Part shown: one piece after another, positions 1 through 64,000 of the stretch | Layout: the number at the start of each line of letters is the position of its first letter | Numbering within the stretch: position 1 is the stretch's first letter | Assembly (NCBI GenBank): GCA_030746555.1 | Contig: JASLMK010000013.1 | Span: 1-64,000 of the forward strand | DNA length: 64,000 nt | Source of the DNA: Planctomycetota bacterium | GTDB taxonomy: Bacteria > Planctomycetota > UBA1135 > GCA-002686595 | Direction of reading: 5' to 3' | Notes under the pieces: generated by a model | What the model was told of the DNA's origin: nothing | Database searches by the model: none | Seen by the model: the letters and a program-made list of their open reading frames with translations, nothing else | Translations under genes and position numbers: made by a program

Positions 1-1326
1 CTCGAGCGTCTTGCCCTCCAGGGTCGGGTTCAGCTCGCCCATCACCACGCGGTAGAACAGCCAGACGAGGTAGATCGTCCCCAGGACCACGCCCCAGATC
101 GCCAGGGCGCCCAGGAGACCGTCGGTCTCGAAGGCCCCGGAGATGATCAGCACCTCGCCCACGAAGGAGTTCAGCCCCGGCATGCCGGTCGTCGCCAGGC
201 AGAACAGGGCGAGCAGGGTGCAGTAGATCGGGGCCTTGCGCACGACGCCGCCGTAGTCGGCGATCTCGCGCGTGTGGGTGCGCTCGTAGATCATCCCCAC
301 GCACAGGAACAGCGCCCCCGACAGGATGCCGTGGTTGATCATCTGCAGGATCCCGCCCTCGACGCCCTTGGCCGTGAACGTGAAGATCCCCAGGGTGACG
401 AAGCCCATGTGGCTCACGCTCGAGTAGGCGATCAGGCGCTTGATGTCGGTCTGCACCAGGGTCACGTAGGCGCCGTAGACGATCGCGACCACCGAGAGGA
501 CCAGCATCGGGCCCGTGAACAGCTCGGCGCCCTCGGGCAGCACCGGTAGGGAGAGGCGCAGGAGGCCGTAGCCGCCCATCTTGAGCAGGATCCCCGCCAG
601 GATGACGCTGCCTGCCGTGGGCGCTTCGGTGTGCGCATTGGGCAGCCATGTGTGGACCGGGAACATGGGGACCTTCACGGCGAAGGCCGCCAGGAACGCG
701 GCGAAGAGCCAGGCCTGCTGGCTCGTGCTGAGCTGGTCGTGCCCCGCCGCCAGCACCCGGAAGTCGAGGGTCCCGAAGACGTCGAGGAGCGCGACCATGC
801 CGACCAGCATCAGCACGCTGCCGGCCAGGGTGAACAGGAGGAACTTGACCGAGGCGAAGACGCGCCCCGGTCCGCCCCAGACCCCGATCAAGAGGAACAG
901 GGGGACGACGATCAGCTCCCAGAACACGAAGAACAGGAACAGGTTCGAAGCGGCGAAGAGCCCGATCATCGCCGTCTCGGCCACCAGGAGGGCGGCGTGG
1001 AACTCCCGCACGCGACTCTGGACGGCCTTCCAGGAGACGCTGACGCACAGGATCGACAGCAGGGCGGCCAGCAGGATGAACGGCACGCTGATCCCGTCCA
1101 CTCCCAGGCCGTACTCGATGCCCCAGGCGGGGATCCAGGCGTGGCTCTCGGTGAACTGCGGGGCGGCGGAGGCCTTGTCGAAGTCGGTGATGAGCGGGGC
1201 GGCGCAGAGCGCGGTCGCGACCGTGGCGGCGAGCGCGATCCAGCGCGCCAGCCGCTCGCTCGGCAGGAGCAGGATCGCCAGGGCGCCGGCGCAGGGCAGG
1301 AAGATCAGGGTGCTGAGCACGGGCAT
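1..1326 (-). CDS. nuoM: NADH-quinone oxidoreductase chain M, 3' end cut by window edge
   Basis: This is an antiporter-like, proton-pumping membrane subunit of respiratory complex I. The start is the ATG at 1326-1324, two bases after the stop of the upstream gene. About 442 codons are present and stay open to base 1, so the C-terminus is missing (the family is usually near 500 residues). The translation is almost wholly hydrophobic. It carries the family block KVPMFPVHTWLPNAHTEAP, with the conserved membrane lysine and the WLP-AH segment, followed by IKRLIAYSSVSHMGF. Together these separate chain M from chains L and N. It is the last visible gene of a minus-strand operon, and further respiratory genes probably lie to the left. 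Confidence in the family is high. Confidence 0.93.
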   Translation of the reverse strand, partial: MPVLSTLIFLPCAGALAILLLPSERLARWIALAATVATALCAAPLITDFDKASAAPQFTESHAWIPAWGIEYGLGVDGISVPFILLAALLSILCVSVSWKAVQSRVREFHAALLVAETAMIGLFAASNLFLFFVFWELIVVPLFLLIGVWGGPGRVFASVKFLLFTLAGSVLMLVGMVALLDVFGTLDFRVLAAGHDQLSTSQQAWLFAAFLAAFAVKVPMFPVHTWLPNAHTEAPTAGSVILAGILLKMGGYGLLRLSLPVLPEGAELFTGPMLVLSVVAIVYGAYVTLVQTDIKRLIAYSSVSHMGFVTLGIFTFTAKGVEGGILQMINHGILSGALFLCVGMIYERTHTREIADYGGVVRKAPIYCTLLALFCLATTGMPGLNSFVGEVLIISGAFETDGLLGALAIWGVVLGTIYLVWLFYRVVMGELNPTLEGKTLE

Positions 1327-1328
1327 CG

Positions 1329-3089
1329 TCACAGCACCCCCAGGGCGAGGAAGACGAGCACCAACACGCCGGCCGCCATCAACAGCGCCTGGTCCTGGGA
1401 GTGGCCGCTCGAGGTGGTCCGCAGGCCGCGCCCGATCGCGAGCGCCGTGCGCCCGATCCCCAGCATCACCGCGTCCACGAGGCCGCTGTCGAGCCCGCGC
1501 ATGAACTTGGCGACGCCCAGGACGGGCTTCGCCAGAAGGTGCTCGTAGAGGCCGCCGACGACACCCTCGATCCAGACCAGCGGGCCCCGGACCACGCGCA
1601 TCAACAGGGCGGTTCCCTTGCGGTAGAACCAGTCGGTGTCGAGGCTGATCTTCGGCTCGGGGTCGAGGTGGGAGAGCAGGAGGAAGAAGCCCAGGGCGGT
1701 GAAGCCGAGCATCCCCGCCGACGCGGTCACGTGCGCCAGCGTGTAGGGGTGGTAGGGCGCGTCGAACGGCAGGCGCGCGTAGAGGACGCCCGGCAGGACG
1801 CCGATCGCCACGCACAGGAACGCGGCGATCCCCATGGCCGCCAGCATGTTCCGGGGCGGCTCGGCGGGGCGCACGCCGCAGTCCTTGCCGAAGAACATGT
1901 ACCAGGGCAGCTTCAGTCCCGTGTGCAGAAAGGTCCCCGCCGACGCCAGGGTCAGCATCAGGAAGATCGCCATGCGGTGGTCCTCACCCGCGGCGGAGAC
2001 CACCATCGACTTGCTGACGAACCCGCTGAACAGCGGAAAGGCGGAGATCGCGCACGCGCCGATCATGTACAGGCCCAGCGTCTTGGGCATCGTCCGGTAG
2101 AGTCCGCCCATCTCGGTCAACAGCTTCCGGCCGCTCATCTGCACGACCGCCCCCGTTCCCATGAACAAGAGCGCCTTGTAGAGGATGTGGGCGAAGGCGT
2201 GGGCCGTGGCGCCGTTGAGGGCCAGCTTCGTCCCGATCCCCACGCCGCACACCATGTAGCCGACCTGGCTGATGATGTGGTAGGCGAGCAGGCGCCGCGC
2301 GTCGTTCTCCAGGACCGCGTACACCACGCCGTAGAGCGCCATCGCCGCGCCCAGCCAGATCAACAGCTCGGTGCCGGGGAAGCCTCGGATCAGGACGTAG
2401 ACCGCCGACTTGGTCGTGAATGCGGTCATGAAGACCGAGCCCGTCACACTCGCCTGGGGGTAGGCGTCGGGCAGCCAGGCGCCGAAGGGCGGCACGGCGG
2501 CGTTGATCAGGAACGCCACCAGGATCAGGCCCCAGGCCCAGGAGCCCGAGAGCTCGCCGAGGTCTTCGAAGGCCAGGGAGCCGGTCTCGTTCCAGTACAG
2601 CAGGATGCCCGCCAGGAGCACGAGGCCGCCGACCACGTGCACCAGGAGGTAGCGCGCGCCGGCGGCGATGGCCTCCTTCTCGCGCTTGAGGAACACCAGC
2701 GCCGCCGAAGAGACGGCCATCAGCTCCCAGAACACGTAGAGGGACAGGAAGTCTCCGGCGAAGGTGACGCCGAGGGCGCCGCCCGCGTAGACGAGGGCGC
2801 TCGTGTGCTGCGCGTCGTCCTCGACGTGCAGGGCGAAGATCATCCCGATCAGCGCCATCAGCGAGAAGACGATCGAGAAGATCGAGCTCAAACCGTCCAC
2901 GCGCCCGAAGACGATCTCCTGGCCGAGGAAGCTCGCCTGGCCGTAGGTTCCCTCCGATGCCAACAGGCACAGGACGAAGGCCGCGGCGGGGACGGCCAAC
3001 ATCACGAGCTTCTTGAGCGGCCCGCCCACGAACGGGATCAGCCACGCTCCCAGGATCAGGACCAGTCCGGGGTGGATCCACTCAGGCAT
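1329..3089 (-). CDS. Proton-conducting membrane transporter, MrpD/NuoL-like (586 aa)
   Basis: This is an integral membrane protein of the complex I / Mrp antiporter superfamily (Proton_antipo_M domain) with about 14-16 predicted helices. The core is visible as FWELMAVSSAALVFLKREKE (membrane glutamate and lysine), then WLPDAYPQAS and DARRLLAYHIISQVGYM. The WLPDAYPQASVTGSVFM stretch differs from ordinary NuoL (WLPDAMAGPTPVSALIHA) and is closer to MrpD-like paralogues. The ATG at 3089 overlaps the end of the small upstream gene by 8 bases, and nuoM starts 2 bases downstream, so translation is probably coupled. It likely takes the NuoL position in the membrane arm. An Mrp-type cation/proton antiporter role is the alternative. 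Confidence 0.82.
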   Translation of the reverse strand: MPEWIHPGLVLILGAWLIPFVGGPLKKLVMLAVPAAAFVLCLLASEGTYGQASFLGQEIVFGRVDGLSSIFSIVFSLMALIGMIFALHVEDDAQHTSALVYAGGALGVTFAGDFLSLYVFWELMAVSSAALVFLKREKEAIAAGARYLLVHVVGGLVLLAGILLYWNETGSLAFEDLGELSGSWAWGLILVAFLINAAVPPFGAWLPDAYPQASVTGSVFMTAFTTKSAVYVLIRGFPGTELLIWLGAAMALYGVVYAVLENDARRLLAYHIISQVGYMVCGVGIGTKLALNGATAHAFAHILYKALLFMGTGAVVQMSGRKLLTEMGGLYRTMPKTLGLYMIGACAISAFPLFSGFVSKSMVVSAAGEDHRMAIFLMLTLASAGTFLHTGLKLPWYMFFGKDCGVRPAEPPRNMLAAMGIAAFLCVAIGVLPGVLYARLPFDAPYHPYTLAHVTASAGMLGFTALGFFLLLSHLDPEPKISLDTDWFYRKGTALLMRVVRGPLVWIEGVVGGLYEHLLAKPVLGVAKFMRGLDSGLVDAVMLGIGRTALAIGRGLRTTSSGHSQDQALLMAAGVLVLVFLALGVL

Positions 3090-3357
3090 CGTCGCCCTCC
3101 CCGTCCTCGTAGTAGTCGTCGCGCCGCATCAGCCACACCTTGCCGATGAGCTTGGAGATGACGATGATCGCCACGCAGGAGATCAGCCCGTAGGCCGAGC
3201 CCCAGGCGGGCCAGCCCTCGAAGGCGAAGTGATGGTGGTGCTCGCCGGGCAGGAGCGCCGCACCGGCCTCCACGGCGGCGATCACGACCAACAGGCCGAT
3301 TCCGGCGCGCTTGAGGCGCGCCAGGCGCGCGGGGTCATCCAGGATGCGCTCGAGCAT
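3082..3357 (-). CDS. Small two-helix membrane protein between MrpD-like genes (91 aa)
   Basis: This 91-residue protein starts at the ATG at 3357, two bases after the preceding stop. A GTG at 3363 in the same frame would add two residues and create a GTGA overlap. It has two predicted membrane helices, about residues 18-37 and 56-76. A histidine run (HHHH near residues 40-43) lies between them, and an acidic, tyrosine-containing tail (RRDDYYEDGEGDD) follows. I do not recognise a named family. Its place between two MrpD-like subunits, with overlaps or 2-base gaps on both sides, suggests an accessory subunit of the same complex. The histidine cluster could bind a metal or sense pH, but that is only inference. 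Confidence 0.7.
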   Translation of the reverse strand: MLERILDDPARLARLKRAGIGLLVVIAAVEAGAALLPGEHHHHFAFEGWPAWGSAYGLISCVAIIVISKLIGKVWLMRRDDYYEDGEGDDA

Positions 3358-3359
3358 GC

Positions 3360-4826
3360 TCACGGCATCACCTTCCCCGCCAGGTCGACGACCGGATCTG
3401 GCCAGATGCCCAGGACCAGGCTCGCCACGGCGCAGCAGACCAGGGGCACGACCATCCAGCCCACCTCGCGCACCTCCTCGCCGCCCTCGGGCTCGCTCTC
3501 GAAGAAGGCCTTGTAGACGATCGGGCCGAGGTAGGCGGCGCTCAACAGGGAGCTGGTGAGCAGCACGGCCAAGACGGCGTAGTTCTCTGCTCCGACCGAC
3601 CCGATGGCGATGTTCCACTTGGTCACGAAGCCGCAGGTCGGAGGGATCCCGATGATGCTGAGCGAGGCCAGGGCGAAGGCGCCCATGGTCCAGGGCATGC
3701 GCCGCCCCAGGCCGGAGAGCTGGCTGATCTCGGTCTTGTGGGTCGAGGCGTAGATCGACCCGGCGCACAAGAAGAGCGTGATCTTGCTCACCGCGTGGTT
3801 GGTGATGTGGGCCACCCCGCCCAGGACGCCGCTGGCGTTCAAGAGCGCCGCTCCCAGGACGATGTAGGAGAGCTGGCTGACCGTCGAGTAGGCCAGCCGC
3901 GCCTTGAGGTTGTCCTGGGCCAGGGCCAACAGGGAGGCGACCAGGATCGTCACCATGGCGGCCACCATCGCGATCTGGTCACCGCCGACCTCGCGCATCG
4001 TGCCCGCGCCGAAGACGAACAGGAACACGCGCAGGGTCGAGAACACGCCGGTCTTCACCACCGCCACCGCGTGCAGCAGGGCGCTGACGGGCGTGGGCGC
4101 GACCATCGCCGCCGGCAGCCAGCCGTGCAGGGGCATCAACGCGTTCTTGGCGAAGCCGAACAGGAACAGGACGAAGATCAGGGTCAGGACCTTGGGATCG
4201 AGGTCGACTCCCGAACTCGCGAAGACCCCGCCGGTCTGGAAGTCGAGGGTGCCCGCGAGGTTCCAGGTCAGGATCAGGGCCCCGAGCACGCCGAGCTTGG
4301 CTGCGCCGAGGAGGTACACGACGTACTTGCGCGCACCCGCCCGTGCCTCGGCGGTCTCCTTGTGCCCGACCAGGGGGTAGGTCACGAAGGTCAGGCCCTC
4401 GTAGAAGAGGAACAAGGTGAACAGGTTGGCCGAGAAGGCGACCCCCATCGTGGCCGCGATCGCCAGGGCGAAGCAGGCGAAGTAGCGCGTCTGAGCGTGC
4501 TCGGCCAGGGTGCGCATGTAGCCGATCGAGTAGAGCGACGCCACGATCCACAGCACCGCCGCGCCGCCGGCGAAGAGCAGGCCGAAGGCGTCCACCCGGA
4601 AGGCGAGCTCCAGCCCCGGGAGGATCGGGAAGAGCGTGCACTCGGGCCCGTTCCCGGCTCTCACCGGGCCGATCATGCCGGCCACGACGGCGCACAGGGC
4701 CACGCCGGCCGCGACGGACCAGAACTCCCGCAGATTGGGCCTCTTCGCGCCGGTGAGGGCGATCAGGGCCGCTGCGAGGGTCGGCACGCAAAAGCCGATG
4801 AGCGGCGCGTAGTCGGGGTTCACCAT
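3360..4826 (-). CDS. Proton-conducting membrane transporter, MrpD/NuoN-like (488 aa)
   Basis: This is a second member of the Proton_antipo_M superfamily, with about 14 helices over its whole length. Family marks are FLFYEGLTFVTYPLVGHKET (membrane glutamate), WLPAAMVAPTPVSALLHAVA and NLKARLAYSTVSQLSYI, followed by HAVSKITLFLCAG. The pattern fits MrpD-like paralogues better than the canonical NuoN of enterobacteria. The ATG at 4826 overlaps the end of nuoK by 7 bases, and the stop lies 2 bases before the small gene, so it is part of the same transcript. It probably forms one of the proton or cation channels of the membrane arm. Confidence 0.82.
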   Translation of the reverse strand: MVNPDYAPLIGFCVPTLAAALIALTGAKRPNLREFWSVAAGVALCAVVAGMIGPVRAGNGPECTLFPILPGLELAFRVDAFGLLFAGGAAVLWIVASLYSIGYMRTLAEHAQTRYFACFALAIAATMGVAFSANLFTLFLFYEGLTFVTYPLVGHKETAEARAGARKYVVYLLGAAKLGVLGALILTWNLAGTLDFQTGGVFASSGVDLDPKVLTLIFVLFLFGFAKNALMPLHGWLPAAMVAPTPVSALLHAVAVVKTGVFSTLRVFLFVFGAGTMREVGGDQIAMVAAMVTILVASLLALAQDNLKARLAYSTVSQLSYIVLGAALLNASGVLGGVAHITNHAVSKITLFLCAGSIYASTHKTEISQLSGLGRRMPWTMGAFALASLSIIGIPPTCGFVTKWNIAIGSVGAENYAVLAVLLTSSLLSAAYLGPIVYKAFFESEPEGGEEVREVGWMVVPLVCCAVASLVLGIWPDPVVDLAGKVMP

Positions 4827-5125
4827 CGCAAATCCGTCAGGTCGGCCACGCCGGCCCCAGGCTTGTTGCGGTGCAGCGCGATCACCAGCCCCAGGCCGAC
4901 GGCGGCCTCGGCCGCGGCCACGGCGATGACGAACAGGGCCAACAGCTGTCCGCGCAGGTCACCCAACTGCCAGCTGAAGCCCGCCAGGCTGAGGTTCACC
5001 GCGTTCAGCATGACCTCGATCGAGATCAGCATCAGGATCAGGTTGCGTCGGGCCAGAAAGCCGAAGGCACCGATCCCGAACAGGACGGCGCTCAAGCCCA
5101 GGATCGTCTCCATCGAGACGTTCAT
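4820..5125 (-). CDS. nuoK: NADH-quinone oxidoreductase subunit K
   Basis: This 101-residue protein has three membrane helices and is the NuoK/MrpC-type subunit of complex I. The typical core is present: the LISIEVMLNAVNLSL segment carries the conserved membrane glutamate of helix 2, and AAAEAAVGLGLVIAL carries the second conserved glutamate of helix 3. The ATG at 5125 overlaps the TGA of nuoJ (ATGA), which decides the start. A longer open frame upstream runs through nuoJ in another frame and is not used. Length and order (J then K) match standard nuo operons. Confidence 0.92.
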   Translation of the reverse strand: MNVSMETILGLSAVLFGIGAFGFLARRNLILMLISIEVMLNAVNLSLAGFSWQLGDLRGQLLALFVIAVAAAEAAVGLGLVIALHRNKPGAGVADLTDLRW

Positions 5126-5637
5126 CCGCTCCTCTTGCGGGCGAGGACGACGGCGCCGACGATGGCGGCCAACAGCACCACCGAGGCCAGCTCGAACGGG
5201 AGGGCGAAGGGGCCCAAGAGGGCGCGTCCGATGTCCGCCACGCCGCCCAGGGGCGTGCCGCCGGCGGTTTGGCCGACGGCCGGCGAGCCGAGCTCGCCCA
5301 GGCGCGCCGCCCACGCCAGGCCGACGGCCGAGACCCCGGCGATGGCGGCGAGGGGCCAGTGGCGGCCGAACCGCGGGCGGGCTGCTTCTCCCGGCAGGTC
5401 GAGCAGCATCACGACGAACAGGTAGAAGATCAGGATCGCGCCGGCGTAGACGATGACCTGGACCGCCGCCAGGAACTCCGCGCCCACCAGGAGGAAGATG
5501 CCCGCGACGTGCAGGAACAGGGCCAGGACCCACAGCATGCTGTGGACCGGACTGCGGCGCGTGACCGCGAGTAGGGCGCTCGCCACGCTGACGACCGCCA
5601 TGTAATAGAAAGCCGCCTGTGCGGGGGAAGAGTCCAT
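5122..5637 (-). CDS. nuoJ: NADH-quinone oxidoreductase subunit J
   Basis: This 171-residue protein has five predicted helices and is a NuoJ-type membrane subunit. Conserved features are the HSMLWVLALFLHVAGIFLL helix and LAAVQVIVYAGAILIFYLFV, the pi-bulge helix region typical of NuoJ. It is the first gene of the operon: the next gene upstream lies 238 bases away and encodes an unrelated secreted protein. The hydrophilic arm (NuoB to NuoG, NuoI) and NuoH are therefore not adjacent on this side. The start at 5637 is the only ATG that gives a complete first helix. Confidence 0.92.
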   Translation of the reverse strand: MDSSPAQAAFYYMAVVSVASALLAVTRRSPVHSMLWVLALFLHVAGIFLLVGAEFLAAVQVIVYAGAILIFYLFVVMLLDLPGEAARPRFGRHWPLAAIAGVSAVGLAWAARLGELGSPAVGQTAGGTPLGGVADIGRALLGPFALPFELASVVLLAAIVGAVVLARKRSG

Positions 5638-5875
5638 GGATTTTGGCCGGAGATTGTGCGCTCCGCAGGCGGATTGGTCCAGTCCGATCAGCAGGGGGAG
5701 GACCCCTTTTTCACACCGCTCCGCCGGCCCGTGACGGTGCTCTCATCCCAGGCCCCGCCTGCTCTCCGCCCGCGGATCGGCCGTCCCTACGAACAAGCCC
5801 GCAGGCGGCGTCGCCGACCGCGGGCCCTGGGAGGGACCGGCCCGCCCCGAGGGGGCGGACCGGCCTGGGAATCGG
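5638..5875. other. Intergenic region upstream of nuoJ
   Basis: This is 238 bases between two minus-strand genes. It should hold the 3' end of the beta-helix transcript and the promoter of the nuoJ operon. I see the hairpin listed at 5837-5863 but no convincing -35/-10 pair and no open frame worth calling. Confidence 0.5.
5837..5863 (-). terminator. GC-rich hairpin after the beta-helix gene
   Basis: Two 12-base arms (5837-5848 and 5852-5863) pair with one C/A mismatch around a 3-base loop. The hairpin begins 13 bases after the stop of the minus-strand beta-helix gene. There is no U-tract, so it may stabilise the 3' end or need a factor rather than act as a classic intrinsic terminator. Confidence 0.35.
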
Positions 5876-8527
5876 TCAGCCGCGCCGGGCGATGCCGCCC
5901 ACGGAGACCTCGACGGTCGCGACGTTGGAGGTCCCGCCGTGCACGTCGTCCACGGTGTAGTTGAAGGTGTCGGTCGTGCCCATCGTCGAGGCGTCCGGCG
6001 TGTAGGTCGCCGTCCCGTCGCCGTTGAGGGTCACGGTGCCCTTCTTGCCGTCGTTGGTGATGACGACCGAGGCGGGGTCGAGGGCGTCCCCGTCCGCGTC
6101 CCAGTCATTGGCCAACAGGTCGATCACGACCGCAGCACCCGCGTCCGTCGTCGCCGAGTCGTACACGGCGGTCGGGATGGTGTTGTTCTGGCCGCCGATG
6201 CGGACCTCGCAGCTCGCCGCGTTCGAAGCGGCACCGCAGGAGTCGCTCACCGTGTAGGTGAACGTGTCGGTCGTGTCCACGTTCCCTGCGTCGGGGACGT
6301 AGGTCACGGTGCCGTCGCCGTTGTTGGTCAGGGTGCCCTTGCTGGGTTCCTGGACGATCTGCACCGACGTGGGCTCCATGTTGCCGTCGATGTCGTGGTC
6401 ATTGGCGACCAGGTCGATCGTGACGGCGGTCTCGGGATCCGTCTCGGCCGAGTCGGAGAGAGCGGTGGGGATGGAGTTGTTGGTGCAGTCGCCAGGCGGT
6501 TCGACCGTGAAGCTCGCGCATCCCGTCTGTCCACCGGGATTGGTGACGCAGAACAGGTACTCACCTTCAGGCGGGAGCCCCTTCGTGACGGGAATGACGA
6601 TCGACATCCAGTCCTCGGAGGTGAACTCGCGGAGCGGGACTTCGACATCCCCCCACGGCCCGGAGATCTCTAGCAAGCCGTCCAGGGACCCGGCAAAGGG
6701 CACGAAGGCCGTACCTGGACCATTGGCCGTGATCACGATCTCAGCGCTGCCCCCACTCGTCAGGCCGATCATCGCCGTGAACTCCAGCGTGTCCGCCAGC
6801 GGCATGGAGAGGTCCGCGACCACCAAGCTCGTATCGTCGATCCCGTGGTACACACGGTCCTCGATCACCCCGGCGTCTTGCGTTCCCCACCAGTTGCCGA
6901 CCACGTCGACCGTGACGTCGGCAGAGGAGGACGTGACTGACATCCTCAACAGAACCTGGTCGGGATCCACTCCGTTGGCGCGGATCGTGTTGTAGCCGTA
7001 GGCGTCGTGGGAACCGAAGTCGAGGTCGAGCGACGGTGTCGAACCCGAGGCCCCGTACCAGGAGACGTAGATGTGGGAGGCCGAGGTGGCGTCGTTCTCG
7101 AATACGTTCCCGCGCATGACCTGGTTGTAGCTCATGCTCGCGCTCGCGACGTCGTAGTTGAGGCTCGCCGCGTTGTCTCCGAAGTCCTGGAAGTGGTTGC
7201 GGTTGATCGTCACGTTCACGTTGCTCGAGGCGGCTTCCCCAACATGGTAGAAAGAGAACCAGAGCCCCGAGGCGCTGGTGCTGCCGTCCTGCAGGTCATT
7301 CCCATCGATGGTCACGTCGTACTGGACGATCCCGCGGGTCTCGCTGGCCTCCAGGCCGATCGTCATGCAGTAGGAAGTCGCCACGATCTCGTTGTCGAGA
7401 ATCTGCAGGTCGAGGGTGACGTCACCCGTGGCCGCGGAAGAGCTATGGGAGTTGTTGCACCAGTAGTAGAGTCCCGCTTCCTGGGCCCCGATCTGGTTGT
7501 TCTGGATCACTACTTCGATCTGGTTGCTCTGGTTCGTGTCCCAGTATGACGAGATGTAGATCCCCCCCGAGCCCGCGGTGATCACGTTGTCCTGGATGAC
7601 CAGCTCGCGGTTGAAGACCGCACTCTCGCTGGCGTAGTTGGAGGACAACTGGACTCCAACCGAGGCGACGTCCATGACGTTGCTCGCCATGAACATGAGC
7701 GCGTTGACTGTGGCCGATGAGCAGAAATCGCTGGCATGGACCCCTGTCTCGCCGTGGAACTCGTTGCGCTCGATCCTGACGTCGTAGTTCAAGACGCCCG
7801 AGGAGGCGGCACTGCCCCAGAAGTACACGCCATCCTCGCCGTCACTGCTGAAGACGTTATCCAAGACTTCGAGGTAGCAAGTGACCGAGTTCCCGCTGGT
7901 TGCGTAGAACGAAGCCTCCACAGCCTCGGTGTAGGCTCAGACCGTGTTCCCTGAGACCAGCGCCTCGACGTTGTCAGGCGTGTCGTCGATGTCGAGGGCT
8001 CCCATGCCTTCGATGATGTTGTTGAGAACCCGCACCGTCGCCGCCCCGTTCTCGAGGTCGAGCAGGTGATCGGTACCGGGGGGGATGGCCTCGGCGGGGG
8101 CGCGGACTTCGAAGCCCGAGATCTCGACCAGGCCGTTCACGTAATCATGAGCCTCGAAGACGTCATTGTTGAGGGGGCCTTCGATCACCGTGTTCAATTC
8201 GCCCGCGCTCAGGATCGAGATGCCCTGATCGTCGTACTCGTCGATCTGCAGGGGGAACTCCTCGCCGACATCGGCCTCGTAGTTGCCGCCGTGCACGATG
8301 ATCGTGGGGGCGCCGCCACCGGAGGTGTCGAAGGCGTGGGTGATGGTGCGCCAGGGATTGGCCTCGGAGCCGTCCCCGGTAGTGTCGTCTCCGTGTCCGG
8401 CCACGTGGTAGGTGCCGCCGACGCCGCCCAGGGAGACGGCCAGGGCGCCCGGAGAGCCCAGGGCGAGCAACAGAGCCGGGACGAGCGCCAGGCGGTTGAG
8501 GATGGGGGTGATCGTTCGGTCGGGCAT
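5876..8527 (-). pseudogene. Secreted right-handed beta-helix protein interrupted by an in-frame TGA
   Basis: One continuous frame runs from the ATG at 8527 to the stop at 5876 and is broken only by a TGA at 7939-7937. The first part (about 196 codons) has a signal peptide ending in a GALA-type site. A DUF1565-like block follows (TYHVAGHGDDTTGDGSEANP, then PTIIVHGGNY). After the TGA come 680 further codons of N-x-I/V beta-helix rungs, then two tandem cadherin/VCBS-like repeats, each with NDxDxDG and a FTYTV-type strand. Both parts clearly belong to one surface or secreted protein. The residue at the TGA is in a variable rung position, and no well-placed SECIS hairpin follows. A nonsense mutation or base-call error is more likely than recoding. 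An upstream GTG/ATG extension to 8659 is possible but lacks the signal-peptide start. Confidence 0.75.
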
Positions 8528-8883
8528 GAGGGTCGAAGCTCCTGCTCTCAGGGAAGGTGTGGAAGGGAATCCGTCGCCGCAGAGCGGTGCCGTGGGAGTC
8601 GGACCGTAATAAGGAACTTCCAAAAAGGGTGCGTGAAAACGGGGCAAAGCAAGCGCCACACTTCCCGGCGATATTCAGGTCGGGACATCGGTAGAGTGCC
8701 CCGACCGATGTTGGGTCCGTTGGGATCCCCCGGGGCAGAGAGGGGGCGTTTGCGAGAGGAACCCGTTCCGTACCAAGGTGTTGAGGCCCTCCGACGGCTG
8801 CACTCGGGACGACTCCTGAACCGGTTGCGAAGTCGGCGAGGCCCCTCACCCTCCACTCGTCCAGACTCCCGGCCGCCCTGCCC
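8528..8883. other. Divergent intergenic region (356 bases)
   Basis: This separates the minus-strand beta-helix gene from the plus-strand arylsulfotransferase-like gene and should contain both promoters. Around 8600-8640 it is locally AT-richer (GTAATAAGG and AAAAAGGG on the plus strand), which stands out in this GC-rich DNA. I could not assign a firm promoter and see no small gene. Confidence 0.5.
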
Positions 8884-10554
8884 ATGCAATCCCTCTCTTC
8901 CCTCGCCCCGATCCTGCCGGCCCTCGCGCTCTCTGCCTCTCCCTGCCTGGCTCAGGGTTCCGGCGCACCCTTTGAGGGCCTGACCCTCTACCAGCCGCTC
9001 GACTCCACGACCACCTACCTGATCGACAACGACGGCGCCGTCGTCCACTCCTGGCCGGGGACCCACGAGCCGGGCAACTCGGTCTACCTCCTCGAGAACG
9101 ACCACCTCCTGCGCACGATCCACGTCCAGGGCAACATCGGGGGCTCGGGCGGCGGAGTTCAGGAGGTCACCTGGGACGGGACCCTCGTCTGGGACTTCCG
9201 CTACGCCGACCAGCAGCACCTGCACCACCACGACATCGAGCGCCTGCCCAACGGAAACGTGCTGCTCGTCGCCTGGGAGAACAAGACCGCCGCCGAGGCG
9301 ATCGACGAGGGCCGCAACCCGGCTTGGATCCAGGGGCCGATCTTCAGGCCCGATCATGTGGTCGAAGTCCAGCCGACCGGGCCGACGGAGGGCGCGATCG
9401 TCTGGGAGTGGCACGCCTGGGACCACCTGGTCCAGGACTTCGACCCGACCAAGAACAACTACGGTGTGGTCGCCGACCACCCGGAGCTGCTCGACATCAA
9501 CTTCCCGCCCGGGATCGCTACCCAAGGCGACTGGCTGCACGTCAACGCCGTCGACTACAACGCCCAGCTAGACCAGATCGTCCTCAGCTCGCACAACACC
9601 GACGAGGTCTACATCATCGACCACAGCACCACGACCGCGGAGGCGGCGGGTCACAGCGGCGGGAACAGCGGGATGGGGGGCGACCTGTTGTACCGCTGGG
9701 GGAACCCACGGGCCTACGACGCGGGCACCATCGCCGATCAGCAGCTCTTCGGCCAGCACGACGCCCAGTGGATCGAAGAGGGGCGGCCAGGTGCGGGGAA
9801 CCTCCTGGTGTTCAACAACGGCCCCGATCGGCCCGGTGGGCCGTACTCATCGGTGGACGAGCTCGAGACGCCGGTGGACGCGGCGGGGAGCTACCCGCTG
9901 AACGCGGGCGGGACCTTCGACCCTCCCGCTCCGAGCTGGAGCTACGTGGCGCAAGACCCCTCCGACTTCTACTCGGGCTTCATCTCCGGAGCCCAGCGCC
10001 AGCCGAACGGCAACACGTTGGTCTGCAGCGGCGCCCAGGGCTGGTTCTTCGAGGTCACCGACGGGGGAGCGTTGGTCTGGGAGTACACCAATCCCTACCC
10101 CAATCCGGGCCAGAATCGGGTGTTCCGCGCCCAGCGCTACGCGACGTGCGTGGCGCCGGCCGCGTACTGCTCGACCGCCCCCAACTCCAGCGGTTCGGGC
10201 GCGACCATGAGCTACGAGGGCACGACCAGCGTCACCGCCAACGACCTGGTGCTGGAGGTCAGCGCCGCGGCCGTGGGGATGCCGGGGATCTTCTACTTCG
10301 GCCCCGACCAGATCCAGGTGCCCTTCGGCGACGGCTTCCGCTGTGTCGGCGGCTCGGTCGGGCGCCTGTCGGTCGTCGTGACCGACGCCTCCGGCGGCGC
10401 GAGCTTCGCTCTCGACTTCACCGATCCGCGCCAGGCCTCGAACGTGATCGCCGGTGGAGAGACCTGGAACTTCCAGTTCTGGTTCCGCGACCCCGCCTTC
10501 GGCGGCGCGACCTTCAACCTCTCCGACGCCCTCGAGGTCCCGTTTTGCGAGTAG
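8884..10554 (+). CDS. Secreted arylsulfotransferase-like protein with a C-terminal planctomycete-type domain (556 aa)
   Basis: A signal peptide of about 23 residues ends at CLAQ. Residues about 30-420 form a six-bladed propeller of the arylsulfotransferase (ASST) type. It has histidine-rich loops HLHHHDIERLPNGN, LHVNAVDY, SSHNTDEVYIID and FGQHDAQW, and the NGNTLVCSGAQG repeat near the end. ASST enzymes move sulfate between phenolic compounds, but many homologues are uncharacterised, so the activity is inferred. Residues about 425-556 form a separate beta domain (YCSTAPNSSGSG, then QVPFGDGFRCVGG and WNFQFWFRDP). I associate this domain with secreted proteins of deep-branching planctomycetes. 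It probably acts in the periplasm or outside the cell. Confidence 0.78.
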   Translation: MQSLSSLAPILPALALSASPCLAQGSGAPFEGLTLYQPLDSTTTYLIDNDGAVVHSWPGTHEPGNSVYLLENDHLLRTIHVQGNIGGSGGGVQEVTWDGTLVWDFRYADQQHLHHHDIERLPNGNVLLVAWENKTAAEAIDEGRNPAWIQGPIFRPDHVVEVQPTGPTEGAIVWEWHAWDHLVQDFDPTKNNYGVVADHPELLDINFPPGIATQGDWLHVNAVDYNAQLDQIVLSSHNTDEVYIIDHSTTTAEAAGHSGGNSGMGGDLLYRWGNPRAYDAGTIADQQLFGQHDAQWIEEGRPGAGNLLVFNNGPDRPGGPYSSVDELETPVDAAGSYPLNAGGTFDPPAPSWSYVAQDPSDFYSGFISGAQRQPNGNTLVCSGAQGWFFEVTDGGALVWEYTNPYPNPGQNRVFRAQRYATCVAPAAYCSTAPNSSGSGATMSYEGTTSVTANDLVLEVSAAAVGMPGIFYFGPDQIQVPFGDGFRCVGGSVGRLSVVVTDASGGASFALDFTDPRQASNVIAGGETWNFQFWFRDPAFGGATFNLSDALEVPFCE

Positions 10555-10568
10555 GGGTGCCGCGGCTC

Positions 10569-10574
10569 TAGACT
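10569..10574 (+). promoter_or_regulatory. -10-like hexamer TAGACT before the VOC gene
   Basis: TAGACT lies 28 bases before the GTG at 10603, just after the stop of the previous gene. It belongs to a family of TAGNNT/TATCCT hexamers seen before many first genes here. No clear -35 box was found. Confidence 0.35.
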
Positions 10575-10602
10575 GTCCCGCCCGTCACACCAAGGAGCCA
10601 GC

Positions 10603-11055
10603 GTGAGCGAGAAGCGAGAAGACCGCCCCGGCCCCGGGGCTCGTGTGATCCCCGGCCTGCGCTACACCGACGCCCCGGCGGCGATCGAGTGGCTGTGCTC
10701 CGCCTTCGGCTTCCACGCGACCCTCGTCGTTCCCGGTCCGACTGAAGGCCTGGTAGCCCACGCCCAACTCGTCCTGGGGAACGGGATGATCATGCTCGGC
10801 TCGGCCGGCGGCCATGAGGGCACGGACTTCGACCTCTTGGTGAAGTCACCCACCGAGCTCGGCGGCGCCTGCACCCAGGCCGCGTACGTGGTCGTCGAGG
10901 ACGCCGACGCCCACCATGCGCGAGCGGTCGCCGCGGGAGCGGAGATCGTCATGGACCTGGTGGACCAGGACTACGGCGGCCGGGGCTACACCTGCCGCGA
11001 CCCCGAGGGACACGTCTGGAGCTTCGGCACCTACGATCCCTGGGTGGAGGGCTAG
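10603..11055 (+). CDS. VOC (glyoxalase/bleomycin-resistance) superfamily protein (150 aa)
   Basis: This is a small vicinal-oxygen-chelate fold protein with paired beta-alpha-beta-beta-beta modules. The N-terminal module reads GLRYTDAPAAIEWLCSAFGF, and the C-terminal module ends in YTCRDPEGHVWSFGTYDP, the usual DP-G-xxW end of this family. Members bind a divalent metal and act as lyases, dioxygenases or resistance proteins; nothing here fixes the substrate. The GTG at 10603 is the only start that keeps the whole first module. The gene sits 48 bases before phoB but shows no link to phosphate uptake. Confidence 0.8.
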   Translation: MSEKREDRPGPGARVIPGLRYTDAPAAIEWLCSAFGFHATLVVPGPTEGLVAHAQLVLGNGMIMLGSAGGHEGTDFDLLVKSPTELGGACTQAAYVVVEDADAHHARAVAAGAEIVMDLVDQDYGGRGYTCRDPEGHVWSFGTYDPWVEG

Positions 11056-11088
11056 CTCGTTTTCCGCCGCGCCCGCCGACGCCTTTCG

Positions 11089-11094
11089 TATCCT
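11089..11094 (+). promoter_or_regulatory. -10-like hexamer TATCCT before phoB
   Basis: TATCCT lies 9 bases before the phoB ATG. The same hexamer occurs beside the Pho-box-like repeat upstream of pstS. The short distance suggests a leaderless or very short 5' leader. Confidence 0.4.
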
Positions 11095-11103
11095 CCCCGC
11101 ACC

Positions 11104-11802
11104 ATGGGCGCCCGGAGAGTCTTGGTGGTCGAGGACGACCCCGACCTGCGCGAGGTCCTCGTCGAGCTGCTGCGCCGCGAGGGCTACACGGTCAGCGAGG
11201 CGGCCGACGGTGAGGCGGGGATCGAGGCGGTCCGGGCCGAGCGCCCCGACCTGGTGTGCTTGGACGTGATGATGCCGGGGACCGATGGGATCGAGGTCTG
11301 CCGGCGGCTGCGCGCGGATCCCGACCACGCCGACCTGCCGATCCTGATGCTCTCCGCCAAGGGAGACGAATCCGACGTCGTCCTGGGACTGGGGGTGGGA
11401 GCGGATGACTACGTCACCAAGCCCGCGCGCCCCAAGGAGCTGAACGCGCGCGTGCGGTCGCTCCTCCGGCGCAAGGAGAGCGGCGCGGAGGCGGGCTCGC
11501 GCGCGGTCGTGCGGGCCGGCATCTTGGAAGTGGACGAGGAGCGCTTCGAGGTACGAGCCGCCGGCGAGGTCCTGCGCCTGACGCCCACCGAGTTCCGGAT
11601 CCTGCAGGTCATGGCGCGGCGACCCGGCCGAGTCTACCGCCGCACCGACCTCCTGGACCTCGCGACCCCCGGCGGCGGCTTCGTCGAGGAGCGCACGATC
11701 GACGTCCACATCCGCGCCATCCGCGCCAAGCTCGGGGAGCACTCCGACTGCGTCGAGACGGTGCGCGGCATCGGCTACCGGTTCCAAGACGCCCGGGGAT
11801 GA
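11104..11802 (+). CDS. phoB: PhoB-type response regulator (OmpR/PhoB family)
   Basis: This 232-residue DNA-binding regulator controls the phosphate-starvation response. The receiver domain (about 1-118) has the acidic pair in VVEDD, the phospho-acceptor Asp54 in CLDVMMPGTDG and the conserved lysine in DDYVTKPARP. The C-terminal winged helix (about 135-230) shows LTPTEFRILQVMARRPGRVYRR, then IDVHIRAIRAKLG and VRGIGYRF, diagnostic of PhoB/OmpR regulators. It overlaps the kinase gene by 4 bases (ATGA) and heads the phosphate module, so assignment to PhoB rather than another OmpR-type regulator is strong. The start follows TATCCT by 9 bases. Confidence 0.9.
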   Translation: MGARRVLVVEDDPDLREVLVELLRREGYTVSEAADGEAGIEAVRAERPDLVCLDVMMPGTDGIEVCRRLRADPDHADLPILMLSAKGDESDVVLGLGVGADDYVTKPARPKELNARVRSLLRRKESGAEAGSRAVVRAGILEVDEERFEVRAAGEVLRLTPTEFRILQVMARRPGRVYRRTDLLDLATPGGGFVEERTIDVHIRAIRAKLGEHSDCVETVRGIGYRFQDARG

Positions 11803-12911
11803 GCTGGGAGTGGATCGGGTTGGCGTCACTCGCCGGCGGGCTCGCCGGCTGGGTCGCCCGTTCCCGGGGTCGTGGGCCGGACACCGAGGTGTTGGCCCGC
11901 GCCTGCGAGCACCTCAGGGAAGGGGTCATCCTCCTCGACGCGGCTGAGCACGTCGTGTCCATGAACGAGGCCGCCCGGGGCATGATCGGGGACGTCGGTG
12001 AGCTTCCCGCTGACCTCGAGCGAGGACTGGGAGGAGAGCTGGCCGCCGCCATCCGCTCAGTGGGGGACGCGACCGCCCGAGATTCGGTCGAGGTGTCCGG
12101 CACCGCGGGCCCGCGCACCCTGGCCCTGACCGTCGGACCCACGCGGCGCGGGTGGCGCTTCGTCGTGCTCGAGGACCTGACCGGCGTCGCCGAAGTGGAC
12201 CGCCGCCGCAGGGACTTCGTCGCCAACGCCTCCCACGAGCTCCAGACTCCGATCGCCGCCTTGATGGGCATGCTCGAGCTGATGGAGGAAGCCGACGGCG
12301 ACTACCGGCGCGACTTGTTGCGCCGCTCTACCAAGAGGGCCGAGGCGCTCGCGGTGTTGACCCGCGACCTGATCGGTCTGGCGCGTGCCGAGGATCCCGA
12401 CTGGCAGCCGCCGCGCGTGCCCATGGACCTCGCGCGCGTGTGCGAGGCCGTCGTCGAGCGCCACGCCGACGAGGCGCGCGCCAAGGGCCTCGACCTCGTC
12501 CTGGATGTCGACGGTCCCACCCCGCTCATCGGTGACGCAACCGGCGTGGAGACGTGCATCTCCAATCTCGTGCAGAACGCCATCTCCTTCACCGATGAGG
12601 GGTGCGTCGAGGTGCGCGTACACGCCGCCGAGGAGGGGGGCGCGCTGATCGAGGTCGCCGACACCGGCAGCGGGATCGACCCGTCGGTGCTTCCCCGCAT
12701 CTTCGAGCGCTTCTTCCGCGGGGACCCGGCACGCAGCCGCGCCGCGGGCGGATCGGGACTCGGCCTGTCGATCGTCCGCAACCTCGTCGGCCGCATGGGA
12801 GGGCGCATTGGGGTCGCCAGCCGCCCCGGGGGCGGGACGCGCTTCTCGGTGCACCTGCCCGCGGATCCGACGCGCCCGCTCGAAGGCGCCGGACAGGAGC
12901 TCGAGGGCTGA
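11799..12911 (+). CDS. phoR: PhoR-type sensor histidine kinase
   Basis: This 370-residue kinase is the partner of the preceding regulator. There is one predicted N-terminal membrane helix (about residues 3-20) and no periplasmic loop of any size. A PAS-like segment (EHLREGVILLDAAEHVVSMN) follows. The HisKA domain has the phospho-acceptor His146 in NASHELQTPIAAL. The ATPase domain has the N box (NLVQNAISFTDEG), G1 (DTGSGID), F (FERFFRGD) and G2 (GGSGLGLSIV), all intact. The layout (no sensor domain outside the membrane, PAS, kinase) matches PhoR, which senses phosphate through the Pst/PhoU complex encoded downstream. The ATGA overlap with phoB supports coupled synthesis. Confidence 0.9.
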   Translation: MSWEWIGLASLAGGLAGWVARSRGRGPDTEVLARACEHLREGVILLDAAEHVVSMNEAARGMIGDVGELPADLERGLGGELAAAIRSVGDATARDSVEVSGTAGPRTLALTVGPTRRGWRFVVLEDLTGVAEVDRRRRDFVANASHELQTPIAALMGMLELMEEADGDYRRDLLRRSTKRAEALAVLTRDLIGLARAEDPDWQPPRVPMDLARVCEAVVERHADEARAKGLDLVLDVDGPTPLIGDATGVETCISNLVQNAISFTDEGCVEVRVHAAEEGGALIEVADTGSGIDPSVLPRIFERFFRGDPARSRAAGGSGLGLSIVRNLVGRMGGRIGVASRPGGGTRFSVHLPADPTRPLEGAGQELEG

Positions 12912-12937
12912 TCCCCTCGGCGAGAGCGCACGGCGAG

Positions 12938-12970
12938 TTCACCGTTTCTTCACAGACGCCTGCCTATCCT
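12938..12970 (+). promoter_or_regulatory. Pho-box-like direct repeat and -10 upstream of pstS
   Basis: Two TTCAC half-sites at 12938-12942 and 12949-12953 are spaced exactly 11 bases, one DNA turn, as in PhoB boxes. The hexamer TATCCT follows at 12965-12970, so the box sits where a -35 element would be. pstS begins 77 bases further on. This is the expected site of activation by PhoB of the pst operon. Confidence 0.6.
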
Positions 12971-13047
12971 GGGGCCATCGAATCCCGCGGAAGCGCAGCT
13001 CCCCGCGGACCCCCAGAGGAAGCTCCCAGACAGGAACCCGAGCTCAG

Positions 13048-13923
13048 ATGCACCGAAACCACCTCCCGGCCCTCGCCCTTCTCGCCCTCGCCACCTCCTG
13101 CGGAGGCGGCGTCAACGGCGCCTCGCGCACCGTGATCCAGAACAAGGGCTCCGACACGCTGCTCAACGTCGCACAGGCCTGGGCCGAGGCCTACAGCACC
13201 GTGAACCCAGAGTGCACCGTGGCCGTCTCCGGCGGCGGCTCGGGGACCGGCATCTCGGCGATGATCAACGGCACCGTCGATCTCGCCAACGCCAGCCGCA
13301 AGATGAAGGAGCGCGAGCTCGCCGCTGCCGGTGAGAACGGCGTCACACCGGTCGAGTTCGTCGTCGGCTACGACGCTCTGGCGGTGTACGTCCACGCCGC
13401 GAACCCCATCGAGTCGATCACCATGGAGCAGCTCGCTGGGATCTACGGCGACGGCGGGTCGCTCGTGCGCTGGAGCCAGCTGGGCGTGACGATTCCGAAC
13501 GGAGGGTCCGACGAGATCGTGCGCGTCAGCCGGCAGAACAACTCGGGCACCTTCGTCTACTTCCGCGAGGCCGTCCTGGGGCGGGAGGGCAAGTACAAGC
13601 TCGGCTCCTTGGACATGCACGGCTCCAAGGACGTCGTCGACCTCGTCGAGAACACGCCGGGCGCCATCGGCTACTCGGGCCTCGCCTACGCGACCGACCA
13701 CGTCAAGCTCGTGCCGGTGATCTCGGCCGACTCGGGTGCGCCCGTCACTCCGTCGGTGGACACGGCCGTCGATCGGACCTACCCGATCGCGCGCCCCCTG
13801 CTCATGTACACTGCCGGCCAGCCCGAAGGGGCCGTGGCCGAGTACCTCGACTGGATCCTCTCGGACGACGGCCAGCGCATCATCCTGGCGAAGGGATACG
13901 CGCCGGTCCGGGCCCTGGATTGA
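13048..13923 (+). CDS. pstS: Phosphate ABC transporter substrate-binding lipoprotein
   Basis: This 291-residue periplasmic phosphate-binding protein is probably a lipoprotein: the signal peptide ends in a lipobox LATSC with Cys18. The mature part shows the PstS pattern KGSDTLLNVAQAWAE, then VSGGGSGTGISAMINGTVDLA (phosphate-contacting loop) and SRQNNSGTFVYFREAVLG. Near the C-terminus it has AEYLDWILSDDGQRI and KGYAPV. The ATG at 13048 gives a proper lipoprotein signal, whereas the frame open upstream overlaps the promoter. Expression is probably driven by the Pho-box-like site upstream. The phoU-like gene follows after 14 bases. Confidence 0.92.
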   Translation: MHRNHLPALALLALATSCGGGVNGASRTVIQNKGSDTLLNVAQAWAEAYSTVNPECTVAVSGGGSGTGISAMINGTVDLANASRKMKERELAAAGENGVTPVEFVVGYDALAVYVHAANPIESITMEQLAGIYGDGGSLVRWSQLGVTIPNGGSDEIVRVSRQNNSGTFVYFREAVLGREGKYKLGSLDMHGSKDVVDLVENTPGAIGYSGLAYATDHVKLVPVISADSGAPVTPSVDTAVDRTYPIARPLLMYTAGQPEGAVAEYLDWILSDDGQRIILAKGYAPVRALD

Positions 13924-13937
13924 CCGAAGGGACGCGG

Positions 13938-14999
13938 ATGAGCCACTACGAAGAGCGCCTGGAGCACGATCTCGCGAAGGTCCGCAAGCGAGTCCGCGCG
14001 ATGACCGGAACGGTCGTCGGGGCCGTGCGCGATTCGGTCAAGGCGGTCCTGACTGCCGACGCCGAACTGGCCAACGAGACGATCCTGGGGGACCTGCCGA
14101 TCAATCGGCAATCCCGCAAGCTCGACCAGCGCTGCCACCGCTTCATCGCCCAGCACCTCCCCAGTGCCGGCCACCTGCGCTTCATCTCCGCCGTCCTGCG
14201 CCTCTCGAAGACCCTCGAGCGCATCGGTGACTACGCGGAGACCATCTCGCGAGCCGCGGTGCAGCTGGCGGCGCCGCCGCCCGATGCGGTCGCCCGGGAC
14301 ATCGAGATGATGGGACGCCACGCCGCGCACACCCTCGAGCGCTCCCTGGAAGCATTTGACGAGGGGAACGTCGAGAGGGCTCGCGCCACGCGGTCGGTCG
14401 TCGGGCAGTACGGCGCCACCTTCGACAAGGTCTTCTCCGACCTCGTCGTCGCCGGAAAGCGCGAGGAGCCCAAGATCGAGGACCTCTTCTCGCTGATGGC
14501 GGTCATCAACCGGCTCGAGCGCGTGCTGCACCAGGCCAAGAACATCTGCGAACAGACGATCTTCGCGGTGACCGGCGAGGGGAAGGAGGAGAAGACCTTC
14601 GACGTCTTGTTCCTCGACGGCCGCAACGCCGGCGCCAGCGTCCTGGCGGAGCACTACTGCCGCAAGGCCTACCCCGACTGCGGAACCTTCGAGAGCGCCG
14701 GCTGGGCCGCGGAGAACGCCCCCGACCAGGCCTTCGTGGCCTTCGGCATCGAGAAGGGCCTCGACCTGCTCGGAACGACGCCCCGTGCGTTCGGGGGGCT
14801 CGAGGACCAGGTTTCCGATTTCGACCTGATCATCGACCTCTCCGGCGACGCGCGCGAGCACCTCGCGAAGGTCCCCTTCCACTCGGTGCTCTTGCACTGG
14901 CGGCTGGAGGACCGGGGCGACCCCGAGGCGGTCTACAAGCAGTTGGTGACGCGCGTCCGCGACCTGATGGCCCTCCTGCGCGGCGAAGACGACGACTGA
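13938..14999 (+). CDS. phoU: PhoU fused to an inactive low-molecular-weight phosphatase/ArsC-like domain (353 aa)
   Basis: Residues about 1-215 form a PhoU helical domain (duplicated three-helix bundle, with RLSKTLERIGDYAE and LMAVINRLERVLHQAKNI). PhoU restrains the Pst transporter and signals to PhoR. Residues about 222-350 look like a low-molecular-weight tyrosine phosphatase or thioredoxin-type arsenate reductase fold: VLFLDGRNAGASVLAE aligns with the family loop VLFVCTGNxCRSxxAE. The nucleophile Cys is replaced by Asp227 and the loop Arg by Ala, so this half should be catalytically dead and may bind phosphate or a partner. The ATG at 13938 is preferred to an in-frame TTG overlapping the pstS stop. 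pstC follows after 2 bases. Confidence 0.82.
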   Translation: MSHYEERLEHDLAKVRKRVRAMTGTVVGAVRDSVKAVLTADAELANETILGDLPINRQSRKLDQRCHRFIAQHLPSAGHLRFISAVLRLSKTLERIGDYAETISRAAVQLAAPPPDAVARDIEMMGRHAAHTLERSLEAFDEGNVERARATRSVVGQYGATFDKVFSDLVVAGKREEPKIEDLFSLMAVINRLERVLHQAKNICEQTIFAVTGEGKEEKTFDVLFLDGRNAGASVLAEHYCRKAYPDCGTFESAGWAAENAPDQAFVAFGIEKGLDLLGTTPRAFGGLEDQVSDFDLIIDLSGDAREHLAKVPFHSVLLHWRLEDRGDPEAVYKQLVTRVRDLMALLRGEDDD

Positions 15000-15001
15000 C
15001 C

Positions 15002-15925
15002 GTGGCGAGTCCCGGAGGAGACAGATCGGGGCCGGACCATCTCGGCCGCGAGTGGTGGTGGGACAAGATCGCCCAGGTCCTCCTGTTCGGAGGCGGGATC
15101 TCGGCCATCGTCTTCATCATCGCGATCTTCGTCTTCATCGCCCAGCAGGGGCTGGGCTACGCCCTGGTCGACCTGGACCTGGCGACCTACTTCACCTCGC
15201 CGGAGTGGCGGCCCACCAGCGAGCCCGAGCCTGTCTTCGGCGCCCTGGCCCTGATCGTGGGGACGGCCAGCGTCACCGGATTGGCGATGCTCGTCTCCGT
15301 TCCCTTCTCGATCGGCGCGGCGATCTTCATCGGCGAGTTCGCCACCGGGCGCACGCGCGAGATCCTCAAGGTGCTCGTCGAGCTTCTGGCGGCGATCCCC
15401 TCGGTCGTCTGGGGCTTCATCGGCCTGATGGTCATGAGCCCGCTGTTGATGGACGTCTTCGACGTCTCCGTGGGCGTCTCGGTCCTCAACGCCGGGCTGA
15501 TCCTGGGTCTCATGGCGGCCCCGATCATGACGACCATCGCCGAGGACGCTCTCAAGGCCGTTCCCGACGGCTTCCGCGAAGCCGCCGAGGCGATGGGGGC
15601 GACGCGCTGGCAGGTGATCCGCCAGGTCGTGCTGCCCTCGGCCAAGAACGGATTGGTCGCGGCCGTGCTCCTGGGCGTGGGCCGCGGCTTCGGGGAGACC
15701 ATGGCCGTCCTGATGGCCTCGGGCCACTCGATCAACATGCCCACCAGTCCCCTCGACCAGGTTCGCGCGCTCACGGCGACGATTGCCGCCGAGTTGGGCG
15801 AGACAGCCCGAGGCTCGGACCACTACCGCGTCCTGTTCTCGATCGGAATCCTCCTCTTCTTGGTCACCTTCATCATCAATCTGCTCGCCGACATGTTCGT
15901 GCGCGGGAAGAAGACGGCACGATGA
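15002..15925 (+). CDS. pstC: Phosphate ABC transporter permease PstC
   Basis: This 307-residue inner-membrane permease has about six helices. The family hallmarks are LLAAIPSVVWGFIGL, the EAA-type coupling loop DGFREAAEAMGATRWQVIRQVVLP and GVGRGFGETMAVLMASG. The GTG start at 15002 lies 2 bases after the phoU stop. The TGA overlaps the ATG of pstA (ATGA). It forms the channel with PstA and is driven by the two PstB subunits encoded next. Confidence 0.93.
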   Translation: MASPGGDRSGPDHLGREWWWDKIAQVLLFGGGISAIVFIIAIFVFIAQQGLGYALVDLDLATYFTSPEWRPTSEPEPVFGALALIVGTASVTGLAMLVSVPFSIGAAIFIGEFATGRTREILKVLVELLAAIPSVVWGFIGLMVMSPLLMDVFDVSVGVSVLNAGLILGLMAAPIMTTIAEDALKAVPDGFREAAEAMGATRWQVIRQVVLPSAKNGLVAAVLLGVGRGFGETMAVLMASGHSINMPTSPLDQVRALTATIAAELGETARGSDHYRVLFSIGILLFLVTFIINLLADMFVRGKKTAR

Positions 15926-16797
15926 ACGCCTTCTCGGCCACGGACCTCGACTCTGCGAACAAGCGGCGGGAGCACGCCTTCCGCCTGCTGTTCGGGGCGA
16001 TGACCGCCCTCTTGATCCTCCCGGTGCTCCTGATCCTGGGCATGCTCGTCTGGAAGGGGCACTCGATCTTCTCGTTCGAGTTCTTCTTCACCAATCCCCG
16101 CAACGGGATGACCGAGGGCGGGATCTTCCCCGCGCTGATCGGGACCCTCTACCTGGTCACCGTGGCCCTGTTCGCCTCGGTGCCCCTGGGCGTCGCGGCG
16201 GCGGTCTACCTCTCCGAGTACGCCCCCGACAACCTCCTGACGCGCCTGATCAACCTCGCGATCATCAACCTCGCCGGGGTGCCCTCCATCGTCCATGCCC
16301 TGTTCGGCGTCGGGGCCTTCGTGCTGTTCTTCAACTTCGGGACCAGCATCCTTGCCGCCAGCCTGACCCTGGCGGTGATGACCCTGCCGGTGGTGATCGT
16401 GGCCACGCGTGAATCCCTGCAGGCGGTCCCGCAGGCCTTTCGTGAGGCCAGCTGGAGCCTGGGTGCGACGCGCTGGCAGACGATCCGCAGGATCGTCCTA
16501 CCCAACTCGGTCAGCGGCATCCTGACCGGCGTGATCCTGGAGGTCTCACGGACGGTAGGGGAGACGGCGCCGATCATGTTCACCGGAGCCACCTTCTACG
16601 TGGCGTTCCTGCCGACCAGCGTCTTCGATCAGACGATGGCGATGTCCTATCACCTCTACACGATCACGACCCAGGTGCCCGGCGTGCCCGAGGCACTGCC
16701 CTTCGGCGTGGCGCTGACCTTGATCGCGATCGTGCTGGCGTTGAACTCGGTCTCGATCGCCTTCCGGATGATCCTGCGCGGGAGGAAGAAGTGGTAG
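15922..16797 (+). CDS. pstA: Phosphate ABC transporter permease PstA
   Basis: This 291-residue permease has six predicted helices and is the partner of PstC. It shows NLAGVPSIVHALFGVGAFV, the coupling loop QAFREASWSLGATRWQTIRRIVLPN and LEVSRTVGETAPIMFTGA, all typical of PstA. The ATG at 15922 overlaps the pstC stop. The coding end overlaps the GTG of the first pstB by 7 bases, so the transporter genes are translationally linked. Confidence 0.93.
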   Translation: MNAFSATDLDSANKRREHAFRLLFGAMTALLILPVLLILGMLVWKGHSIFSFEFFFTNPRNGMTEGGIFPALIGTLYLVTVALFASVPLGVAAAVYLSEYAPDNLLTRLINLAIINLAGVPSIVHALFGVGAFVLFFNFGTSILAASLTLAVMTLPVVIVATRESLQAVPQAFREASWSLGATRWQTIRRIVLPNSVSGILTGVILEVSRTVGETAPIMFTGATFYVAFLPTSVFDQTMAMSYHLYTITTQVPGVPEALPFGVALTLIAIVLALNSVSIAFRMILRGRKKW

Positions 16798-17570
16798 AGG
16801 CAGACGAGGAGCGCACGACGAGCAAGCTGTGCGTGGACGGGCTGACGATACGCTACGGCGAGACCGTCGCCCTCAAGGACATCAGCTTGGAGGTGCGACC
16901 CAACGAGATCTTCGGGATCATCGGGCCCGCCAACAGCGGCAAGACCTCGTTCCTGCGGGCGATCAACCGCATGGACGAGATGACCGAGGGCATGCACGTC
17001 TCCGGCCGGATCGACCTCGACGGCGAGGACGTGCGCACCTGGCGCAACGTCTACGCCCTGCGGCGGCGCATCGGGGTCGTGTTCCCGCTCCCGGTCGGCC
17101 TGCCGCTGTCGATCTTCGACAACGTGGCCCTCTCTCCCCGCCTGCGCGGGATCAACGACCGCGCCAAGCTCGAGGAGATCGTCGAGCGCTGCCTGAGGCG
17201 GGCGGCCCTGTGGGACGAGGTCGCAGATCGCCTCGACTCTCTGGGGAGCCTCCTCTCCGGCGGCCAGCAGCAGCGCCTGACGATCGCCCGCTCCCTCTCC
17301 CAAGAGCCCGACCTGTTGCTGCTGGACGAGTTCTCGATCGCCGTCGATCCGGTCACGACCATGCGCATTGAGGACATCCTCAAGGAACTGCGCGAGGAGA
17401 TGACGATCATCCTGGTCACCAACCTCGTCCAGCAGGCCCGCCGCCTGGCCGACCGCACGGCGTTCTTCCTCAAGGGCGACCTGGTCGAGGTCGGCAAGAC
17501 CGAGGACCTGTTCACGCGCCGCGTCCGCGACCGGCGGACGACGGACTACCTGGAGGGCCGCTTTGGCTGA
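16791..17570 (+). CDS. pstB: Phosphate ABC transporter ATPase, degenerate copy (PstB1)
   Basis: This 259-residue PstB-family ATPase has a usable Walker A (GPANSGKTS), an intact signature LSGGQQQR and a Walker B with catalytic Glu (LLLLDEFS). Two normally invariant residues are changed. The Q-loop reads VVFPLP where PstB has VFQ (Gln to Pro), and the switch histidine of the VTH motif is Asn (ILVTNLVQQA). The start is the GTG at 16791 inside the end of pstA; the gene overlaps the second pstB by 8 bases. It probably pairs with PstB2 in an asymmetric heterodimer: its signature helix completes the good site of the partner, while its own nucleotide site should bind but hydrolyse poorly. Confidence 0.88.
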   Translation: MVEADEERTTSKLCVDGLTIRYGETVALKDISLEVRPNEIFGIIGPANSGKTSFLRAINRMDEMTEGMHVSGRIDLDGEDVRTWRNVYALRRRIGVVFPLPVGLPLSIFDNVALSPRLRGINDRAKLEEIVERCLRRAALWDEVADRLDSLGSLLSGGQQQRLTIARSLSQEPDLLLLDEFSIAVDPVTTMRIEDILKELREEMTIILVTNLVQQARRLADRTAFFLKGDLVEVGKTEDLFTRRVRDRRTTDYLEGRFG

Positions 17571-18336
17571 AGCCCGCGAGCCGGCCATCAGGACCCGCGG
17601 CCTGAACCTGTGGTACGGGGACTTCCAGGCCCTGTTCGACGTCGACCTCGACATCGCCCGGGGGCGGGTCACTTCGCTGATCGGACCCTCGGGTTGCGGG
17701 AAGTCGACCTTCCTACGATCGGTGAATCGCATCATCGAGCGCCTCGACTACGTGCGGACCAGCGGCTCGATCGAGGTCATGGGACAGGACGTCCTGGCGT
17801 CGGATGTGGCCCTGACCCAGTTGCGCCGGGAGGTCGGGATGGTGTTCCAGCGTCCCAACCCCTTGCCGATCTCGGTCAGGAGGAACGTCCTCTTCGCCCA
17901 CCGCCTGCACAATCCCCACGGCCAGAGCCGCGCCGAGGAGGACGAGCTCGTCGAGCGCGTCCTGCGTGAGGTGCTCCTGTGGGATCAGGTCAAGGACCGC
18001 CTCGACAGTCTCGCTACCGGGCTCTCCCTTGAAGAGCAGCAGAAGCTGTGCATCGCACGCCTCCTGCCGGTGAAGCCCAGCGTCCTGCTCATGGACGAGC
18101 CTTGCTCGGCCCTGGACCCAGAGGCCACGAGCGCCGTCGAGGAGCTCATCTGGGAGCTGCGCGGGGACTACTCGATCCTGATCGTCACCCACAACATGGC
18201 TCAGGCCCGGCGCGCGAGCGACGAGTGCATCTTCATGCTGCTGGGGAAGGTCGTCGAGCACGCACCGACCGGCGACATGTTCGTGACGCCGACCCATTCA
18301 GAGACCGCCGACTACATCGAGGGCCGTTACGGCTGA
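17563..18336 (+). CDS. pstB: Phosphate ABC transporter ATPase with altered signature motif (PstB2)
   Basis: This 257-residue PstB has a canonical Walker A (GPSGCGKS), Q-loop (MVFQRPNP), Walker B (VLLMDEPCSALDP) and switch histidine (VTHNMAQA). The signature motif, normally LSGGQQQR, is LSLEEQQK, so it cannot form a standard composite site in trans. The changes mirror those of PstB1: this copy keeps the hydrolytic residues and lacks the signature, the other does the reverse. The TTG at 17563 is the only start that keeps the first strand. A glycosyltransferase gene starts 6 bases downstream, so the transcript probably continues. Confidence 0.88.
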   Translation: MAEAREPAIRTRGLNLWYGDFQALFDVDLDIARGRVTSLIGPSGCGKSTFLRSVNRIIERLDYVRTSGSIEVMGQDVLASDVALTQLRREVGMVFQRPNPLPISVRRNVLFAHRLHNPHGQSRAEEDELVERVLREVLLWDQVKDRLDSLATGLSLEEQQKLCIARLLPVKPSVLLMDEPCSALDPEATSAVEELIWELRGDYSILIVTHNMAQARRASDECIFMLLGKVVEHAPTGDMFVTPTHSETADYIEGRYG

Positions 18337-18342
18337 TCCGCC

Positions 18343-19323
18343 TTGAGTCGGTCCAAGCCCGAGCGCGTTCTCCTCGCCGCCCCGATGCGAACCCGCGGTG
18401 GCGAGGAGCGTATCGTGGTGGAGCTCGCCAGACGACTGGCCGACCGGGGGATCACGCCGGCCTTCGCCTGCGATCGGTCCGGACCGCTGTTGGCGGAGCT
18501 CGACGGCGCCGTGGAGGTCTTCCCCGTCGACTACTACGGAGGGGAGCTCGCCGCCCTGCGGGCCACGCGAGCGGCGATCGCGAGCTTCCGCCCCGACGTC
18601 GTCCACTGCCACGGGACGCGCCCTGGGATCTCTGGGCGGGCCGCGGGGCTCCTCAGTGGAGTGCGGACCCTCTGGACGGTCCAGCTGCACCCCTTGTGGG
18701 GGCCGCGCCTGGAGCGCTCGTTTGTCGCACGCAACGCCTTCCGCCTGGGGATCTTCCTCCTCAGTCCCTTCACATCGGCCACGGTCTTCGTCAGCTCGGC
18801 CCTCGAGCGCAGCTTTCGCCGGTTTGCCTGGCCCGGGCCGATGCCGCGGGCCGTCGTCCACAACGCCATCGACACCGACCACTTCCGGCCGGATCCAGAG
18901 CGCGCCGCGCGCTTGCGTTTCGAGCACGCGATCCCCGCCGACGCCGTGCTGGCCGGCATGGTCGCGCGCCTGACGCCGCGCAAGGGGATCGATCTGTTCC
19001 TGGGCGCCCTGGCTTCCTGCGGCCGCGACGACCTCTTCGGCGTCGTCGCCGGAGAGGGAGACGACCGCGCACGCCTGGAGGGGCTGATCGAGGAGCTGGG
19101 CCTGGGGGATCGCTGCCTGCTGCTGGGCGAGGTCGAGGACTGCGGGGCCGTCTGCAGCGCCCTCGACGTCGGTGTGCTCCCCTCCCAGGGGGAGGGCCTG
19201 CCTCGCGCTCGTCCTCATCGGATACGCTGTCGGTCGTATGCGACAAGTAGGCAACTCTCGGTGGTCGGCGCCACGAAACCGGAGGCGACCGCCGGCCCGC
19301 GCCGCCAGACGGCCCGCGCGTGA
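18343..19323 (+). CDS. GT4-type glycosyltransferase with a shortened, odd C-terminus (326 aa)
   Basis: This GT-B glycosyltransferase has an N-terminal acceptor domain (TRGGEERIVVELARRLADRG, RPDVVHCHG) and a family-4 donor domain (VHNAIDTDHFRPD, GMVARLTPRKGID). The donor motif reads DVGVLPSQGEGLP, with the EGLP of the E-x7-E region. After EGLP the sequence turns into an Arg-rich tail with no likeness to the family, and about 50-70 residues that normally follow are absent. A frameshift or deletion is likely near 19203. However, the TGA still forms a GTGA overlap with the next gene. The TTG start lies 6 bases after pstB2. It may glycosylate a lipid acceptor in phosphate-limited cells, but this is inferred only from position. 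Confidence 0.7.
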   Translation: MSRSKPERVLLAAPMRTRGGEERIVVELARRLADRGITPAFACDRSGPLLAELDGAVEVFPVDYYGGELAALRATRAAIASFRPDVVHCHGTRPGISGRAAGLLSGVRTLWTVQLHPLWGPRLERSFVARNAFRLGIFLLSPFTSATVFVSSALERSFRRFAWPGPMPRAVVHNAIDTDHFRPDPERAARLRFEHAIPADAVLAGMVARLTPRKGIDLFLGALASCGRDDLFGVVAGEGDDRARLEGLIEELGLGDRCLLLGEVEDCGAVCSALDVGVLPSQGEGLPRARPHRIRCRSYATSRQLSVVGATKPEATAGPRRQTARA

Positions 19324-20195
19324 CCCTCGGCGCGACTGAGGTGGAGATGCCGACTTGCCAGGAGAGCCGGCTCGAGCGAAGCGGAGCCCCCGACCTCCTC
19401 CTGCGCCGCTGGGCGTGCGAGGGCGCCCGGGGCCGCAGCCTGCTCATCCACGGATTCGGCGAGCACGGCGGGCGCTACGGACACGTGGCCGACGCCCTCG
19501 TCGGCGCGGGGCTCGAGGTCGGCGCGGTCGACCTGCGCGGCCACGGAGGATCGAGCGGCACGCGAGCCTTCGTGGAGCGCTTCGACGACTACCTCGACGA
19601 CGTCGACGCGGCCCTGGTGCGGCTGCGGTCGGAGAGCGGGGATCTCCCTCTGTTCCTGGTGGGGCACTCGATGGGCGGCCTGGTCGCCGCCCTGTGGGTC
19701 CTGGAACAGCGCGCCCTCGCCGACGGCCTGGTCCTCTCCAGCCCCGGCTTCGCCTTCGCCCTGCGCGTGCCCGCCTGGAAGGCGGTCGCCGGGAGGATCT
19801 GCTCGCGCATCGCGCCCAGGCTGGCCTTGCCATCCGGCCTCGATCGCGGCCTGCTCTCGCACGACCCCGAGGTGGCGCGCGCCCTCGAGCGCGATCCCCA
19901 CAGCCAGACCGCTACGACCGCGCGCTGGTACACCGAGGCCCTCGCGGCTCAGGTGCGGGCGGGGGAGCTGGCCGCGGGGTTGGAAGTGCCGCTGTTGTGC
20001 CAGGTCGCCGGCGCCGACGCCCTCGTCGACCCCGAGGCCGCCCGACGATTCTACGACTCGGCTACCTCCAGCGAGCGGGAGTGGATCCGCTACGACGAGC
20101 TCTACCACGAGATCTACAACGAGCTGGAGCGCGACCGGGTCCTCGCGGACCTGACCGCGTGGATCGAAACGCGCTTGGAAGCGAGCTCGGCATGA
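19320..20195 (+). CDS. Alpha/beta hydrolase, monoacylglycerol lipase/lysophospholipase type (291 aa)
   Basis: This serine hydrolase has the oxyanion region LIHGFGEHGGRYGHVADAL, the nucleophile elbow GHSMGG, the acid in AGADALVD and the catalytic His in ELYHEIYNE. These match the Hydrolase_4 / monoglyceride lipase group, which removes acyl chains from lysophospholipids or monoacylglycerols. No signal peptide is visible, so it is probably cytosolic. The GTG at 19320 overlaps the stop of the glycosyltransferase (GTGA); an ATG at 19347 is a plausible alternative. It overlaps the next gene by 4 bases. Confidence 0.82.
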   Translation: MTLGATEVEMPTCQESRLERSGAPDLLLRRWACEGARGRSLLIHGFGEHGGRYGHVADALVGAGLEVGAVDLRGHGGSSGTRAFVERFDDYLDDVDAALVRLRSESGDLPLFLVGHSMGGLVAALWVLEQRALADGLVLSSPGFAFALRVPAWKAVAGRICSRIAPRLALPSGLDRGLLSHDPEVARALERDPHSQTATTARWYTEALAAQVRAGELAAGLEVPLLCQVAGADALVDPEAARRFYDSATSSEREWIRYDELYHEIYNELERDRVLADLTAWIETRLEASSA

Positions 20196-21247
20196 GGACT
20201 CCGCGCGGCCTGCAGTGGGTGGTCCTGGCCCTGGTCGGCGGGACGGCGTTGACCCTGTGCGACAGCGTGCACATCGCCTACGGCGTGCTCGAGAAGACCA
20301 ACGCCTCGATCGCCGGCCAGAGCTGGTGGACCCTGCCGATGTTCAGCACCCTCTCGCTGTTCATCGTCCCGCTCTACCGCCGCTTCCGTTGCCTGACCGG
20401 AGCGCGGGCACTCGCGACCGGCAAGGGCGAGCTCGCCTTCTCGTCCGTCGCGTTCCTCGCCTCCTACGCCTGCACCGGACCCCTGGGTCACTGGGACCAT
20501 TGGCTCGCCGTCCTCTTGACGGCGGCCTGGCTCGTGCGGCTGCTCCGCCGCCGCGTCCGCGGCATCATCTTCTTCTCGCTGCTGTTGGCCGTCGCCGGCC
20601 CCGCCGTCGAGGCCGCGATCTCCGCCAGCGGGGCCTTCCACTACACCGCCCCCGACCTGTTCACGGTGCCCTCCTGGCTGCCGATGATCTACCTCCACGG
20701 CGCCCTGCTCGTCGCCGATCTGGACGGCTTCCTGGGGGGCTACGCGCCCTCCATGAGCGCCTGGAAGCTCAGCCCGCGCTCGTTCCGCTGGATGCTGAAC
20801 GTCTTCCCGCCCCTCATGCTGCAGCGCATCCGCATCGTGAGCGTCGGAGCGGACTTCCAGAGCTGCCGGGTCCGCATCGCCAAGAGCCCGCTCACGCGCA
20901 ACCTCCACGGCGCGACCTTCGGCGGGACGATCTTCGCCGCCGCCGACCCCATCGCCGCCACCCTGTTCTGGCAGCTGTTCGCGCGGCGCGGCGTCGTCGT
21001 CGAGACCTGGCTCCAGGGCGGATCCGTGTACTACTCCAAGCCGGCCAGGAGCGCGCTCACCATCGACGTCCGCTTGAGCGACGAGGACGTCGCGTCCGCG
21101 GTCGAGGAGCTCGACGAGCGCGGGCGTTTTCGCCGCACGTTCGAGCTGGAGGCGAGAGACCGTGGCGACGAGGTCTGCGCCCGCATCACTACTGAGATCT
21201 ACGTACGCAAGGGCCGCGAAGCGCGTGACGGCCATTCCGCTTTCTGA
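20192..21247 (+). CDS. Membrane protein fused to a hotdog (DUF4442-like thioesterase) domain (351 aa)
   Basis: Residues about 8-185 hold six or so predicted helices (for example ALVGGTALTLCDSVHIAYGV and IIFFSLLLAVAGPAVEAAIS). They end in a VPSWLPMIYLHGALLVADL segment of a type seen in uncharacterised membrane proteins. Residues about 205-345 form a hotdog fold of the DUF4442 / PaaI-like thioesterase type (LTRNLHGATFGGTIFAAADPI, with LQGGSVYYSKPARS further on). The start is the ATG at 20192 overlapping the hydrolase stop. The fusion would put an acyl-CoA or acyl-carrier thioesterase at the inner membrane. A second DUF4442 protein follows 13 bases downstream. Confidence 0.75.
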   Translation: MRTPRGLQWVVLALVGGTALTLCDSVHIAYGVLEKTNASIAGQSWWTLPMFSTLSLFIVPLYRRFRCLTGARALATGKGELAFSSVAFLASYACTGPLGHWDHWLAVLLTAAWLVRLLRRRVRGIIFFSLLLAVAGPAVEAAISASGAFHYTAPDLFTVPSWLPMIYLHGALLVADLDGFLGGYAPSMSAWKLSPRSFRWMLNVFPPLMLQRIRIVSVGADFQSCRVRIAKSPLTRNLHGATFGGTIFAAADPIAATLFWQLFARRGVVVETWLQGGSVYYSKPARSALTIDVRLSDEDVASAVEELDERGRFRRTFELEARDRGDEVCARITTEIYVRKGREARDGHSAF

Positions 21248-21260
21248 CCCACCTCCCACC

Positions 21261-21725
21261 ATGGACACCTCCAAGATCCTCTCGGGGTACCGGCGCTTGA
21301 GCGCCCTCCCGGGGGGCGGCCGGCTGTTCGGTTGGTTCCTGCGCCGTGCTGTTCCCTACACCGGTTCGATCCGACCGCGCGTGCTCGAGCTCGAGCCGGG
21401 GTACGCACGCATCGCGATGGACGACCGGCGCGCGGTGCGCAACCACCTCGCGAGCGTCCACGCGATCGCCCTGGTGAACCTGGCGGAGGCGGTCAGCGGC
21501 CTGGCGATGCTCACGGGCCTGCCCGAGAATGCGCGCGGGATCGTGAAGGGGCTGGAGATCGAGTACACCAAGAAGGCGCGCGGGACGATCGTCGGGGTGA
21601 GCCGCTGCGAGCCGCCGAGCACGAGCGAGGAGCGGGACTTCGACGCAACCGCCGAGCTCGTCGACGAGGCAGGGGACGTCGTGGCCCGCGCCGTGGTGCA
21701 CTGGAAGATCGGTCCCAAGCCGTGA
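21261..21725 (+). CDS. DUF4442/hotdog thioesterase-like protein (154 aa)
   Basis: This single hotdog-fold protein is of the DUF4442 type. The core runs from YARIAMDDRRAVRNHLASVH through ALVNLAEAVSGLAML to GLEIEYTKKARGTIVG. Related proteins hydrolyse acyl-CoA or acyl-ACP thioesters or are inactive acyl binders. The ATG at 21261 is chosen because it leaves a 13-base gap to the previous gene and gives the usual length. The 3' end overlaps the next gene by 4 bases (GTGA). With the preceding fusion it makes a pair of related hotdog proteins in one operon, perhaps acting as a heteromer. Confidence 0.75.
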   Translation: MDTSKILSGYRRLSALPGGGRLFGWFLRRAVPYTGSIRPRVLELEPGYARIAMDDRRAVRNHLASVHAIALVNLAEAVSGLAMLTGLPENARGIVKGLEIEYTKKARGTIVGVSRCEPPSTSEERDFDATAELVDEAGDVVARAVVHWKIGPKP

Positions 21726-22729
21726 GTGAGCCCGCGGGGTGTGCGATCGCCCTCGAGACCGCCCTCACCCGTGATGCGGGGATCGAGGTGCCGGTGATCT
21801 GCGGCGCCATGTACCCCTGCAGCAACCCCGAGCTCGTCGCGGCGGTCAGCGCCGCCGGCGGGCTGGGCGTCGTGCAGCCGCTCTCGCTGATGCACGTCCA
21901 TGGCCACGACCTGCGCGAGGGGCTGCGACTGATCCGCTCGATCACGCCCAACCCGATCGGGTTCAACGCCATCGTCGAGAAGAGCGTCGCCGCCTACGAG
22001 CGGCGCATGCGCGCCTGGGTCGCCATCGCCCTCGAAGAGGACGTGCGCTTCTTCGTGACGGCCCTGGGCAACCCGCGCTGGGTGGTCGACGCCGTCCACG
22101 AGGCGGGCGGCGTCGTCTACCACGACGTCACCGAGCGCCGTTGGGCGGAGCGCGCCCTGGAGGAGGGCGTCGACGGCTTGATCTGCGTCAACGATCGGGC
22201 AGGCGGGCACGCGGGCGCCCGCGCACCCGCACAGCTCTACGCCGAGCTCGCCGACCTCGGCGTGCCCCTGGTCCGTGCCGGCGGCGTCGGCGGACCCGAG
22301 CAGCTTGTGGAGGCCTTGCGGCGCGGATACGCGGGCGTGCAGATGGGAACGCGCTTCATCGCGACGCCCGAGTGCCGCGTCCATCCCTCCTACCGCGAGG
22401 CGATCGTCGGGGCCGGGGAGGACGACATCGTCCTGACCGAGCGCCTCACCGGTGTCCCCGTCTCGGTCATCCGCACGCCGCGCATCGACCGCTTGGGCAC
22501 GGACGTCGGCCCGATCGCACGGCGTCTGCTGCGGCATCGCCGCACCCGCCACTGGATGCGGACCTTCTACGCCCTGCGCTCGATCCGCAGCATGAAGCGC
22601 TCCTCCCTGCGCGGCCTGGACTACAACGACGTCTTCCAGGCCGGGCGCAGCGTCGAGGCCGTCGACGAGGTGCAGCCCGCCGGCGAGATCGTCCGCCGCT
22701 TCGCCCGGGCCGTCGGAGAGGCTGGCTGA
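21722..22729 (+). CDS. Nitronate monooxygenase / NPD-family FMN enzyme (335 aa)
   Basis: This TIM-barrel flavoprotein belongs to the 2-nitropropane dioxygenase-like family. Features are VPVICGAMYPCSNPELVAAVSAAGGLGVVQ at the start (shown here only as the family block from about residue 18), the FMN-phosphate region GGHAGARAP, and VRAGGVGGPEQLVEALRRGY with MGTRFIATPE. The family includes nitronate monooxygenases and the FMN-dependent enoyl reductase FabK. Next to thioesterase-like genes, a reductase acting on acyl or polyketide substrates is as likely as nitronate oxidation. The GTG at 21722 overlaps the previous stop; the following ATG overlaps its own stop (TGATG). Confidence 0.8.
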   Translation: MSEPAGCAIALETALTRDAGIEVPVICGAMYPCSNPELVAAVSAAGGLGVVQPLSLMHVHGHDLREGLRLIRSITPNPIGFNAIVEKSVAAYERRMRAWVAIALEEDVRFFVTALGNPRWVVDAVHEAGGVVYHDVTERRWAERALEEGVDGLICVNDRAGGHAGARAPAQLYAELADLGVPLVRAGGVGGPEQLVEALRRGYAGVQMGTRFIATPECRVHPSYREAIVGAGEDDIVLTERLTGVPVSVIRTPRIDRLGTDVGPIARRLLRHRRTRHWMRTFYALRSIRSMKRSSLRGLDYNDVFQAGRSVEAVDEVQPAGEIVRRFARAVGEAG

Positions 22730-23796
22730 TGGGCTCGGGTGCGATCGACTCGCGTTTGCTCGTCTACGGCGCCAACGGTTACACCGGCCGTCTCGTGGCG
22801 CGAACGGCCCGCGAGCGCGGGTTCACCCCCTGCCTCGCCGGCCGCGACGCGGCCGCTGTCGAGCGCGTGGCCGAGGAGCTTGACCTTCCCTGGCGTGCCT
22901 TTGGTCTCGACGATCCCGCAGCCCTGGACGCGGGGTTGGAGGGCGTGGCGGCCGTCCTGCACTGCGCCGGTCCCTTCAGCCGCACCTGGCGTGCGATGTC
23001 CGACGCGTGCCTGCGTACGGGCGTCCACTACCTCGACGTCACCGGCGAGCTGGTCGTGTTCGAGGGACTGGCCGGCAGGGGCGAGGCGGCGCGCAAGGCG
23101 GGGGTGACGCTGTTGCCCGGCGTGGGCTTCGACGTCGTTCCTTCCGACTGCCTGGCGGCGCACCTCGCCCGCCGCCTGCCCGACGCGACGGCCCTGGCCC
23201 TGGCCTTCCAGGCCAGCGGCGGCGTCTCTCACGGCACCGCCACGACCCTGGTGGAGAACATGGGTGCCAGCGGCTTCGTCCGCCGCGGCGGGCGCATCGT
23301 GCCGATCCCCGCGGGGAGCCTGACGCGCCGAGTCGACTTCGGCGACGGTCCCCGCCCGGCGGTGGCGATCCCCTGGGGAGACGTCTCGACGGCGTTCCAC
23401 ACGACGGGCATCGGCGACATCGAGGTCTTCGTCGCCGCGGGCAGGGCCGCGATCTGGGGCATGCGCCTCGGGCGGTACTGTGGAGCGGCGCTGCGCTCGC
23501 CGGTGGTCCGGCGCTTCCTCCAGCGACGGATCGACGCGCGCCCGGCCGGTCCCGACGACGCGGCACGCGAACGCGGGCGGACCTTGTTGTGGGGCGAGGC
23601 GCGCGCGGCCGACGGCCGGTCGGTCGCCTGCCGCATGCGAGCGCCCGAAGGCTACACCCTGACTGCGGACGCGAGCTTGGCCATCGCCGCCAAGCTCCTG
23701 GACGGCGAGGGCCGCCCCGGCTTCCACACGCCCGCCGGCCTGTTCGGCCCCGACCTCGTGCTCGAGCTCGAGGGCGTGCGGCGCACGGATCTCTAG
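22729..23796 (+). CDS. Saccharopine dehydrogenase-like / trans-acting enoyl reductase family protein (355 aa)
   Basis: This NAD(P)-binding protein begins with a Rossmann motif LLVYGANGYTGRLVARTARERG. AAVLHCAGPFSRTWRAMSDACL, YLDVTGEL and LLPGVGFDVVPSDCLAAHLA follow, all typical of the saccharopine dehydrogenase-like group that includes trans-acting enoyl reductases of lipid biosynthesis. Amino-acid enzymes of the lysine pathway look different in the second half. The ATG at 22729 overlaps the preceding TGA. It ends the six-gene unit; the next gene is convergent, 87 bases away. Confidence 0.8.
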   Translation: MGSGAIDSRLLVYGANGYTGRLVARTARERGFTPCLAGRDAAAVERVAEELDLPWRAFGLDDPAALDAGLEGVAAVLHCAGPFSRTWRAMSDACLRTGVHYLDVTGELVVFEGLAGRGEAARKAGVTLLPGVGFDVVPSDCLAAHLARRLPDATALALAFQASGGVSHGTATTLVENMGASGFVRRGGRIVPIPAGSLTRRVDFGDGPRPAVAIPWGDVSTAFHTTGIGDIEVFVAAGRAAIWGMRLGRYCGAALRSPVVRRFLQRRIDARPAGPDDAARERGRTLLWGEARAADGRSVACRMRAPEGYTLTADASLAIAAKLLDGEGRPGFHTPAGLFGPDLVLELEGVRRTDL

Positions 23797-23883
23797 GCAG
23801 AATGGGTGGAGCGGTCTTCCTCGAGGCCGTGGATTACAGTTCTGTCTAGGGTTTGGTCCGCCCCTCGAGCGCCCCGCCGTTGC

Positions 23884-26217
23884 TCACGGGAGCTCGATCT
23901 CGACCAGGGCGAGGTGCTCGAAGGGCGCGAGGTCGAAGGACACCCCCCCGCCGACACCGCGGCCCTCGAGGAGCGCGCCGCTGAGGAGGTCGCGGGCGCG
24001 GGCACCGCGGGGGGCGAGGACGCGAACGCCCTCGACGGGATCGGGCGGAGCGGAGGCCGAGCGGGTACCGCGGGTGTCCACCCAGTCGAACTCGTTCGCC
24101 AGCGCCAGGACACGGCGCGAGCCCTCGCCGTAGGGGACGACGTGCAGGGCGGCGGGTCCGCCCTCGACCTCGATCGCCCCCCGCCGCCGGTCGGGGCCCA
24201 AGGCGTCCAGGAACGCGCGGACTGCGCGGGGACGACCATCACTCGCGCACCAGTCCCACTCGACCCGATTGCAGATCACCAGCCCACCGTCGCGCGCGAA
24301 GCGGGCCACGGCCGCGCGCATGGCGGCGGAGAGGTCGGAGGAGGAGGGGAGGAACAGCACTTCGTAGCCCTCCAGGGCACCCTCGGCCAGGAGGTTGTCG
24401 CTCACCAGGCCAACGGGCAGGCGCGAGCGCATGAGGGCCTCGAAGGCGCCGACCAGGGGCCCCACGACCTCGCGCCAGGCTGCCGCGTCGTCGGGTGCGA
24501 GGCGTGCGAGGGCGCGTTCGGGGTGGTGCAGGGCGATCCGGCGCGTGGGCCGCAGGCCCGCCAGGGCGCTTCCTGAGCGCGCGCCGAGCTCGAGGGCGGC
24601 ACGGAAGGTCTTCTGGTCGGGAATCGTCGCCTCGGGGTGGTCGAGGTTGGCGACGCCGCCGTGGGCGATGACCCCGGCGGTGGCGGCGAGGGCCGCGCCC
24701 GAAGAGGCCAGGCGCGGGATCCACACGTGGGGCGGGCGGCCCTCGGCGGCGTCGCGGCACCAGCTCCAGCCCAGGGCCAGGCGCACATCGCGCGGCGGCG
24801 CAGCGAAGCCCGTGCGGGCCAGCAGGCTGTCGGTGCGCGCCGAGAGCCCCTTGTCGAACTCAGTCTTCACGCCGTCGGCCAGGCGCGGGAGGCGGCCGCT
24901 GGTGTGGCTGTCGAGGAGGTCGGGCGCTCGGTGGTTGCCGATCAACAGCACGACGTCTTCGCGTCGGGCGCGGATCGCGCGACGCCAGCGCAGGAAGGCG
25001 CGCTCGATGGTGACGTCGTTGAACTCGAGCAGCTTGCGATAGAGGGGATCGCGATCGTCGATCGTCTCCGGGTGGGGGAGACCGGTGGCCGCGGTGAAGC
25101 GCGTGCGGCAGGAGCCGCACCAGCACCCCGTCGGCGGCATGTGGACCTCGTCGAAGTACAGGCCGTCGGCGCCGCGCTCGACGAGCTCCAACAGGCGCGC
25201 CTGGACGTGCTCGACGTAGGGGGAGTTCAGGCACATCAGCGGGCGGCGGTTGCGCGTGTAGATGCGACCGGAGTCGTCGCGGGCGGCCCAGTCGGGATGC
25301 TGCGCCGCCACGCCGGTATCCTCGGTGTGTCGGTAGTAGGCGATGAGCCGCAGACCCGCGGCGTGGGCGCGGCCGATGATCCCTCGGGCCACGTCCTCAT
25401 CGGCGGCCCAGGGCTCGACCGGGCCGACCGCGCTCGGCCACCAAGCGCCCTCCCCCAGGGTCCGCAGGTGACGGACGAGAACCAGCGCGCCGAGCCCGCG
25501 TACGGAGCGCGCGGCGGTGCGGAAGGTCGCGCGCTCGCGCCAGCGCGGGGAGAGGCGCGTGTGGACACCGGCGCGCACGCGGTCGTACCAGGCGGGTGCG
25601 CGCAGACCGCTCACCTCGTCCAGCCAATTCGGGCGGTCGGGCGTGAGCTCGACGGCGATCGCCGCGAGCGTCTCGGCGGAGTGGGCAGGAGGAGCGGGCG
25701 GGGTCGCATGGGTCGGAGGCGCCTCCCCAGCGGTCAGCACCAGACAGTCCGGTCGCAGGGGGGCGGCGTGGATGACGAAGACGAGCTCGCCCGCGTCGAG
25801 CTCGGCGGAGTGCAGTCGGGCCCAACCCCAGGCTCCGCGGCCCTCCAAGGCCCCCGTCGGCGGGACCGTTACGGTCAGGGGCGGCGCTCCCTTCGGTCCC
25901 GCGTCGATCGACACCGCCGAGCGCGATGCGTAGCGCAGCCAGACGTGCCAGGCTCCCGGGCGGGGGACGGGCAGCGTGTAGGTGCAGCTCCCCTCGCCGC
26001 CGAACCGGATCAGACACTCGCGCCCGCTCGCCCAGCGGTCGTAGTGGACTCGAGCGAAGGCGGCGTTCGAGCTCTCCCGCACCCCCGGCGCCTCGGCCTC
26101 GACGACGACCTCCTCGCGCGCGAAGTCGGAGAGCGCGGCGGGGGAGGAGGCGAGCCACCCGGCCACGAGGCAGCCGCCGAGGAGCTGCGCGTGCCGCCTG
26201 TGCCTCGACGAGGGCAT
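23884..26217 (-). CDS. Secreted glycoside-hydrolase-like protein (GHL6-type barrel, 777 aa)
   Basis: A signal peptide (residues about 1-28) is followed by a beta-sandwich like a carbohydrate-binding domain (TYTLPVPRPGAWHVWLRYAS). A TIM barrel follows at about 200-540, of the hypothetical glycosyl hydrolase 6 kind. It has RLIAYYRHTEDT, GADGLYFDEVHMP with the likely acidic catalytic residues, and a WCGSCRTRF zinc- or disulfide-like loop. The C-terminal part resembles the beta-galactosidase trimerisation fold (YEVLFLPSSSDLS). It probably attacks an unknown polysaccharide outside the cytoplasm. I chose the ATG at 26217 rather than the GTG at 26223 because a TAGGCT hexamer ends immediately before that GTG. 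Confidence 0.68.
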   Translation of the reverse strand: MPSSRHRRHAQLLGGCLVAGWLASSPAALSDFAREEVVVEAEAPGVRESSNAAFARVHYDRWASGRECLIRFGGEGSCTYTLPVPRPGAWHVWLRYASRSAVSIDAGPKGAPPLTVTVPPTGALEGRGAWGWARLHSAELDAGELVFVIHAAPLRPDCLVLTAGEAPPTHATPPAPPAHSAETLAAIAVELTPDRPNWLDEVSGLRAPAWYDRVRAGVHTRLSPRWRERATFRTAARSVRGLGALVLVRHLRTLGEGAWWPSAVGPVEPWAADEDVARGIIGRAHAAGLRLIAYYRHTEDTGVAAQHPDWAARDDSGRIYTRNRRPLMCLNSPYVEHVQARLLELVERGADGLYFDEVHMPPTGCWCGSCRTRFTAATGLPHPETIDDRDPLYRKLLEFNDVTIERAFLRWRRAIRARREDVVLLIGNHRAPDLLDSHTSGRLPRLADGVKTEFDKGLSARTDSLLARTGFAAPPRDVRLALGWSWCRDAAEGRPPHVWIPRLASSGAALAATAGVIAHGGVANLDHPEATIPDQKTFRAALELGARSGSALAGLRPTRRIALHHPERALARLAPDDAAAWREVVGPLVGAFEALMRSRLPVGLVSDNLLAEGALEGYEVLFLPSSSDLSAAMRAAVARFARDGGLVICNRVEWDWCASDGRPRAVRAFLDALGPDRRRGAIEVEGGPAALHVVPYGEGSRRVLALANEFDWVDTRGTRSASAPPDPVEGVRVLAPRGARARDLLSGALLEGRGVGGGVSFDLAPFEHLALVEIELP

Positions 26218-26223
26218 GGGCAC

Positions 26224-26229
26224 AGCCTA
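26224..26229 (-). promoter_or_regulatory. -10-like hexamer TAGGCT before the glycoside-hydrolase-like gene
   Basis: On the minus strand TAGGCT ends 6 bases before the ATG at 26217. It overlaps by two bases the palindromic repeat at 26228-26239. This spacing implies a leaderless or nearly leaderless transcript. Confidence 0.4.
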
Positions 26230-26239
26230 ACCCGGGCTA
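26228..26239. repeat. 12-base motif TAACCCGGGCTA, copy 1
   Basis: This near-palindromic 12-mer supplies the TAG stop of the sulfatase-fold gene (26237-26239, minus strand). An exact inverted copy lies at 52844-52855, and a one-base variant lies at 42659-42670 where it also supplies a TAG stop. Confidence 0.5.
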
Positions 26240-28165
26240 GCAGTCGGGCTGGCCGGGAACGCGGCCGCTGGCGGGGCCGAGGCGCTTGGTTTCGCACTCC
26301 CGCCGCAGGAGCTTGCGCAGACGGTTGGCGTGCTCTGAGTAGTGGGGGTTGAGGATCAGATTGCGCAGCTCCATGGGATCCTCGGTGAGGTCGTACATCT
26401 CGTACTCGTCGGCCAGGGGCTCGAGCTTGACGTGATGGATGGCCTCGGAGGAGTGCGAGCCCTCGACCTCGGGCGGGTCGTCGACCTCCAGGGTCACGTC
26501 GCGCCGCGGGTGCGGCGGGCAGTGTTCGTCCTCGGGGTGCGTCCAGTAGCGCGGGCTGTCGAAGTAGCGCGAGAGCTTCCACAACCGCAGCCCGTCACCG
26601 AAGTCCGCCTCGACGATGACCGTCTCGATGTGGGAGGGCTGCACGATCGCGTTGTGCTCGACGCCGAGGAAATTGTGACGGTCGAGACCCCTGCTCGGAT
26701 CGTCGTCGGTCATGAAGTAGATCGGATCGCGCACATCGGCGGGGTCGCTCTCGCCGCTGACGACGCCGGAGAGATCGCGCCCCACGGGCAGGACCGCGTC
26801 GCTCTGTCCGTGAGCAGTCCAGTCCAACAGCTCCTCTGGAGTCTGGCCGGCCATCCCCAAGAGCGTCGGGAGCACGTCGACGTGGCTGGTGACCGCGTCC
26901 ACCTGCCGTCCATCGGTTCCGCCGGCGGGGCGGATCACGAGCGGGACGCGGATCGACTCGTCGTAGGCGGTGTACCACTTCTGGTGCATGTGGCCGTGGG
27001 CGCCGAGCAGCGTTCCGTGGGACGAGGTGAAGACGACGATCGTGTCGTCGGCCGCGGGCGACTCCTCGAGGGCGTCGAGAACGCGGCCCATCTGCACGTC
27101 CACGTTCTTGTGGAGTTGGTAGTACAGGCGGAAGTAGTACTCCTGCGCGTCGTCGGGATGCAGGAAGCCGGCGTAGGCGTCGCGGAACGACCACTGCACC
27201 GACGGTTTGGTCAGCAGCCGCTCGCGGTTGGAGTGGCGGAACATCGGCGCGAACAGCTGGCGCGGTCCGGGCACGTCAGGGTCGATGTCGAAGTGGATTC
27301 CGGTGCTGCCGCCGTTTCGGCCGTGGCCCACCCAGCGACCGAAGAGAGCGATGTCGCCGGGGTTGACGAAGGAGCAGACTACGATCCAGGGGCTGAGGGC
27401 GGGATTGCCCGCGAGCTGGTCGACGAGGGATATCGTCTGGTCGGCGAACTTCTCGTCCCGCCCCTGTCCGCCGGGAGCTACCGACGAACCGGTGTCGAGG
27501 GCGCTGGAGGTGTGCGCGTCTGGGCCGATCCATCCACGGAACCCGTGGCCGTGGAGGCGGTCCGCTTCGTTGTAGAGCTCGCGTCGATCGGGATCCTCGA
27601 ACCCCTGACCGTCGTAGCTCGTGATCGGCAGGTGCGTGCCGGGCGTGTAGATCGTCGCGTTGGAGGCGCTCCAGCGACCGCGGAAGAAGGTGCGGTATCC
27701 CGCGGAACGGAAGTAGTCGCCGAACGTCGGGACCGTGTCGGGATCGAGACCGAAGGCGGAGGGGTCGAAGGGGTCCTTGGCCGCCCCGATCGTCTGGCTG
27801 ACCCCGTGCAGGGAAGGGTAGTGGCCGGTGTACAACGAGGTCCGGCTGGCCTCGGTCCCGACCGAGGCGGCGTAGTGGCGGGTGAACTCGACTCCGCTCT
27901 CTCGGAGAGCCGTCTGGGTCGCAAGCGCCGTCTCGCGCCATGCGCTCAAGGGGTCAGCCTCGTAGACCGTCGGGTAGCGCATCTCGTCCACCACGAAGAC
28001 CAGGATGTTGGGGGCGGCGCCCAGGGCTTGGTTCCCCGGACGCATCCGCTCCCCCAGCGGCTCGCGCCGATCGTGCACGCCCATGCCCGCCAGACCGGCG
28101 GCGGCGGTTCCCTTCAGGAATCGTCTGCGAGAACTGCGCGGCGGGTTGACTCCTCTGGCGGCCAT
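26237..28165 (-). CDS. Tat-exported sulfatase-fold protein with altered active site (642 aa)
   Basis: The ATG at 28165 places a twin-arginine signal near the N-terminus (SSRRRFLKGTAAAG, residues 11-24), which decides the start over ATGs further upstream. The rest is an alkaline phosphatase/sulfatase superfamily protein: ILVFVVDEMRYP, RTSLYTGHYPSLHG, HQKWYTAYDESIRVPLVI. The sulfatase nucleophile motif C/S-x-P-S-R is TEASR here (Thr104 in place of Cys), so formylglycine cannot form. The metal-binding SDHG is SSHG, and the first DD pair is DE. It therefore may be a phosphoester hydrolase or transferase using Thr, or be inactive. The product should sit in the periplasm or on the surface. Confidence 0.72.
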   Translation of the reverse strand: MAARGVNPPRSSRRRFLKGTAAAGLAGMGVHDRREPLGERMRPGNQALGAAPNILVFVVDEMRYPTVYEADPLSAWRETALATQTALRESGVEFTRHYAASVGTEASRTSLYTGHYPSLHGVSQTIGAAKDPFDPSAFGLDPDTVPTFGDYFRSAGYRTFFRGRWSASNATIYTPGTHLPITSYDGQGFEDPDRRELYNEADRLHGHGFRGWIGPDAHTSSALDTGSSVAPGGQGRDEKFADQTISLVDQLAGNPALSPWIVVCSFVNPGDIALFGRWVGHGRNGGSTGIHFDIDPDVPGPRQLFAPMFRHSNRERLLTKPSVQWSFRDAYAGFLHPDDAQEYYFRLYYQLHKNVDVQMGRVLDALEESPAADDTIVVFTSSHGTLLGAHGHMHQKWYTAYDESIRVPLVIRPAGGTDGRQVDAVTSHVDVLPTLLGMAGQTPEELLDWTAHGQSDAVLPVGRDLSGVVSGESDPADVRDPIYFMTDDDPSRGLDRHNFLGVEHNAIVQPSHIETVIVEADFGDGLRLWKLSRYFDSPRYWTHPEDEHCPPHPRRDVTLEVDDPPEVEGSHSSEAIHHVKLEPLADEYEMYDLTEDPMELRNLILNPHYSEHANRLRKLLRRECETKRLGPASGRVPGQPDC

Positions 28166-28482
28166 GAGTGGATCGGGCGGCATCCGGCCGGTCGCCGCCA
28201 CCTCCTCGGGATCCCTTGAGAGCCGGACCCCAGCGAGCGTGGCATCGACCGACAGCGTTTCGCTGGTGATATCGGACCCCAGCCTGGGGAAACCCGCCAT
28301 GGCCCATTTGGTGAATCCGATTCGTTGCCGTGATCGAGGTAGATCCGGGCTTCTAAATAAAAAGCAGGATCCTATGCGTGGGGCGGGCTCGCAGACCCCC
28401 TGGGAACCCCATGCGGGCCATTCGCGGGGGTTCCTCAAGGCCCCGGGCCCGACGGTCGACCTCAAGGATCGCGCCTGTGCCG
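28166..28482. other. Divergent intergenic region before the giant gene (317 bases)
   Basis: This lies between the minus-strand sulfatase-fold gene and the plus-strand giant gene. It contains an AT-rich patch at 28351-28363 (CTAAATAAAAAG), the most AT-rich stretch nearby, and a minus-strand TAGGAT hexamer at 28374-28369. That hexamer could start a transcript for the sulfatase-fold gene with a leader of about 200 bases. Both flanking frames extend open into it but show no protein-like conservation there. Confidence 0.45.
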
Positions 28483-31400
28483 ATGGAGATCCCGCCCCAC
28501 CCCTCCCGCCGCCCCGGCTCGCGGGCCAAGCCCCCCCCGCCGTGGGGGGCCGCGTTCGCGTGTGCCCTGTGGTTGGCTTGTGCCGCCCTCCCGCTGGGAG
28601 GTCGTCCGACGGTCCGCGAGCCGGGGCGGCTCCCGGTCAGCGTACGGGCCGCCGACGACCTCGAGGAGGTGCTGGCGGACTTGGATCACGTCGCCGAGAA
28701 GCGCTGGCGCCCGGCGGTGATTGCGCTCCACAGCATCGCCACCGAGGCCGCAGCCGGCGAGGACCCTCACCGGAGTCGGCGCATCGCGGCGGGCCTGATC
28801 GGGATGTTCGATCACCCCTCGCGGGCCGGAGACGGCGCGGTGGCCCATGCCTGTTGGGCCTTGGCCGCCCTGGGCGAGGCGGCGGTCGGGGCACTCGAGG
28901 AGGCATCGCGCGATCCGCGCCCGCGCGTCCGCTCGGGTGCGCTGCGCGCCCTCTCGCGGATCGATCACCCCCAGCGCCTGGCGATGCTGGGGCGCATGGC
29001 TCACGACCCGGACGGGCGAGTGCGGCGCGCGGCGCGCAAGGCCCTGAGTGTCTTGCCGCCGGAGGAGGTCGCCGAGTGTTCCGCGGTTCCGGCGCTCGTG
29101 CGCGATTCCGCCCTGGTGCGAATGGCGGTCGCCCGTGATCCGCGCACTCCCGCGCACGCCGCGCGCGCATGGGCGCAAGAGGGCATCGGGCTCAACGCCC
29201 TGGGGCTGGTTCTCTCGCCGACCGACCCCGAGGTCAACATCGTCTGGGAGTCCCTCGCCCACGACAGTGCGCTCGCCCGTCACCAGAGCCGGCGCGCCCT
29301 GATTGCGATCTACGGTGAAGGCGTCAGCGAGCCCGTCCTGGAAGCTCTCGACGAGGGAGCGTGGCAAGCGTGGCGTACCAACGGTTCCGCGCTGTTCGAC
29401 GAGGCCGCGCCCTTGGCCGCCCAGGAGTACGAGACCACTTCCGACATCGCGCGCTTGGGGCGCTCCCTCCTCACCAAGACCAGCGGCCTGGACCTGGTGG
29501 CGGGGACAGTCTGGCGCGGCCTGACGGGTCTCGAACGGATTGAGGACAACCTGCGCCAGACGAGGGAGCGGCATGAGCTCGACGCTGCCGTGCGCGAGGG
29601 CCGGGCCGCCGAGCTGGGGGAGGTTGCCGACTACGAGGGACTCCTCGGTGAGGTCGGCAGGTACTTCGAGCCGAGCCTCCTACCCAGTCTCTTCCGCGGG
29701 GAGTTCGGATCGACCGCTGCACCCGCCGGGGCGGTGGACGACGTCCTCGTGTTCACGCCGCAAGCCCGCATCGCCCAGGACTGGCACGTCTACGCCGGGT
29801 TCGGGGAGGGGCGCGGCCTGGTCGGCGCGGGGATCGAGTACCGGCCTTCGCCCACGGCGGGCAAGCGCATCCTCGTCTCGCGCGTGGCTCCCTTCGGCTC
29901 GGCGCCCACGCCTGCGCAAAGCGGCGGATTCGAACGCGCCTGGGACGTCTTCCTGCCCCTGGCCGAGGTCGGCGCCTTCTGGGCCAGCGGAGCCGGTGTC
30001 GTCGACGGCCTGTGGGCCTTCGCGGGCGTCGACGCCGCCAAGTCCGCGACCAACGCCCTCGAACGCGAACGCTACGGCGGTCTTCCGCGGCTCGCCCCGC
30101 CGCCGGGCGTCGATGCGAGCCGCCGCGGCAAGCTCGCCTCCGTGCTCGCCAGTCTCGCGGTCGGCGAGCGACGCGCCGTGATCGACGCCCTCGTCCCCGA
30201 CGAAGCGCAAGTGCAGCTTTGGCCCCTGGCCGCGGTCGCCTGGTACGACCGGGAGCGCATCGACACCACGCGCGCAGCATTCGTGGACATCCTCGGTGTG
30301 GATCCCTACGCCGGCGAAGACGCCGTCCACCCCGCCTGGGAGGTAACCCTCGCGGAGCTGGCCGAGGCGGGTCTGACGCCGCCCCAAGTGCGCGCGCGCC
30401 TGTTCTGGGAGAGCCCCGACTACCACGCCGAGCTCACCCGCACCGGCGACTGGGACGTGCTCGTCAACCGCGTGCACCTGCACTCCGAGACCGCGCCCGT
30501 GCGCACGTCGGCGATCTCGATCGACCGCCGGCTGGCGATGACCTTCCATCCCTTCGCCGACCTCTCTGGGGCGGAGGCCTCCTTCGCGCGGCGTCTGTTC
30601 GAGAACGCCGTCGGGACCGACCGGGTCTTCCCCAACACCTTCGGCGGCGTGACCCAGCACTTCGTGAACGAGCCCGGGGCGGCCGGCCGGAGGCAGGCGC
30701 GGCGCGTGCGGCTCGACGCCCTGGCGGCGGATGGAACGGGCCTGTCGGTCGTCGAGACGCCCGCCGGCCGCGAGCTGTGGTGGACTGCCCAGGGGCAGGA
30801 GCGTGCCGAGCTCGAGCGCTTCGTGATCGTCGCCGGTCTCATGGAGCGCATCGAGACCTTCCGCCGCGTGGAGGGGGAGGGGGGCGGCGAGAGCGGCTAC
30901 CGGCTCGTGGCACGCAGGGAGCGGGCGGGCCGGCGGACATCGTTCGAGTACGAGACCGCTCAGGGCAGTGGGCGTGCGATCGTCACCGAGCGCACCTTCG
31001 CCGCTCCCGCGCTCTTCGCGCCCGGAACGGAGGAGGGGGCGCTCCTCGCCCGGCGCGTGACGCACCTGCGGGACGCGGAGGCGCTCACCGTCGTCGAGGT
31101 CGACGCCGTCACACCGACCAACTCCGGGCGGGTGCTCCTCGCGGCGGCGGATGCGCGCGGGCGGCCGAGCGCGGCCTACCGGGGCATCGGACCCGAGCGG
31201 GCGGCGATCGACGGACCGCTGCCCGGGCGCCGCTTCCTCTACCTGCCGACGGAAGACGGAACCAAGCGGCAAGTGGAGGTGCGCCTGGACGGCGAGGGAC
31301 GCCTGACGGGGGTGAGGACCAACGACTTCGTCGGCGAGGAGATCTACACCCACGTCTGGAGCGACGCGTACGAACCCCAGGACGTCGGCCGCACCTACCT

Positions 31401-34400
31401 GGCTCTGGCTGAGGCGCCGGGGGAGCCGCGGGAGCGCTTCGACGGGCGAGTCACGGCCACCGACCGCCACGCCGGCGGCGTAGAACCGGAGGTGACTTTC
31501 GAGTACAGGCCGCTGACCGAACGCACGACTCTGGAGCGGGAGGGCCGCACGATGGAGGTCTCGGTGCCTTCGGGGACGCGGGAGGTGATCTCCACGCCCC
31601 GCCAGGGGGCCGCGGCGCGCAGCTCGGTCTCCAGCCTCAGCTTCGACCGCTCCTTCATGGAGGATGCGGGGCTGCGCGACCGCATCGGGCGCCTGTTGGG
31701 GGTTCCCGAACTCCTCGAGCCGCGCGATGGGTTCGATCGCTGGCGCATCGAGACGGTCTACGCCGAGGTCGTGCTCCTGCGTAGCGAACTCGGCCTCGAC
31801 CTCGACGGGGGCCAGGACGAGCGCATCTGGCGGGCCCTGGAGGCTGTGCGCAGGCCCGGCGACGAGCTGCTCGCGCTCCTGCCGCTCAGCGATGAGACGG
31901 CGGCGACCGCGCGGGTCAGCCTCTACTCCCGGCTCCTGCGCCAGATCCTCAAGACGGGCGAGGTCAAGCAGGGAGTCGGCCCACGGCTCTCGGAGAGCTG
32001 GTTGGAGGCGGTGGCCGAGGACCTGCACGAGGAGGCGGTCGCCGGAGTGGAGAGCTTGCCCGCGATCCTGGCCTTCCTCGGCGAGTTGGAGAGCCCCGAG
32101 CTCTTCGAACCCGACGGTGAGATCGACCTCGAGGAGCGCTCCCACGTGTTCGCCGTGCTGTCGTGGACGCGGTTCCTCTTGCGCACAGGTCACGACGGGC
32201 GCAATCGCCTGGTCGTGCGCGCCACGCCGACCGACCCGGAGACGATGGCGAGCATCCTCACGGCTGCGGGGGGCATCCGGCGCCGCTCCCGGGCGGAGTT
32301 CGGCGAGCGCTACCCCGAGGCGGAGACGGGGGTCGACGACCGGTCCCTGGCTCAGTTGCTGTTCTGGGCCGAGCGCTACGCCGCCGAGCCACAGCCGATG
32401 CCGCGCCTGGAGGACATCAAGCTGGCCAATCCTCTCGGCGCGCCGCGCGAGGTGCTGCGCGTCTCGCGGGAGGCCTTCGGACCCAACGCCGAGACCTTCG
32501 GCCGGACCCTCTCGGGCCTGGTCGCCTACGCGGAATTCTGGGACCTCCTCGAGGGCCGCGAGCAGCCGGTTGCCTACGCCACCTTCCTGGAGGAGGCCGC
32601 GCGCTGGACCGACATCCAGGAGCGCAAGGGGCACGAGGGCGAGAGCCTGCGAGCGCTGTTGGAGGAGACGCGCCTGCTCGCGGAAGCTCGGACACCGGCC
32701 GACGCGCTCGTCGCCCTCGAACGGACACGCTCCGACTACGACGCCTTCCGGATCCGGGCGTTCCTCTCCAAGGTGGCCGTCATCGGCGGTGGGAGCGCCC
32801 TGGCCATGGGGCTCTTGGCGCTCGTCTTGCGCCTCGCCGCGCCCAGGCGGGCCAAGACCCAGAAGCGGGCGGACCCGGAGGAATCTCCCGCCCTCGCCGG
32901 TGATGTGCGCGAGCCCACGCCGGGTGGAGAGATCCTGACCGCGCGCTGGTACCGCGAGCACGTCGCCTGGCTGGAGTCCCTGTTCTTCTTCCTGCCCTTC
33001 CTCGCCGTCGCTTTCGGCAACGGCAAGTTCGGTGCCGACGCCGCTCTCCTGGCGCTCGCCGCCTACCCGGGCTTGTTCCTGCTCGGGCACGCCTTGGCGC
33101 GGCTGGGCGGGAACCGCGCGATCCTGCACGCGCCGGTTCACGCACTGACCGCGGCCAAGGCGGGCGTGGCCGCCCTCGGGGCGCTCGTCGCCGCCGCGGG
33201 CTTCTCTCCGACCAACCCCTGGCTCGTGTGTGGCCTGACCGTCCTCGTGGCCGGAATCGCCGCCTGGCACGCCGCGATCCAGCGCCGGTGCGTGGCGGCG
33301 GACAACGCCGCGGCGGCGGAGACCCCCTCGGCCGCGGAGGTCGTCTCGGTCCCCGATCGCCCACCGACGACAGCCACCTTGGTAGCGGCGGCCGAAGCCT
33401 TGGCCGCCGCCGCCGGCCGCTTTGGCGCAGCGCAGCGCGCCTGCCTCTTCGCCCTCGAGTCCCTCCGCGCCGAGGGCGTCCGCTCGGCGGGCGCCGAGCG
33501 CCTGACCATCGTCGGCTGGCGCGGCGGCAACTACCTGTGGATGAGCCTGGGGCTGGCCATCGCCGCTTTCCAGGCCGGGGCGGCGTGGCGCTACGGGTTC
33601 ACCCCCGGCTACGGCCCGACGATCACGCTCCTGGGTGTGCTCTGCTTCCTGCAGGGAGCGCTGGGGCCGGTGCCGATCCGTCCCTCCCGTGCCGCCGAGG
33701 GCCGCGGTTTCTACGGCCTGCGGATGCTGCTGGACGCCTCGCCCCCTGGGCGCTGGTTGCGCCGCCGCCGCCAGCGTCGGGTGGTCGCGGATCTGAGGAC
33801 CGCCGCGGCCGAGCTGGAGAGCGACCTCGGCCGCATCCGAGCAGAGCACGGCATCCCCGTGGAGACTTGGGAGCGGCTCACCCGAATCTGGACCCAGGCG
33901 GCCTTCGGTGCGCCGGCGGAGGGCGTGCGCGTGGAAGTGACTCAGGTGAGTCTGCAAGCTCACCTCCGTCTCGTGCAGGACTGGCTGGAGTTTTTGGCGA
34001 CGTTCGAGGGCCGAAGCTACACGGCGTTCGCGCGCACCCACTACCCCTACTACGACCCGCAGTACCACGATCCGATCCTGTTCGTTTCGGGGCCGAGCTT
34101 CTGCGTACTCCGCCACGAGCAGCGAGATGGTCCGATCCTTCTACCGGGCGGTCCGCAGCACTGGCTGAAGCGCGGCTTCGAGCTGCCGGGCGAGGAGGAC
34201 GCCTCACGGTTCAACGGTCCGGCGGCCTATCGCCACGCCCTACACCCCGCGCCGCTCTTCAACCTGGTCTACTACGCCGACGCCGTCGCGGATCGGATGC
34301 GGGAGGTGGCCGACTTCATGGCCGGGCGCATCTACCCGGCCAACGTCGAGCGCTGCGTGCGCGAGTACCACCGGCGCTACCTGCGCGCGCGCGCCGGAGC

Positions 34401-37400
34401 GTCGGCCGTCGACGAGGACGCCTTCGTTGCGCAGGTCGCGGCCAGCCGCCGCCAGACGCAGCACGTGCGCGAGCACGTCGGGACGACGCCGGGCGAGATG
34501 GGCTTGGAGGAGGCGATGGCCGAAGAGGCCATCGACCGCCATGTGATGGTCAAGGAGGCGGTCAAGGCCCACAAGGGCCTGGGGGGCGCGGGGCCGACCA
34601 ACACCAGCTACGGCAAGACCGTGCGCGAGCACCGCTGGAACCTGCTCGCGTACTGGACGCTGGTGGGCTTGGGGGCGGTCGCCGTCGCCAGTCTGCGGCC
34701 GATCCTCGTCCGCGAGGGTCTGGTGAGCCACATCAACGGCCTCTCCCCCGGATTGCTCGGTTCCCTGCTCTCGGGTGGGATGGTCGTCTTCGTCAGCTTC
34801 TACGCGTTCCTGAGCGCCTTGATGGCGCTCAAGATCGTCTTGTTCTTCCGCGGCCAGCCCGTGGTGCGCTACCTGTCCGGCGACGGCCGCGCCGTCGTGG
34901 CCTGCAACCGCTTGATCGGCGTGGCCCTGGGTATCGCCCTGACGCGCGCCGCCCTGGAGCTCGTCTGGTTGTTGTCTCCGTTGCTGGGATGGGCCGTGAT
35001 CGTAGTCGCCGTGCCGCTCGTCCTGGTCGGAGTCGTCCTGCTCGGGCGCGGCCTCTTCGGGGTCGCGCACTCCGAGGAGCTCACCGACGAGCACTTCGCC
35101 CGCTTCGTGCCCGGACACCTGTTGGCGGAGGCCCTCTCCGACGAGCGTGATGGCCTTCGACGCGAGGAGCTGGCGAGCCTCGGCCTGAGGGTGGACCAGA
35201 TCAACGAGCACAACGCGGCGGAGATCTGGCGGGAGCTCGCCGGCCGGTATGCGACCCTGCGCTCGCGCCTGCTCCGTATCCTGCGCGGAGAGCGGCCGTC
35301 TCAGTGGCCCCTGGCGCGCCTGCGCCAGAACCACCGGCTCGGACTGGGCAAGATCGTCTATCTCGTGAACGTCCAGGGAACCGGTCGCCTGCGCCTGATC
35401 GAGGCTCTGCTCGGCAAGCTCGACGGCGAGAGCGGCGAACTGCGAGAGCGATCGGCTGAGATGCGCGAGTGGATGCCTCCCGAGCGTCTCGCAGCCCTCC
35501 GAGAGGAGCACGCGGCCCTCACATCGGCCCTCGCCGAGGCGGGAGAGGATCCCGTGGCCCGCGGGCGCGTGAGCTTCGAGCACGCCGCGGCGCTGGGCCG
35601 TTTCCAGAACGACGACCTGCTCTGTGGGCTGTCGATAGCGGACGTGGCGCGCTTGCGCGACTACGAATCGGTCTGGTCGGAGATCGTCTTGATGCAGACC
35701 GTGTTCGGGCGTTCCGCAGAAGAGCGCCTGTTCACCCTGCTCGAGAGCGCGATGGAGAAGTGGCCGAACATCGGCGTCGTGCCGGTATTCGACGACAACG
35801 ACACCAATCCCGATCTCGAGGATGCGCGCGGGCTGGACGCCGTCATGGAGTCCTTGCGGAGCGGGCGGCTCGCCCAGCACGCAGGCCGCATCCTGATCAG
35901 CAAGCACGCCTTCCACGGCACCAACCTCGGCTCGTCGACCCTCGAAGGCCACTCAGCGGGGCGACTTGCCTTGCGCATGGGGGGCGGGCTCGCCGGTGCA
36001 GCGGTCGCCGCGGTGTGGGTGGCGCCCGCCCTGCCCGTGGTCGGCTCCGTGCTGGCGGTGCTGGGCGTCCTCTGCGCTTGCTCCGCTTTCGGCTCTGGCG
36101 GCCCCAACCAGGCCAAGCAGCGGCAGAAGCCGTTCATGAACTCCGAGGCCGTTTTCCGTGTCGGCTACCGCTTCGAGCGCTTCCTGCGCCGCCTGCCCTC
36201 GTTCCTGCTGCTCGTGGACATGGAGGACCGGCTCCTGCCCGAGTTGTTCGACGCGAAGATGGCGATCTGGGCCATGCGCGAGCGCACGGCGAACGAGTGT
36301 CTGGCCCTCTCAAACCAGGAGAAGCCCGCGCCCGAGCTGCGGGAGGACTCCAGGCGCTGGAGGATCGACCTCGACCGCGTCGCTTTGGAGTGGGAGTACG
36401 AACGGGTCCTGCGGGAGCTCACTGCACAGGGTGCGGTCGGTGCCATGGAGGAGCCTGAGCGCGAGGACGTCTCGCGCACCCGCTTCGAGGGGGCGGGGCG
36501 TCCGGCGCTGGTCCGCGCCCTGGAGTTGGTGGAGCCCGATCGTGCCCGATTCGAGGCCATCGGGACGCCGCCCCGAGCCGAGAGCGAGCGGGCGTTGCTG
36601 CGTGCGGGGAAGTTCCCCGAGGCTGAACGGGCACGGCTCTCCTCGGTCGCCGCATTCGCCGGGTTCACCGCCGCCCAGCGGGTGCGCTACCAGCTGTGGG
36701 CCTTCCTCGAGGTCTTCCCCGACGCCGAGGAGTTCGTGCGCGCCGTGTTCCGTACGCGCAACCTGCCGGACGTCATCCAGACCGAGCTGCGCATGGTCCC
36801 GGCGAACCAGATCGACGGCAGCCTGAGCCCGCTCTTCCACCAGGACTACCTGACCTGGCATTCGACGATCCAGCCCGGCCAGGCGGCCTCGGGGTTCTTG
36901 TTCCTTGGCGGGACGGGGAACACCTTCCGCTGGGAGATGCTCGGCGGCGACCAGGCCCATCCCTACACGCGCCTGGCGCGCATGCTGTGGCCCTTGCGCG
37001 AGCGGATCCGCGAGGAGGAGTGCGCTCGCCCGCGCGGCGCGGTGCTCTCCAACCTGTCGAGAGCGACCCTCTCCGAGAAGGAGTGCCGCATCGACCGGCC
37101 GTCCTTGACCTTCAGGCGCCTGTTGAACGTGCACCAACCCACGGGCGTCTGGGACCTCTACAACGTGATCGAGGACTCCGAGCGAGGCCGGCGCGGCTCT
37201 CTGTTCCGCCTCAAGCAGACGCGCCTGGTGGGCAGCTTCACCCAGGTGATGGAGGACATCGGCCCGCGCCTGGGACCCAAGTGGGTGAACCAGCGCCAGC
37301 GCTGGATCATCCTCCAGAACTTCGCGGCGATCCTGCGCTTCCTGCCCATCGCCTGGATGTTCGGCGGCCAATACCTTGGTGCCGGCCTGGGCTACAGCCT

Positions 37401-40400
37401 GCTCGGTGACGTACAGCACGTCGGCCAGGGCGTGGCGGGCCTGCTGGCCGGTCTCCTGGCCGGCGGCGCGCTGGGGTATGGCGCCGGACGAGTCGTGTTC
37501 CGCTGGGCGAGTCGCTCCGGGTTGATCCCCAACGCCCAGTTCCACGTCGATCCGATCGACAGCCTCGGGGGCGCCAGGGGGCCAGGCCCTCTGCGCTGGC
37601 TGGGCAACCGACTGCGCGGCGACTACCGCCTGCAGCAGATCGCCCACCTGGCCGCGGGCACGCCCTCGATGCTCGTCTCCTCGGTGATCTTCATCCTCTC
37701 GCTGGCCTACTTCGCGAGCTGGTTGGATCCGTCGCGCTGGGAGGCCGTGCAGCCCTACTACTCCCCGGAGTTCCGGGTGTTCCTGCGCGACGTCGCGGTC
37801 TTCTTCCAGACCTACGTCCCCGTCCTGCAGGGCTGGGTCCCGGCGACCTTCGCCGGGCTGGTCATCTTCGTCTACCCACCTCTGACGTTGTGGGTGATGA
37901 ACCTGACCGTGACGGTCTGGAAGTCCTGGCAGGACGAGGAGTCGGTGCGAGAGTGCATCAAGTGCCGCTTCTCCGACGCGAAGTACTCCACTCTGCTCTC
38001 CCTGTGTACCGAGGGCGAGGCCGGCGGCGAGGACGGCGCGCTCGCCGCAGAGCGCAAGCGCCTGGAGGGCCTCGACCGCAACCGAGCGGAGGAGGAGCGC
38101 CTCGCGCTCTGCTACCGCGTCGAGGACGCCCTCGACAGCGCGCGCGACGAGTTCGACCCCGAGCGCGTCGATGCCGGCGACCTCGACCGCCGCGGGCGGG
38201 CGCGGGAGGTCGATCCCGACGCCCTCTACCTCGATCCGGCGCGCCTCGACAGGGCGGTCTCGACCCTCGAGCAGGTCTCGGGGCGCGGCGGGGAGTTGGA
38301 GGCACTGCTCACCACACGCATCAGCGACGGCGAGTCCGTCCCGTGCCATGAGTACGTCCCGCGCCACGCCCTGTCGCTCGTGCGCCGCGAGACCGCCGCC
38401 CTGCGCGACGCCTCCGACGGCGCCTTGCGCGTAGGCGGCGTCATGGGGACGGTGGGGCTCGTCGTCGGCGTCCTCGTGGCGGCCCTGTGGTGGTTCGGCT
38501 GGGTCGGGCTGCGCCCCGCCGCCGCGGCGTTCACCATCGGGGGCCTGCTGTTCACGGCCCACCTTCTTCGCCTGCGGATCGTGACCTCGACCCTCGTGCG
38601 CCACGGGATAGCGACCTCGCTGTTGTCTCCGGGGATGCTGGTCTACTTCCCGTTCCTCCACGCGCCCGCCTGGCGCGCGCTGGGGATGGCCCTACGGCGC
38701 TTCGAGAACGAGTCCTACTGGACGCGCGGACGAGACGAACACCTCAACCTGGCCCGTGTGGGATCCTGGTGGTCGCGAGCGCGCTTCGAGGTGACCGACT
38801 TCCTGGTGCGCTTCACGAAGCCGACGACGGTGTTCCTGATCGCACCTGTCCTGGGCGTCTTGATCCTGGTCCCATTCCACGCCCGCAAGGTCGAGCTGCG
38901 CCGAGACCTCGCGCGCCACGGGCTCGAGTCGTACATGCTCAGCGTGCGCTCGGGTGAGATCGCCGCGCTGCCCGGAGTCTGGGAGGCACTCGTCTACGAC
39001 GACTTCCGCGAAGGTCGAGAGATGAGCGGTCGTCTGCTCGGACTGCTGGCCGACATCACCACCATCCAAGAGGCCGCGCGCTTCGACGAGAGCCGCCTGG
39101 TGGAGGGCCAGGCGCTGTTGGAGCTCGCCGTGCGTGGCTCCGAGCAGGTCCGCAAGGGCCTGCTGGCCGACATTGCCGCGGGCCGCGTCCCCGAGGCGGA
39201 GGCGGCGGCGCGCTATGAGTACCTGGCCAAGGGCTTCGAGCGGTGGCTCGGCTCCATCGGCCGGCAAGACCTGTTCGCTCAGGCCTTCGGCGTGGCGTAC
39301 ACCCCGCTGGACGTGGAGCTCTGGGAGGTCGAGGCCAATGCCTCGATCAGCGGGCGTGACGGAGCCAGCGGGCGGCTTCGGGTTCGGATCGGGGCCGCAG
39401 GCGGCGCGGAGAAGCTGGACGACGGACCGGCGCTGCTGCGCTTCGACGTGCCCGAGGGCGTGGTCTCGATGGAGGAGCGCGTCTTCCTCTTCGAGGTGGG
39501 TGTGATCTCCGGCGTTCCCGATGGGCACTGGGTCCAGGCCGCCACCCGGAGCACCCGCAGTGTGCGTGCGGACCTGAGCCCCTCCGAGGTCCTCGAGCCC
39601 CACCGCGTGAAGACCGTCTACGAGCAACCGGGGCGCTCGGAGGTGTTCCAGTCCGCCGCCGACCACTTTGATCCCGGGAACGTGTACGCGTTCGAGGTGT
39701 ACGTGAAGGGACCGGCCGCGGCCTACGCGGACTTCGAGCTGGGAGTCAACGCACCGCGGACGCGAGGTCTGGTCGACCTGCACCGGCCCCTCGCGCCCGA
39801 CGCCCTCGCCGTCGCCCTGCGCGAGCCCCCTGAAGGCTTGGATTGGTCCATGCCCGAGCACGAGGAGCGAGCGCCGACCGGCGCGCGCCCGAACCGTCAC
39901 CTCCTTTCCGCTCGAGGGGGCCCTGAGGCGGGCACGGCCCTGCGGTCGGGCTGGACTCCCACGACGGACCCGGACCTGGCCAATCGTGCCGCCTTGCGCG
40001 TGATCGAGCGTGGCGGAGCGCACCACATCGACGTCGAGTTTGACGCGGACAAGCGCAGCGCCGAGGCCACCTTCGACCTCAGCCGCCTCTCGGGCGAGGA
40101 CCTGATCGACCTGCGCGGGCAGGTCCTGCGTGCAGTCGTGGAGGTGCCGCGAGATGCGCCGGGAGGCGGAGAGCACGCGCTGGTCGTGCAGGCAGTCGTC
40201 AAGCTCGGCGAGGCCTATCGTGAGCTCTACACCGGATTCAAGGCGCCGCGGGGCGGCGGGGTCTTGCACCTGGCGATGCCGATCGACGAGCTCACCTGGG
40301 AGCGGGTCGGCTTGGAGGTCGAGGATCGCGTCGTGGGCGCCGACCCCTTGGCGCGCCGGGAGGACCGTGCACGCGCCGTGAGCATCCGGATCGTCGCCCC

Positions 40401-41409
40401 GTCCGACGGCGGCTACTACGCAGGCACGTTCGTCTTGCGCGAGGTGCGCATCGACCCGATCGAGCCCACGGCACCGATCGGGGGCGCGAGCTTCACGGCG
40501 TCCTGCGGCGTCAACCTGATCGACGGGAAGTTCGGCTACCGCATCGGCAACTTGGCCGACCCCGACGCGGGGTACAGCCAGAACCTGGACTGGTTGGAGA
40601 GCGAGCTGGCAGGGGTCGCGGCCTGCGGGATGAAGCTCGTCCGCGTCCCGTTGTTCGCCGATCTGCGCGGTGACGTCGTCCGCCGGGGCGGTCGCGGCAG
40701 TCGGCGTGTGCGCGCCTTCGCCGACGAGGGCGGCGCTCGTTGGCGGGCCGATCTGCGGGCCTTGTTCGACACGGCCCACGACCACGGCCTGCGCGTGATT
40801 CCTGTCCTGTTCGGCTTCGAGCTCGGCGATGGAGTCGTCGACGATTGGGGAACCGGGGAGTGGCCAAGCGACATCACCGATCCCCTCGCCCGCCAGGCGT
40901 TGTTGGACGTCGTCGTGGCGCAGGTCGTGGCCGAGTTCGGCACGCACCCGGCTATCGAGGCCTGGGACGTGTTCAATGAGCCGGAGAACGCGACGGCGAT
41001 TCCGATCGCGGACCTCCAGGAATTCGTGCGCGAGGCCGCCGCGCGCATCCACCGGCTGACCGGTAGTGCGGCGCGTGTGACCCTGGGCGCGAAGACGTTC
41101 ACCAGCAACCTCGAGTACTGGCAGGGCCTCGGCCTCGACCTCTATCAGTTCCACTCCTACGAGAAGGACCGCGTCACCGATCCCCTCGATCTGTCGCCCG
41201 GTCGCTTCCGTCTCGACGCCCCGGTCCTGTTGGGCGAGGCGGAGCCCGAGTCCATCGGCGAGTCCCTCGCCGCCGCCCGCACCGCCGGTCTGTCGGGTGT
41301 GCTCTTGTGGACCGACGCCCACCTCGGCGGGTCCTACGAACTCACGGAGGCCGAGCGCGGGCAGTTCCGGAGTGAGGTCGCCGACCTCAGCGCCGGGGAC
41401 TCCCGCTGA
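28483..41409 (+). CDS. Giant membrane protein: HEAT-like repeats, GT2-type synthase core, C-terminal glycoside hydrolase (4,308 aa)
   Basis: This is one uninterrupted frame of 12.9 kb. In order it holds a signal or anchor helix (about 20-40), HEAT-like repeats (40-290), a long soluble part of unknown fold (290-1425), and about 20 predicted helices in clusters between 1429 and 3468. Within these lies a GT-A-like region (2287-2945) with the family-2 landmarks: DMED at 2579-2582, LGGTGNTFRW from 2808, IED at 2896-2898 and QRQRW at 2937-2941. These are the D-x-D, acceptor-loop, TED and QxxRW elements of processive glycan synthases. Beta-sandwich sequence (3480-4000) and a TIM barrel (4000-4308) follow, with VFNEPEN (Glu4166) and LLGEAE (Glu4252) as likely acid/base and nucleophile. 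It may make, export and trim a polysaccharide. The start is chosen at 28483 because earlier ATGs add only a low-complexity Arg-rich leader. Confidence 0.72.
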   Translation: MEIPPHPSRRPGSRAKPPPPWGAAFACALWLACAALPLGGRPTVREPGRLPVSVRAADDLEEVLADLDHVAEKRWRPAVIALHSIATEAAAGEDPHRSRRIAAGLIGMFDHPSRAGDGAVAHACWALAALGEAAVGALEEASRDPRPRVRSGALRALSRIDHPQRLAMLGRMAHDPDGRVRRAARKALSVLPPEEVAECSAVPALVRDSALVRMAVARDPRTPAHAARAWAQEGIGLNALGLVLSPTDPEVNIVWESLAHDSALARHQSRRALIAIYGEGVSEPVLEALDEGAWQAWRTNGSALFDEAAPLAAQEYETTSDIARLGRSLLTKTSGLDLVAGTVWRGLTGLERIEDNLRQTRERHELDAAVREGRAAELGEVADYEGLLGEVGRYFEPSLLPSLFRGEFGSTAAPAGAVDDVLVFTPQARIAQDWHVYAGFGEGRGLVGAGIEYRPSPTAGKRILVSRVAPFGSAPTPAQSGGFERAWDVFLPLAEVGAFWASGAGVVDGLWAFAGVDAAKSATNALERERYGGLPRLAPPPGVDASRRGKLASVLASLAVGERRAVIDALVPDEAQVQLWPLAAVAWYDRERIDTTRAAFVDILGVDPYAGEDAVHPAWEVTLAELAEAGLTPPQVRARLFWESPDYHAELTRTGDWDVLVNRVHLHSETAPVRTSAISIDRRLAMTFHPFADLSGAEASFARRLFENAVGTDRVFPNTFGGVTQHFVNEPGAAGRRQARRVRLDALAADGTGLSVVETPAGRELWWTAQGQERAELERFVIVAGLMERIETFRRVEGEGGGESGYRLVARRERAGRRTSFEYETAQGSGRAIVTERTFAAPALFAPGTEEGALLARRVTHLRDAEALTVVEVDAVTPTNSGRVLLAAADARGRPSAAYRGIGPERAAIDGPLPGRRFLYLPTEDGTKRQVEVRLDGEGRLTGVRTNDFVGEEIYTHVWSDAYEPQDVGRTYLALAEAPGEPRERFDGRVTATDRHAGGVEPEVTFEYRPLTERTTLEREGRTMEVSVPSGTREVISTPRQGAAARSSVSSLSFDRSFMEDAGLRDRIGRLLGVPELLEPRDGFDRWRIETVYAEVVLLRSELGLDLDGGQDERIWRALEAVRRPGDELLALLPLSDETAATARVSLYSRLLRQILKTGEVKQGVGPRLSESWLEAVAEDLHEEAVAGVESLPAILAFLGELESPELFEPDGEIDLEERSHVFAVLSWTRFLLRTGHDGRNRLVVRATPTDPETMASILTAAGGIRRRSRAEFGERYPEAETGVDDRSLAQLLFWAERYAAEPQPMPRLEDIKLANPLGAPREVLRVSREAFGPNAETFGRTLSGLVAYAEFWDLLEGREQPVAYATFLEEAARWTDIQERKGHEGESLRALLEETRLLAEARTPADALVALERTRSDYDAFRIRAFLSKVAVIGGGSALAMGLLALVLRLAAPRRAKTQKRADPEESPALAGDVREPTPGGEILTARWYREHVAWLESLFFFLPFLAVAFGNGKFGADAALLALAAYPGLFLLGHALARLGGNRAILHAPVHALTAAKAGVAALGALVAAAGFSPTNPWLVCGLTVLVAGIAAWHAAIQRRCVAADNAAAAETPSAAEVVSVPDRPPTTATLVAAAEALAAAAGRFGAAQRACLFALESLRAEGVRSAGAERLTIVGWRGGNYLWMSLGLAIAAFQAGAAWRYGFTPGYGPTITLLGVLCFLQGALGPVPIRPSRAAEGRGFYGLRMLLDASPPGRWLRRRRQRRVVADLRTAAAELESDLGRIRAEHGIPVETWERLTRIWTQAAFGAPAEGVRVEVTQVSLQAHLRLVQDWLEFLATFEGRSYTAFARTHYPYYDPQYHDPILFVSGPSFCVLRHEQRDGPILLPGGPQHWLKRGFELPGEEDASRFNGPAAYRHALHPAPLFNLVYYADAVADRMREVADFMAGRIYPANVERCVREYHRRYLRARAGASAVDEDAFVAQVAASRRQTQHVREHVGTTPGEMGLEEAMAEEAIDRHVMVKEAVKAHKGLGGAGPTNTSYGKTVREHRWNLLAYWTLVGLGAVAVASLRPILVREGLVSHINGLSPGLLGSLLSGGMVVFVSFYAFLSALMALKIVLFFRGQPVVRYLSGDGRAVVACNRLIGVALGIALTRAALELVWLLSPLLGWAVIVVAVPLVLVGVVLLGRGLFGVAHSEELTDEHFARFVPGHLLAEALSDERDGLRREELASLGLRVDQINEHNAAEIWRELAGRYATLRSRLLRILRGERPSQWPLARLRQNHRLGLGKIVYLVNVQGTGRLRLIEALLGKLDGESGELRERSAEMREWMPPERLAALREEHAALTSALAEAGEDPVARGRVSFEHAAALGRFQNDDLLCGLSIADVARLRDYESVWSEIVLMQTVFGRSAEERLFTLLESAMEKWPNIGVVPVFDDNDTNPDLEDARGLDAVMESLRSGRLAQHAGRILISKHAFHGTNLGSSTLEGHSAGRLALRMGGGLAGAAVAAVWVAPALPVVGSVLAVLGVLCACSAFGSGGPNQAKQRQKPFMNSEAVFRVGYRFERFLRRLPSFLLLVDMEDRLLPELFDAKMAIWAMRERTANECLALSNQEKPAPELREDSRRWRIDLDRVALEWEYERVLRELTAQGAVGAMEEPEREDVSRTRFEGAGRPALVRALELVEPDRARFEAIGTPPRAESERALLRAGKFPEAERARLSSVAAFAGFTAAQRVRYQLWAFLEVFPDAEEFVRAVFRTRNLPDVIQTELRMVPANQIDGSLSPLFHQDYLTWHSTIQPGQAASGFLFLGGTGNTFRWEMLGGDQAHPYTRLARMLWPLRERIREEECARPRGAVLSNLSRATLSEKECRIDRPSLTFRRLLNVHQPTGVWDLYNVIEDSERGRRGSLFRLKQTRLVGSFTQVMEDIGPRLGPKWVNQRQRWIILQNFAAILRFLPIAWMFGGQYLGAGLGYSLLGDVQHVGQGVAGLLAGLLAGGALGYGAGRVVFRWASRSGLIPNAQFHVDPIDSLGGARGPGPLRWLGNRLRGDYRLQQIAHLAAGTPSMLVSSVIFILSLAYFASWLDPSRWEAVQPYYSPEFRVFLRDVAVFFQTYVPVLQGWVPATFAGLVIFVYPPLTLWVMNLTVTVWKSWQDEESVRECIKCRFSDAKYSTLLSLCTEGEAGGEDGALAAERKRLEGLDRNRAEEERLALCYRVEDALDSARDEFDPERVDAGDLDRRGRAREVDPDALYLDPARLDRAVSTLEQVSGRGGELEALLTTRISDGESVPCHEYVPRHALSLVRRETAALRDASDGALRVGGVMGTVGLVVGVLVAALWWFGWVGLRPAAAAFTIGGLLFTAHLLRLRIVTSTLVRHGIATSLLSPGMLVYFPFLHAPAWRALGMALRRFENESYWTRGRDEHLNLARVGSWWSRARFEVTDFLVRFTKPTTVFLIAPVLGVLILVPFHARKVELRRDLARHGLESYMLSVRSGEIAALPGVWEALVYDDFREGREMSGRLLGLLADITTIQEAARFDESRLVEGQALLELAVRGSEQVRKGLLADIAAGRVPEAEAAARYEYLAKGFERWLGSIGRQDLFAQAFGVAYTPLDVELWEVEANASISGRDGASGRLRVRIGAAGGAEKLDDGPALLRFDVPEGVVSMEERVFLFEVGVISGVPDGHWVQAATRSTRSVRADLSPSEVLEPHRVKTVYEQPGRSEVFQSAADHFDPGNVYAFEVYVKGPAAAYADFELGVNAPRTRGLVDLHRPLAPDALAVALREPPEGLDWSMPEHEERAPTGARPNRHLLSARGGPEAGTALRSGWTPTTDPDLANRAALRVIERGGAHHIDVEFDADKRSAEATFDLSRLSGEDLIDLRGQVLRAVVEVPRDAPGGGEHALVVQAVVKLGEAYRELYTGFKAPRGGGVLHLAMPIDELTWERVGLEVEDRVVGADPLARREDRARAVSIRIVAPSDGGYYAGTFVLREVRIDPIEPTAPIGGASFTASCGVNLIDGKFGYRIGNLADPDAGYSQNLDWLESELAGVAACGMKLVRVPLFADLRGDVVRRGGRGSRRVRAFADEGGARWRADLRALFDTAHDHGLRVIPVLFGFELGDGVVDDWGTGEWPSDITDPLARQALLDVVVAQVVAEFGTHPAIEAWDVFNEPENATAIPIADLQEFVREAAARIHRLTGSAARVTLGAKTFTSNLEYWQGLGLDLYQFHSYEKDRVTDPLDLSPGRFRLDAPVLLGEAEPESIGESLAAARTAGLSGVLLWTDAHLGGSYELTEAERGQFRSEVADLSAGDSR

Positions 41410-41491
41410 GGGTCCCGCGACCCTCGCGGCGGGTTCCAAGGCGGCCAGGGATTCCCCACCGCCGTCGGCGGCCTCGTGCCGACCGATTCCG

Positions 41492-41497
41492 TAGAAT
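41492..41497 (+). promoter_or_regulatory. -10-like hexamer TAGAAT before the TlpA-type selenoprotein
   Basis: TAGAAT is the best match to the bacterial -10 consensus among the recurrent hexamers here. It lies 36 bases before the ATG at 41534. Confidence 0.42.
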
Positions 41498-41533
41498 GCT
41501 CCGGCCAACTCCCATCACCCCGGACGCATCGAG

Positions 41534-42661
41534 ATGCTTGGAACAACGACCGCTCTGGTGTTCTGTCTTGGCGGCCTCGGAGCCGACCAGGACGATCGAG
41601 CCCAGCTCCCCGCCCCCTCAGCCGAGTCCGTCGCACGCCTCGAGGAGCTCGACATCGAGATCGAGGACTACGAGTTCGCGTGGCGCAAGGAGCAGCGCGC
41701 CCTGCACGAGGCGAACGCCGAGGAAGTGGAGAAAGCGAAGGTGGAAGGGCGCGAGCCCGTCGTGGCAGCCACGGCCATGGTCCCCGACTTCTCGCGCTTC
41801 ATCGCGACGCTGAAGGAGTGGGCCGACGGGAGCGAGGGCGAGGACCAGGCCCTGTACCTGACCCGCATCTGCACTCTGGACATGTACGAATCGGACGGCG
41901 AGGGGGGCCAGGCTCTCGGACGGCTCCTCGAGCACCATGCGGCCAGCCCCTCGTGGGCTCGGCTCGGACCGATGTTGGGGTACTTCGAGTACCGCTTCGG
42001 CGGAGAGTTCGAGGGGGGCATCGCCGGTCGACTCGCCGCCAACCCCAGCCCCGACGTTCGCGGTTGGGTAGCCCTGACCGTTCACTCCGATGTGATCGGG
42101 GAGGCGCCACTCGACTCCGAAGCCTATCGCGCAGCGCGAGATGCCGTCACCGCAGTCGCAGGAGAGGTGACCGATGAGGGCCTGCGCGACCAGCTCATTG
42201 GGGTGATCGAGGTGCGCGAGAAGCTCGGCGTGGGCGTGAAGGCTCCCGACATCGTGGGCCTCGATCTGGACGGTGTGGCCTTCAAGCTCTCCGATTACGA
42301 GGGACGCATCGTCTTCCTCGACTTCTGGGGCGACTGGTGAGGCCCCTGCCGGGCCATGTACCCCCACGAGCGGTCGCTCGTGGAAGAGATGGAAGGCGAG
42401 CCCTTCGCCCTGGTGGGCGTGAACTCCGACGACCTCGAGCGCGCCAAGAAGGCCGTCGAGGAGAACCGCCTCAACTGGCGTAGCTTCCAGAACTCGCCCG
42501 AGGGCGCCGAGGGCGCCATCTCCGACGACTGGCGCGTGAGCGGCTGGCCGACGGTCGTGATCCTCGACGAGACCTTCACGATCCGCTACCGGGGGCACGA
42601 CGGCGACGAGGCGACGCGGGTAGCCAAGGAACTGGTCGCCAAGTTGAAGGCGAGGAACTAG
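41534..42661 (+). CDS. Exported TlpA/thioredoxin-like selenoprotein, Sec269 (375 aa)
   Basis: The frame runs from the ATG at 41534 to the TAG at 42659 and is crossed by one TGA at 42338-42340. Around it the protein reads IVFLDFWGDW-U-GPCRAMYPHE, exactly the thioredoxin/TlpA active site WCGPC with the first Cys replaced by TGA. The fold continues after the TGA (NSDDLERAKKAVEE, WRVSGWPTVVILDE with the cis-proline). I therefore read the TGA as selenocysteine. An N-terminal signal peptide (about 1-17) and a helical domain (30-235) precede the redoxin domain, so the protein acts outside the cytoplasm. A hairpin fitting the bacterial SECIS model follows (see 42338-42383). Without Sec insertion the product would stop just before its active site. 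Confidence 0.85.
42338..42383 (+). promoter_or_regulatory. Sec UGA codon and bacterial SECIS-like hairpin
   Basis: The UGA at 42338-42340 is followed by a perfect 8-bp stem, 42364-42371 pairing with 42376-42383 (CCACGAGC/GCTCGTGG), closing a GGTC loop. The loop begins 31 bases after the UGA and its first two bases are G. This fits the published bSECIS rules as I recall them (loop 16-37 bases from UGA, G in the first two loop positions). The E. coli fdhF loop also carries GGUC. Confidence 0.8.
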
Positions 42662-42676
42662 CCCGGGCTAGCCCGG
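42659..42676. repeat. Palindrome TAGCCCGGGCTA with extended 14-base dyad, copy 2
   Basis: TAGCCCGGGCTA at 42659-42670 supplies the TAG stop of the selenoprotein gene. The overlapping 42663-42676 (CCGGGCTAGCCCGG) is a perfect palindrome. It is a one-base variant of the motif at 26228 and 52844. As RNA it could form a short hairpin at the 3' end of the transcript. Confidence 0.5.
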
Positions 42677-42759
42677 CATAGCCGTCCCCGTGACGACGAC
42701 CCACGCCCAAGCGGGCGCCGCGCTCGACGGCGAGACGCCCTCGACTTCGTGATCGCCCT

Positions 42760-42951
42760 GTGCCTCGAGGTCGGCGCACGTCCAGCGCTGGAGCGCTGGG
42801 TGCGGCCGTGTTCTGCGGCGCCGCCGGCGCCTTCGCCGCCCTGTGGGGCCGCTTCTTCCGCCGCGGGCCGTTGGAGTGGCTCATGCGTCGCGTGTGCGGT
42901 GGACCGCGCCGCTTGACGCGCCGCCCTCGGCCGCGCACGGTGAGCCCATGA
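42760..42951 (+). pseudogene. Likely remnant of a DUF418-type membrane protein C-terminus
   Basis: This is an open frame of 63 codons. It holds one hydrophobic helix followed by WGRFFRRGPLEWLMRRVCG, which resembles the usual end of DUF418 membrane proteins (FRxGPLEWLWR). The rest of such a gene is missing, and the bases upstream (42677-42759) look like the same coding region in another frame. The stop overlaps the ATG of the DUF1810 gene (ATGA), so the old gene order may have been DUF418-DUF1810. It could also be a small expressed peptide. Confidence 0.4.
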
Positions 42952-43400
42952 CCCTGTGTCGGCCCCGCGAAGACCCCTTCGACCTCGACCGCTTCACGGT
43001 CGCCCAAGAGGGTGTCTTCGAGCGGGCCTTGAACGAGCTCCGCGCCGGTGAGAAGCGCACGCACTGGATGTGGTTCGTGTTCCCCCAGCTGCGCGGCCTG
43101 GGGCGCAGCCCCACCGCCGAGCAATACGGCATCAGCGGCGCCGCGGAAGCGCGGGCCTTCCTCGCCCACGAGCTCCTCGGCCCCAGGCTGGCTCAGGCGT
43201 GCGAGACCCTGCTCGCTGTTCCCGACCGCTCGGCGCACGACATCCTCGGCTCGCCCGACGACACCAAGCTCCGTTCCTGCGCCACCCTGTTCGCCCGCGT
43301 CAGCCCCGAAGCGAACTCGGTGTTCCGGCGCATCCTCGAGCGCTTCTGCGACGGCAACGAGGACCAGCGCACCGTGGGCCTCCTCGAAGAGGACGGCTGA
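42948..43400 (+). CDS. DUF1810 family protein (150 aa)
   Basis: This small cytosolic protein of the DUF1810 family is complete and of the usual length. Recognisable parts are DPFDLDRFTVAQEGVFERAL, then THWMWFVFPQLRGLGRSPTA (the strongest family block) and YGISGAAEARAFLAHELLGP. The end has DDTKLRSCATLFARV. Its function is unknown; a fold related to dinitrogenase-associated or calpastatin-like annotations is sometimes given, but I would not rely on it. The start at 42948 overlaps the stop of the DUF418-like remnant. It is convergent with the sirtuin fusion, with a 6-base gap. Confidence 0.85.
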   Translation: MTLCRPREDPFDLDRFTVAQEGVFERALNELRAGEKRTHWMWFVFPQLRGLGRSPTAEQYGISGAAEARAFLAHELLGPRLAQACETLLAVPDRSAHDILGSPDDTKLRSCATLFARVSPEANSVFRRILERFCDGNEDQRTVGLLEEDG

Positions 43401-43406
43401 CCGGCG

Positions 43407-45260
43407 TCAGCGCCCCGCGGCTTCCCGGCAGATCTCCGGCAGGATCGAGCCGCAGCTCCCGCGCAGCACGACCTCCGCGAAGCAGTCGTAGTCGGTCGCC
43501 TGAAGGTTGACCACGATCAGGGGCTTCCCGGCGCGCAGGGCGACCAACGGCAGGCTCGCCACCGGCTGTACTTCGAGGCTCGTGCCCGCCACGATCAAGA
43601 GGTCACAGCGCGCCACGGCGGTCAGGGCTCGGGCACTCTCCGATTCGATCATCGGCTGGTCGAAGGCGACCGAGTCTGGTTTGAGGATGCCCTGGCAGCT
43701 GGAGCAGTAGGGCGCCTCGACTCCGTTTTGGATCCAGCGGTAGATCTCCTCGCGATCGTACTGTCGGCCGCACTGCAGACAGGTGACCCCGTGCTCGTTG
43801 CCGTGGATCTCGACCACCCGTTCGAAGGCGACCCCGGCGCGCTGGTGCAGCCGGTCTACGTTCTGGGTCACGACCGCCTCGAGGGTCCCGCGTCGGTCGA
43901 GGGACGCGATCGCGTCGTGCGCCGCGTTGGGCTGCGCGGCCCGCAAGACCAGGAAGAAGTCCTGGCTCATGCGCCAGTACGCCTTGCGGCTCTCCTCCGA
44001 CGCCATGAAGCGCCCGAACCGGAAGTGGTCGGTGTCGTACTGCTTCCAGGCCACCGCGCCCGTGCGGTAGTCGGGGATTCCCGACTCGGTGCTGATGCCT
44101 GCGCCGGTCAGCACGACCGTGCGACGGCTGCGGGCCACGAGCTTGCGCGCACGCTCCATGCGCCTGGAGTCGGAGGGCGCGCCGGCGTCGGCGGCGAGGT
44201 CGCCCGCCAGCTCCTGCCAGTAGCGCCAACCGAACTCACGCTCGGTCGCCCAGCGCTCGGCGGAGGCGGGGGAGGCCACCTGGTGCAAGGGCAGCAGGCT
44301 CGGCAGGCCGGTCACGCCGCCGGCAGGGAGGGCTCGCAGCAGGCCGAGCCCGACCACCGTCGAGAGCAGGAAGGGGGCGGTGAGCAGGGGCAGGTCACGA
44401 TCGGTCAGGAACAGCCCGAGGGCGAACCAGGCGGCGAAGGAGAGCACGACCCCCGCCGCGCCGTAGGCGGCCGAGCGCCAGCCGCCTCCGGTGAACACGG
44501 CGCCGAGCGCCAGGTAGGTCGGCAGGGCCGTGACGATCACGAACGAAAAGTCGAAGGCGCCGACCCAACCCAGGAAGGCGAACCCGACGCCGCCGCCGAG
44601 GAGGACGCCCACCACGACGTGGGCGAGCAGGCGGCGGGAGTGGACCGCCACGCCGCAGAGGAAGAACCCGATCAGCGGCCACTGGGCGCCGAGGCCGCCG
44701 ACGGCGGTCCTCATCGACGGCCCGTAGAGTCCGGGGTCGAACACCGAGCTTCCGACGAGGTGCGCGGGCAGGGTCGTGGCGGGGAGCGCGTTGCGACCGA
44801 GGGAGTGGACCAGCCAGACCGCCAAGGGGAAGCCGACGATCAAGGAAGGTAGCGAGAGAACGGGGAACCCCAGGCGCTGCCCCCAAGGTCCGTCCATCAG
44901 CCAGGCCGAGAGGGGCACCGAGAGTGCTGCCGCCAGGGCCACGAGCGGGAGCTGGGAGGACGCCTCGCCCTCGAGCGAGAAGACCGCGAAGGCCGCCAGG
45001 GCTCCGTTGAACCCGTACAGGCCCTGCTCGAGCTCGAGGCGCGAACGGCGCAGGAAGTGCGCGGTGCTGGTCGCGGCGAACAGCCCCACGAGCACGGCGG
45101 TCCCCAACAGCGGCCCCGAGGCGAAGGTCCCCAGGAGGAACAGGGCTCCCGAGACGGGGTGGGGCGCGAAGAAGAGCGCCCCGTAGCCGACCAGGAACGA
45201 GCGGTAGAAGTCCTCGCCACGCCCGCCCGCGCGCACCCGCTCGGGGGTCGACTCAGTCAC
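43407..45260 (-). CDS. Urea transporter fused to a Sir2 NAD-dependent deacylase (617 aa)
   Basis: Residues about 20-330 form a membrane domain of the urea transporter (SLC14/UT) type with a duplicated half. LYGFNGALAAFAVF and GFPVLSLPSLIVGFPLAVW match the selectivity-filter halves of that family. Residues about 380-612 form a complete sirtuin: GAGISTESGIPDYR (NAD loop), TQNVD, the catalytic histidine in EIHGNEHG, and two Cys pairs CLQC and CSSC of the zinc ribbon. The end has VAGTSLEVQPVASLP. Sirtuins remove acyl groups from lysines using NAD. The GTG at 45260 overlaps the previous gene by 8 bases, and this is the last gene of the operon. I know of no described UT-Sir2 fusion; the join lies in one clean frame with no sign of an assembly break. 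Confidence 0.83.
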   Translation of the reverse strand: MTESTPERVRAGGRGEDFYRSFLVGYGALFFAPHPVSGALFLLGTFASGPLLGTAVLVGLFAATSTAHFLRRSRLELEQGLYGFNGALAAFAVFSLEGEASSQLPLVALAAALSVPLSAWLMDGPWGQRLGFPVLSLPSLIVGFPLAVWLVHSLGRNALPATTLPAHLVGSSVFDPGLYGPSMRTAVGGLGAQWPLIGFFLCGVAVHSRRLLAHVVVGVLLGGGVGFAFLGWVGAFDFSFVIVTALPTYLALGAVFTGGGWRSAAYGAAGVVLSFAAWFALGLFLTDRDLPLLTAPFLLSTVVGLGLLRALPAGGVTGLPSLLPLHQVASPASAERWATEREFGWRYWQELAGDLAADAGAPSDSRRMERARKLVARSRRTVVLTGAGISTESGIPDYRTGAVAWKQYDTDHFRFGRFMASEESRKAYWRMSQDFFLVLRAAQPNAAHDAIASLDRRGTLEAVVTQNVDRLHQRAGVAFERVVEIHGNEHGVTCLQCGRQYDREEIYRWIQNGVEAPYCSSCQGILKPDSVAFDQPMIESESARALTAVARCDLLIVAGTSLEVQPVASLPLVALRAGKPLIVVNLQATDYDCFAEVVLRGSCGSILPEICREAAGR

Positions 45261-46653
45261 GCTCCGTCCGACCCGAGAGGAAGGAGCCCGATGTCTCCTC
45301 GTTGATCAGGTGGGCCGGCAGTCGCTCGGGGCCGCGCACGTACTCGTCCGACTCCCGCTCGCGGATCAGATCGACTCCTCCCTCGTGGGCCACGACGTAG
45401 TTGGGGCGCATGTAGATGAACTGCATCGACTGCGAGAAGTTATAGGCGCCGACGTCTTGGATGACGAGCAGGTCGCCGGCGCGCAGGGCGGGCAGGACGA
45501 CGCTCTTGCGGATCACGTCGATCTGCATGCACAGCGGCCCTACGATGCGGTAGTCCTCGACCGGGGCGCTGCGATCGACGACGGGGCGGATCTCGTGGTC
45601 GTACCACCAGGCCGTGGGCATGATGTGGACACCGCAGTCGACCAGGGCGGCCTTCTGCGCGCCGGCCATGCGCTTGACGGCGCGGACTGTGGTGATCATC
45701 GACGCGGCCTCGTCGACGAGGATGCGCCCGGGCTCGATGAACAGGCGTGGCCGACAGGCGAGCTGCCCCGCCGCGCGCTGTAGCGGACCCGTGATCGCCG
45801 CCGCGTACTCCTCGGGGGTGGCGCAGATCGCCTCGCCGGGGAGCATCGTGTCGTGGAGCGTGTTGCGCGTCGCGTAGCCGCCACCGATGTCGAGCTTCTC
45901 GATCCGCGCGTCGGTCTCGCGCTCGATGCGCGTCGCGAGGGCGATCAGGGCTTCCATCCCCCGCCCGTACAGGCCGGGGTCGGGGATGTAGGTTCCGACG
46001 TGCAGGTGCAGTCCGTTCAGCCGCAGGTGCTCGCTCGCCTCGATGAGCCGGGCCGCGTCGAGGGCGTGGCCGTTCTCGAGCTTGAAGCCGAACTTGTCCC
46101 AGGGCGGGTAGTTGACCTGCATGTTGATGCGCAGGCCGACGGCCACTTCCACGCCCAGCTCGGCGGCGATGCTCTCGACCCGCTCCAGCTCGTCGTCGCC
46201 GTCGAGGTTGACCGTCGCGCCCTCCTCGAAGGCCAGCCGCAGGTCGTCGTCCGTCTTCCAGGGACCGTTGAACAGGATCTCGTCGCCGGGGATTCCCAGG
46301 TCGCGGCAGAGGCGATACTCAAAGCCGGAGACGACCTCGCCAAAGGCGCCCTCGTCCCGCACGGCGGCGACGACCGCCGAGAGGTAGTTGGTCTTGACCG
46401 AGACTCCGATGAACGTGTCCTCCCAGCCCTCACGGAAGGCGCCGATCAGGCGCCGGTAGGCCTGGCGCAGCGCGCCCTCGTCGAGCACGTACAAGGGGCT
46501 GCCGAAGCGCTCGACCAGGCCGGCGACGTCGTGGCCCGCGACCGTCGGCGCGGCCTCGATGCGCCGCTCGTCCCCCGGCGGGCGCCCCAGGGGGCCGTCG
46601 GTGACGCCGTAGAGCTCTGGCGATGCGTAGGGAGGAGGTGCGTCTTCGGCCAT
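45253..46653 (-). CDS. Fold-III PLP-dependent amino acid decarboxylase (466 aa)
   Basis: This alanine-racemase-fold (Orn/Lys/Arg/DAP decarboxylase 2) enzyme has the PLP lysine at Lys87 in GVSVKTNYL, the phosphate loop LDIGGGYATRN and EPGRILVDEA. The second-domain cysteine motif GPLCMQIDVI contributes to the partner active site. Substrates of this fold include diaminopimelate, ornithine, arginine and carboxyspermidines; the substrate here cannot be read from sequence. The ATG at 46653 lies 2 bases after the stop of the ATP-grasp-like gene; a longer frame upstream is an artefact of that gene. In this operon it may decarboxylate an amino acid carried on, or released from, a conjugate made by the ligase. 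Confidence 0.85.
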   Translation of the reverse strand: MAEDAPPPYASPELYGVTDGPLGRPPGDERRIEAAPTVAGHDVAGLVERFGSPLYVLDEGALRQAYRRLIGAFREGWEDTFIGVSVKTNYLSAVVAAVRDEGAFGEVVSGFEYRLCRDLGIPGDEILFNGPWKTDDDLRLAFEEGATVNLDGDDELERVESIAAELGVEVAVGLRINMQVNYPPWDKFGFKLENGHALDAARLIEASEHLRLNGLHLHVGTYIPDPGLYGRGMEALIALATRIERETDARIEKLDIGGGYATRNTLHDTMLPGEAICATPEEYAAAITGPLQRAAGQLACRPRLFIEPGRILVDEAASMITTVRAVKRMAGAQKAALVDCGVHIMPTAWWYDHEIRPVVDRSAPVEDYRIVGPLCMQIDVIRKSVVLPALRAGDLLVIQDVGAYNFSQSMQFIYMRPNYVVAHEGGVDLIRERESDEYVRGPERLPAHLINEETSGSFLSGRTERD

Positions 46654-46655
46654 GG

Positions 46656-47660
46656 TCAGTCCGCGTCGGTTGCGACGGCGTGGTCCTCGGCCGTCTGGGA
46701 GAAGAGCACGCCGGGCGGCGTGCAGGGGAAGTCGGCTCGCGCCTCCAGGGCCTCGCCGAGAGCCTGGGTGACGGCGCACTCGACCGGGTTCGGACCGCCG
46801 GCCAGGGCCACCTCGACCCACAGGGGGAAGCCCGCGCGGGCGTCCACGAGGCAGGCCACGCCGCCCTCGCGAGTGAACAGCAGGTGTACCGGCCCCACCA
46901 GACCGGCGCCTCGTGAGAAGCGCGCGGCGGTGCGCACGAGGGCGCGGTCATCGACGGTGACGGCCATCCAGGGTCGGCGGCGGTCGTCGCTCGCCAGGAC
47001 GCGCACCGCGGCGCCGCAGACGGCCGCGCCGGAGGGGTCGAGGACCAGGGCGACCTCCCACACGGCCTGGGGATCGAAGGCGCACGCGCGCACTCGGGGG
47101 CCTTCTGCGATCAAAGCCTCGTGGGCGCGCAGGGCCTCCCAGGCGTCGCCGGCTTGACGCAGGCCGCCTTGCGCCCCGATCAACAGGATGGGCCAGTGGA
47201 GCACCTCGGAGAAGCTCGCGAGGGCGGGCGCGTCCGGAAGCAGCCAGGAGGGCGCTGCCGCCACCCCCGCCCGGCGCGCCGTGCGCACGAGCTCGCCGGC
47301 GGCGCAGGCTTCCAGGGCCGAGCGCCTCAGGTTCGCCAGACCGACTCCGGTCGCCGCGAGGGACTCGCGAGCCGTGGCGAGGGCGACGGCGGCGCGCGCG
47401 CTCCCCGGGAGCAGGACCGAAAGCCCCTCGGCGGCCACCGCCTCGGCGAGCGTCTGGGCGAAGCCGGGGTCCTCGAGCGGAGGAACGATCAGCGAGCGAT
47501 CGAGCACGTCCGGCCGCATGGCTCCCGACTCGTTCGCGTCGCAACACACCCCGATGCGCGCGTGGCGGCGGGAGTCGAGGCAGGCGAGGATCGATGCACC
47601 GGCTTCGGCCTCGGGGCCGTCCGCCAGGCCGATCACGGCGATGCGCCGGCGGTCGTCCAT
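46656..47660 (-). CDS. Degenerate ATP-grasp-like protein, paralogue of the ligase upstream (334 aa)
   Basis: This follows the same layout as the intact ATP-grasp protein two genes upstream: an N-terminal pre-ATP-grasp domain (RRIAVIGLADGPEAEAGASI, then LSVLLPGSARAAVALA) and a grasp core. The ATP-binding lysine (FLKGP in the intact copy) is replaced by Ile in LLIGAQG. The metal-binding EVNARFP has become DARAGFP (from Asp273), so the key Glu and Asn are lost. It is probably a non-catalytic partner of the ligase, not a decayed gene: the frame is clean and both ends overlap or abut neighbours (ATGA with the TPR gene). Function unknown. Confidence 0.65.
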   Translation of the reverse strand: MDDRRRIAVIGLADGPEAEAGASILACLDSRRHARIGVCCDANESGAMRPDVLDRSLIVPPLEDPGFAQTLAEAVAAEGLSVLLPGSARAAVALATARESLAATGVGLANLRRSALEACAAGELVRTARRAGVAAAPSWLLPDAPALASFSEVLHWPILLIGAQGGLRQAGDAWEALRAHEALIAEGPRVRACAFDPQAVWEVALVLDPSGAAVCGAAVRVLASDDRRRPWMAVTVDDRALVRTAARFSRGAGLVGPVHLLFTREGGVACLVDARAGFPLWVEVALAGGPNPVECAVTQALGEALEARADFPCTPPGVLFSQTAEDHAVATDAD

Positions 47661-50089
47661 CAGTCTCTCTCCGCCAGGGCCTCCAGGCCGGTCAGGCTGC
47701 TCTCGTGGCGCGGATCGATCGCGACCCCGCTCAGGAATGCCTTTTTGGCGTCGCGCTCACTGCCCAGCTGCAGGGCTGACCAGCCCTGGCCGGCGAAGGG
47801 ATCGGCGTATTGCTCCAGCTGGCCCTTGTGCAGGGACTCGAGACGGCGGAAGGCCTTGATGGCCCGGTCGTACTCGCCCGCGCCGTACAGGGTCCAGCCC
47901 AGCTCGGAGAGGACCGACGACCAGCCGCCCCAGGGGTTCTCGGACTTGGGGGCGTCGTCGAGCCAGTCGAGCAGCGCCTCCTCGCCCTCGTCGACACGGC
48001 CCGCGCGCAACAGGCACAAGCCCAGCCCGCACAGGGCGCTCGACTCGAGCGGATCGTGCTCGCGCGCCAGGCGAAACTGCGCCTCGGCCAGCTCGAGAGC
48101 GCCCCGGTAGAGCCACGCCCACCCGAGCGGGCTGTGCAGCTTCACCAGCTCGCGCCGCTTCTCCATCAGCGACACGAGGGTGGGGTCGAGGCCGACGGAA
48201 GCGTCGAGGCTGATGGCGCGCTCGAACGCCAGGCGCGCCTCGACGTCCTCGAGGGTGGCGAGCAAGTAGAGGGCCTGACCGAAGTGCGTCGCGGCCTGCC
48301 AGGGGCCCAGCGCGACGGCGCGCTCGAAGGCCTCGCCCGCTTGGGTGAACTCGCGCTCAGCCAACAGCGCTCGGCCCAGGGCCGTCCAGACCTCGGCGTC
48401 GGCTGCCAACCGGGGATCCTCCACCGCCTTCCTCAGGTGTCTGGCGGCCAGGGCCCACTGCCCTTGATCCAGGAGCATCGTGCCCCAGCCACGCTCGGCG
48501 AGACCCAGCCCCGGGCTCAGCTCCAGGGCACGCTCGAACGCCTCGCGCGCCTCGCGCGCGTCCCCCGCGCGCCACGCGACCCATCCCCGGGAGGCCTCGA
48601 CGAGGTCGAGCCGGGTGCGGGGGAACGGGCTGCGCGGATCGCCCGCGATCTCATCGAGGGCGGCGCGCGCTCCGTCCCAGTCGCCGGCGAAGTAGAGCGC
48701 CCAGGCCTTGTCGTAGTCGGCGTAGCGCCAGGCGGCGACCGCCGCAGCGCCGGCCTCGGCGTCGGAGTAGCCCGGGAGCGCCGTGAGCGCCTCGTCGAAC
48801 GCCCGCTCCGCGGCCGGGTAGTTGCCCTGGGCGTAGTGCGCCCAGCCCTCCCCGCAGGCGGCGTCGGCCCAGTTGGGATGGTCTCGCCGCACCGAAGCGA
48901 ATCGACGCGCAGCGTCTTCGTAGAGGCCGCGTCGCTGGGCGACCCAACCCTGCAAGCTCGCCAGGTTCATCGCCACCTCGGCGGTCGAGCCGTCGGAGAG
49001 GACGACGGGGAAGGTCCGCTCCGCGTCGATCGCCCCGGCCGCCAGGGCCGCTTCGGCCGCGGCGGCGGCCTCTTCATTGCGGCCCATGCGCAGGAGCGCG
49101 AAGGCCTGGCCCGACAAGGCTTGGGCGGTCTCGCAGCCCAGGGCGGCCGAGGTCTGGAACTCGGCCAGGGCCCAGGCTGAGAGGTCGGCGCGCAGGGCCG
49201 ACCAGCCGGTGACGTTGTGCAGCGTGCGCCAGGCCGGCGCGATCTCGATGCGGGCCGCCAGCTCGGCGGTGAGCGCGTAGGGCGAGATCGCGAGAGCTTC
49301 GCTGAAGGCAGCCAGGGCCCCCGGCTCGTCTCCCTGGCCGAGGCGGCACCAGCCGATGCCGGAGTAGGCCCCCCAGGCGCCCACCAGTGACGCCGCCGCC
49401 TGCTCGAACTGCTCGGTGGCCGCGGAGTGGTCGCCGCGGTAGTAGTGGCACCAGCCCGCCGTCAAGCGAGCCACGTAGTCGTTCGGATCGACCTCGAGGG
49501 AGAGTTGGAGCGAGGTCAACGCTCTCCGGTGCTCGCCCTGGGCGTACTCGCTGTAGCCGATGCCGCGCAGGGCCCCGGCGTCCTCGTCGTCGCGCTTGCG
49601 CGCCTTGCGGAAGCTCTTGATCGCCTCGGGGTAGCGGCCCAGGTAGTACAGGCACCAGCCCTCGCCGCGCTCCGCCGATCCGAGGGCCTCGGCTCCGGCG
49701 AGGGTTTGGCCCTCGATGATCCTGCGGTAGGCGGACCGCGCCTCGGGGTACTGGCCGGCGTTGAGCAGGGCATCCGCCTGCTCGAGCGGTCGGGCGCGGG
49801 TGGCCTCCAGCGCCTCGAGGCCCTCCAGGCTCCACTTGTACTCCGGGTCGATCTCCAGAGCCTCGCGGAAGCGCTGCTCGGCCTCCTCGTGCTCGCCGAG
49901 GAAGTAGTGACACCAGCCCATGCCGTCGCGCAGGGCGGCCCACTCTCGGTACTGGTTGAGCTGGCTCTCGAAGCAGGCGAGGGCCGCCGCGTAGTCGCGC
50001 TTGCGGAACAACTCCCAGCCGTCCTCGCCCGCTCGAGCGGGGAGCGCGGGGACGAGGACGATGATGATCGTGAGGAGGAGGCGGTTCAT
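47660..50089 (-). CDS. Large exported TPR-repeat protein (809 aa)
   Basis: A signal peptide (about residues 1-20, ending ALPARA) is followed by roughly twenty tetratricopeptide repeats over the entire length. Many have the pattern GWCHYFLGEHEEAEQRFREAL or a close variant, including GEGWCLYYLGRYPEAIKSF and GIGYSEYAQGEHRRALTSL. Repeats with a GW(C/A)xY signature are unusually regular. TPR arrays bind proteins or peptides, so this is likely a periplasmic scaffold. The ATG at 50089 overlaps the ATP-grasp stop (ATGA), which decides the start. It differs from the second TPR protein of the operon, which has no signal peptide. Confidence 0.82.
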   Translation of the reverse strand: MNRLLLTIIIVLVPALPARAGEDGWELFRKRDYAAALACFESQLNQYREWAALRDGMGWCHYFLGEHEEAEQRFREALEIDPEYKWSLEGLEALEATRARPLEQADALLNAGQYPEARSAYRRIIEGQTLAGAEALGSAERGEGWCLYYLGRYPEAIKSFRKARKRDDEDAGALRGIGYSEYAQGEHRRALTSLQLSLEVDPNDYVARLTAGWCHYYRGDHSAATEQFEQAAASLVGAWGAYSGIGWCRLGQGDEPGALAAFSEALAISPYALTAELAARIEIAPAWRTLHNVTGWSALRADLSAWALAEFQTSAALGCETAQALSGQAFALLRMGRNEEAAAAAEAALAAGAIDAERTFPVVLSDGSTAEVAMNLASLQGWVAQRRGLYEDAARRFASVRRDHPNWADAACGEGWAHYAQGNYPAAERAFDEALTALPGYSDAEAGAAAVAAWRYADYDKAWALYFAGDWDGARAALDEIAGDPRSPFPRTRLDLVEASRGWVAWRAGDAREAREAFERALELSPGLGLAERGWGTMLLDQGQWALAARHLRKAVEDPRLAADAEVWTALGRALLAEREFTQAGEAFERAVALGPWQAATHFGQALYLLATLEDVEARLAFERAISLDASVGLDPTLVSLMEKRRELVKLHSPLGWAWLYRGALELAEAQFRLAREHDPLESSALCGLGLCLLRAGRVDEGEEALLDWLDDAPKSENPWGGWSSVLSELGWTLYGAGEYDRAIKAFRRLESLHKGQLEQYADPFAGQGWSALQLGSERDAKKAFLSGVAIDPRHESSLTGLEALAERD

Positions 50090-51150
50090 CCCGAGGTCGT
50101 GTGGATCAGTCTTCCGGTGGAGAGCAGCTCGCCCAGGCGGCCGACATCGGTGATCGTGGTGCGCGATCCACGTAGGAAGCGAGTGCCGGGGCGCGCTTGG
50201 CGGTCCTCGGGGAGAGGCTCTCCCAGGGCGATGCGCAGCAGGAGGTCTGGGAGGTTCAACCCGGCCTGCGGGCACATCCCGATCCAGGCCGGGAAGCGCG
50301 CGTTGACCTCCAGCAGGAAGAAGCGGCCGCTGGAGGCCTCGCGGATCATCTCGACCTCGAGCGGACCCTCCCAGCACAGTGCAGCGATCACCTCCTCGGC
50401 GGCCGCGAGCGCCTCGGGGCAGTCGAGGACCTCGGCGCCGATTCCCTTACCGGCGCGACTGAGGACGGTCTTTTGGATGCAGATGGATCCGGCCGTCGTG
50501 CCCGAGGGATCGACCACGGCGCAGACGTCGACCTCTGTCCCGACGACCGGCTCCTGGGCGAGGACCGGGTAGCCCCAGCGACCGACGAGCCGGTGGTAGA
50601 CCGCCACGGCCTCGGGGAGCGAGCGGACCCGGACCGCATCGGCCAGCGGGCCTTTGAGGAAGCAAGGGAAGCTCCAGCTCTCCTGCTCCCAGAAGGTCTC
50701 CGGCTTCGTGACGACCTCGGTCCTTGGGCTGGGGATGGAGTGGCTGCGCGCCCACTCGAACAGGCGCTGCTTGTAGCGCGCCTTGACGGCCTGGGGGCTG
50801 GGGACGACCAGGCGGATTCCGTGCTCTCCGAGCAGGTCACGATGGGAGGTGAACAGGGCCAGTTCGCTGTCGAGGGCCGGGATGAGGACGTCGATCGGGC
50901 ACTCGGCGTGGATCTCGAGAATGCGCCGCAGGAGCGTTGCAGCGGGGTCGCCGGGCAGCGGTGTGGTGTAGACGCGGTCGAACAGGTCGGCCCGGTAGTT
51001 CCCGGTCAGGGTGGGCTCGTAGCTCAGTCCGACGATACCGACGGCATCGCCGCGCGCGGCACGCAGGGCGCGGGCGATCGAGACGCCGGGGTAGGGGTTG
51101 TCCCGGCCTTCGAGGCCGGTGACGGCGACGACGGGCCTAGCTTGCGACAA
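50086..51150 (-). CDS. ATP-grasp ligase (354 aa)
   Basis: This is an intact ATP-grasp enzyme, which joins a carboxylate to an amine or thiol through an acyl-phosphate. The pre-grasp domain has AVTGLEGRDNPYPGVSIARAL and IDVLIPALDSELALF. The grasp domain has FPCFLKGPLADA (ATP lysine), VLAQEPVVGTEVDVCAVV (lid and triad) and GPLEVEMIREASSGRFFLLE, followed by EVNARFPAW with Glu281 and Asn283 for magnesium. The TTG at 51150 is chosen because the frame upstream of it is the shadow of the pqqD-like gene; this gives a 14-base overlap. Neighbouring pqqD and decarboxylase genes suggest it ligates amino acids to a peptide or small carrier. Confidence 0.83.
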   Translation of the reverse strand: MSQARPVVAVTGLEGRDNPYPGVSIARALRAARGDAVGIVGLSYEPTLTGNYRADLFDRVYTTPLPGDPAATLLRRILEIHAECPIDVLIPALDSELALFTSHRDLLGEHGIRLVVPSPQAVKARYKQRLFEWARSHSIPSPRTEVVTKPETFWEQESWSFPCFLKGPLADAVRVRSLPEAVAVYHRLVGRWGYPVLAQEPVVGTEVDVCAVVDPSGTTAGSICIQKTVLSRAGKGIGAEVLDCPEALAAAEEVIAALCWEGPLEVEMIREASSGRFFLLEVNARFPAWIGMCPQAGLNLPDLLLRIALGEPLPEDRQARPGTRFLRGSRTTITDVGRLGELLSTGRLIHTTSG

Positions 51151-51391
51151 GACCCTGCTCCGCCAGGAGGAAAAGGAACGCGCGCACGTCGTCGCGCGCG
51201 GCGAGCTCGCCGACCTCGCCTCGAGCGATGAGCAGGGCGACGAGGCCGTCCTCGTCACGTCCCTCCTCGAGGCCTTCGAGAACGAGCGCGCTGGTCGCGT
51301 TGAGCCCGTAGATCCCGCCGCCGCGGCGGTCGAAGAGGTAGCCGGGCCCGGTGTCCCCGCGCTCCCAGCTCACTTGCGGTTGCAGCTTCAC
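51137..51391 (-). CDS. PqqD-like peptide-binding (RRE) protein (84 aa)
   Basis: This small winged-helix protein is of the PqqD family. The strand region has QVSWERGDTGPGYLFDRRGG, then IYGLNATSALVLEGLEEG and DGLVALLIARGEVGELAARDDVRAFLFLL. The block G-YGLNxTxxLVLEGLxEG is the PqqD hallmark. PqqD proteins bind precursor peptides for modifying enzymes (RiPP recognition elements). The GTG at 51391 overlaps the stop of the upstream TPR gene (GTGA). I found no clear precursor-peptide gene beside it, so the substrate may be encoded elsewhere or may not be a ribosomal peptide. Confidence 0.8.
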   Translation of the reverse strand: MKLQPQVSWERGDTGPGYLFDRRGGGIYGLNATSALVLEGLEEGRDEDGLVALLIARGEVGELAARDDVRAFLFLLAEQGLVAS

Positions 51392-52755
51392 GCACCCACC
51401 CCCGCGGCGGCTTCGTCGCGCTCCAAGGCGGCCATCAGCTCGGGGTGGTCGCGTTCGCAGGCGTGTGCCGTTTCGAGCAGGGCGCGTGCCCGCGCGGGCT
51501 CGCCGCCCTCGGCGAGCAGGTCGGCAGCGGCGAGGGCGGATTCGGCGCGGGAGGGTGCGATCTCGACGGCCGCCAGGAAAGCCTCGAGGGCGAGCTCGCG
51601 CTCGTCGAGGGCGAGGCGCGCCCGGCCCTCGAGCAGGTGCGACCGCCAGCGCTCGACGGCGTTCACCGGCCGGACCCGCTCAAGGAGGGCGAGGCTGTCT
51701 TCCGGCCGACCGTCACACAACAAGGCCATGGCCTCGACGAGGGGACGACGCGGGAAGCGACCCGTGTCGGCGGGGGAGAGCGGGCGGGCGGCGCCGGGCG
51801 GCGCCGGAGCCACGAGCTGTGCCCAATGCTCGGCGAGCATCGAGAAGCGAGCGTCGCCCAGCACCCAGACGGCGACGTCGGCGGCGCTGGGGTGGGAGGG
51901 ATCGAGGGCGGCCGCTTCGCGGAAGGCGATCGTGGCGGCATCGACCTCGTCCAGGCGCCAGGCGCACCAGGCCGCACCCCAGCGGGCGTCCCCGAGGAGC
52001 GGATTGGCCTCGCGCGCCGCCTCGAACGCTTCCTGGGCGCGCACGAAATCACCGCGGTCGTAGGCGCACCAACCGATGAAGGCGCGGGCGTCGGCAAGCC
52101 GCGGCTCGAGCTCGACGGCGCGAGCGAGGGCGCTCTCGGCCTCCTCGTGCCGCCCCAGGAAGTAGAGGCTCATGCCCAGGCCCTTGTGGGCGTGGGCCAG
52201 CTCGGGAGCGAGCTCGGTCGCGCGCTCGAGGGCCGTCACGGCCTCGTCATGCCTGGCGAGCCCGTACAGGCTCCAGCCGATCCCCGCCTGGGCGTCCGCT
52301 CGGCTCTCCTCGGGCAGGCGCCCGCCGATGCACGCCGCGGAGGCGTGGAAAGCCGCCAGGGCCTCGGCGTGCCGGCCCGCGTGGAAGAGGTGCCAGGCCT
52401 TGGTCAGTGGCTCGAAGCGCCAAGCCCGGATCTCCAGCATCGCGCGCTCGGCGGGGGCGTGTGCCGCGTCTCGCGCGAGGGCGGCGAAGAGCAGGCCCTC
52501 CTCCTCATCCCGCGAGCCGGGCGCGTCGCCTCCGTTGCGCTCGAGCCTCGCGCAGCGGCTCAACAGGTACAGCGGCTCGGCCCAGGCGGGTGCGCGGGAG
52601 ACCGCCTCCTCGAGGAGGAGGCGCGCTTCGACCGTGTCGCCTGAGCGCAGCCGATCGCGGGCGTCGCGCACCAGTCTGGCGGGTTTCCACAGCCGCAGTC
52701 CGGCGAGCACCCGCAGCAGGGCAGGGAGCGGGCGATCTTCGAGTTGGGGGGGCAT
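51388..52755 (-). CDS. Cytoplasmic TPR-repeat protein, first gene of the PqqD/ATP-grasp operon (455 aa)
   Basis: This is a helical repeat protein with about ten TPR units, for example GIGWSLYGLARHDEAVTALE, GLGMSLYFLGRHEEAESALA and FIGWCAYDRGDFVRAQEAFE. The GWxxY repeat signature is shared with the large exported TPR protein of the same operon, so the two are probably related by duplication. No signal peptide is visible, which suggests a cytosolic partner for the PqqD-like and ATP-grasp proteins. The ATG at 52755 is the first good start. The transcript probably begins in the 52756-53010 gap shared with murJ. Confidence 0.8.
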   Translation of the reverse strand: MPPQLEDRPLPALLRVLAGLRLWKPARLVRDARDRLRSGDTVEARLLLEEAVSRAPAWAEPLYLLSRCARLERNGGDAPGSRDEEEGLLFAALARDAAHAPAERAMLEIRAWRFEPLTKAWHLFHAGRHAEALAAFHASAACIGGRLPEESRADAQAGIGWSLYGLARHDEAVTALERATELAPELAHAHKGLGMSLYFLGRHEEAESALARAVELEPRLADARAFIGWCAYDRGDFVRAQEAFEAAREANPLLGDARWGAAWCAWRLDEVDAATIAFREAAALDPSHPSAADVAVWVLGDARFSMLAEHWAQLVAPAPPGAARPLSPADTGRFPRRPLVEAMALLCDGRPEDSLALLERVRPVNAVERWRSHLLEGRARLALDERELALEAFLAAVEIAPSRAESALAAADLLAEGGEPARARALLETAHACERDHPELMAALERDEAAAGVGA

Positions 52756-52843
52756 CGAGTGGCGGGGCGCTCGGCGTCCGGCACACCGGCCCTGCGCGCA
52801 GAGCCGATGAACCTGTGGGGCCCGCCGGGGTTCCGACGGGGCC

Positions 52844-52855
52844 TAGCCCGGGTTA
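52844..52855. repeat. 12-base motif TAGCCCGGGTTA, inverted copy 3
   Basis: This is the exact reverse complement of the motif at 26228-26239. It is followed on the plus strand by TTCATGAACACGCACACCAG, which may be the edge of an old mobile element. The region 52756-53010 holds no gene that I can support. Confidence 0.45.
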
Positions 52856-53010
52856 TTCATGAACACGCACACCAGACTTCGCAACCGGCCGTCTTCGACC
52901 GCCTCGCCCGGGGATGCAGTTCGTCGTTTCACCGTCCTGGCGCGGGGGCTCCAGCCTACCCCTCAGCGAGCACCCGTGCCATCCCGCTGGCCGTGAGGGG
53001 GGCGGAGCCG

Positions 53011-53016
53011 TAGCTT
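53011..53016 (+). promoter_or_regulatory. -10-like hexamer TAGCTT before murJ
   Basis: TAGCTT ends 7 bases before the GTG start at 53024, the same tight spacing seen before several other first genes here. Confidence 0.4.
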
Positions 53017-53023
53017 TGGCCCG

Positions 53024-54652
53024 GTGGGAGAGGTTGGAGATGAGGCCGCGGCGGGAGCGGGGAACACACCTCGGGCCGCGGGAGGGTGGCGAACCGAGCG
53101 CGGGTTGTTGAAGTCCGTCGGCGCCCTGACGGGCCTGACGCTGGTGAGCCGCGTGCTTGGACTCGTGCGCGAGCAGGTGCGCGCCGTCCTGCTCGGCACC
53201 GGCGCAGCCTCGGATGCCTTCGGCTTGGCGGTGATGATCCCCAACCTGCTGCGCCGCTTCCTGGCCGAGGGGACGGTCTCGACGGCGTTCGTACCGATCT
53301 TCACCGCCTACCTGCGCAAGGGCGACGAAGAGGAGACGCGAGCGTTCCTCTCGCGCTTCGTGACGCTGCTCAGCGTGGTGACGACGGTGGTGTGCGTGCT
53401 GGGAGTCGCGCTCACACCGTGGCTCATCGAGACGTTCTTCGGCGGAGGCTTCGGTGAGGTCGAGGGCAAGGTCGAGCTGACGATCGCCCTCACGCGCCTG
53501 ATGTGGCCCTACCTGCTGTTGGTGAGCGTCGGAGCCGTGCTGAAGGCAATCCTCAACACGCACGGGATCTTCGCCCCCTCGGGGGCGACGCCGGTGCTCT
53601 TGAACCTGTGCATCATCGGCTGCGGCCTCGGCCTCGCCGACCGGCTGCCGGACCCTTCCTACGGCCTGATCGGCGGCTTCCTGCTCGGTGGCATCGTGCA
53701 GGTCGGCTTTCAGGTGCCCTTCCTGCTCCGTTGGACCCCGACGCGCATTCGCTTCGATTGGCGCCCTCGCGACCGGGGTGTCCTGCGCGTCCTGCGCCTG
53801 ATGGTCCCGGGCGTGTTCGCCTCCGGTGTGTGGCAGGTGAACATCTTCGTGAGCCAGCTCATCGCCGCGGGCCTCGATGGCGGATCGATCGCCTCCCTGC
53901 AGTACAGCATTCGCCTGCAGGAGCTCGTCCTGGGTCTGTTCGTCGTCTCCATCGCCCAGGTGATCCTCCCGACCCTCTCCAAGCAAGCGGCCGAGGGGGA
54001 CGACGGCGCCGTGCGCGCGACCCTGCGTATGGGCATGCGTCTGATGCTCTACGTGACGATCCCGGCCACCGCCGCCTTGCTAGTCCTGGGCGAGGAGATC
54101 GTGCGGTTGCTGTTCGAGTCGGGCGAGTTCGATGCGCACTCGACGCAGATGACCGTGCTGGCTCTGCAGTTCCATGCACTCGCCCTCCTGCCCGTCGCCG
54201 CCGTCCGGATCACCCAACAGGTGTTCTTCGCGCGCACCGATCAGCGACGACCCGCCCTGGTGGCCGTCGTGGCCGTGGCGGTGAACATCGCGTTGTGCCT
54301 CGTTCTGGCGCGCACGCCCCTGCGCCACGGCGGCATCGCCCTCGCCGGGAGCCTCTCGGCGGGCCTCCAGGCCCTGCTGTTGGTGGTCCTCCTGAGGCGC
54401 ACTCTCGGTGCATTTGGAGGCCGCGACCTGGTGTGGCGCACCCTGCGCCTGGCCGTCGCCGCCGCAGTGATGGTCGCGGCTCTGGCCGCCCTCGCCCGCG
54501 TGTGGCCAACTCCCCAGGCGCGCGGCCTCCTCGCCCTGTGGGTCGCCGTGGCCTGTGCGGGAGGGGCGGCGGTGTACCTCCTGGGCGCCGCCCTCTTGGG
54601 GGTCGGGCAGCTCGGCGTGTGGCTGCGGCGAGGGCGCTCCGCCCGACGTTGA
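53024..54652 (+). CDS. murJ: Lipid II flippase MurJ (MviN family)
   Basis: This 542-residue inner-membrane flippase has about 14 helices and moves lipid II across the membrane for peptidoglycan synthesis. Diagnostic segments are SRVLGLVREQVRAVLLGTG, then SDAFGLAVMIPNLLRRFLAEGTVSTAFVPIF (family block near residue 65) and SIASLQYSIRLQELVLGLFVVSIAQVILPTLS (around 290). ESGEFDAHSTQMT comes later. The GTG at 53024 follows TAGCTT by 7 bases. A Pro/Ala-rich cytosolic leader of about 25 residues precedes helix 1. The presence of MurJ implies a peptidoglycan wall. Confidence 0.92.
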   Translation: MGEVGDEAAAGAGNTPRAAGGWRTERGLLKSVGALTGLTLVSRVLGLVREQVRAVLLGTGAASDAFGLAVMIPNLLRRFLAEGTVSTAFVPIFTAYLRKGDEEETRAFLSRFVTLLSVVTTVVCVLGVALTPWLIETFFGGGFGEVEGKVELTIALTRLMWPYLLLVSVGAVLKAILNTHGIFAPSGATPVLLNLCIIGCGLGLADRLPDPSYGLIGGFLLGGIVQVGFQVPFLLRWTPTRIRFDWRPRDRGVLRVLRLMVPGVFASGVWQVNIFVSQLIAAGLDGGSIASLQYSIRLQELVLGLFVVSIAQVILPTLSKQAAEGDDGAVRATLRMGMRLMLYVTIPATAALLVLGEEIVRLLFESGEFDAHSTQMTVLALQFHALALLPVAAVRITQQVFFARTDQRRPALVAVVAVAVNIALCLVLARTPLRHGGIALAGSLSAGLQALLLVVLLRRTLGAFGGRDLVWRTLRLAVAAAVMVAALAALARVWPTPQARGLLALWVAVACAGGAAVYLLGAALLGVGQLGVWLRRGRSARR

Positions 54653-54723
54653 TCCGCCTCGATCGCGCATGCAGGTGGAGGGTGTCCCGGTCGGGGCCCC
54701 TGAGCGCCCTTGCGGTCATCGAG

Positions 54724-54729
54724 TAGGAT
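54724..54729 (+). promoter_or_regulatory. -10-like hexamer TAGGAT before the GH5 gene
   Basis: GTAGGATG occurs here with TAGGAT ending 9 bases before the ATG at 54739. The same octamer precedes the genes at 56316 and 58905. Confidence 0.45.
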
Positions 54730-54738
54730 GCCTGACGC

Positions 54739-55923
54739 ATGAGGCACGCGCTCCTGAACCTGTTCCTCGCCTTGACGCCGGGAGCGTTCGCCCTGGGGGC
54801 TACTCAGGGCGGCGCGGACGCTGTCCACTCCCGCGCCGCGAGCCCCTTCGTCTCCGTAGAGGGACACGAGTTCCGCCTGTACGGGCGGGGGTTCCACTAT
54901 GCGGGGTGGAACACCTACTACCTGATGCAGTACGCGGCGGACCCCGCCCTGCGGTCGTACGTGGTCGAGGTACTGGACGAAGCCGCAGCCTTGGGCCTCA
55001 GTGTCCTGCGCACCTGGGCTTTCAACGACGGCGCCGCCCAGTGGAACGCGCTGCAGATCGCGCCCGGCGTCTACCAGGAGTACGTCTTCCGTGGCCTGGA
55101 CTACGTCCTGGACCAGGCCCGGCGGCGCGGGCTGAAGGTCGTGCTGGCGTTGGTCAACAACTGGGACGACTACGGCGGCATGAACCAGTACGTGGCCTGG
55201 AGCCAGACCGCGACGAGCCACGACCAGTTCTACACCGATGCGCTCTGTCGGCAGTGGTACACCGACCACGCCGCAGCGGTCGCGGAGCGTGTGAACACCT
55301 TCAACGGGGTGGCCTACGCTGACGACCCGACGATCTTGGGTTGGGACCTGGCGAACGAGGCACGCTGCGCCAGCGACGTGAGCGGGGCGGTGCTTCAGGA
55401 GTGGACGGCGACGATGGCGGCGCACCTGAAGGCAGTCGCTCCACTGCAGCTGGTGACGACTGGAAGCGAGGGCTTCTACGGTCCGACCGACGCAGCGAGC
55501 AATCCGCGCTCCTGGATGTCGAGCCAGGGCGTGGACTTCGTCGCCAACCACCTCTCGGTGGGGATCGACTTCGCCAGCGTGCACACCTGGCCCGATCCCT
55601 GGGGTCTGGGTCTGTCAGAGACCATCCAGTGGGTCGGGGATCATGCGAGCGACGCGGAGCTGCGGATCGGCAAGCCCGTCGTCTTCGAGGAGTTCGGTGT
55701 TCTCGAGCCGATCGCGATCCGCAATCTCTACTTCTACGCAATCTACGACGAGATCTACTCAGCGGCGGCGAGCGGTGGAGCGGCGGCCGGCTCGCACTTC
55801 TGGCACTTGATCCACGACGACTACGCGCCCTTCGACGACGGGTTCGGCGTCCTCATCCCGGCCCACGCCTCGACGGCCGCGTTGATCGCCACCGAAGCGG
55901 CGCGCATGCGAGCCCTTCCCTGA
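54739..55923 (+). CDS. Secreted GH5-type endo-beta-mannanase-like enzyme (394 aa)
   Basis: A signal peptide (about 1-20) is followed by a TIM barrel of glycoside hydrolase family 5, mannanase-like. The start has RLYGRGFHYAGWNTYYLMQYAA and LSVLRTWAFNDG. The acid/base is in GWDLANEARC and the nucleophile in KPVVFEEFGV. SVHTWPDPWG and FWHLIHDDYAPFDDGF complete the active-site loops. Such enzymes cut beta-1,4-mannans and related hemicelluloses. The full barrel is present, so the enzyme is probably active. It stands alone downstream of murJ, with its own TAGGAT hexamer. Confidence 0.82.
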   Translation: MRHALLNLFLALTPGAFALGATQGGADAVHSRAASPFVSVEGHEFRLYGRGFHYAGWNTYYLMQYAADPALRSYVVEVLDEAAALGLSVLRTWAFNDGAAQWNALQIAPGVYQEYVFRGLDYVLDQARRRGLKVVLALVNNWDDYGGMNQYVAWSQTATSHDQFYTDALCRQWYTDHAAAVAERVNTFNGVAYADDPTILGWDLANEARCASDVSGAVLQEWTATMAAHLKAVAPLQLVTTGSEGFYGPTDAASNPRSWMSSQGVDFVANHLSVGIDFASVHTWPDPWGLGLSETIQWVGDHASDAELRIGKPVVFEEFGVLEPIAIRNLYFYAIYDEIYSAAASGGAAAGSHFWHLIHDDYAPFDDGFGVLIPAHASTAALIATEAARMRALP

Positions 55924-55941
55924 GCGTTGCCCCCGCCTGGG

Positions 55942-56049
55942 GTTCTCGCTCCCGGCCGCCAGGGCGTCTGCGCGCTCCTGCGGTGTGGTCTTGGGTATCG
56001 CCTGGACGGTCTTGATCCGAGAGGGCTCCAAGATCGTCTTGAATCTCAT
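55942..56049 (-). pseudogene. N-terminal remnant of a tryptophanase/tyrosine phenol-lyase gene
   Basis: From the ATG at 56049 the minus strand reads MRFKTILEPSRIKTVQAIPK, continuing TTPQERADALAA. This matches the start of tryptophanase-family enzymes (FKTIIEPFRIKxVEPI, TTxEER). The likeness ends after about 32 codons and the other 400 or so residues are absent. It lies in the 392-base gap 55924-56315, which otherwise holds no supportable gene. I infer a deletion or rearrangement that removed the rest. Confidence 0.5.
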
Positions 56050-56302
56050 CAGCGTGTTGCGAGGGAGGGGCTTGCGCGCCTGCAATCCGAAACCGGGGGG
56101 CCAGGCGCAGGATTCGCGGCCGGCGCTCGTCCATCGACCCAGCTCGCTCCGGCCGCGAGGCTGACCTGCTCGCCGTGATCCGCGGGGGCTCGCTCCGTCG
56201 GGCCGCGGCGAGCATGCGGATCTCGTCCGGCGGGCGTACCTGGGTATCAACGGTGCCCGCGCCGAAGGAGCCTCAATCCCGGCGGGCCCTCGCCAGAGGG
56301 CG

Positions 56303-56308
56303 TAGGAT
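56303..56308 (+). promoter_or_regulatory. -10-like hexamer TAGGAT before the DUF2325-like gene
   Basis: TAGGAT overlaps the ATG at 56307 and ends 7 bases before the GTG at 56316. By analogy with other genes here it argues for the GTG as the true start. Confidence 0.42.
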
Positions 56309-56315
56309 GTCGGCG

Positions 56316-57911
56316 GTGGATGACTCGCGGGAGATCGACGTCGTCGAGTTGGGAGGAGTGCTGCTCTCCGCCTTGATCCGGGCGGCGGAGGAGGACGAGG
56401 CCGTGCGCGAGGGTCTGCACGGCCTTCACGCCTGGCTCGGCGAGCGGCTCGCGAAGCTCGAGGGACCCTGCCCCGAGGGCGGCGGATCGGCGGCGGGCGA
56501 GACGGAGCCGGGAGAGGAGGGCGCGGCGAGGTCGGATCTGCCCGACGACTTGGAGGACGATGGTCCTCGCGTAGAGCGCATCGTGCGCATCGGGAGTTTC
56601 CAAGCCAGCTCCCCGACCCTCGTGAAGGCCACGGGGGGGGACGCGGGCGATGGCGAGGGCGTCCGTCCGGCCGGGGTGTCGAGAGAGCCCGCTGCCGCCC
56701 ACCTCCCTCCCCATGCGAGCAATGCGATCGACCTGGGGTTGATCCGAGCGCGCGCACTCCTCAAGAGCGAGGCCTGCCGCTGGGCAGTCAAGAACCGCCG
56801 GAAAGGAGGCGCCGGGCACGGCGGCCACGACCCCGAATACGCCGACCTGAAGCGGCGCGCGAACTCGCTCGCCGATTGCTACGTCTTTGCGCTCGATCAC
56901 GCACACCCCCTGCCCGCCGACGCCGATCTCGAGCAGCTCGCCTGCTGTTTCGAGGTCCTCGCGCGAGGCGCGGAGGTTGCAGGTCACTGTGGTGGGGCGG
57001 AGGCGCCCCCAGGGCACTTGCTCGAGCTTCTCGCGGAGGCCCAATCCGCTTTGCGCGTGGCACTCGAGGCGGCCGACCAACACAAGGACGCCGATCAGTT
57101 CGGCCTGTACGATTGGCTGCGCGACCAGACCAGCGAGCACCGGATCTACCTCGACCGCCACATGCGCATGGATGATCCGGCCGATCCCGCGCAGTGGTAC
57201 GACCTGCGAGAGAGAATCGACGCGTTCGACAAGGAGCGGACGACCGCCGAGGAGGGGCGCCGGCGCAAGGTGGACCTGCTGAACAAGCTGCGCTACCACG
57301 TCGGCAAGCTCGAGGATGCCCGCGAGGACGAGCGATCGGGGCACTGGAGCAGCATGACCAACGTCATGCGAGACTGGGTGGGCGAAGGCCTCCAGCCCTC
57401 GAACCGGGACCTGTGTGACTTGCTGCTGCCGTTGATCGACGACATCCCCGATGACGTCGACTTCGATCCGGCCGCGCGGAGGGTGTTGAAGGCCGTGGAC
57501 GAGCTGTCGTCGCAGCTCGAGAACCACAGGCCCGTGCCGGCTCGTGAGCGGGAGCGCACTCCCGAGGTGCTAGAGGCGGCGCGGCTCTTGGGCGGTAGGG
57601 TGGTCGTGATGATCGGCGGCCAGGCGCGCCGCCACGCCAGCCGCCAGCTCGAGGAGGACCTCGAGCTCGGTGAGCTGCGCTGGATCCCGACCACCCCGCA
57701 CCGCTCCCTCGAGCCGCTCGAACGTGAGATCGGGCGCTCCGACGTGGCGCTCGTGATCCTCGCGATCCGTTGGTCCGACCACGCGATGGGCGACCTGAAG
57801 GCGATCGCCGACCGAGCGGGCGTGCCGTTCCTGCGCCTGCCCGGCGGCTACAACCCCAATCGCGTGGCGCACGAGATCCTCGAGCAGGTCAGCGACAGGC
57901 TTGAGGCCTGA
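56316..57911 (+). CDS. Protein with a C-terminal DUF2325-like domain (531 aa)
   Basis: The long N-terminal part is acidic and charged (about 1-150, with EGxGSAAGETEPGEEGAARS-like low complexity). A helical region of unknown fold follows, holding coiled-coil-like stretches (LRERIDAFDKERTTAEEGRR) at about 300-400. The last 95 residues resemble DUF2325: GRVVVMIGGQARRHASRQLE, then a histidine in TTPHRSLEPLE and FLRLPGGYNPNRVAHEILEQ. This pattern is that of a small nucleotide- or metal-binding alpha/beta fold. The function is unknown. The GTG at 56316 is preferred to the ATG at 56307 because of the hexamer position. The end overlaps a clipped sigma factor gene on the other strand by 23 bases. Confidence 0.62.
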   Translation: MDDSREIDVVELGGVLLSALIRAAEEDEAVREGLHGLHAWLGERLAKLEGPCPEGGGSAAGETEPGEEGAARSDLPDDLEDDGPRVERIVRIGSFQASSPTLVKATGGDAGDGEGVRPAGVSREPAAAHLPPHASNAIDLGLIRARALLKSEACRWAVKNRRKGGAGHGGHDPEYADLKRRANSLADCYVFALDHAHPLPADADLEQLACCFEVLARGAEVAGHCGGAEAPPGHLLELLAEAQSALRVALEAADQHKDADQFGLYDWLRDQTSEHRIYLDRHMRMDDPADPAQWYDLRERIDAFDKERTTAEEGRRRKVDLLNKLRYHVGKLEDAREDERSGHWSSMTNVMRDWVGEGLQPSNRDLCDLLLPLIDDIPDDVDFDPAARRVLKAVDELSSQLENHRPVPARERERTPEVLEAARLLGGRVVVMIGGQARRHASRQLEEDLELGELRWIPTTPHRSLEPLEREIGRSDVALVILAIRWSDHAMGDLKAIADRAGVPFLRLPGGYNPNRVAHEILEQVSDRLEA

Positions 57912-58176
57912 GCACCGCGGGTTCCGCCGCCGCCTCCAGGCTCGCCGTCGCTCGCCGCCGGGCGCCCCGGTGGTGGAGGTTGCGGGCGATCCCCCGCAGC
58001 CAGGCGCCGGCCGCCACCTCATCCTCGAAGCTCCCCCGGAACCGCTCGCGCCCGAGGTAGGCCTCCGCGAAGGCGTCCTGGGCGATCTCCACCGCGTCAC
58101 GCGGCGAAGCCCCCCAGGAGGCGACGAGCCCGATCAGGGGCCCGCGGAAGCGGTCGATGAAGCCGTCGAGGTCCAT
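57889..58176 (-). CDS. Clipped ECF-type sigma factor, region 2 only (95 aa)
   Basis: From the ATG at 58176 the protein matches region 2 of an extracytoplasmic-function sigma factor: FIDRFRGPLIGLVASWGASP, then DAVEIAQDAFAEAYLGRERF and AGAWLRGIARNLHHRGARRR (the -10 binding helices). Region 4, which binds the -35 element, is missing, and the frame stops at 57889 inside the 3' end of the convergent gene. It is either a truncated remnant or a region-2-only product that might act as a modulator. Its start has the best Shine-Dalgarno site in the window. An in-frame GTG at 58194 is an alternative start. Confidence 0.6.
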   Translation of the reverse strand: MDLDGFIDRFRGPLIGLVASWGASPRDAVEIAQDAFAEAYLGRERFRGSFEDEVAAGAWLRGIARNLHHRGARRRATASLEAAAEPAVLRPQACR

Positions 58177-58182
58177 GTCAGC

Positions 58183-58189
58183 CCTCCTT
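58183..58189 (-). promoter_or_regulatory. Strong Shine-Dalgarno site AAGGAGG
   Basis: AAGGAGG on the minus strand lies 6 bases before the ATG at 58176, an ideal position. Most genes here show no such site, so it is unusual and decides this start. Confidence 0.65.
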
Positions 58190-58281
58190 GCCACGGCGGC
58201 GCCTCCAACCCACGGGGAGCGGTGCTCTTTCTGCTGGGGTGGGGGAATCCCCGCTCTCGGGCTCTTCCGGGCTCCGCGGGC

Positions 58282-58764
58282 CTACTTCCCGTGGCACTTC
58301 TTGAACTTCTTGCCGCTGCCGCAGGAGCACGGATCATTGCGACCGAGCTTCTCGGCCCGGTGGACGACGGGTTTCTGCGGCGTGTGTGCGTGGTGGGCAT
58401 TCCGGCCGGTGCGCACGGTCTCGAGGAACTCGTCCTCGGTGGCCTCGATCGCCTGGGCGATCTCGAAGGCGTTCGTGACGACCTCTTCCTCGCCGAGGTG
58501 CTCGAAGAAGGCGCGCAGGACGCGCGGGACGTGCGGCGCGATGGGATCCTTGCGCTTGAGGCGCCCGGGCATCGAGTGTCCGAGCGCCTGGTGCACGTCG
58601 TGCCCGTCCAACAGGTGCGGCTTCTTGCCCAGCTCCTCGTAGCAGATCGCCAGGAAGCTCCCCGCGATCTGGCGCACCGCCTCCGGTTGCAGCCCGTCGA
58701 GGGCCTTCCCCTGGGACGAGTCGGCGAACGAAGCCAAGGCCAGGGCGATCCGTTTCTCGCTCAT
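58282..58764 (-). CDS. SEC-C motif protein (160 aa)
   Basis: This is a small cytosolic protein with a helical N-terminal domain (about 1-125) of no family I recognise. A linker follows, then a C-terminal SEC-C zinc-binding motif [20 protein letters not shown], with the Cys and His ligands C-x-C-x8-C-H intact. The same motif ends SecA proteins and many small accessory proteins, where it helps bind partners such as SecB or the ribosome. The ATG at 58764 is preceded by TAGACT at 8 bases, so a longer upstream frame is not used. Its role is unknown. Confidence 0.8.
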
Positions 58765-58772
58765 GACCGCCG

Positions 58773-58778
58773 AGTCTA
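58773..58778 (-). promoter_or_regulatory. -10-like hexamer TAGACT before the SEC-C gene
   Basis: On the minus strand GTAGACT ends 8 bases before the ATG at 58764. It is the same element as at 10569. Confidence 0.42.
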
Positions 58779-58890
58779 CGCCCACCCGGCGACGGACTCG
58801 CCACTCCGCTCCCTCGCCGTGCTCGACGCGTCGTCTAGGTCGCATTCGCGCATCGGGCCGTTCCTCTGCCGAGGCGGTGATCGGCGCGGG

Positions 58891-58896
58891 TAGGAT
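58891..58896 (+). promoter_or_regulatory. -10-like hexamer TAGGAT before the phosphatase-like gene
   Basis: GTAGGATG is present with TAGGAT ending 8 bases before the ATG at 58905. No matching -35 was found 16-18 bases upstream. Confidence 0.45.
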
Positions 58897-58904
58897 GCCG
58901 GCCG

Positions 58905-61478
58905 ATGGGAGAGCACTCCGTGGCCTTCACCCGCGCGCTCTGGTGCCTGCGGGTCACCGTCGCCTTGCAGTGCATCGCGGCGGCGCGGACGGCGTGGGTC
59001 ACCGGGAGCGCGGTGAACGGTTGGCTCTTCATGAGGGCGGGGGTCGCGCCGGACACAGCGAACCTCGTCGACAGGGTCGCGGCGAGCGCTCTGGCCGCGG
59101 CGGCCGTCTCCGTCCTGGTTCGACCATGGCGCGTGTTCCTGCTCATTCCAGCCGTCTGGATCGCCGCGATCATGGTCGCAACGCGCACGAACCCCGGCTC
59201 GGCCGTGGACTACCTCGCGCCCGCCGCCCACGCCGTCCGGCTGGCGGCACCCCTGGGCTTGATCGCTTGGCTCGCGCAGGGGGAGCGCGCCGCCCTGTCG
59301 CGCCAGGTCGGCGTGTGGATTCTCCTGGTAGGCAGCTCCGCTAGCTTCGCGGCCCACGGCCTGGAAGCCCTCAACCACCACGGGCAGTTCGTCGACCTGT
59401 TGATCGGCACCGCGCGGCGCTGGACGGTCTGGGATCTCTCCCAGTCGTCCGCCGAGAACGCGTTGGTCTGCATCGGCACGGCCGACCTGCTCCTCGCCGC
59501 GCTCCTGCTCGCGCGCCGCTGGCGCTGGGTCGCTGGTTGGATGGCGTTGTGGGGGCTCGTCACGGCGCTCTCGCGCATGACGGCGATGGGCGGGGGAGTG
59601 TGGTTCATGTCCGCCGAGCGCGCCGCCAATGCCGGCGTACCTCTGGCGCTATCCCTCGCTTGGTGGCAAGTTGTCCGCTCCCATGCGCCCAAGACGATGA
59701 CGATGCTCACCACCGCCCTGCTCGTCCTGTTCACCGCCGCGCCGCAAGACGAGCCCTGGACTGCCCTCGAAGGCACCGTTCCGGTCCAGTGGCGTGTGAT
59801 CTGGACCGAGGATCCGGCCCATCGCGCGACCGTCTCCTGGAGCACGCTGGAGGCGGGATCGGAGCACGTCGTCCACTTCGACGTCGTCTCGCGGGAGGGC
59901 ACAGATGAGCCCTACGCGATGACGCAGGCGGCCCAGCGCAACGGCGCCTACACCCTGCACGAGAACGAACGGGAGAAGGTCGCCGGCGCCTCGTACCACC
60001 ACGCCCGCATCGGAGGGTTGGAGCCGTCGACGACCTATTGGTTCCGACTCGAGAGCGACGGAGTGCGCTCACCGGAGCTGCACTTCGAAACGGCACCCGC
60101 CGAGGACCGACCCTTCCGCATGATCCACGGCGGCGACTCGCGCTCGGGCCACGAGGCGCGGCTGAAGATCAACACCTACATCTCGCTTCTGACAGACGAA
60201 CACCCCGACCTGATCGCCTTCGCCCACGGCGGCGACTACATCCTGTGGGGGGAGCTGTGGACCCACTGGCGGCCGTGGCTGAGCCACCACGAGGTTGCGA
60301 CCTCACCGTCGGGTCGCGTGCTTCCCTTGATCCCCGCCCGAGGGAACCACGATGTCGGGCCGCTCTTCGACGAGATCTTCGACGACCCCGGGGGCGCGAA
60401 GCTGAACTACTACGCGACGGACATCACTCCCCAGGTGTCGCTCGTCACGATCAACACCGAGATCAGCGCGGCCGGCGACCAGGCCGTGTGGCTGGAGGAC
60501 GAGCTCGCGCGCCTGCGGCCGCAGCGTCGTTGGCTCCTCGCCCAGTACCACCGGGCGATCTACCCGGCGGTGAAGGGTCCGGCGGACGCAAAGGCCCACT
60601 GGGTGCCGCTCTTCGAGGAGCACGACCTCGACGTCGCCCTGGAGTCCGACGGCCACGTCGCCAAGCGCACCGTACCCATCCGCGGCGAGGCGCACGACGA
60701 GAGCGGCGTCGTCTACATCGGCGAGGGCGGACTGGGCGTGCCCCAGCGCGTGCCGCGCTTCGACCAGTGGTTCCTGCAGGAGCCGGGCATGTGTGCGTCC
60801 GCGCACCACGTCGTGATGCTCGAGTTCGCCGAGGGTGTCCTGATCTCGCGCATCCTGGGTTTGCCCGAGTCCTACTCGCGCTCCTTCACGCCGCGCGACC
60901 ACGTCGAGATCGTCGGTCCGGAGACCTCCTGGCGCTACCTCGCCGGCGGCGACCCCGCCGGCGACGCCTGGCGCACGCCCGGCTTCGACGACTCGGATTG
61001 GCGGAGCGGAGCTGCCGGCATCGGCTTCGGGGGTGACGGAATCGTGACCGTGCTCGAGGACATGCGCGGTGCCTACAGCCGCGTGTACCTGAGGGCGCGC
61101 TTCGACCCCGCGTTGCTCGCGGACCTCGGCGAAGTGCGCCTGGCCGTGCGCTACGACGACGGCTTCGTCGCCTACCTCAACGGCGTAGAGGTGGCGCGGG
61201 GGTCGGTGGGGGCCGGCAGCGGGGCGGAGGCGACGGACGTCGAGGCGCACACCGCGCGCTCGTGGGAGCTGTTCTCACTCGGCTCGGGCGCCGAGCTCGT
61301 CCGGCAACTCGGCTCGGAGACGGCGGTGATCGCGATCGAAGGGCACAACAAGATCAAGAGCAGCAACGACTTCCACATCGAACCCTGCCTGATCGGCCCG
61401 CACCTCGAGCGGCCCCCCCTGGCCGACGAGACGGTCGTCCTCGACGAGCTCCGGCTCGTACCGAGGGACCTGCGCTGA
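58905..61478 (+). CDS. Membrane-anchored purple-acid-phosphatase-like metallophosphoesterase (857 aa)
   Basis: The N-terminal part (about 8-285) has roughly eight helices of an uncharacterised membrane domain. A fibronectin-like domain follows ([31 protein letters not shown]; about 300-400), as in purple acid phosphatases. The metallophosphoesterase core (about 400-660) shows the metal-ligand series: Asp411 in [16 protein letters not shown], Asn481-His482 in [15 protein letters not shown] and His584 in [12 protein letters not shown]-terminal jelly-roll ([17 protein letters not shown], then [12 protein letters not shown]) completes it. It likely hydrolyses phosphoesters outside the membrane. 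The last GHxH histidine is changed (HVAK), so specificity may differ. Confidence 0.78.
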
Positions 61479-61567
61479 GCTCGGGGAGCGCCTCCGCGGC
61501 CGGGCTCCGAGGGCGGGCGGGCGCGGAATACGGACCTCGGCCCGGGTGGAGTCGGCAGGCCGTCGGG

Positions 61568-61573
61568 TAGGCT
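61568..61573 (+). promoter_or_regulatory. -10-like hexamer TAGGCT before the CRTAC1-type gene
   Basis: TAGGCT ends 18 bases before the ATG at 61592. It is the same hexamer as at 26224-26229. Confidence 0.38.
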
Positions 61574-61591
61574 GCTCGCGGTGGATCGACG

Positions 61592-64000
61592 ATGGGTTCG
61601 CGACACGCAATCACCTGGCTGGTCCTTCTGGGCTGTGCGGCGGAGGAGGCCCCCTACCAGCAGGACATCCTTCTCGCCGACGGCGTGGCGCGACAGGTCG
61701 GGGCCGAGCTCCAGGCCAAGCTGCTCGAGCCCGCCGTGGCCGGTGACCTCGCCCTCGCCGCCGAGGCCCTCACGCCGGGATTCGAGGGGAGCTTCCCCAG
61801 GCTCGATGGGGGCCGAGCGGTGGTCAACGAGGGGCTCGACCTGCGCGTCTACGCCGCCGAAGACGCCGTGCCGCTGGACCGGGCCGGCCTGGTGGACGTG
61901 CTGGCCGAGCACGCAAAGGGCTGGGCGAGCGGCGATCGGCTGAGCTTCGACACCGACCGCTTCTTCCTCGATCTCGCCGGGGAGCACGCCCACGGCCGCG
62001 CCGAGGTGCGCCTGGGCGGAGCACGGGGGGACGGAGGGCGAGTGGATCTGCGGGTGGAGTGCGAGGTCGAGCTCGTGCACGACGAGGAGCACGGTTGGCG
62101 CATCGCGCTCCTCGAGGCGCACGAAGGAGCGCGCGCCGAGGGTGGCCCCCCTCCCTTCGTCGAGGTGACCGGCGCGGTCGGCTTCACCTTCAACGAGAGC
62201 GCGCGCAATCGCTCGATGATCCAGGAGGCCATTGACGAGCACCGCACCCTCGCCCTGGGAGGGCTCACCGCTCTGGACTGGAACCGCGACGGATTCTGGG
62301 ACCTCGTCGCCACGCGGCAGACCCAGGAGAGCGTCCTGTTCCTGAATGACGGCCACGGCGGATTCGTCCGCGGCGAGCTTCCCCTGGAGGCTCCCTTGGA
62401 GTGCTCGAACTTCCTCCTGTGGTTCGATCTCGACGGCGACGGTCTCGAGGAGCTCGTCGGAACGACCCCGCTGGAGTACGAGGGCGCCCACGCCCGACTG
62501 GGGCTGTGGACCCGGCGAGAGGGGAGTTGGGCGCGCGTGGAAGACGCGCTCGTGTTTCCCAACCCCGTCGGCCTGCGCCACATCGCGATCCCGACCTTGG
62601 TGCCGTTCGACGCGAACGGCGACGGGCTGATCGATTTGTTCGCCGGCGCCTACGGTGACGCCAACTCGCGCGGGGACGACTTCAACACGGTCCTGGCCCT
62701 CGACGGCGGGGACAATCATCTGTTCATCAACCAGGGTGATCTGCGCTTCAGCGAGGAGTCCGCGGAACGCGGCCTCAGCGGAACCCAGTACACCTTCGTG
62801 GCCCAGCCGTTCGACTTCGATGGCGACGGCGATCTCGATCTGTTCGAGGGCAATGACTTCGGCCCCAACGTCCTGTGGGAGAACGACGGTGAGGGTCGCT
62901 TCCGCGCCGATCACGAGTCGGTCCTCTCGGGCGAGTCCGCCTACACGATGGGCGCGACCTTGGCGGACCCCGACAACACCGGCGAGTGGAGCCTGTACAT
63001 CTCGAACATGTTCTCCGAGGCGGGGAATCGCATCGCATCCCTCGCCGCCGGGCTGAGCGACGACATGCGTTCGCGCATGTTGATCATCGCCAACGGCAAC
63101 ATGCTGTACTCGCGCGGGCCGGACGGTGAGTGGACCGAACAGGCGCGCGAGCTCCATTGCCACAACGGCGAGTGGGCCTGGGGAACGAACTACTGCGATC
63201 TGGACAACGACGGTGACAAGGACCTGATCGTCACCAACGGCTTCACCTCCCACTCCCAGCGCGAGCTCCCCGACTGGTGAACATGCTGGTGGCGGCAGGT
63301 TGCCGCCGACGCAGGCTTCTTGGAGAGGGGCGAGCCGACGCGCGACGTGAACGCGGATGTCGACATCGAGGGTTCGTTCAGCGGCTACCAGCGAGACCGG
63401 GTCTTCTACAACCCCGACGGCCCGGCCGAGCGGCGGTACTTCGAGGCCGGTTGGCTCTTCGGGCTCGATGGTGAGCACGATGGGCGCTGCACCGTGCCCG
63501 TGGATGTGGATGGCGACGGAGACCTGGATCTCGCGCTCTTGTCCTTGCAGGGGTTGCGCCTGTTCGAGAACCGAGCCGCGCCGGCGCGTTTCGCGCGCCT
63601 GCGGCTGATGAGCGGCCGGTCTTTCGCGGGGGCCTTGGGCGCGATCGTGCGCCTGACCGCCGCCGGCATGACCCACAGCGACCATGCCAAGGTGCTCGAC
63701 GGTTTCCAGAGCCAGGTACCCACCGATCTGCACTTCGGGCTCGGAGAGGCCGATGACGTGGAGCGCGTGCGCGTCGAGTGGCCCTCGGGCGCCGTCGAGG
63801 TCTGGGAGGACCTCCCCGCCGATCGCCTGATCGTGCTCACCGAGGGCGAGAGCGAGGCGCGGGTGGAGGAGCTGCCGCGCTGGCCGGGCGTCGCACGCGC
63901 GCGGCGGGAAGCGACGGCGGAGCAGGCGTGGGCGGCTTGGAGCCCCGATGACGATGGAGCGGCGGCCGCCGTCGTGCGCTGGGTGCGGGCCCCCAAGGCG
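61592..64000 (+). CDS. CRTAC1-type FG-GAP/ASPIC-UnbV selenoprotein, Sec563, cut by window edge
   Basis: The frame is open from the ATG at 61592 to the window end except for one TGA at 63278-63280. A lipoprotein-like signal (LLGCAA) and an N-terminal SnoaL-like domain (about 25-185) come first. FG-GAP calcium repeats follow: DWNRDGFWDL, DLDGDGLEEL, DANGDGLIDL, DFDGDGDLDL, DLDNDGDKDL. After the TGA the protein continues with TCWWRQVAADAG, another repeat (DVDGDGDLDL) and an ASPIC/UnbV domain (GALGAIVRLTAAG, FGLGEADDVERVRVEWPSG). Homology thus runs straight through the TGA, at the place where relatives have an FFWRQV-type segment. A SECIS-like hairpin follows with fdhF-like spacing, so I call Sec563, giving a U-T-C motif. 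The exported product runs off the right edge. Confidence 0.82.
63278..63307 (+). promoter_or_regulatory. Sec UGA codon and bacterial SECIS-like hairpin
   Basis: After the UGA at 63278-63280, bases 63291-63297 (GGCGGCA) pair perfectly with 63301-63307 (TGCCGCC) around a GGT loop. The loop begins 17 bases after the UGA, the same distance as in E. coli fdhF as I recall it, and starts with GG. Confidence 0.78.

Follow-up and report, generated by a model that had tools for sequence, protein, structure and literature searches.

A predicted selenocysteine codon in an FG-GAP/ASPIC propeller gene of a Planctomycetota bacterium and in its homologues from two bacterial phyla

The analysed stretch of DNA (the window) comprises positions 1–64,000 of the forward strand of contig JASLMK010000013.1 (assembly GCA_030746555.1, Planctomycetota bacterium, GCA-002686595). 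The genome to which it belongs (G000, with the window on contig C13) has a size of 4.0 Mb in 137 contigs and is 91% complete; a second genome of the same genus (G001) was used for comparison. At the end of the window an open reading frame of 562 amino acids (61592–63280) runs up to a TGA at codon 563, past which the same frame stays open until codon 1097. The terminal stop is likewise a TGA (contig positions 64880–64882), and the gene, which reaches contig position 64882 beyond the window, would encode 1096 amino acids with selenocysteine (Sec) at position 563. An earlier note on this DNA had described an FG-GAP/ASPIC frame broken by this TGA only, as is indeed the case. The features of the gene are compiled in Table 1. 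Its upstream neighbor (58905–61478) is metallophosphoesterase-like with N-terminal membrane helices, as judged by eye, and another ASPIC match without a stop in the matched stretch is located just beyond the window, about 2 kb past the gene end (contig positions 66822–67034). A 942-codon open frame on the minus strand (61172–64000) mirrors the selenoprotein gene and is probably no gene; antisense open frames are typical of GC-rich coding DNA. Farther upstream, the plus strand contains an open frame of 4350 codons with coding-like GC3 (28357–41406).

Table 1. Features of the predicted selenoprotein gene, in positions of the window.
Feature	Position	Strand	Remarks
FG-GAP/ASPIC selenoprotein gene (predicted), window part	61592..64000	+	single open frame if TGA563 is read
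N-terminus MGSRHAITWLVLLGC, lipoprotein-like signal, lipobox LLGC	61592..61636	+	by eye; orthologue similar: MGSRNAITILVLLGC
Best FG-GAP_3 stretch of the beta-propeller, residues 408-464	62813..62983	+	PF13517, E=1.9e-26; CRTAC1 fold match (9etn)
In-frame TGA, predicted selenocysteine codon 563	63278..63280	+	142 distinct sequences share TGA in this column
Cys565 of U-T-C, candidate for a local resolving thiol	63284..63286	+	Cys at U+2/U-1 absent from members with downstream CxxC
bSECIS-like hairpin GGCGGCA-GGT-TGCCGCC	63291..63307	+	loop begins 17 nt after TGA
UnbV_ASPIC domain, residues 681-747	63632..63832	+	PF07593, over curated cut-off
Start of thioredoxin-like region, no CxxC, then TPR repeats	63959..64000, continuing outside the window	+	position only

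The window protein matched the FG-GAP and UnbV_ASPIC families over the Pfam cut-offs and shares the fold of CRTAC1, and its LLGC sequence was read as a lipobox according to the general lipobox rule. A Pfam scan found TPR repeats in this protein and no redoxin or AhpC-TSA domain, with or without CxxC, after the ASPIC domain; an AhpC-TSA/Redoxin domain was found in this place in five of nine relatives scanned. The structure model, calculated with eight sequences, reached a mean pLDDT of 79 and a pTM of 0.87. In the model Sec (residue 383) lies at the start of a helix (382–399), and the loop preceding it is of low confidence (mean 47 for block 371–380, and 73 for 381–390). The reactive Cys or Sec residues of thiol enzymes are situated at helix N-termini.

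In the second assembly of the genus, the orthologue (record L055) carries an identical TGA at the same place, and homology is unbroken on both sides of it, in agreement with the earlier note. Comparison of the two orthologues (NG86) yielded dN/dS values of 0.063/0.608 upstream of the TGA (ratio about 0.10) and 0.095/0.696 for the next 219 codons after it (ratio about 0.14), with a ratio of 0.25 over all 533 downstream codons. These low values indicate that the part downstream of the TGA is constrained as protein, and selection thus continues past the in-frame UGA.

The earlier note had further proposed to search the genome for selA, selB, selC, and selD, and all four functions are encoded in G000. 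SelB was found on contig C128 (323.8 bits, cut-off 242.25), SelA on C108 (484 bits), SelD on C126 (327.9 bits), and a tRNA-Sec gene also on C126 (72.3 bits, gathering score 47), which ARAGORN classified as tRNA-SeC with anticodon tca. The SelD gene (L210, C126:434–1375) has its own in-frame TGA at CAGUAAK (motif ADCAGUAAK) and is located approximately 2.1 kb before the tRNA-Sec gene. Of 24 long frames with coding-like properties that were selected in the window, among them the antisense frame over the selenoprotein gene, 21 end in TGA. Since TGA ends most of these frames, UGA is an ordinary stop in this organism that would be recoded locally, without a general reassignment.

When the read-through protein was searched against 101 genomes (its own and those of relatives), many of the listed matches carried exactly one TGA, and alignment placed these codons in a single column. 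A 155-position profile was applied to 119 genomes spread over the Planctomycetota; among the 88 matches listed at E <= 6.8e-18, 77 contained a TGA and 11 did not, and none of the weaker matches listed in this sample had one. The WR-motif sequences from 173 loci comprised 111 distinct sequences, with U (n = 94), Q (n = 5), E, D, and C (n = 3 each), N (n = 2), or A (n = 1) in the Sec column, and more divergent subfamilies added 21 sequences with U and three Cys homologues. Because 23 of the compared regions were chosen among TGA-bearing matches, the ratios of U to other residues in the compared set are biased; the listing of the phylum sample is less so. TGA-bearing members also occurred in at least 21 of 149 sampled genomes of a second phylum, that of a Vicinamibacteraceae metagenome-assembled genome (G214, record L057), none of whose listed genomes recurs in the Planctomycetota lists. 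The Vicinamibacteraceae are a family of the Acidobacteriota. Of 36 distinct sequences compared from this phylum, 28 had U and 8 had A, S, G, Q, N, or D. The attribution to planctomycetes in the earlier note thus stands as far as the Planctomycetota are concerned, but is too narrow for the family. Altogether, 142 distinct Sec sequences from the two phyla have the TGA in one column. G000 encodes at least seven Sec members (on contigs C79, C100 (two), C137, C110, C78, and C13) and a further member with Asp (C85). In another genome, at least five TGA-bearing copies lie close together on one strand (G210:C253:28933–43865), which represents a tandem expansion.

The earlier note had suggested looking for Cys or TGA in this column among homologues: most relatives have TGA, and six homologues, all of them short forms, have Cys. 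Three of the latter are found in G104 and G193 (codon TGC) and the others include proteins from the SelA-bearing genomes G173 and G164. Long non-Sec homologues contain Q, D, E, N, A, S, or G in the Sec column, not Cys. The motif of the family is NGF...D[LTYW]U[ST]xxWR, with the variants DGUxC, DCU, and DLUxPF in one subgroup each. The U-T-C motif that had been put forward as the mark of a new family does not describe it, as the Cys-containing W-type U-T-C was limited to the window genus among the sequences compared, the usual form being D-x-U-[ST]-x-x-W-R. Ser following Sec is encoded by an AGY codon in 96 of the 100 members with Ser in this place. AGY as a UGA-A context signal was rejected because non-Sec members have the same bias (13 of 15), which thus probably reflects ancestry.

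The 7-bp hairpin with a GGT loop 17 bases past the TGA that had been noted before was recovered at the same place. According to section 5 of PMC13188914, bSECIS elements have a loop of 3–9 nt, a stem of 4–16 bp, a G in the first two loop bases, a spacing of 16–37 nt, and a folding energy of <= -7.5 kcal/mol. The window hairpin lies within these limits (spacing 17, loop GGT, 8 bp, -12.9 kcal/mol). Taken alone, it is a modest signal in GC-rich DNA: compared with dinucleotide shuffles it is weak and not significant (z -1.38; 18 of 200 shuffles of this 70% GC DNA fold equally well). Against 300 draws of synonymous recoding, however, it is prominent (p = 0.007). The case for recoding rests on comparative evidence rather than on this hairpin alone. 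Before the hairpin and CxxC counts were made, four spurious or other-subfamily alignments were dropped (L109 at position 300, L001, L003, and L148). Of 115 Sec members, 97 have a model hairpin of <= -7.5 kcal/mol, and in 71 of the 115 the hairpin is better than those of synonymous recodings at p<=0.05; the corresponding numbers for the 22 non-Sec members are 1 and 0. In subfamilies with other residues around Sec, 17 of 21 sequences reach <= -7.5 kcal/mol. For the US-type sequences (72, of which 66 are distinct), 45 cells had changed on both stem sides, which none of 500 shuffles reached (shuffles: 18.4), with G-U/C-G/A-U/U-A at the third base of an Arg codon as an example of compensatory change, and the covariation score was 0.287 versus 0.143 in shuffles. 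Two of the five covariation measures, double-changed pairs (3 versus 3.1) and pair types (9 versus 9.7), were not above shuffles in this group. When its register was slid by -3, 75.4% of positions remained paired versus 78.4% in the true register, and covariation was only 0.137. The window-type sequences (n = 12) showed 93.8% pairing and three double-changed pairs, a number that 22 of 500 shuffles attain; slid registers had at most 83.3% pairing and none with a double change. The hairpin, whose conservation the earlier note had left to be checked, therefore recurs across the family with compensatory changes.

SelA was detected over the cut-off in 84 of the 119 genomes of the phylum sample. It is present in 32 of the 33 genomes with a listed TGA member versus 52 of the 86 others (Fisher p=3e-5). 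The sole exception, G159, contains a SelA-like match under the cut-off (50.3 bits) and a tRNA-Sec match of 50.6 bits, which is just above the gathering score and near background matches of up to 48 bits elsewhere. For G104 and G193, whose homologues are Cys forms, no SelA match was found, and their best tRNA-Sec scores (43.4 and 42.3) are below the gathering score. In the second phylum SelA was searched in two groups of genomes: it exceeded the cut-off in 19 of the 21 genomes with listed TGA members (G298 has a fragment at a contig edge, G358 none) and in 3 of the seven genomes that have site-spanning matches at E <= 1.3e-38 and no listed TGA member, figures that cover these 28 of the 149 genomes.

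The occurrence of Sec also parallels that of a second, more distant motif. Among long members, a CxxC located 243–288 residues past the site is present in 99 of 108 with Sec versus 0 of 23 without (Fisher 1e-18), as called with a plain text pattern in residues 171–430 past the site rather than with a domain model, with duplicates and three truncated Sec members excluded. The clustered, uncleaned set gave the same picture (CxxC yes/no 53/7 for Sec versus 0/12 for non-Sec members, p 3e-9). These counts ignore ancestry and have few independent events behind them: on a quick tree of 134 long members, which carried a long-branch warning, the Sec state changed 5 times and CxxC 8 times, and of the independent pairs for the coupling 3 agreed, 0 opposed, and 1 was neutral (sign test p 0.25), a non-significant outcome that is due to too few independent events. 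None of the 99 Sec members with CxxC carries a Cys at U+2 or U-1. Among the 38 Sec members that lack CxxC, 16 do, including the window protein (U-T-C) and its orthologue. Neither CxxC nor a Cys at U-1/U+2 is present in four long Sec members, and 18 of the short Sec members have no Cys at U-1/U+2 either. As the adjoining Cys is confined to members without CxxC, the selenenylsulfide postulated in the earlier note is plausible for the window protein, but does not characterize the family as a whole.

On the tree, the window protein and its orthologue fall into a clade of 14. Sec and CxxC are both missing from the remaining 12, which show Q, N, E, or D in the column. With such a position and no Pfam redoxin domain, the window protein is a poor representative of the family. 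In the simplest, hypothetical reading, CxxC would have been lost first and Sec would then have decayed repeatedly, the window genus having kept Sec with a new local Cys. Ser475, Ala477, Ser597, and Glu600 are conserved to 97–99% in members with Sec and CxxC versus 29–71% in 24 members with neither Sec nor Cys in the column; since some calcium-site and ASPIC columns weaken in the latter members too, these four are only candidate active-site residues. The window protein has Gln at position 600.

Taken together, these results indicate that the TGA in the window almost certainly encodes selenocysteine. If it had arisen by a nonsense mutation or a sequencing error, so that an ordinary FG-GAP/ASPIC gene would appear as a pseudogene, the sense codons (Q, N, E, D) in this column of the nearest relatives outside the genus would be readily understood, but the same TGA would hardly recur in the orthologue of the second genome and in one column of 142 distinct sequences from two phyla, or be followed by a region under purifying selection; the probability of such a defect is practically negligible. 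Insertion of a different amino acid at UGA, or a general readthrough, would fit the residues of the long non-Sec homologues, among which Cys is missing, and is nevertheless highly improbable: SECIS-like hairpins track the TGA, SelA co-occurs with TGA members, Cys forms are found in genomes where no SelA was detected, and most of the frames selected in the window terminate with TGA. On these grounds a pseudogene or error, a code reassignment, and unspecific readthrough were rejected.

With Sec accepted, its role has to be considered. It might be a structural or a metal- or selenium-binding residue of an adhesion-like propeller. CRTAC1 and other FG-GAP/ASPIC proteins are not known to be enzymes, the fold accommodates many different residues at the Sec position, and some Sec members lack an obvious partner thiol, all of which would suit a non-catalytic residue. 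This possibility is nonetheless rather unlikely, because the CxxC of the fused domain is found only together with Sec, a Cys stands beside Sec only where CxxC is missing, and Sec occupies a helix N-terminus in the model. Sec is probably a redox residue, for which the fused CxxC or else a local Cys would act as the thiol partner. The explanation that as a whole appears very likely is a hairpin-directed, exported propeller selenoprotein with a redox-active Sec: SelB and tRNA-Sec would decode UGA563 under the direction of the hairpin that closely follows it, and the product, probably a lipoprotein, would be an exported calcium-type FG-GAP beta-propeller in which an insert of about 120 residues holds Sec, followed by the ASPIC domain, the thioredoxin-like region, and the TPR repeats. 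For the chemistry we infer that Sec, positioned in the model like the reactive residue of thiol enzymes, acts as a catalytic residue that would be oxidized by an extracytoplasmic substrate and, in most long members, reduced again by the CxxC in the attached thioredoxin-like domain. In the window protein, which has no CxxC, the Cys two residues off may form a selenenylsulfide with Sec that an external thioredoxin would resolve.

In a wider reading, toward which we lean only slightly, the family would represent unreported multi-copy, membrane-anchored calcium-propeller selenoenzymes of the Planctomycetota and Acidobacteriota. Sec and the CxxC in cis (or a substitute Cys) would form one redox center, in which Sec is hardly exchangeable for Cys and decays to arbitrary residues once the partner thiol is lost while the scaffold persists, and families of this kind could be a main reason why these bacteria keep selenocysteine. 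Genes of this kind look truncated or split when UGA is taken as a stop. If the reading is correct, a multi-copy and probably exported protein class gains a predicted active site, at least seven members in G000 alone would need selenium, and the role of bacterial ASPIC propellers could be examined in terms of redox chemistry. Searches based on Cys/Sec pairs would see the family poorly, and finding Sec by its Cys counterparts would miss the whole class. The authors of deep-Sep point out that their method may miss selenoproteins without Cys homologues, of which a single previous example is mentioned (PMC12013277).

The family is large, occurs in many bacteria of two phyla, and on the sequences and sources compared is apparently unreported. 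A catalogue published in 2026 (PMC13188914), which covers 119 families and subfamilies of prokaryotic selenoproteins, contains in its accessible text no FG-GAP, CRTAC, ASPIC, or propeller family and not the string Planctomycet, which agrees with the statement in the earlier note that no selenoprotein of this family was known; no selenoprotein model of NCBIfam release 20 matched the four sequences (three genes) scanned, and the protein thus falls into none of the listed families. Term matching in the accessible text of PMC12013277, PMC5029168, and PMC2398784 found no mention of FG-GAP, ASPIC, propeller, or Planctomycet. A literature search yielded no paper joining selenocysteine with FG-GAP and, among the 15 listed of 108 results, no relevant title for UnbV, CRTAC1, VCBS, or beta-propeller. 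Selenoproteins of two Porphyra-associated planctomycetes are treated in PMC4807772, whose candidate table is part of the supplement and may mention the family.

Among known systems, murine CRTAC1 (PDB 9etn) is the best solved match in Foldseek (E 8.7e-25, TM 0.67/0.72) and has the same order of an FG-GAP propeller followed by ASPIC. It differs in that the HMMER alignment covers residues 371–480 and 626–735 plus a weak stretch (398–473), with 145 residues here opposite 23 in CRTAC1, and the Sec-bearing segment thus has the appearance of an insertion some 120 residues long; moreover, CRTAC1 has no Sec, and the alignment included no thioredoxin or TPR part. With the SelB-dependent bacterial selenoproteins (PMC13188914, Table 1) the family shares the UGA, a bSECIS within the published limits, and SelA/B/C/D, whereas its long non-Sec forms are not Cys forms. 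The Prx-like and TlpA-like UxxC selenoproteins resemble it in the thioredoxin/AhpC-TSA-like domain found in most long members, but here Sec is predicted to lie outside the thioredoxin fold, in the propeller insert, and the thioredoxin domain keeps its CxxC as the presumed partner.
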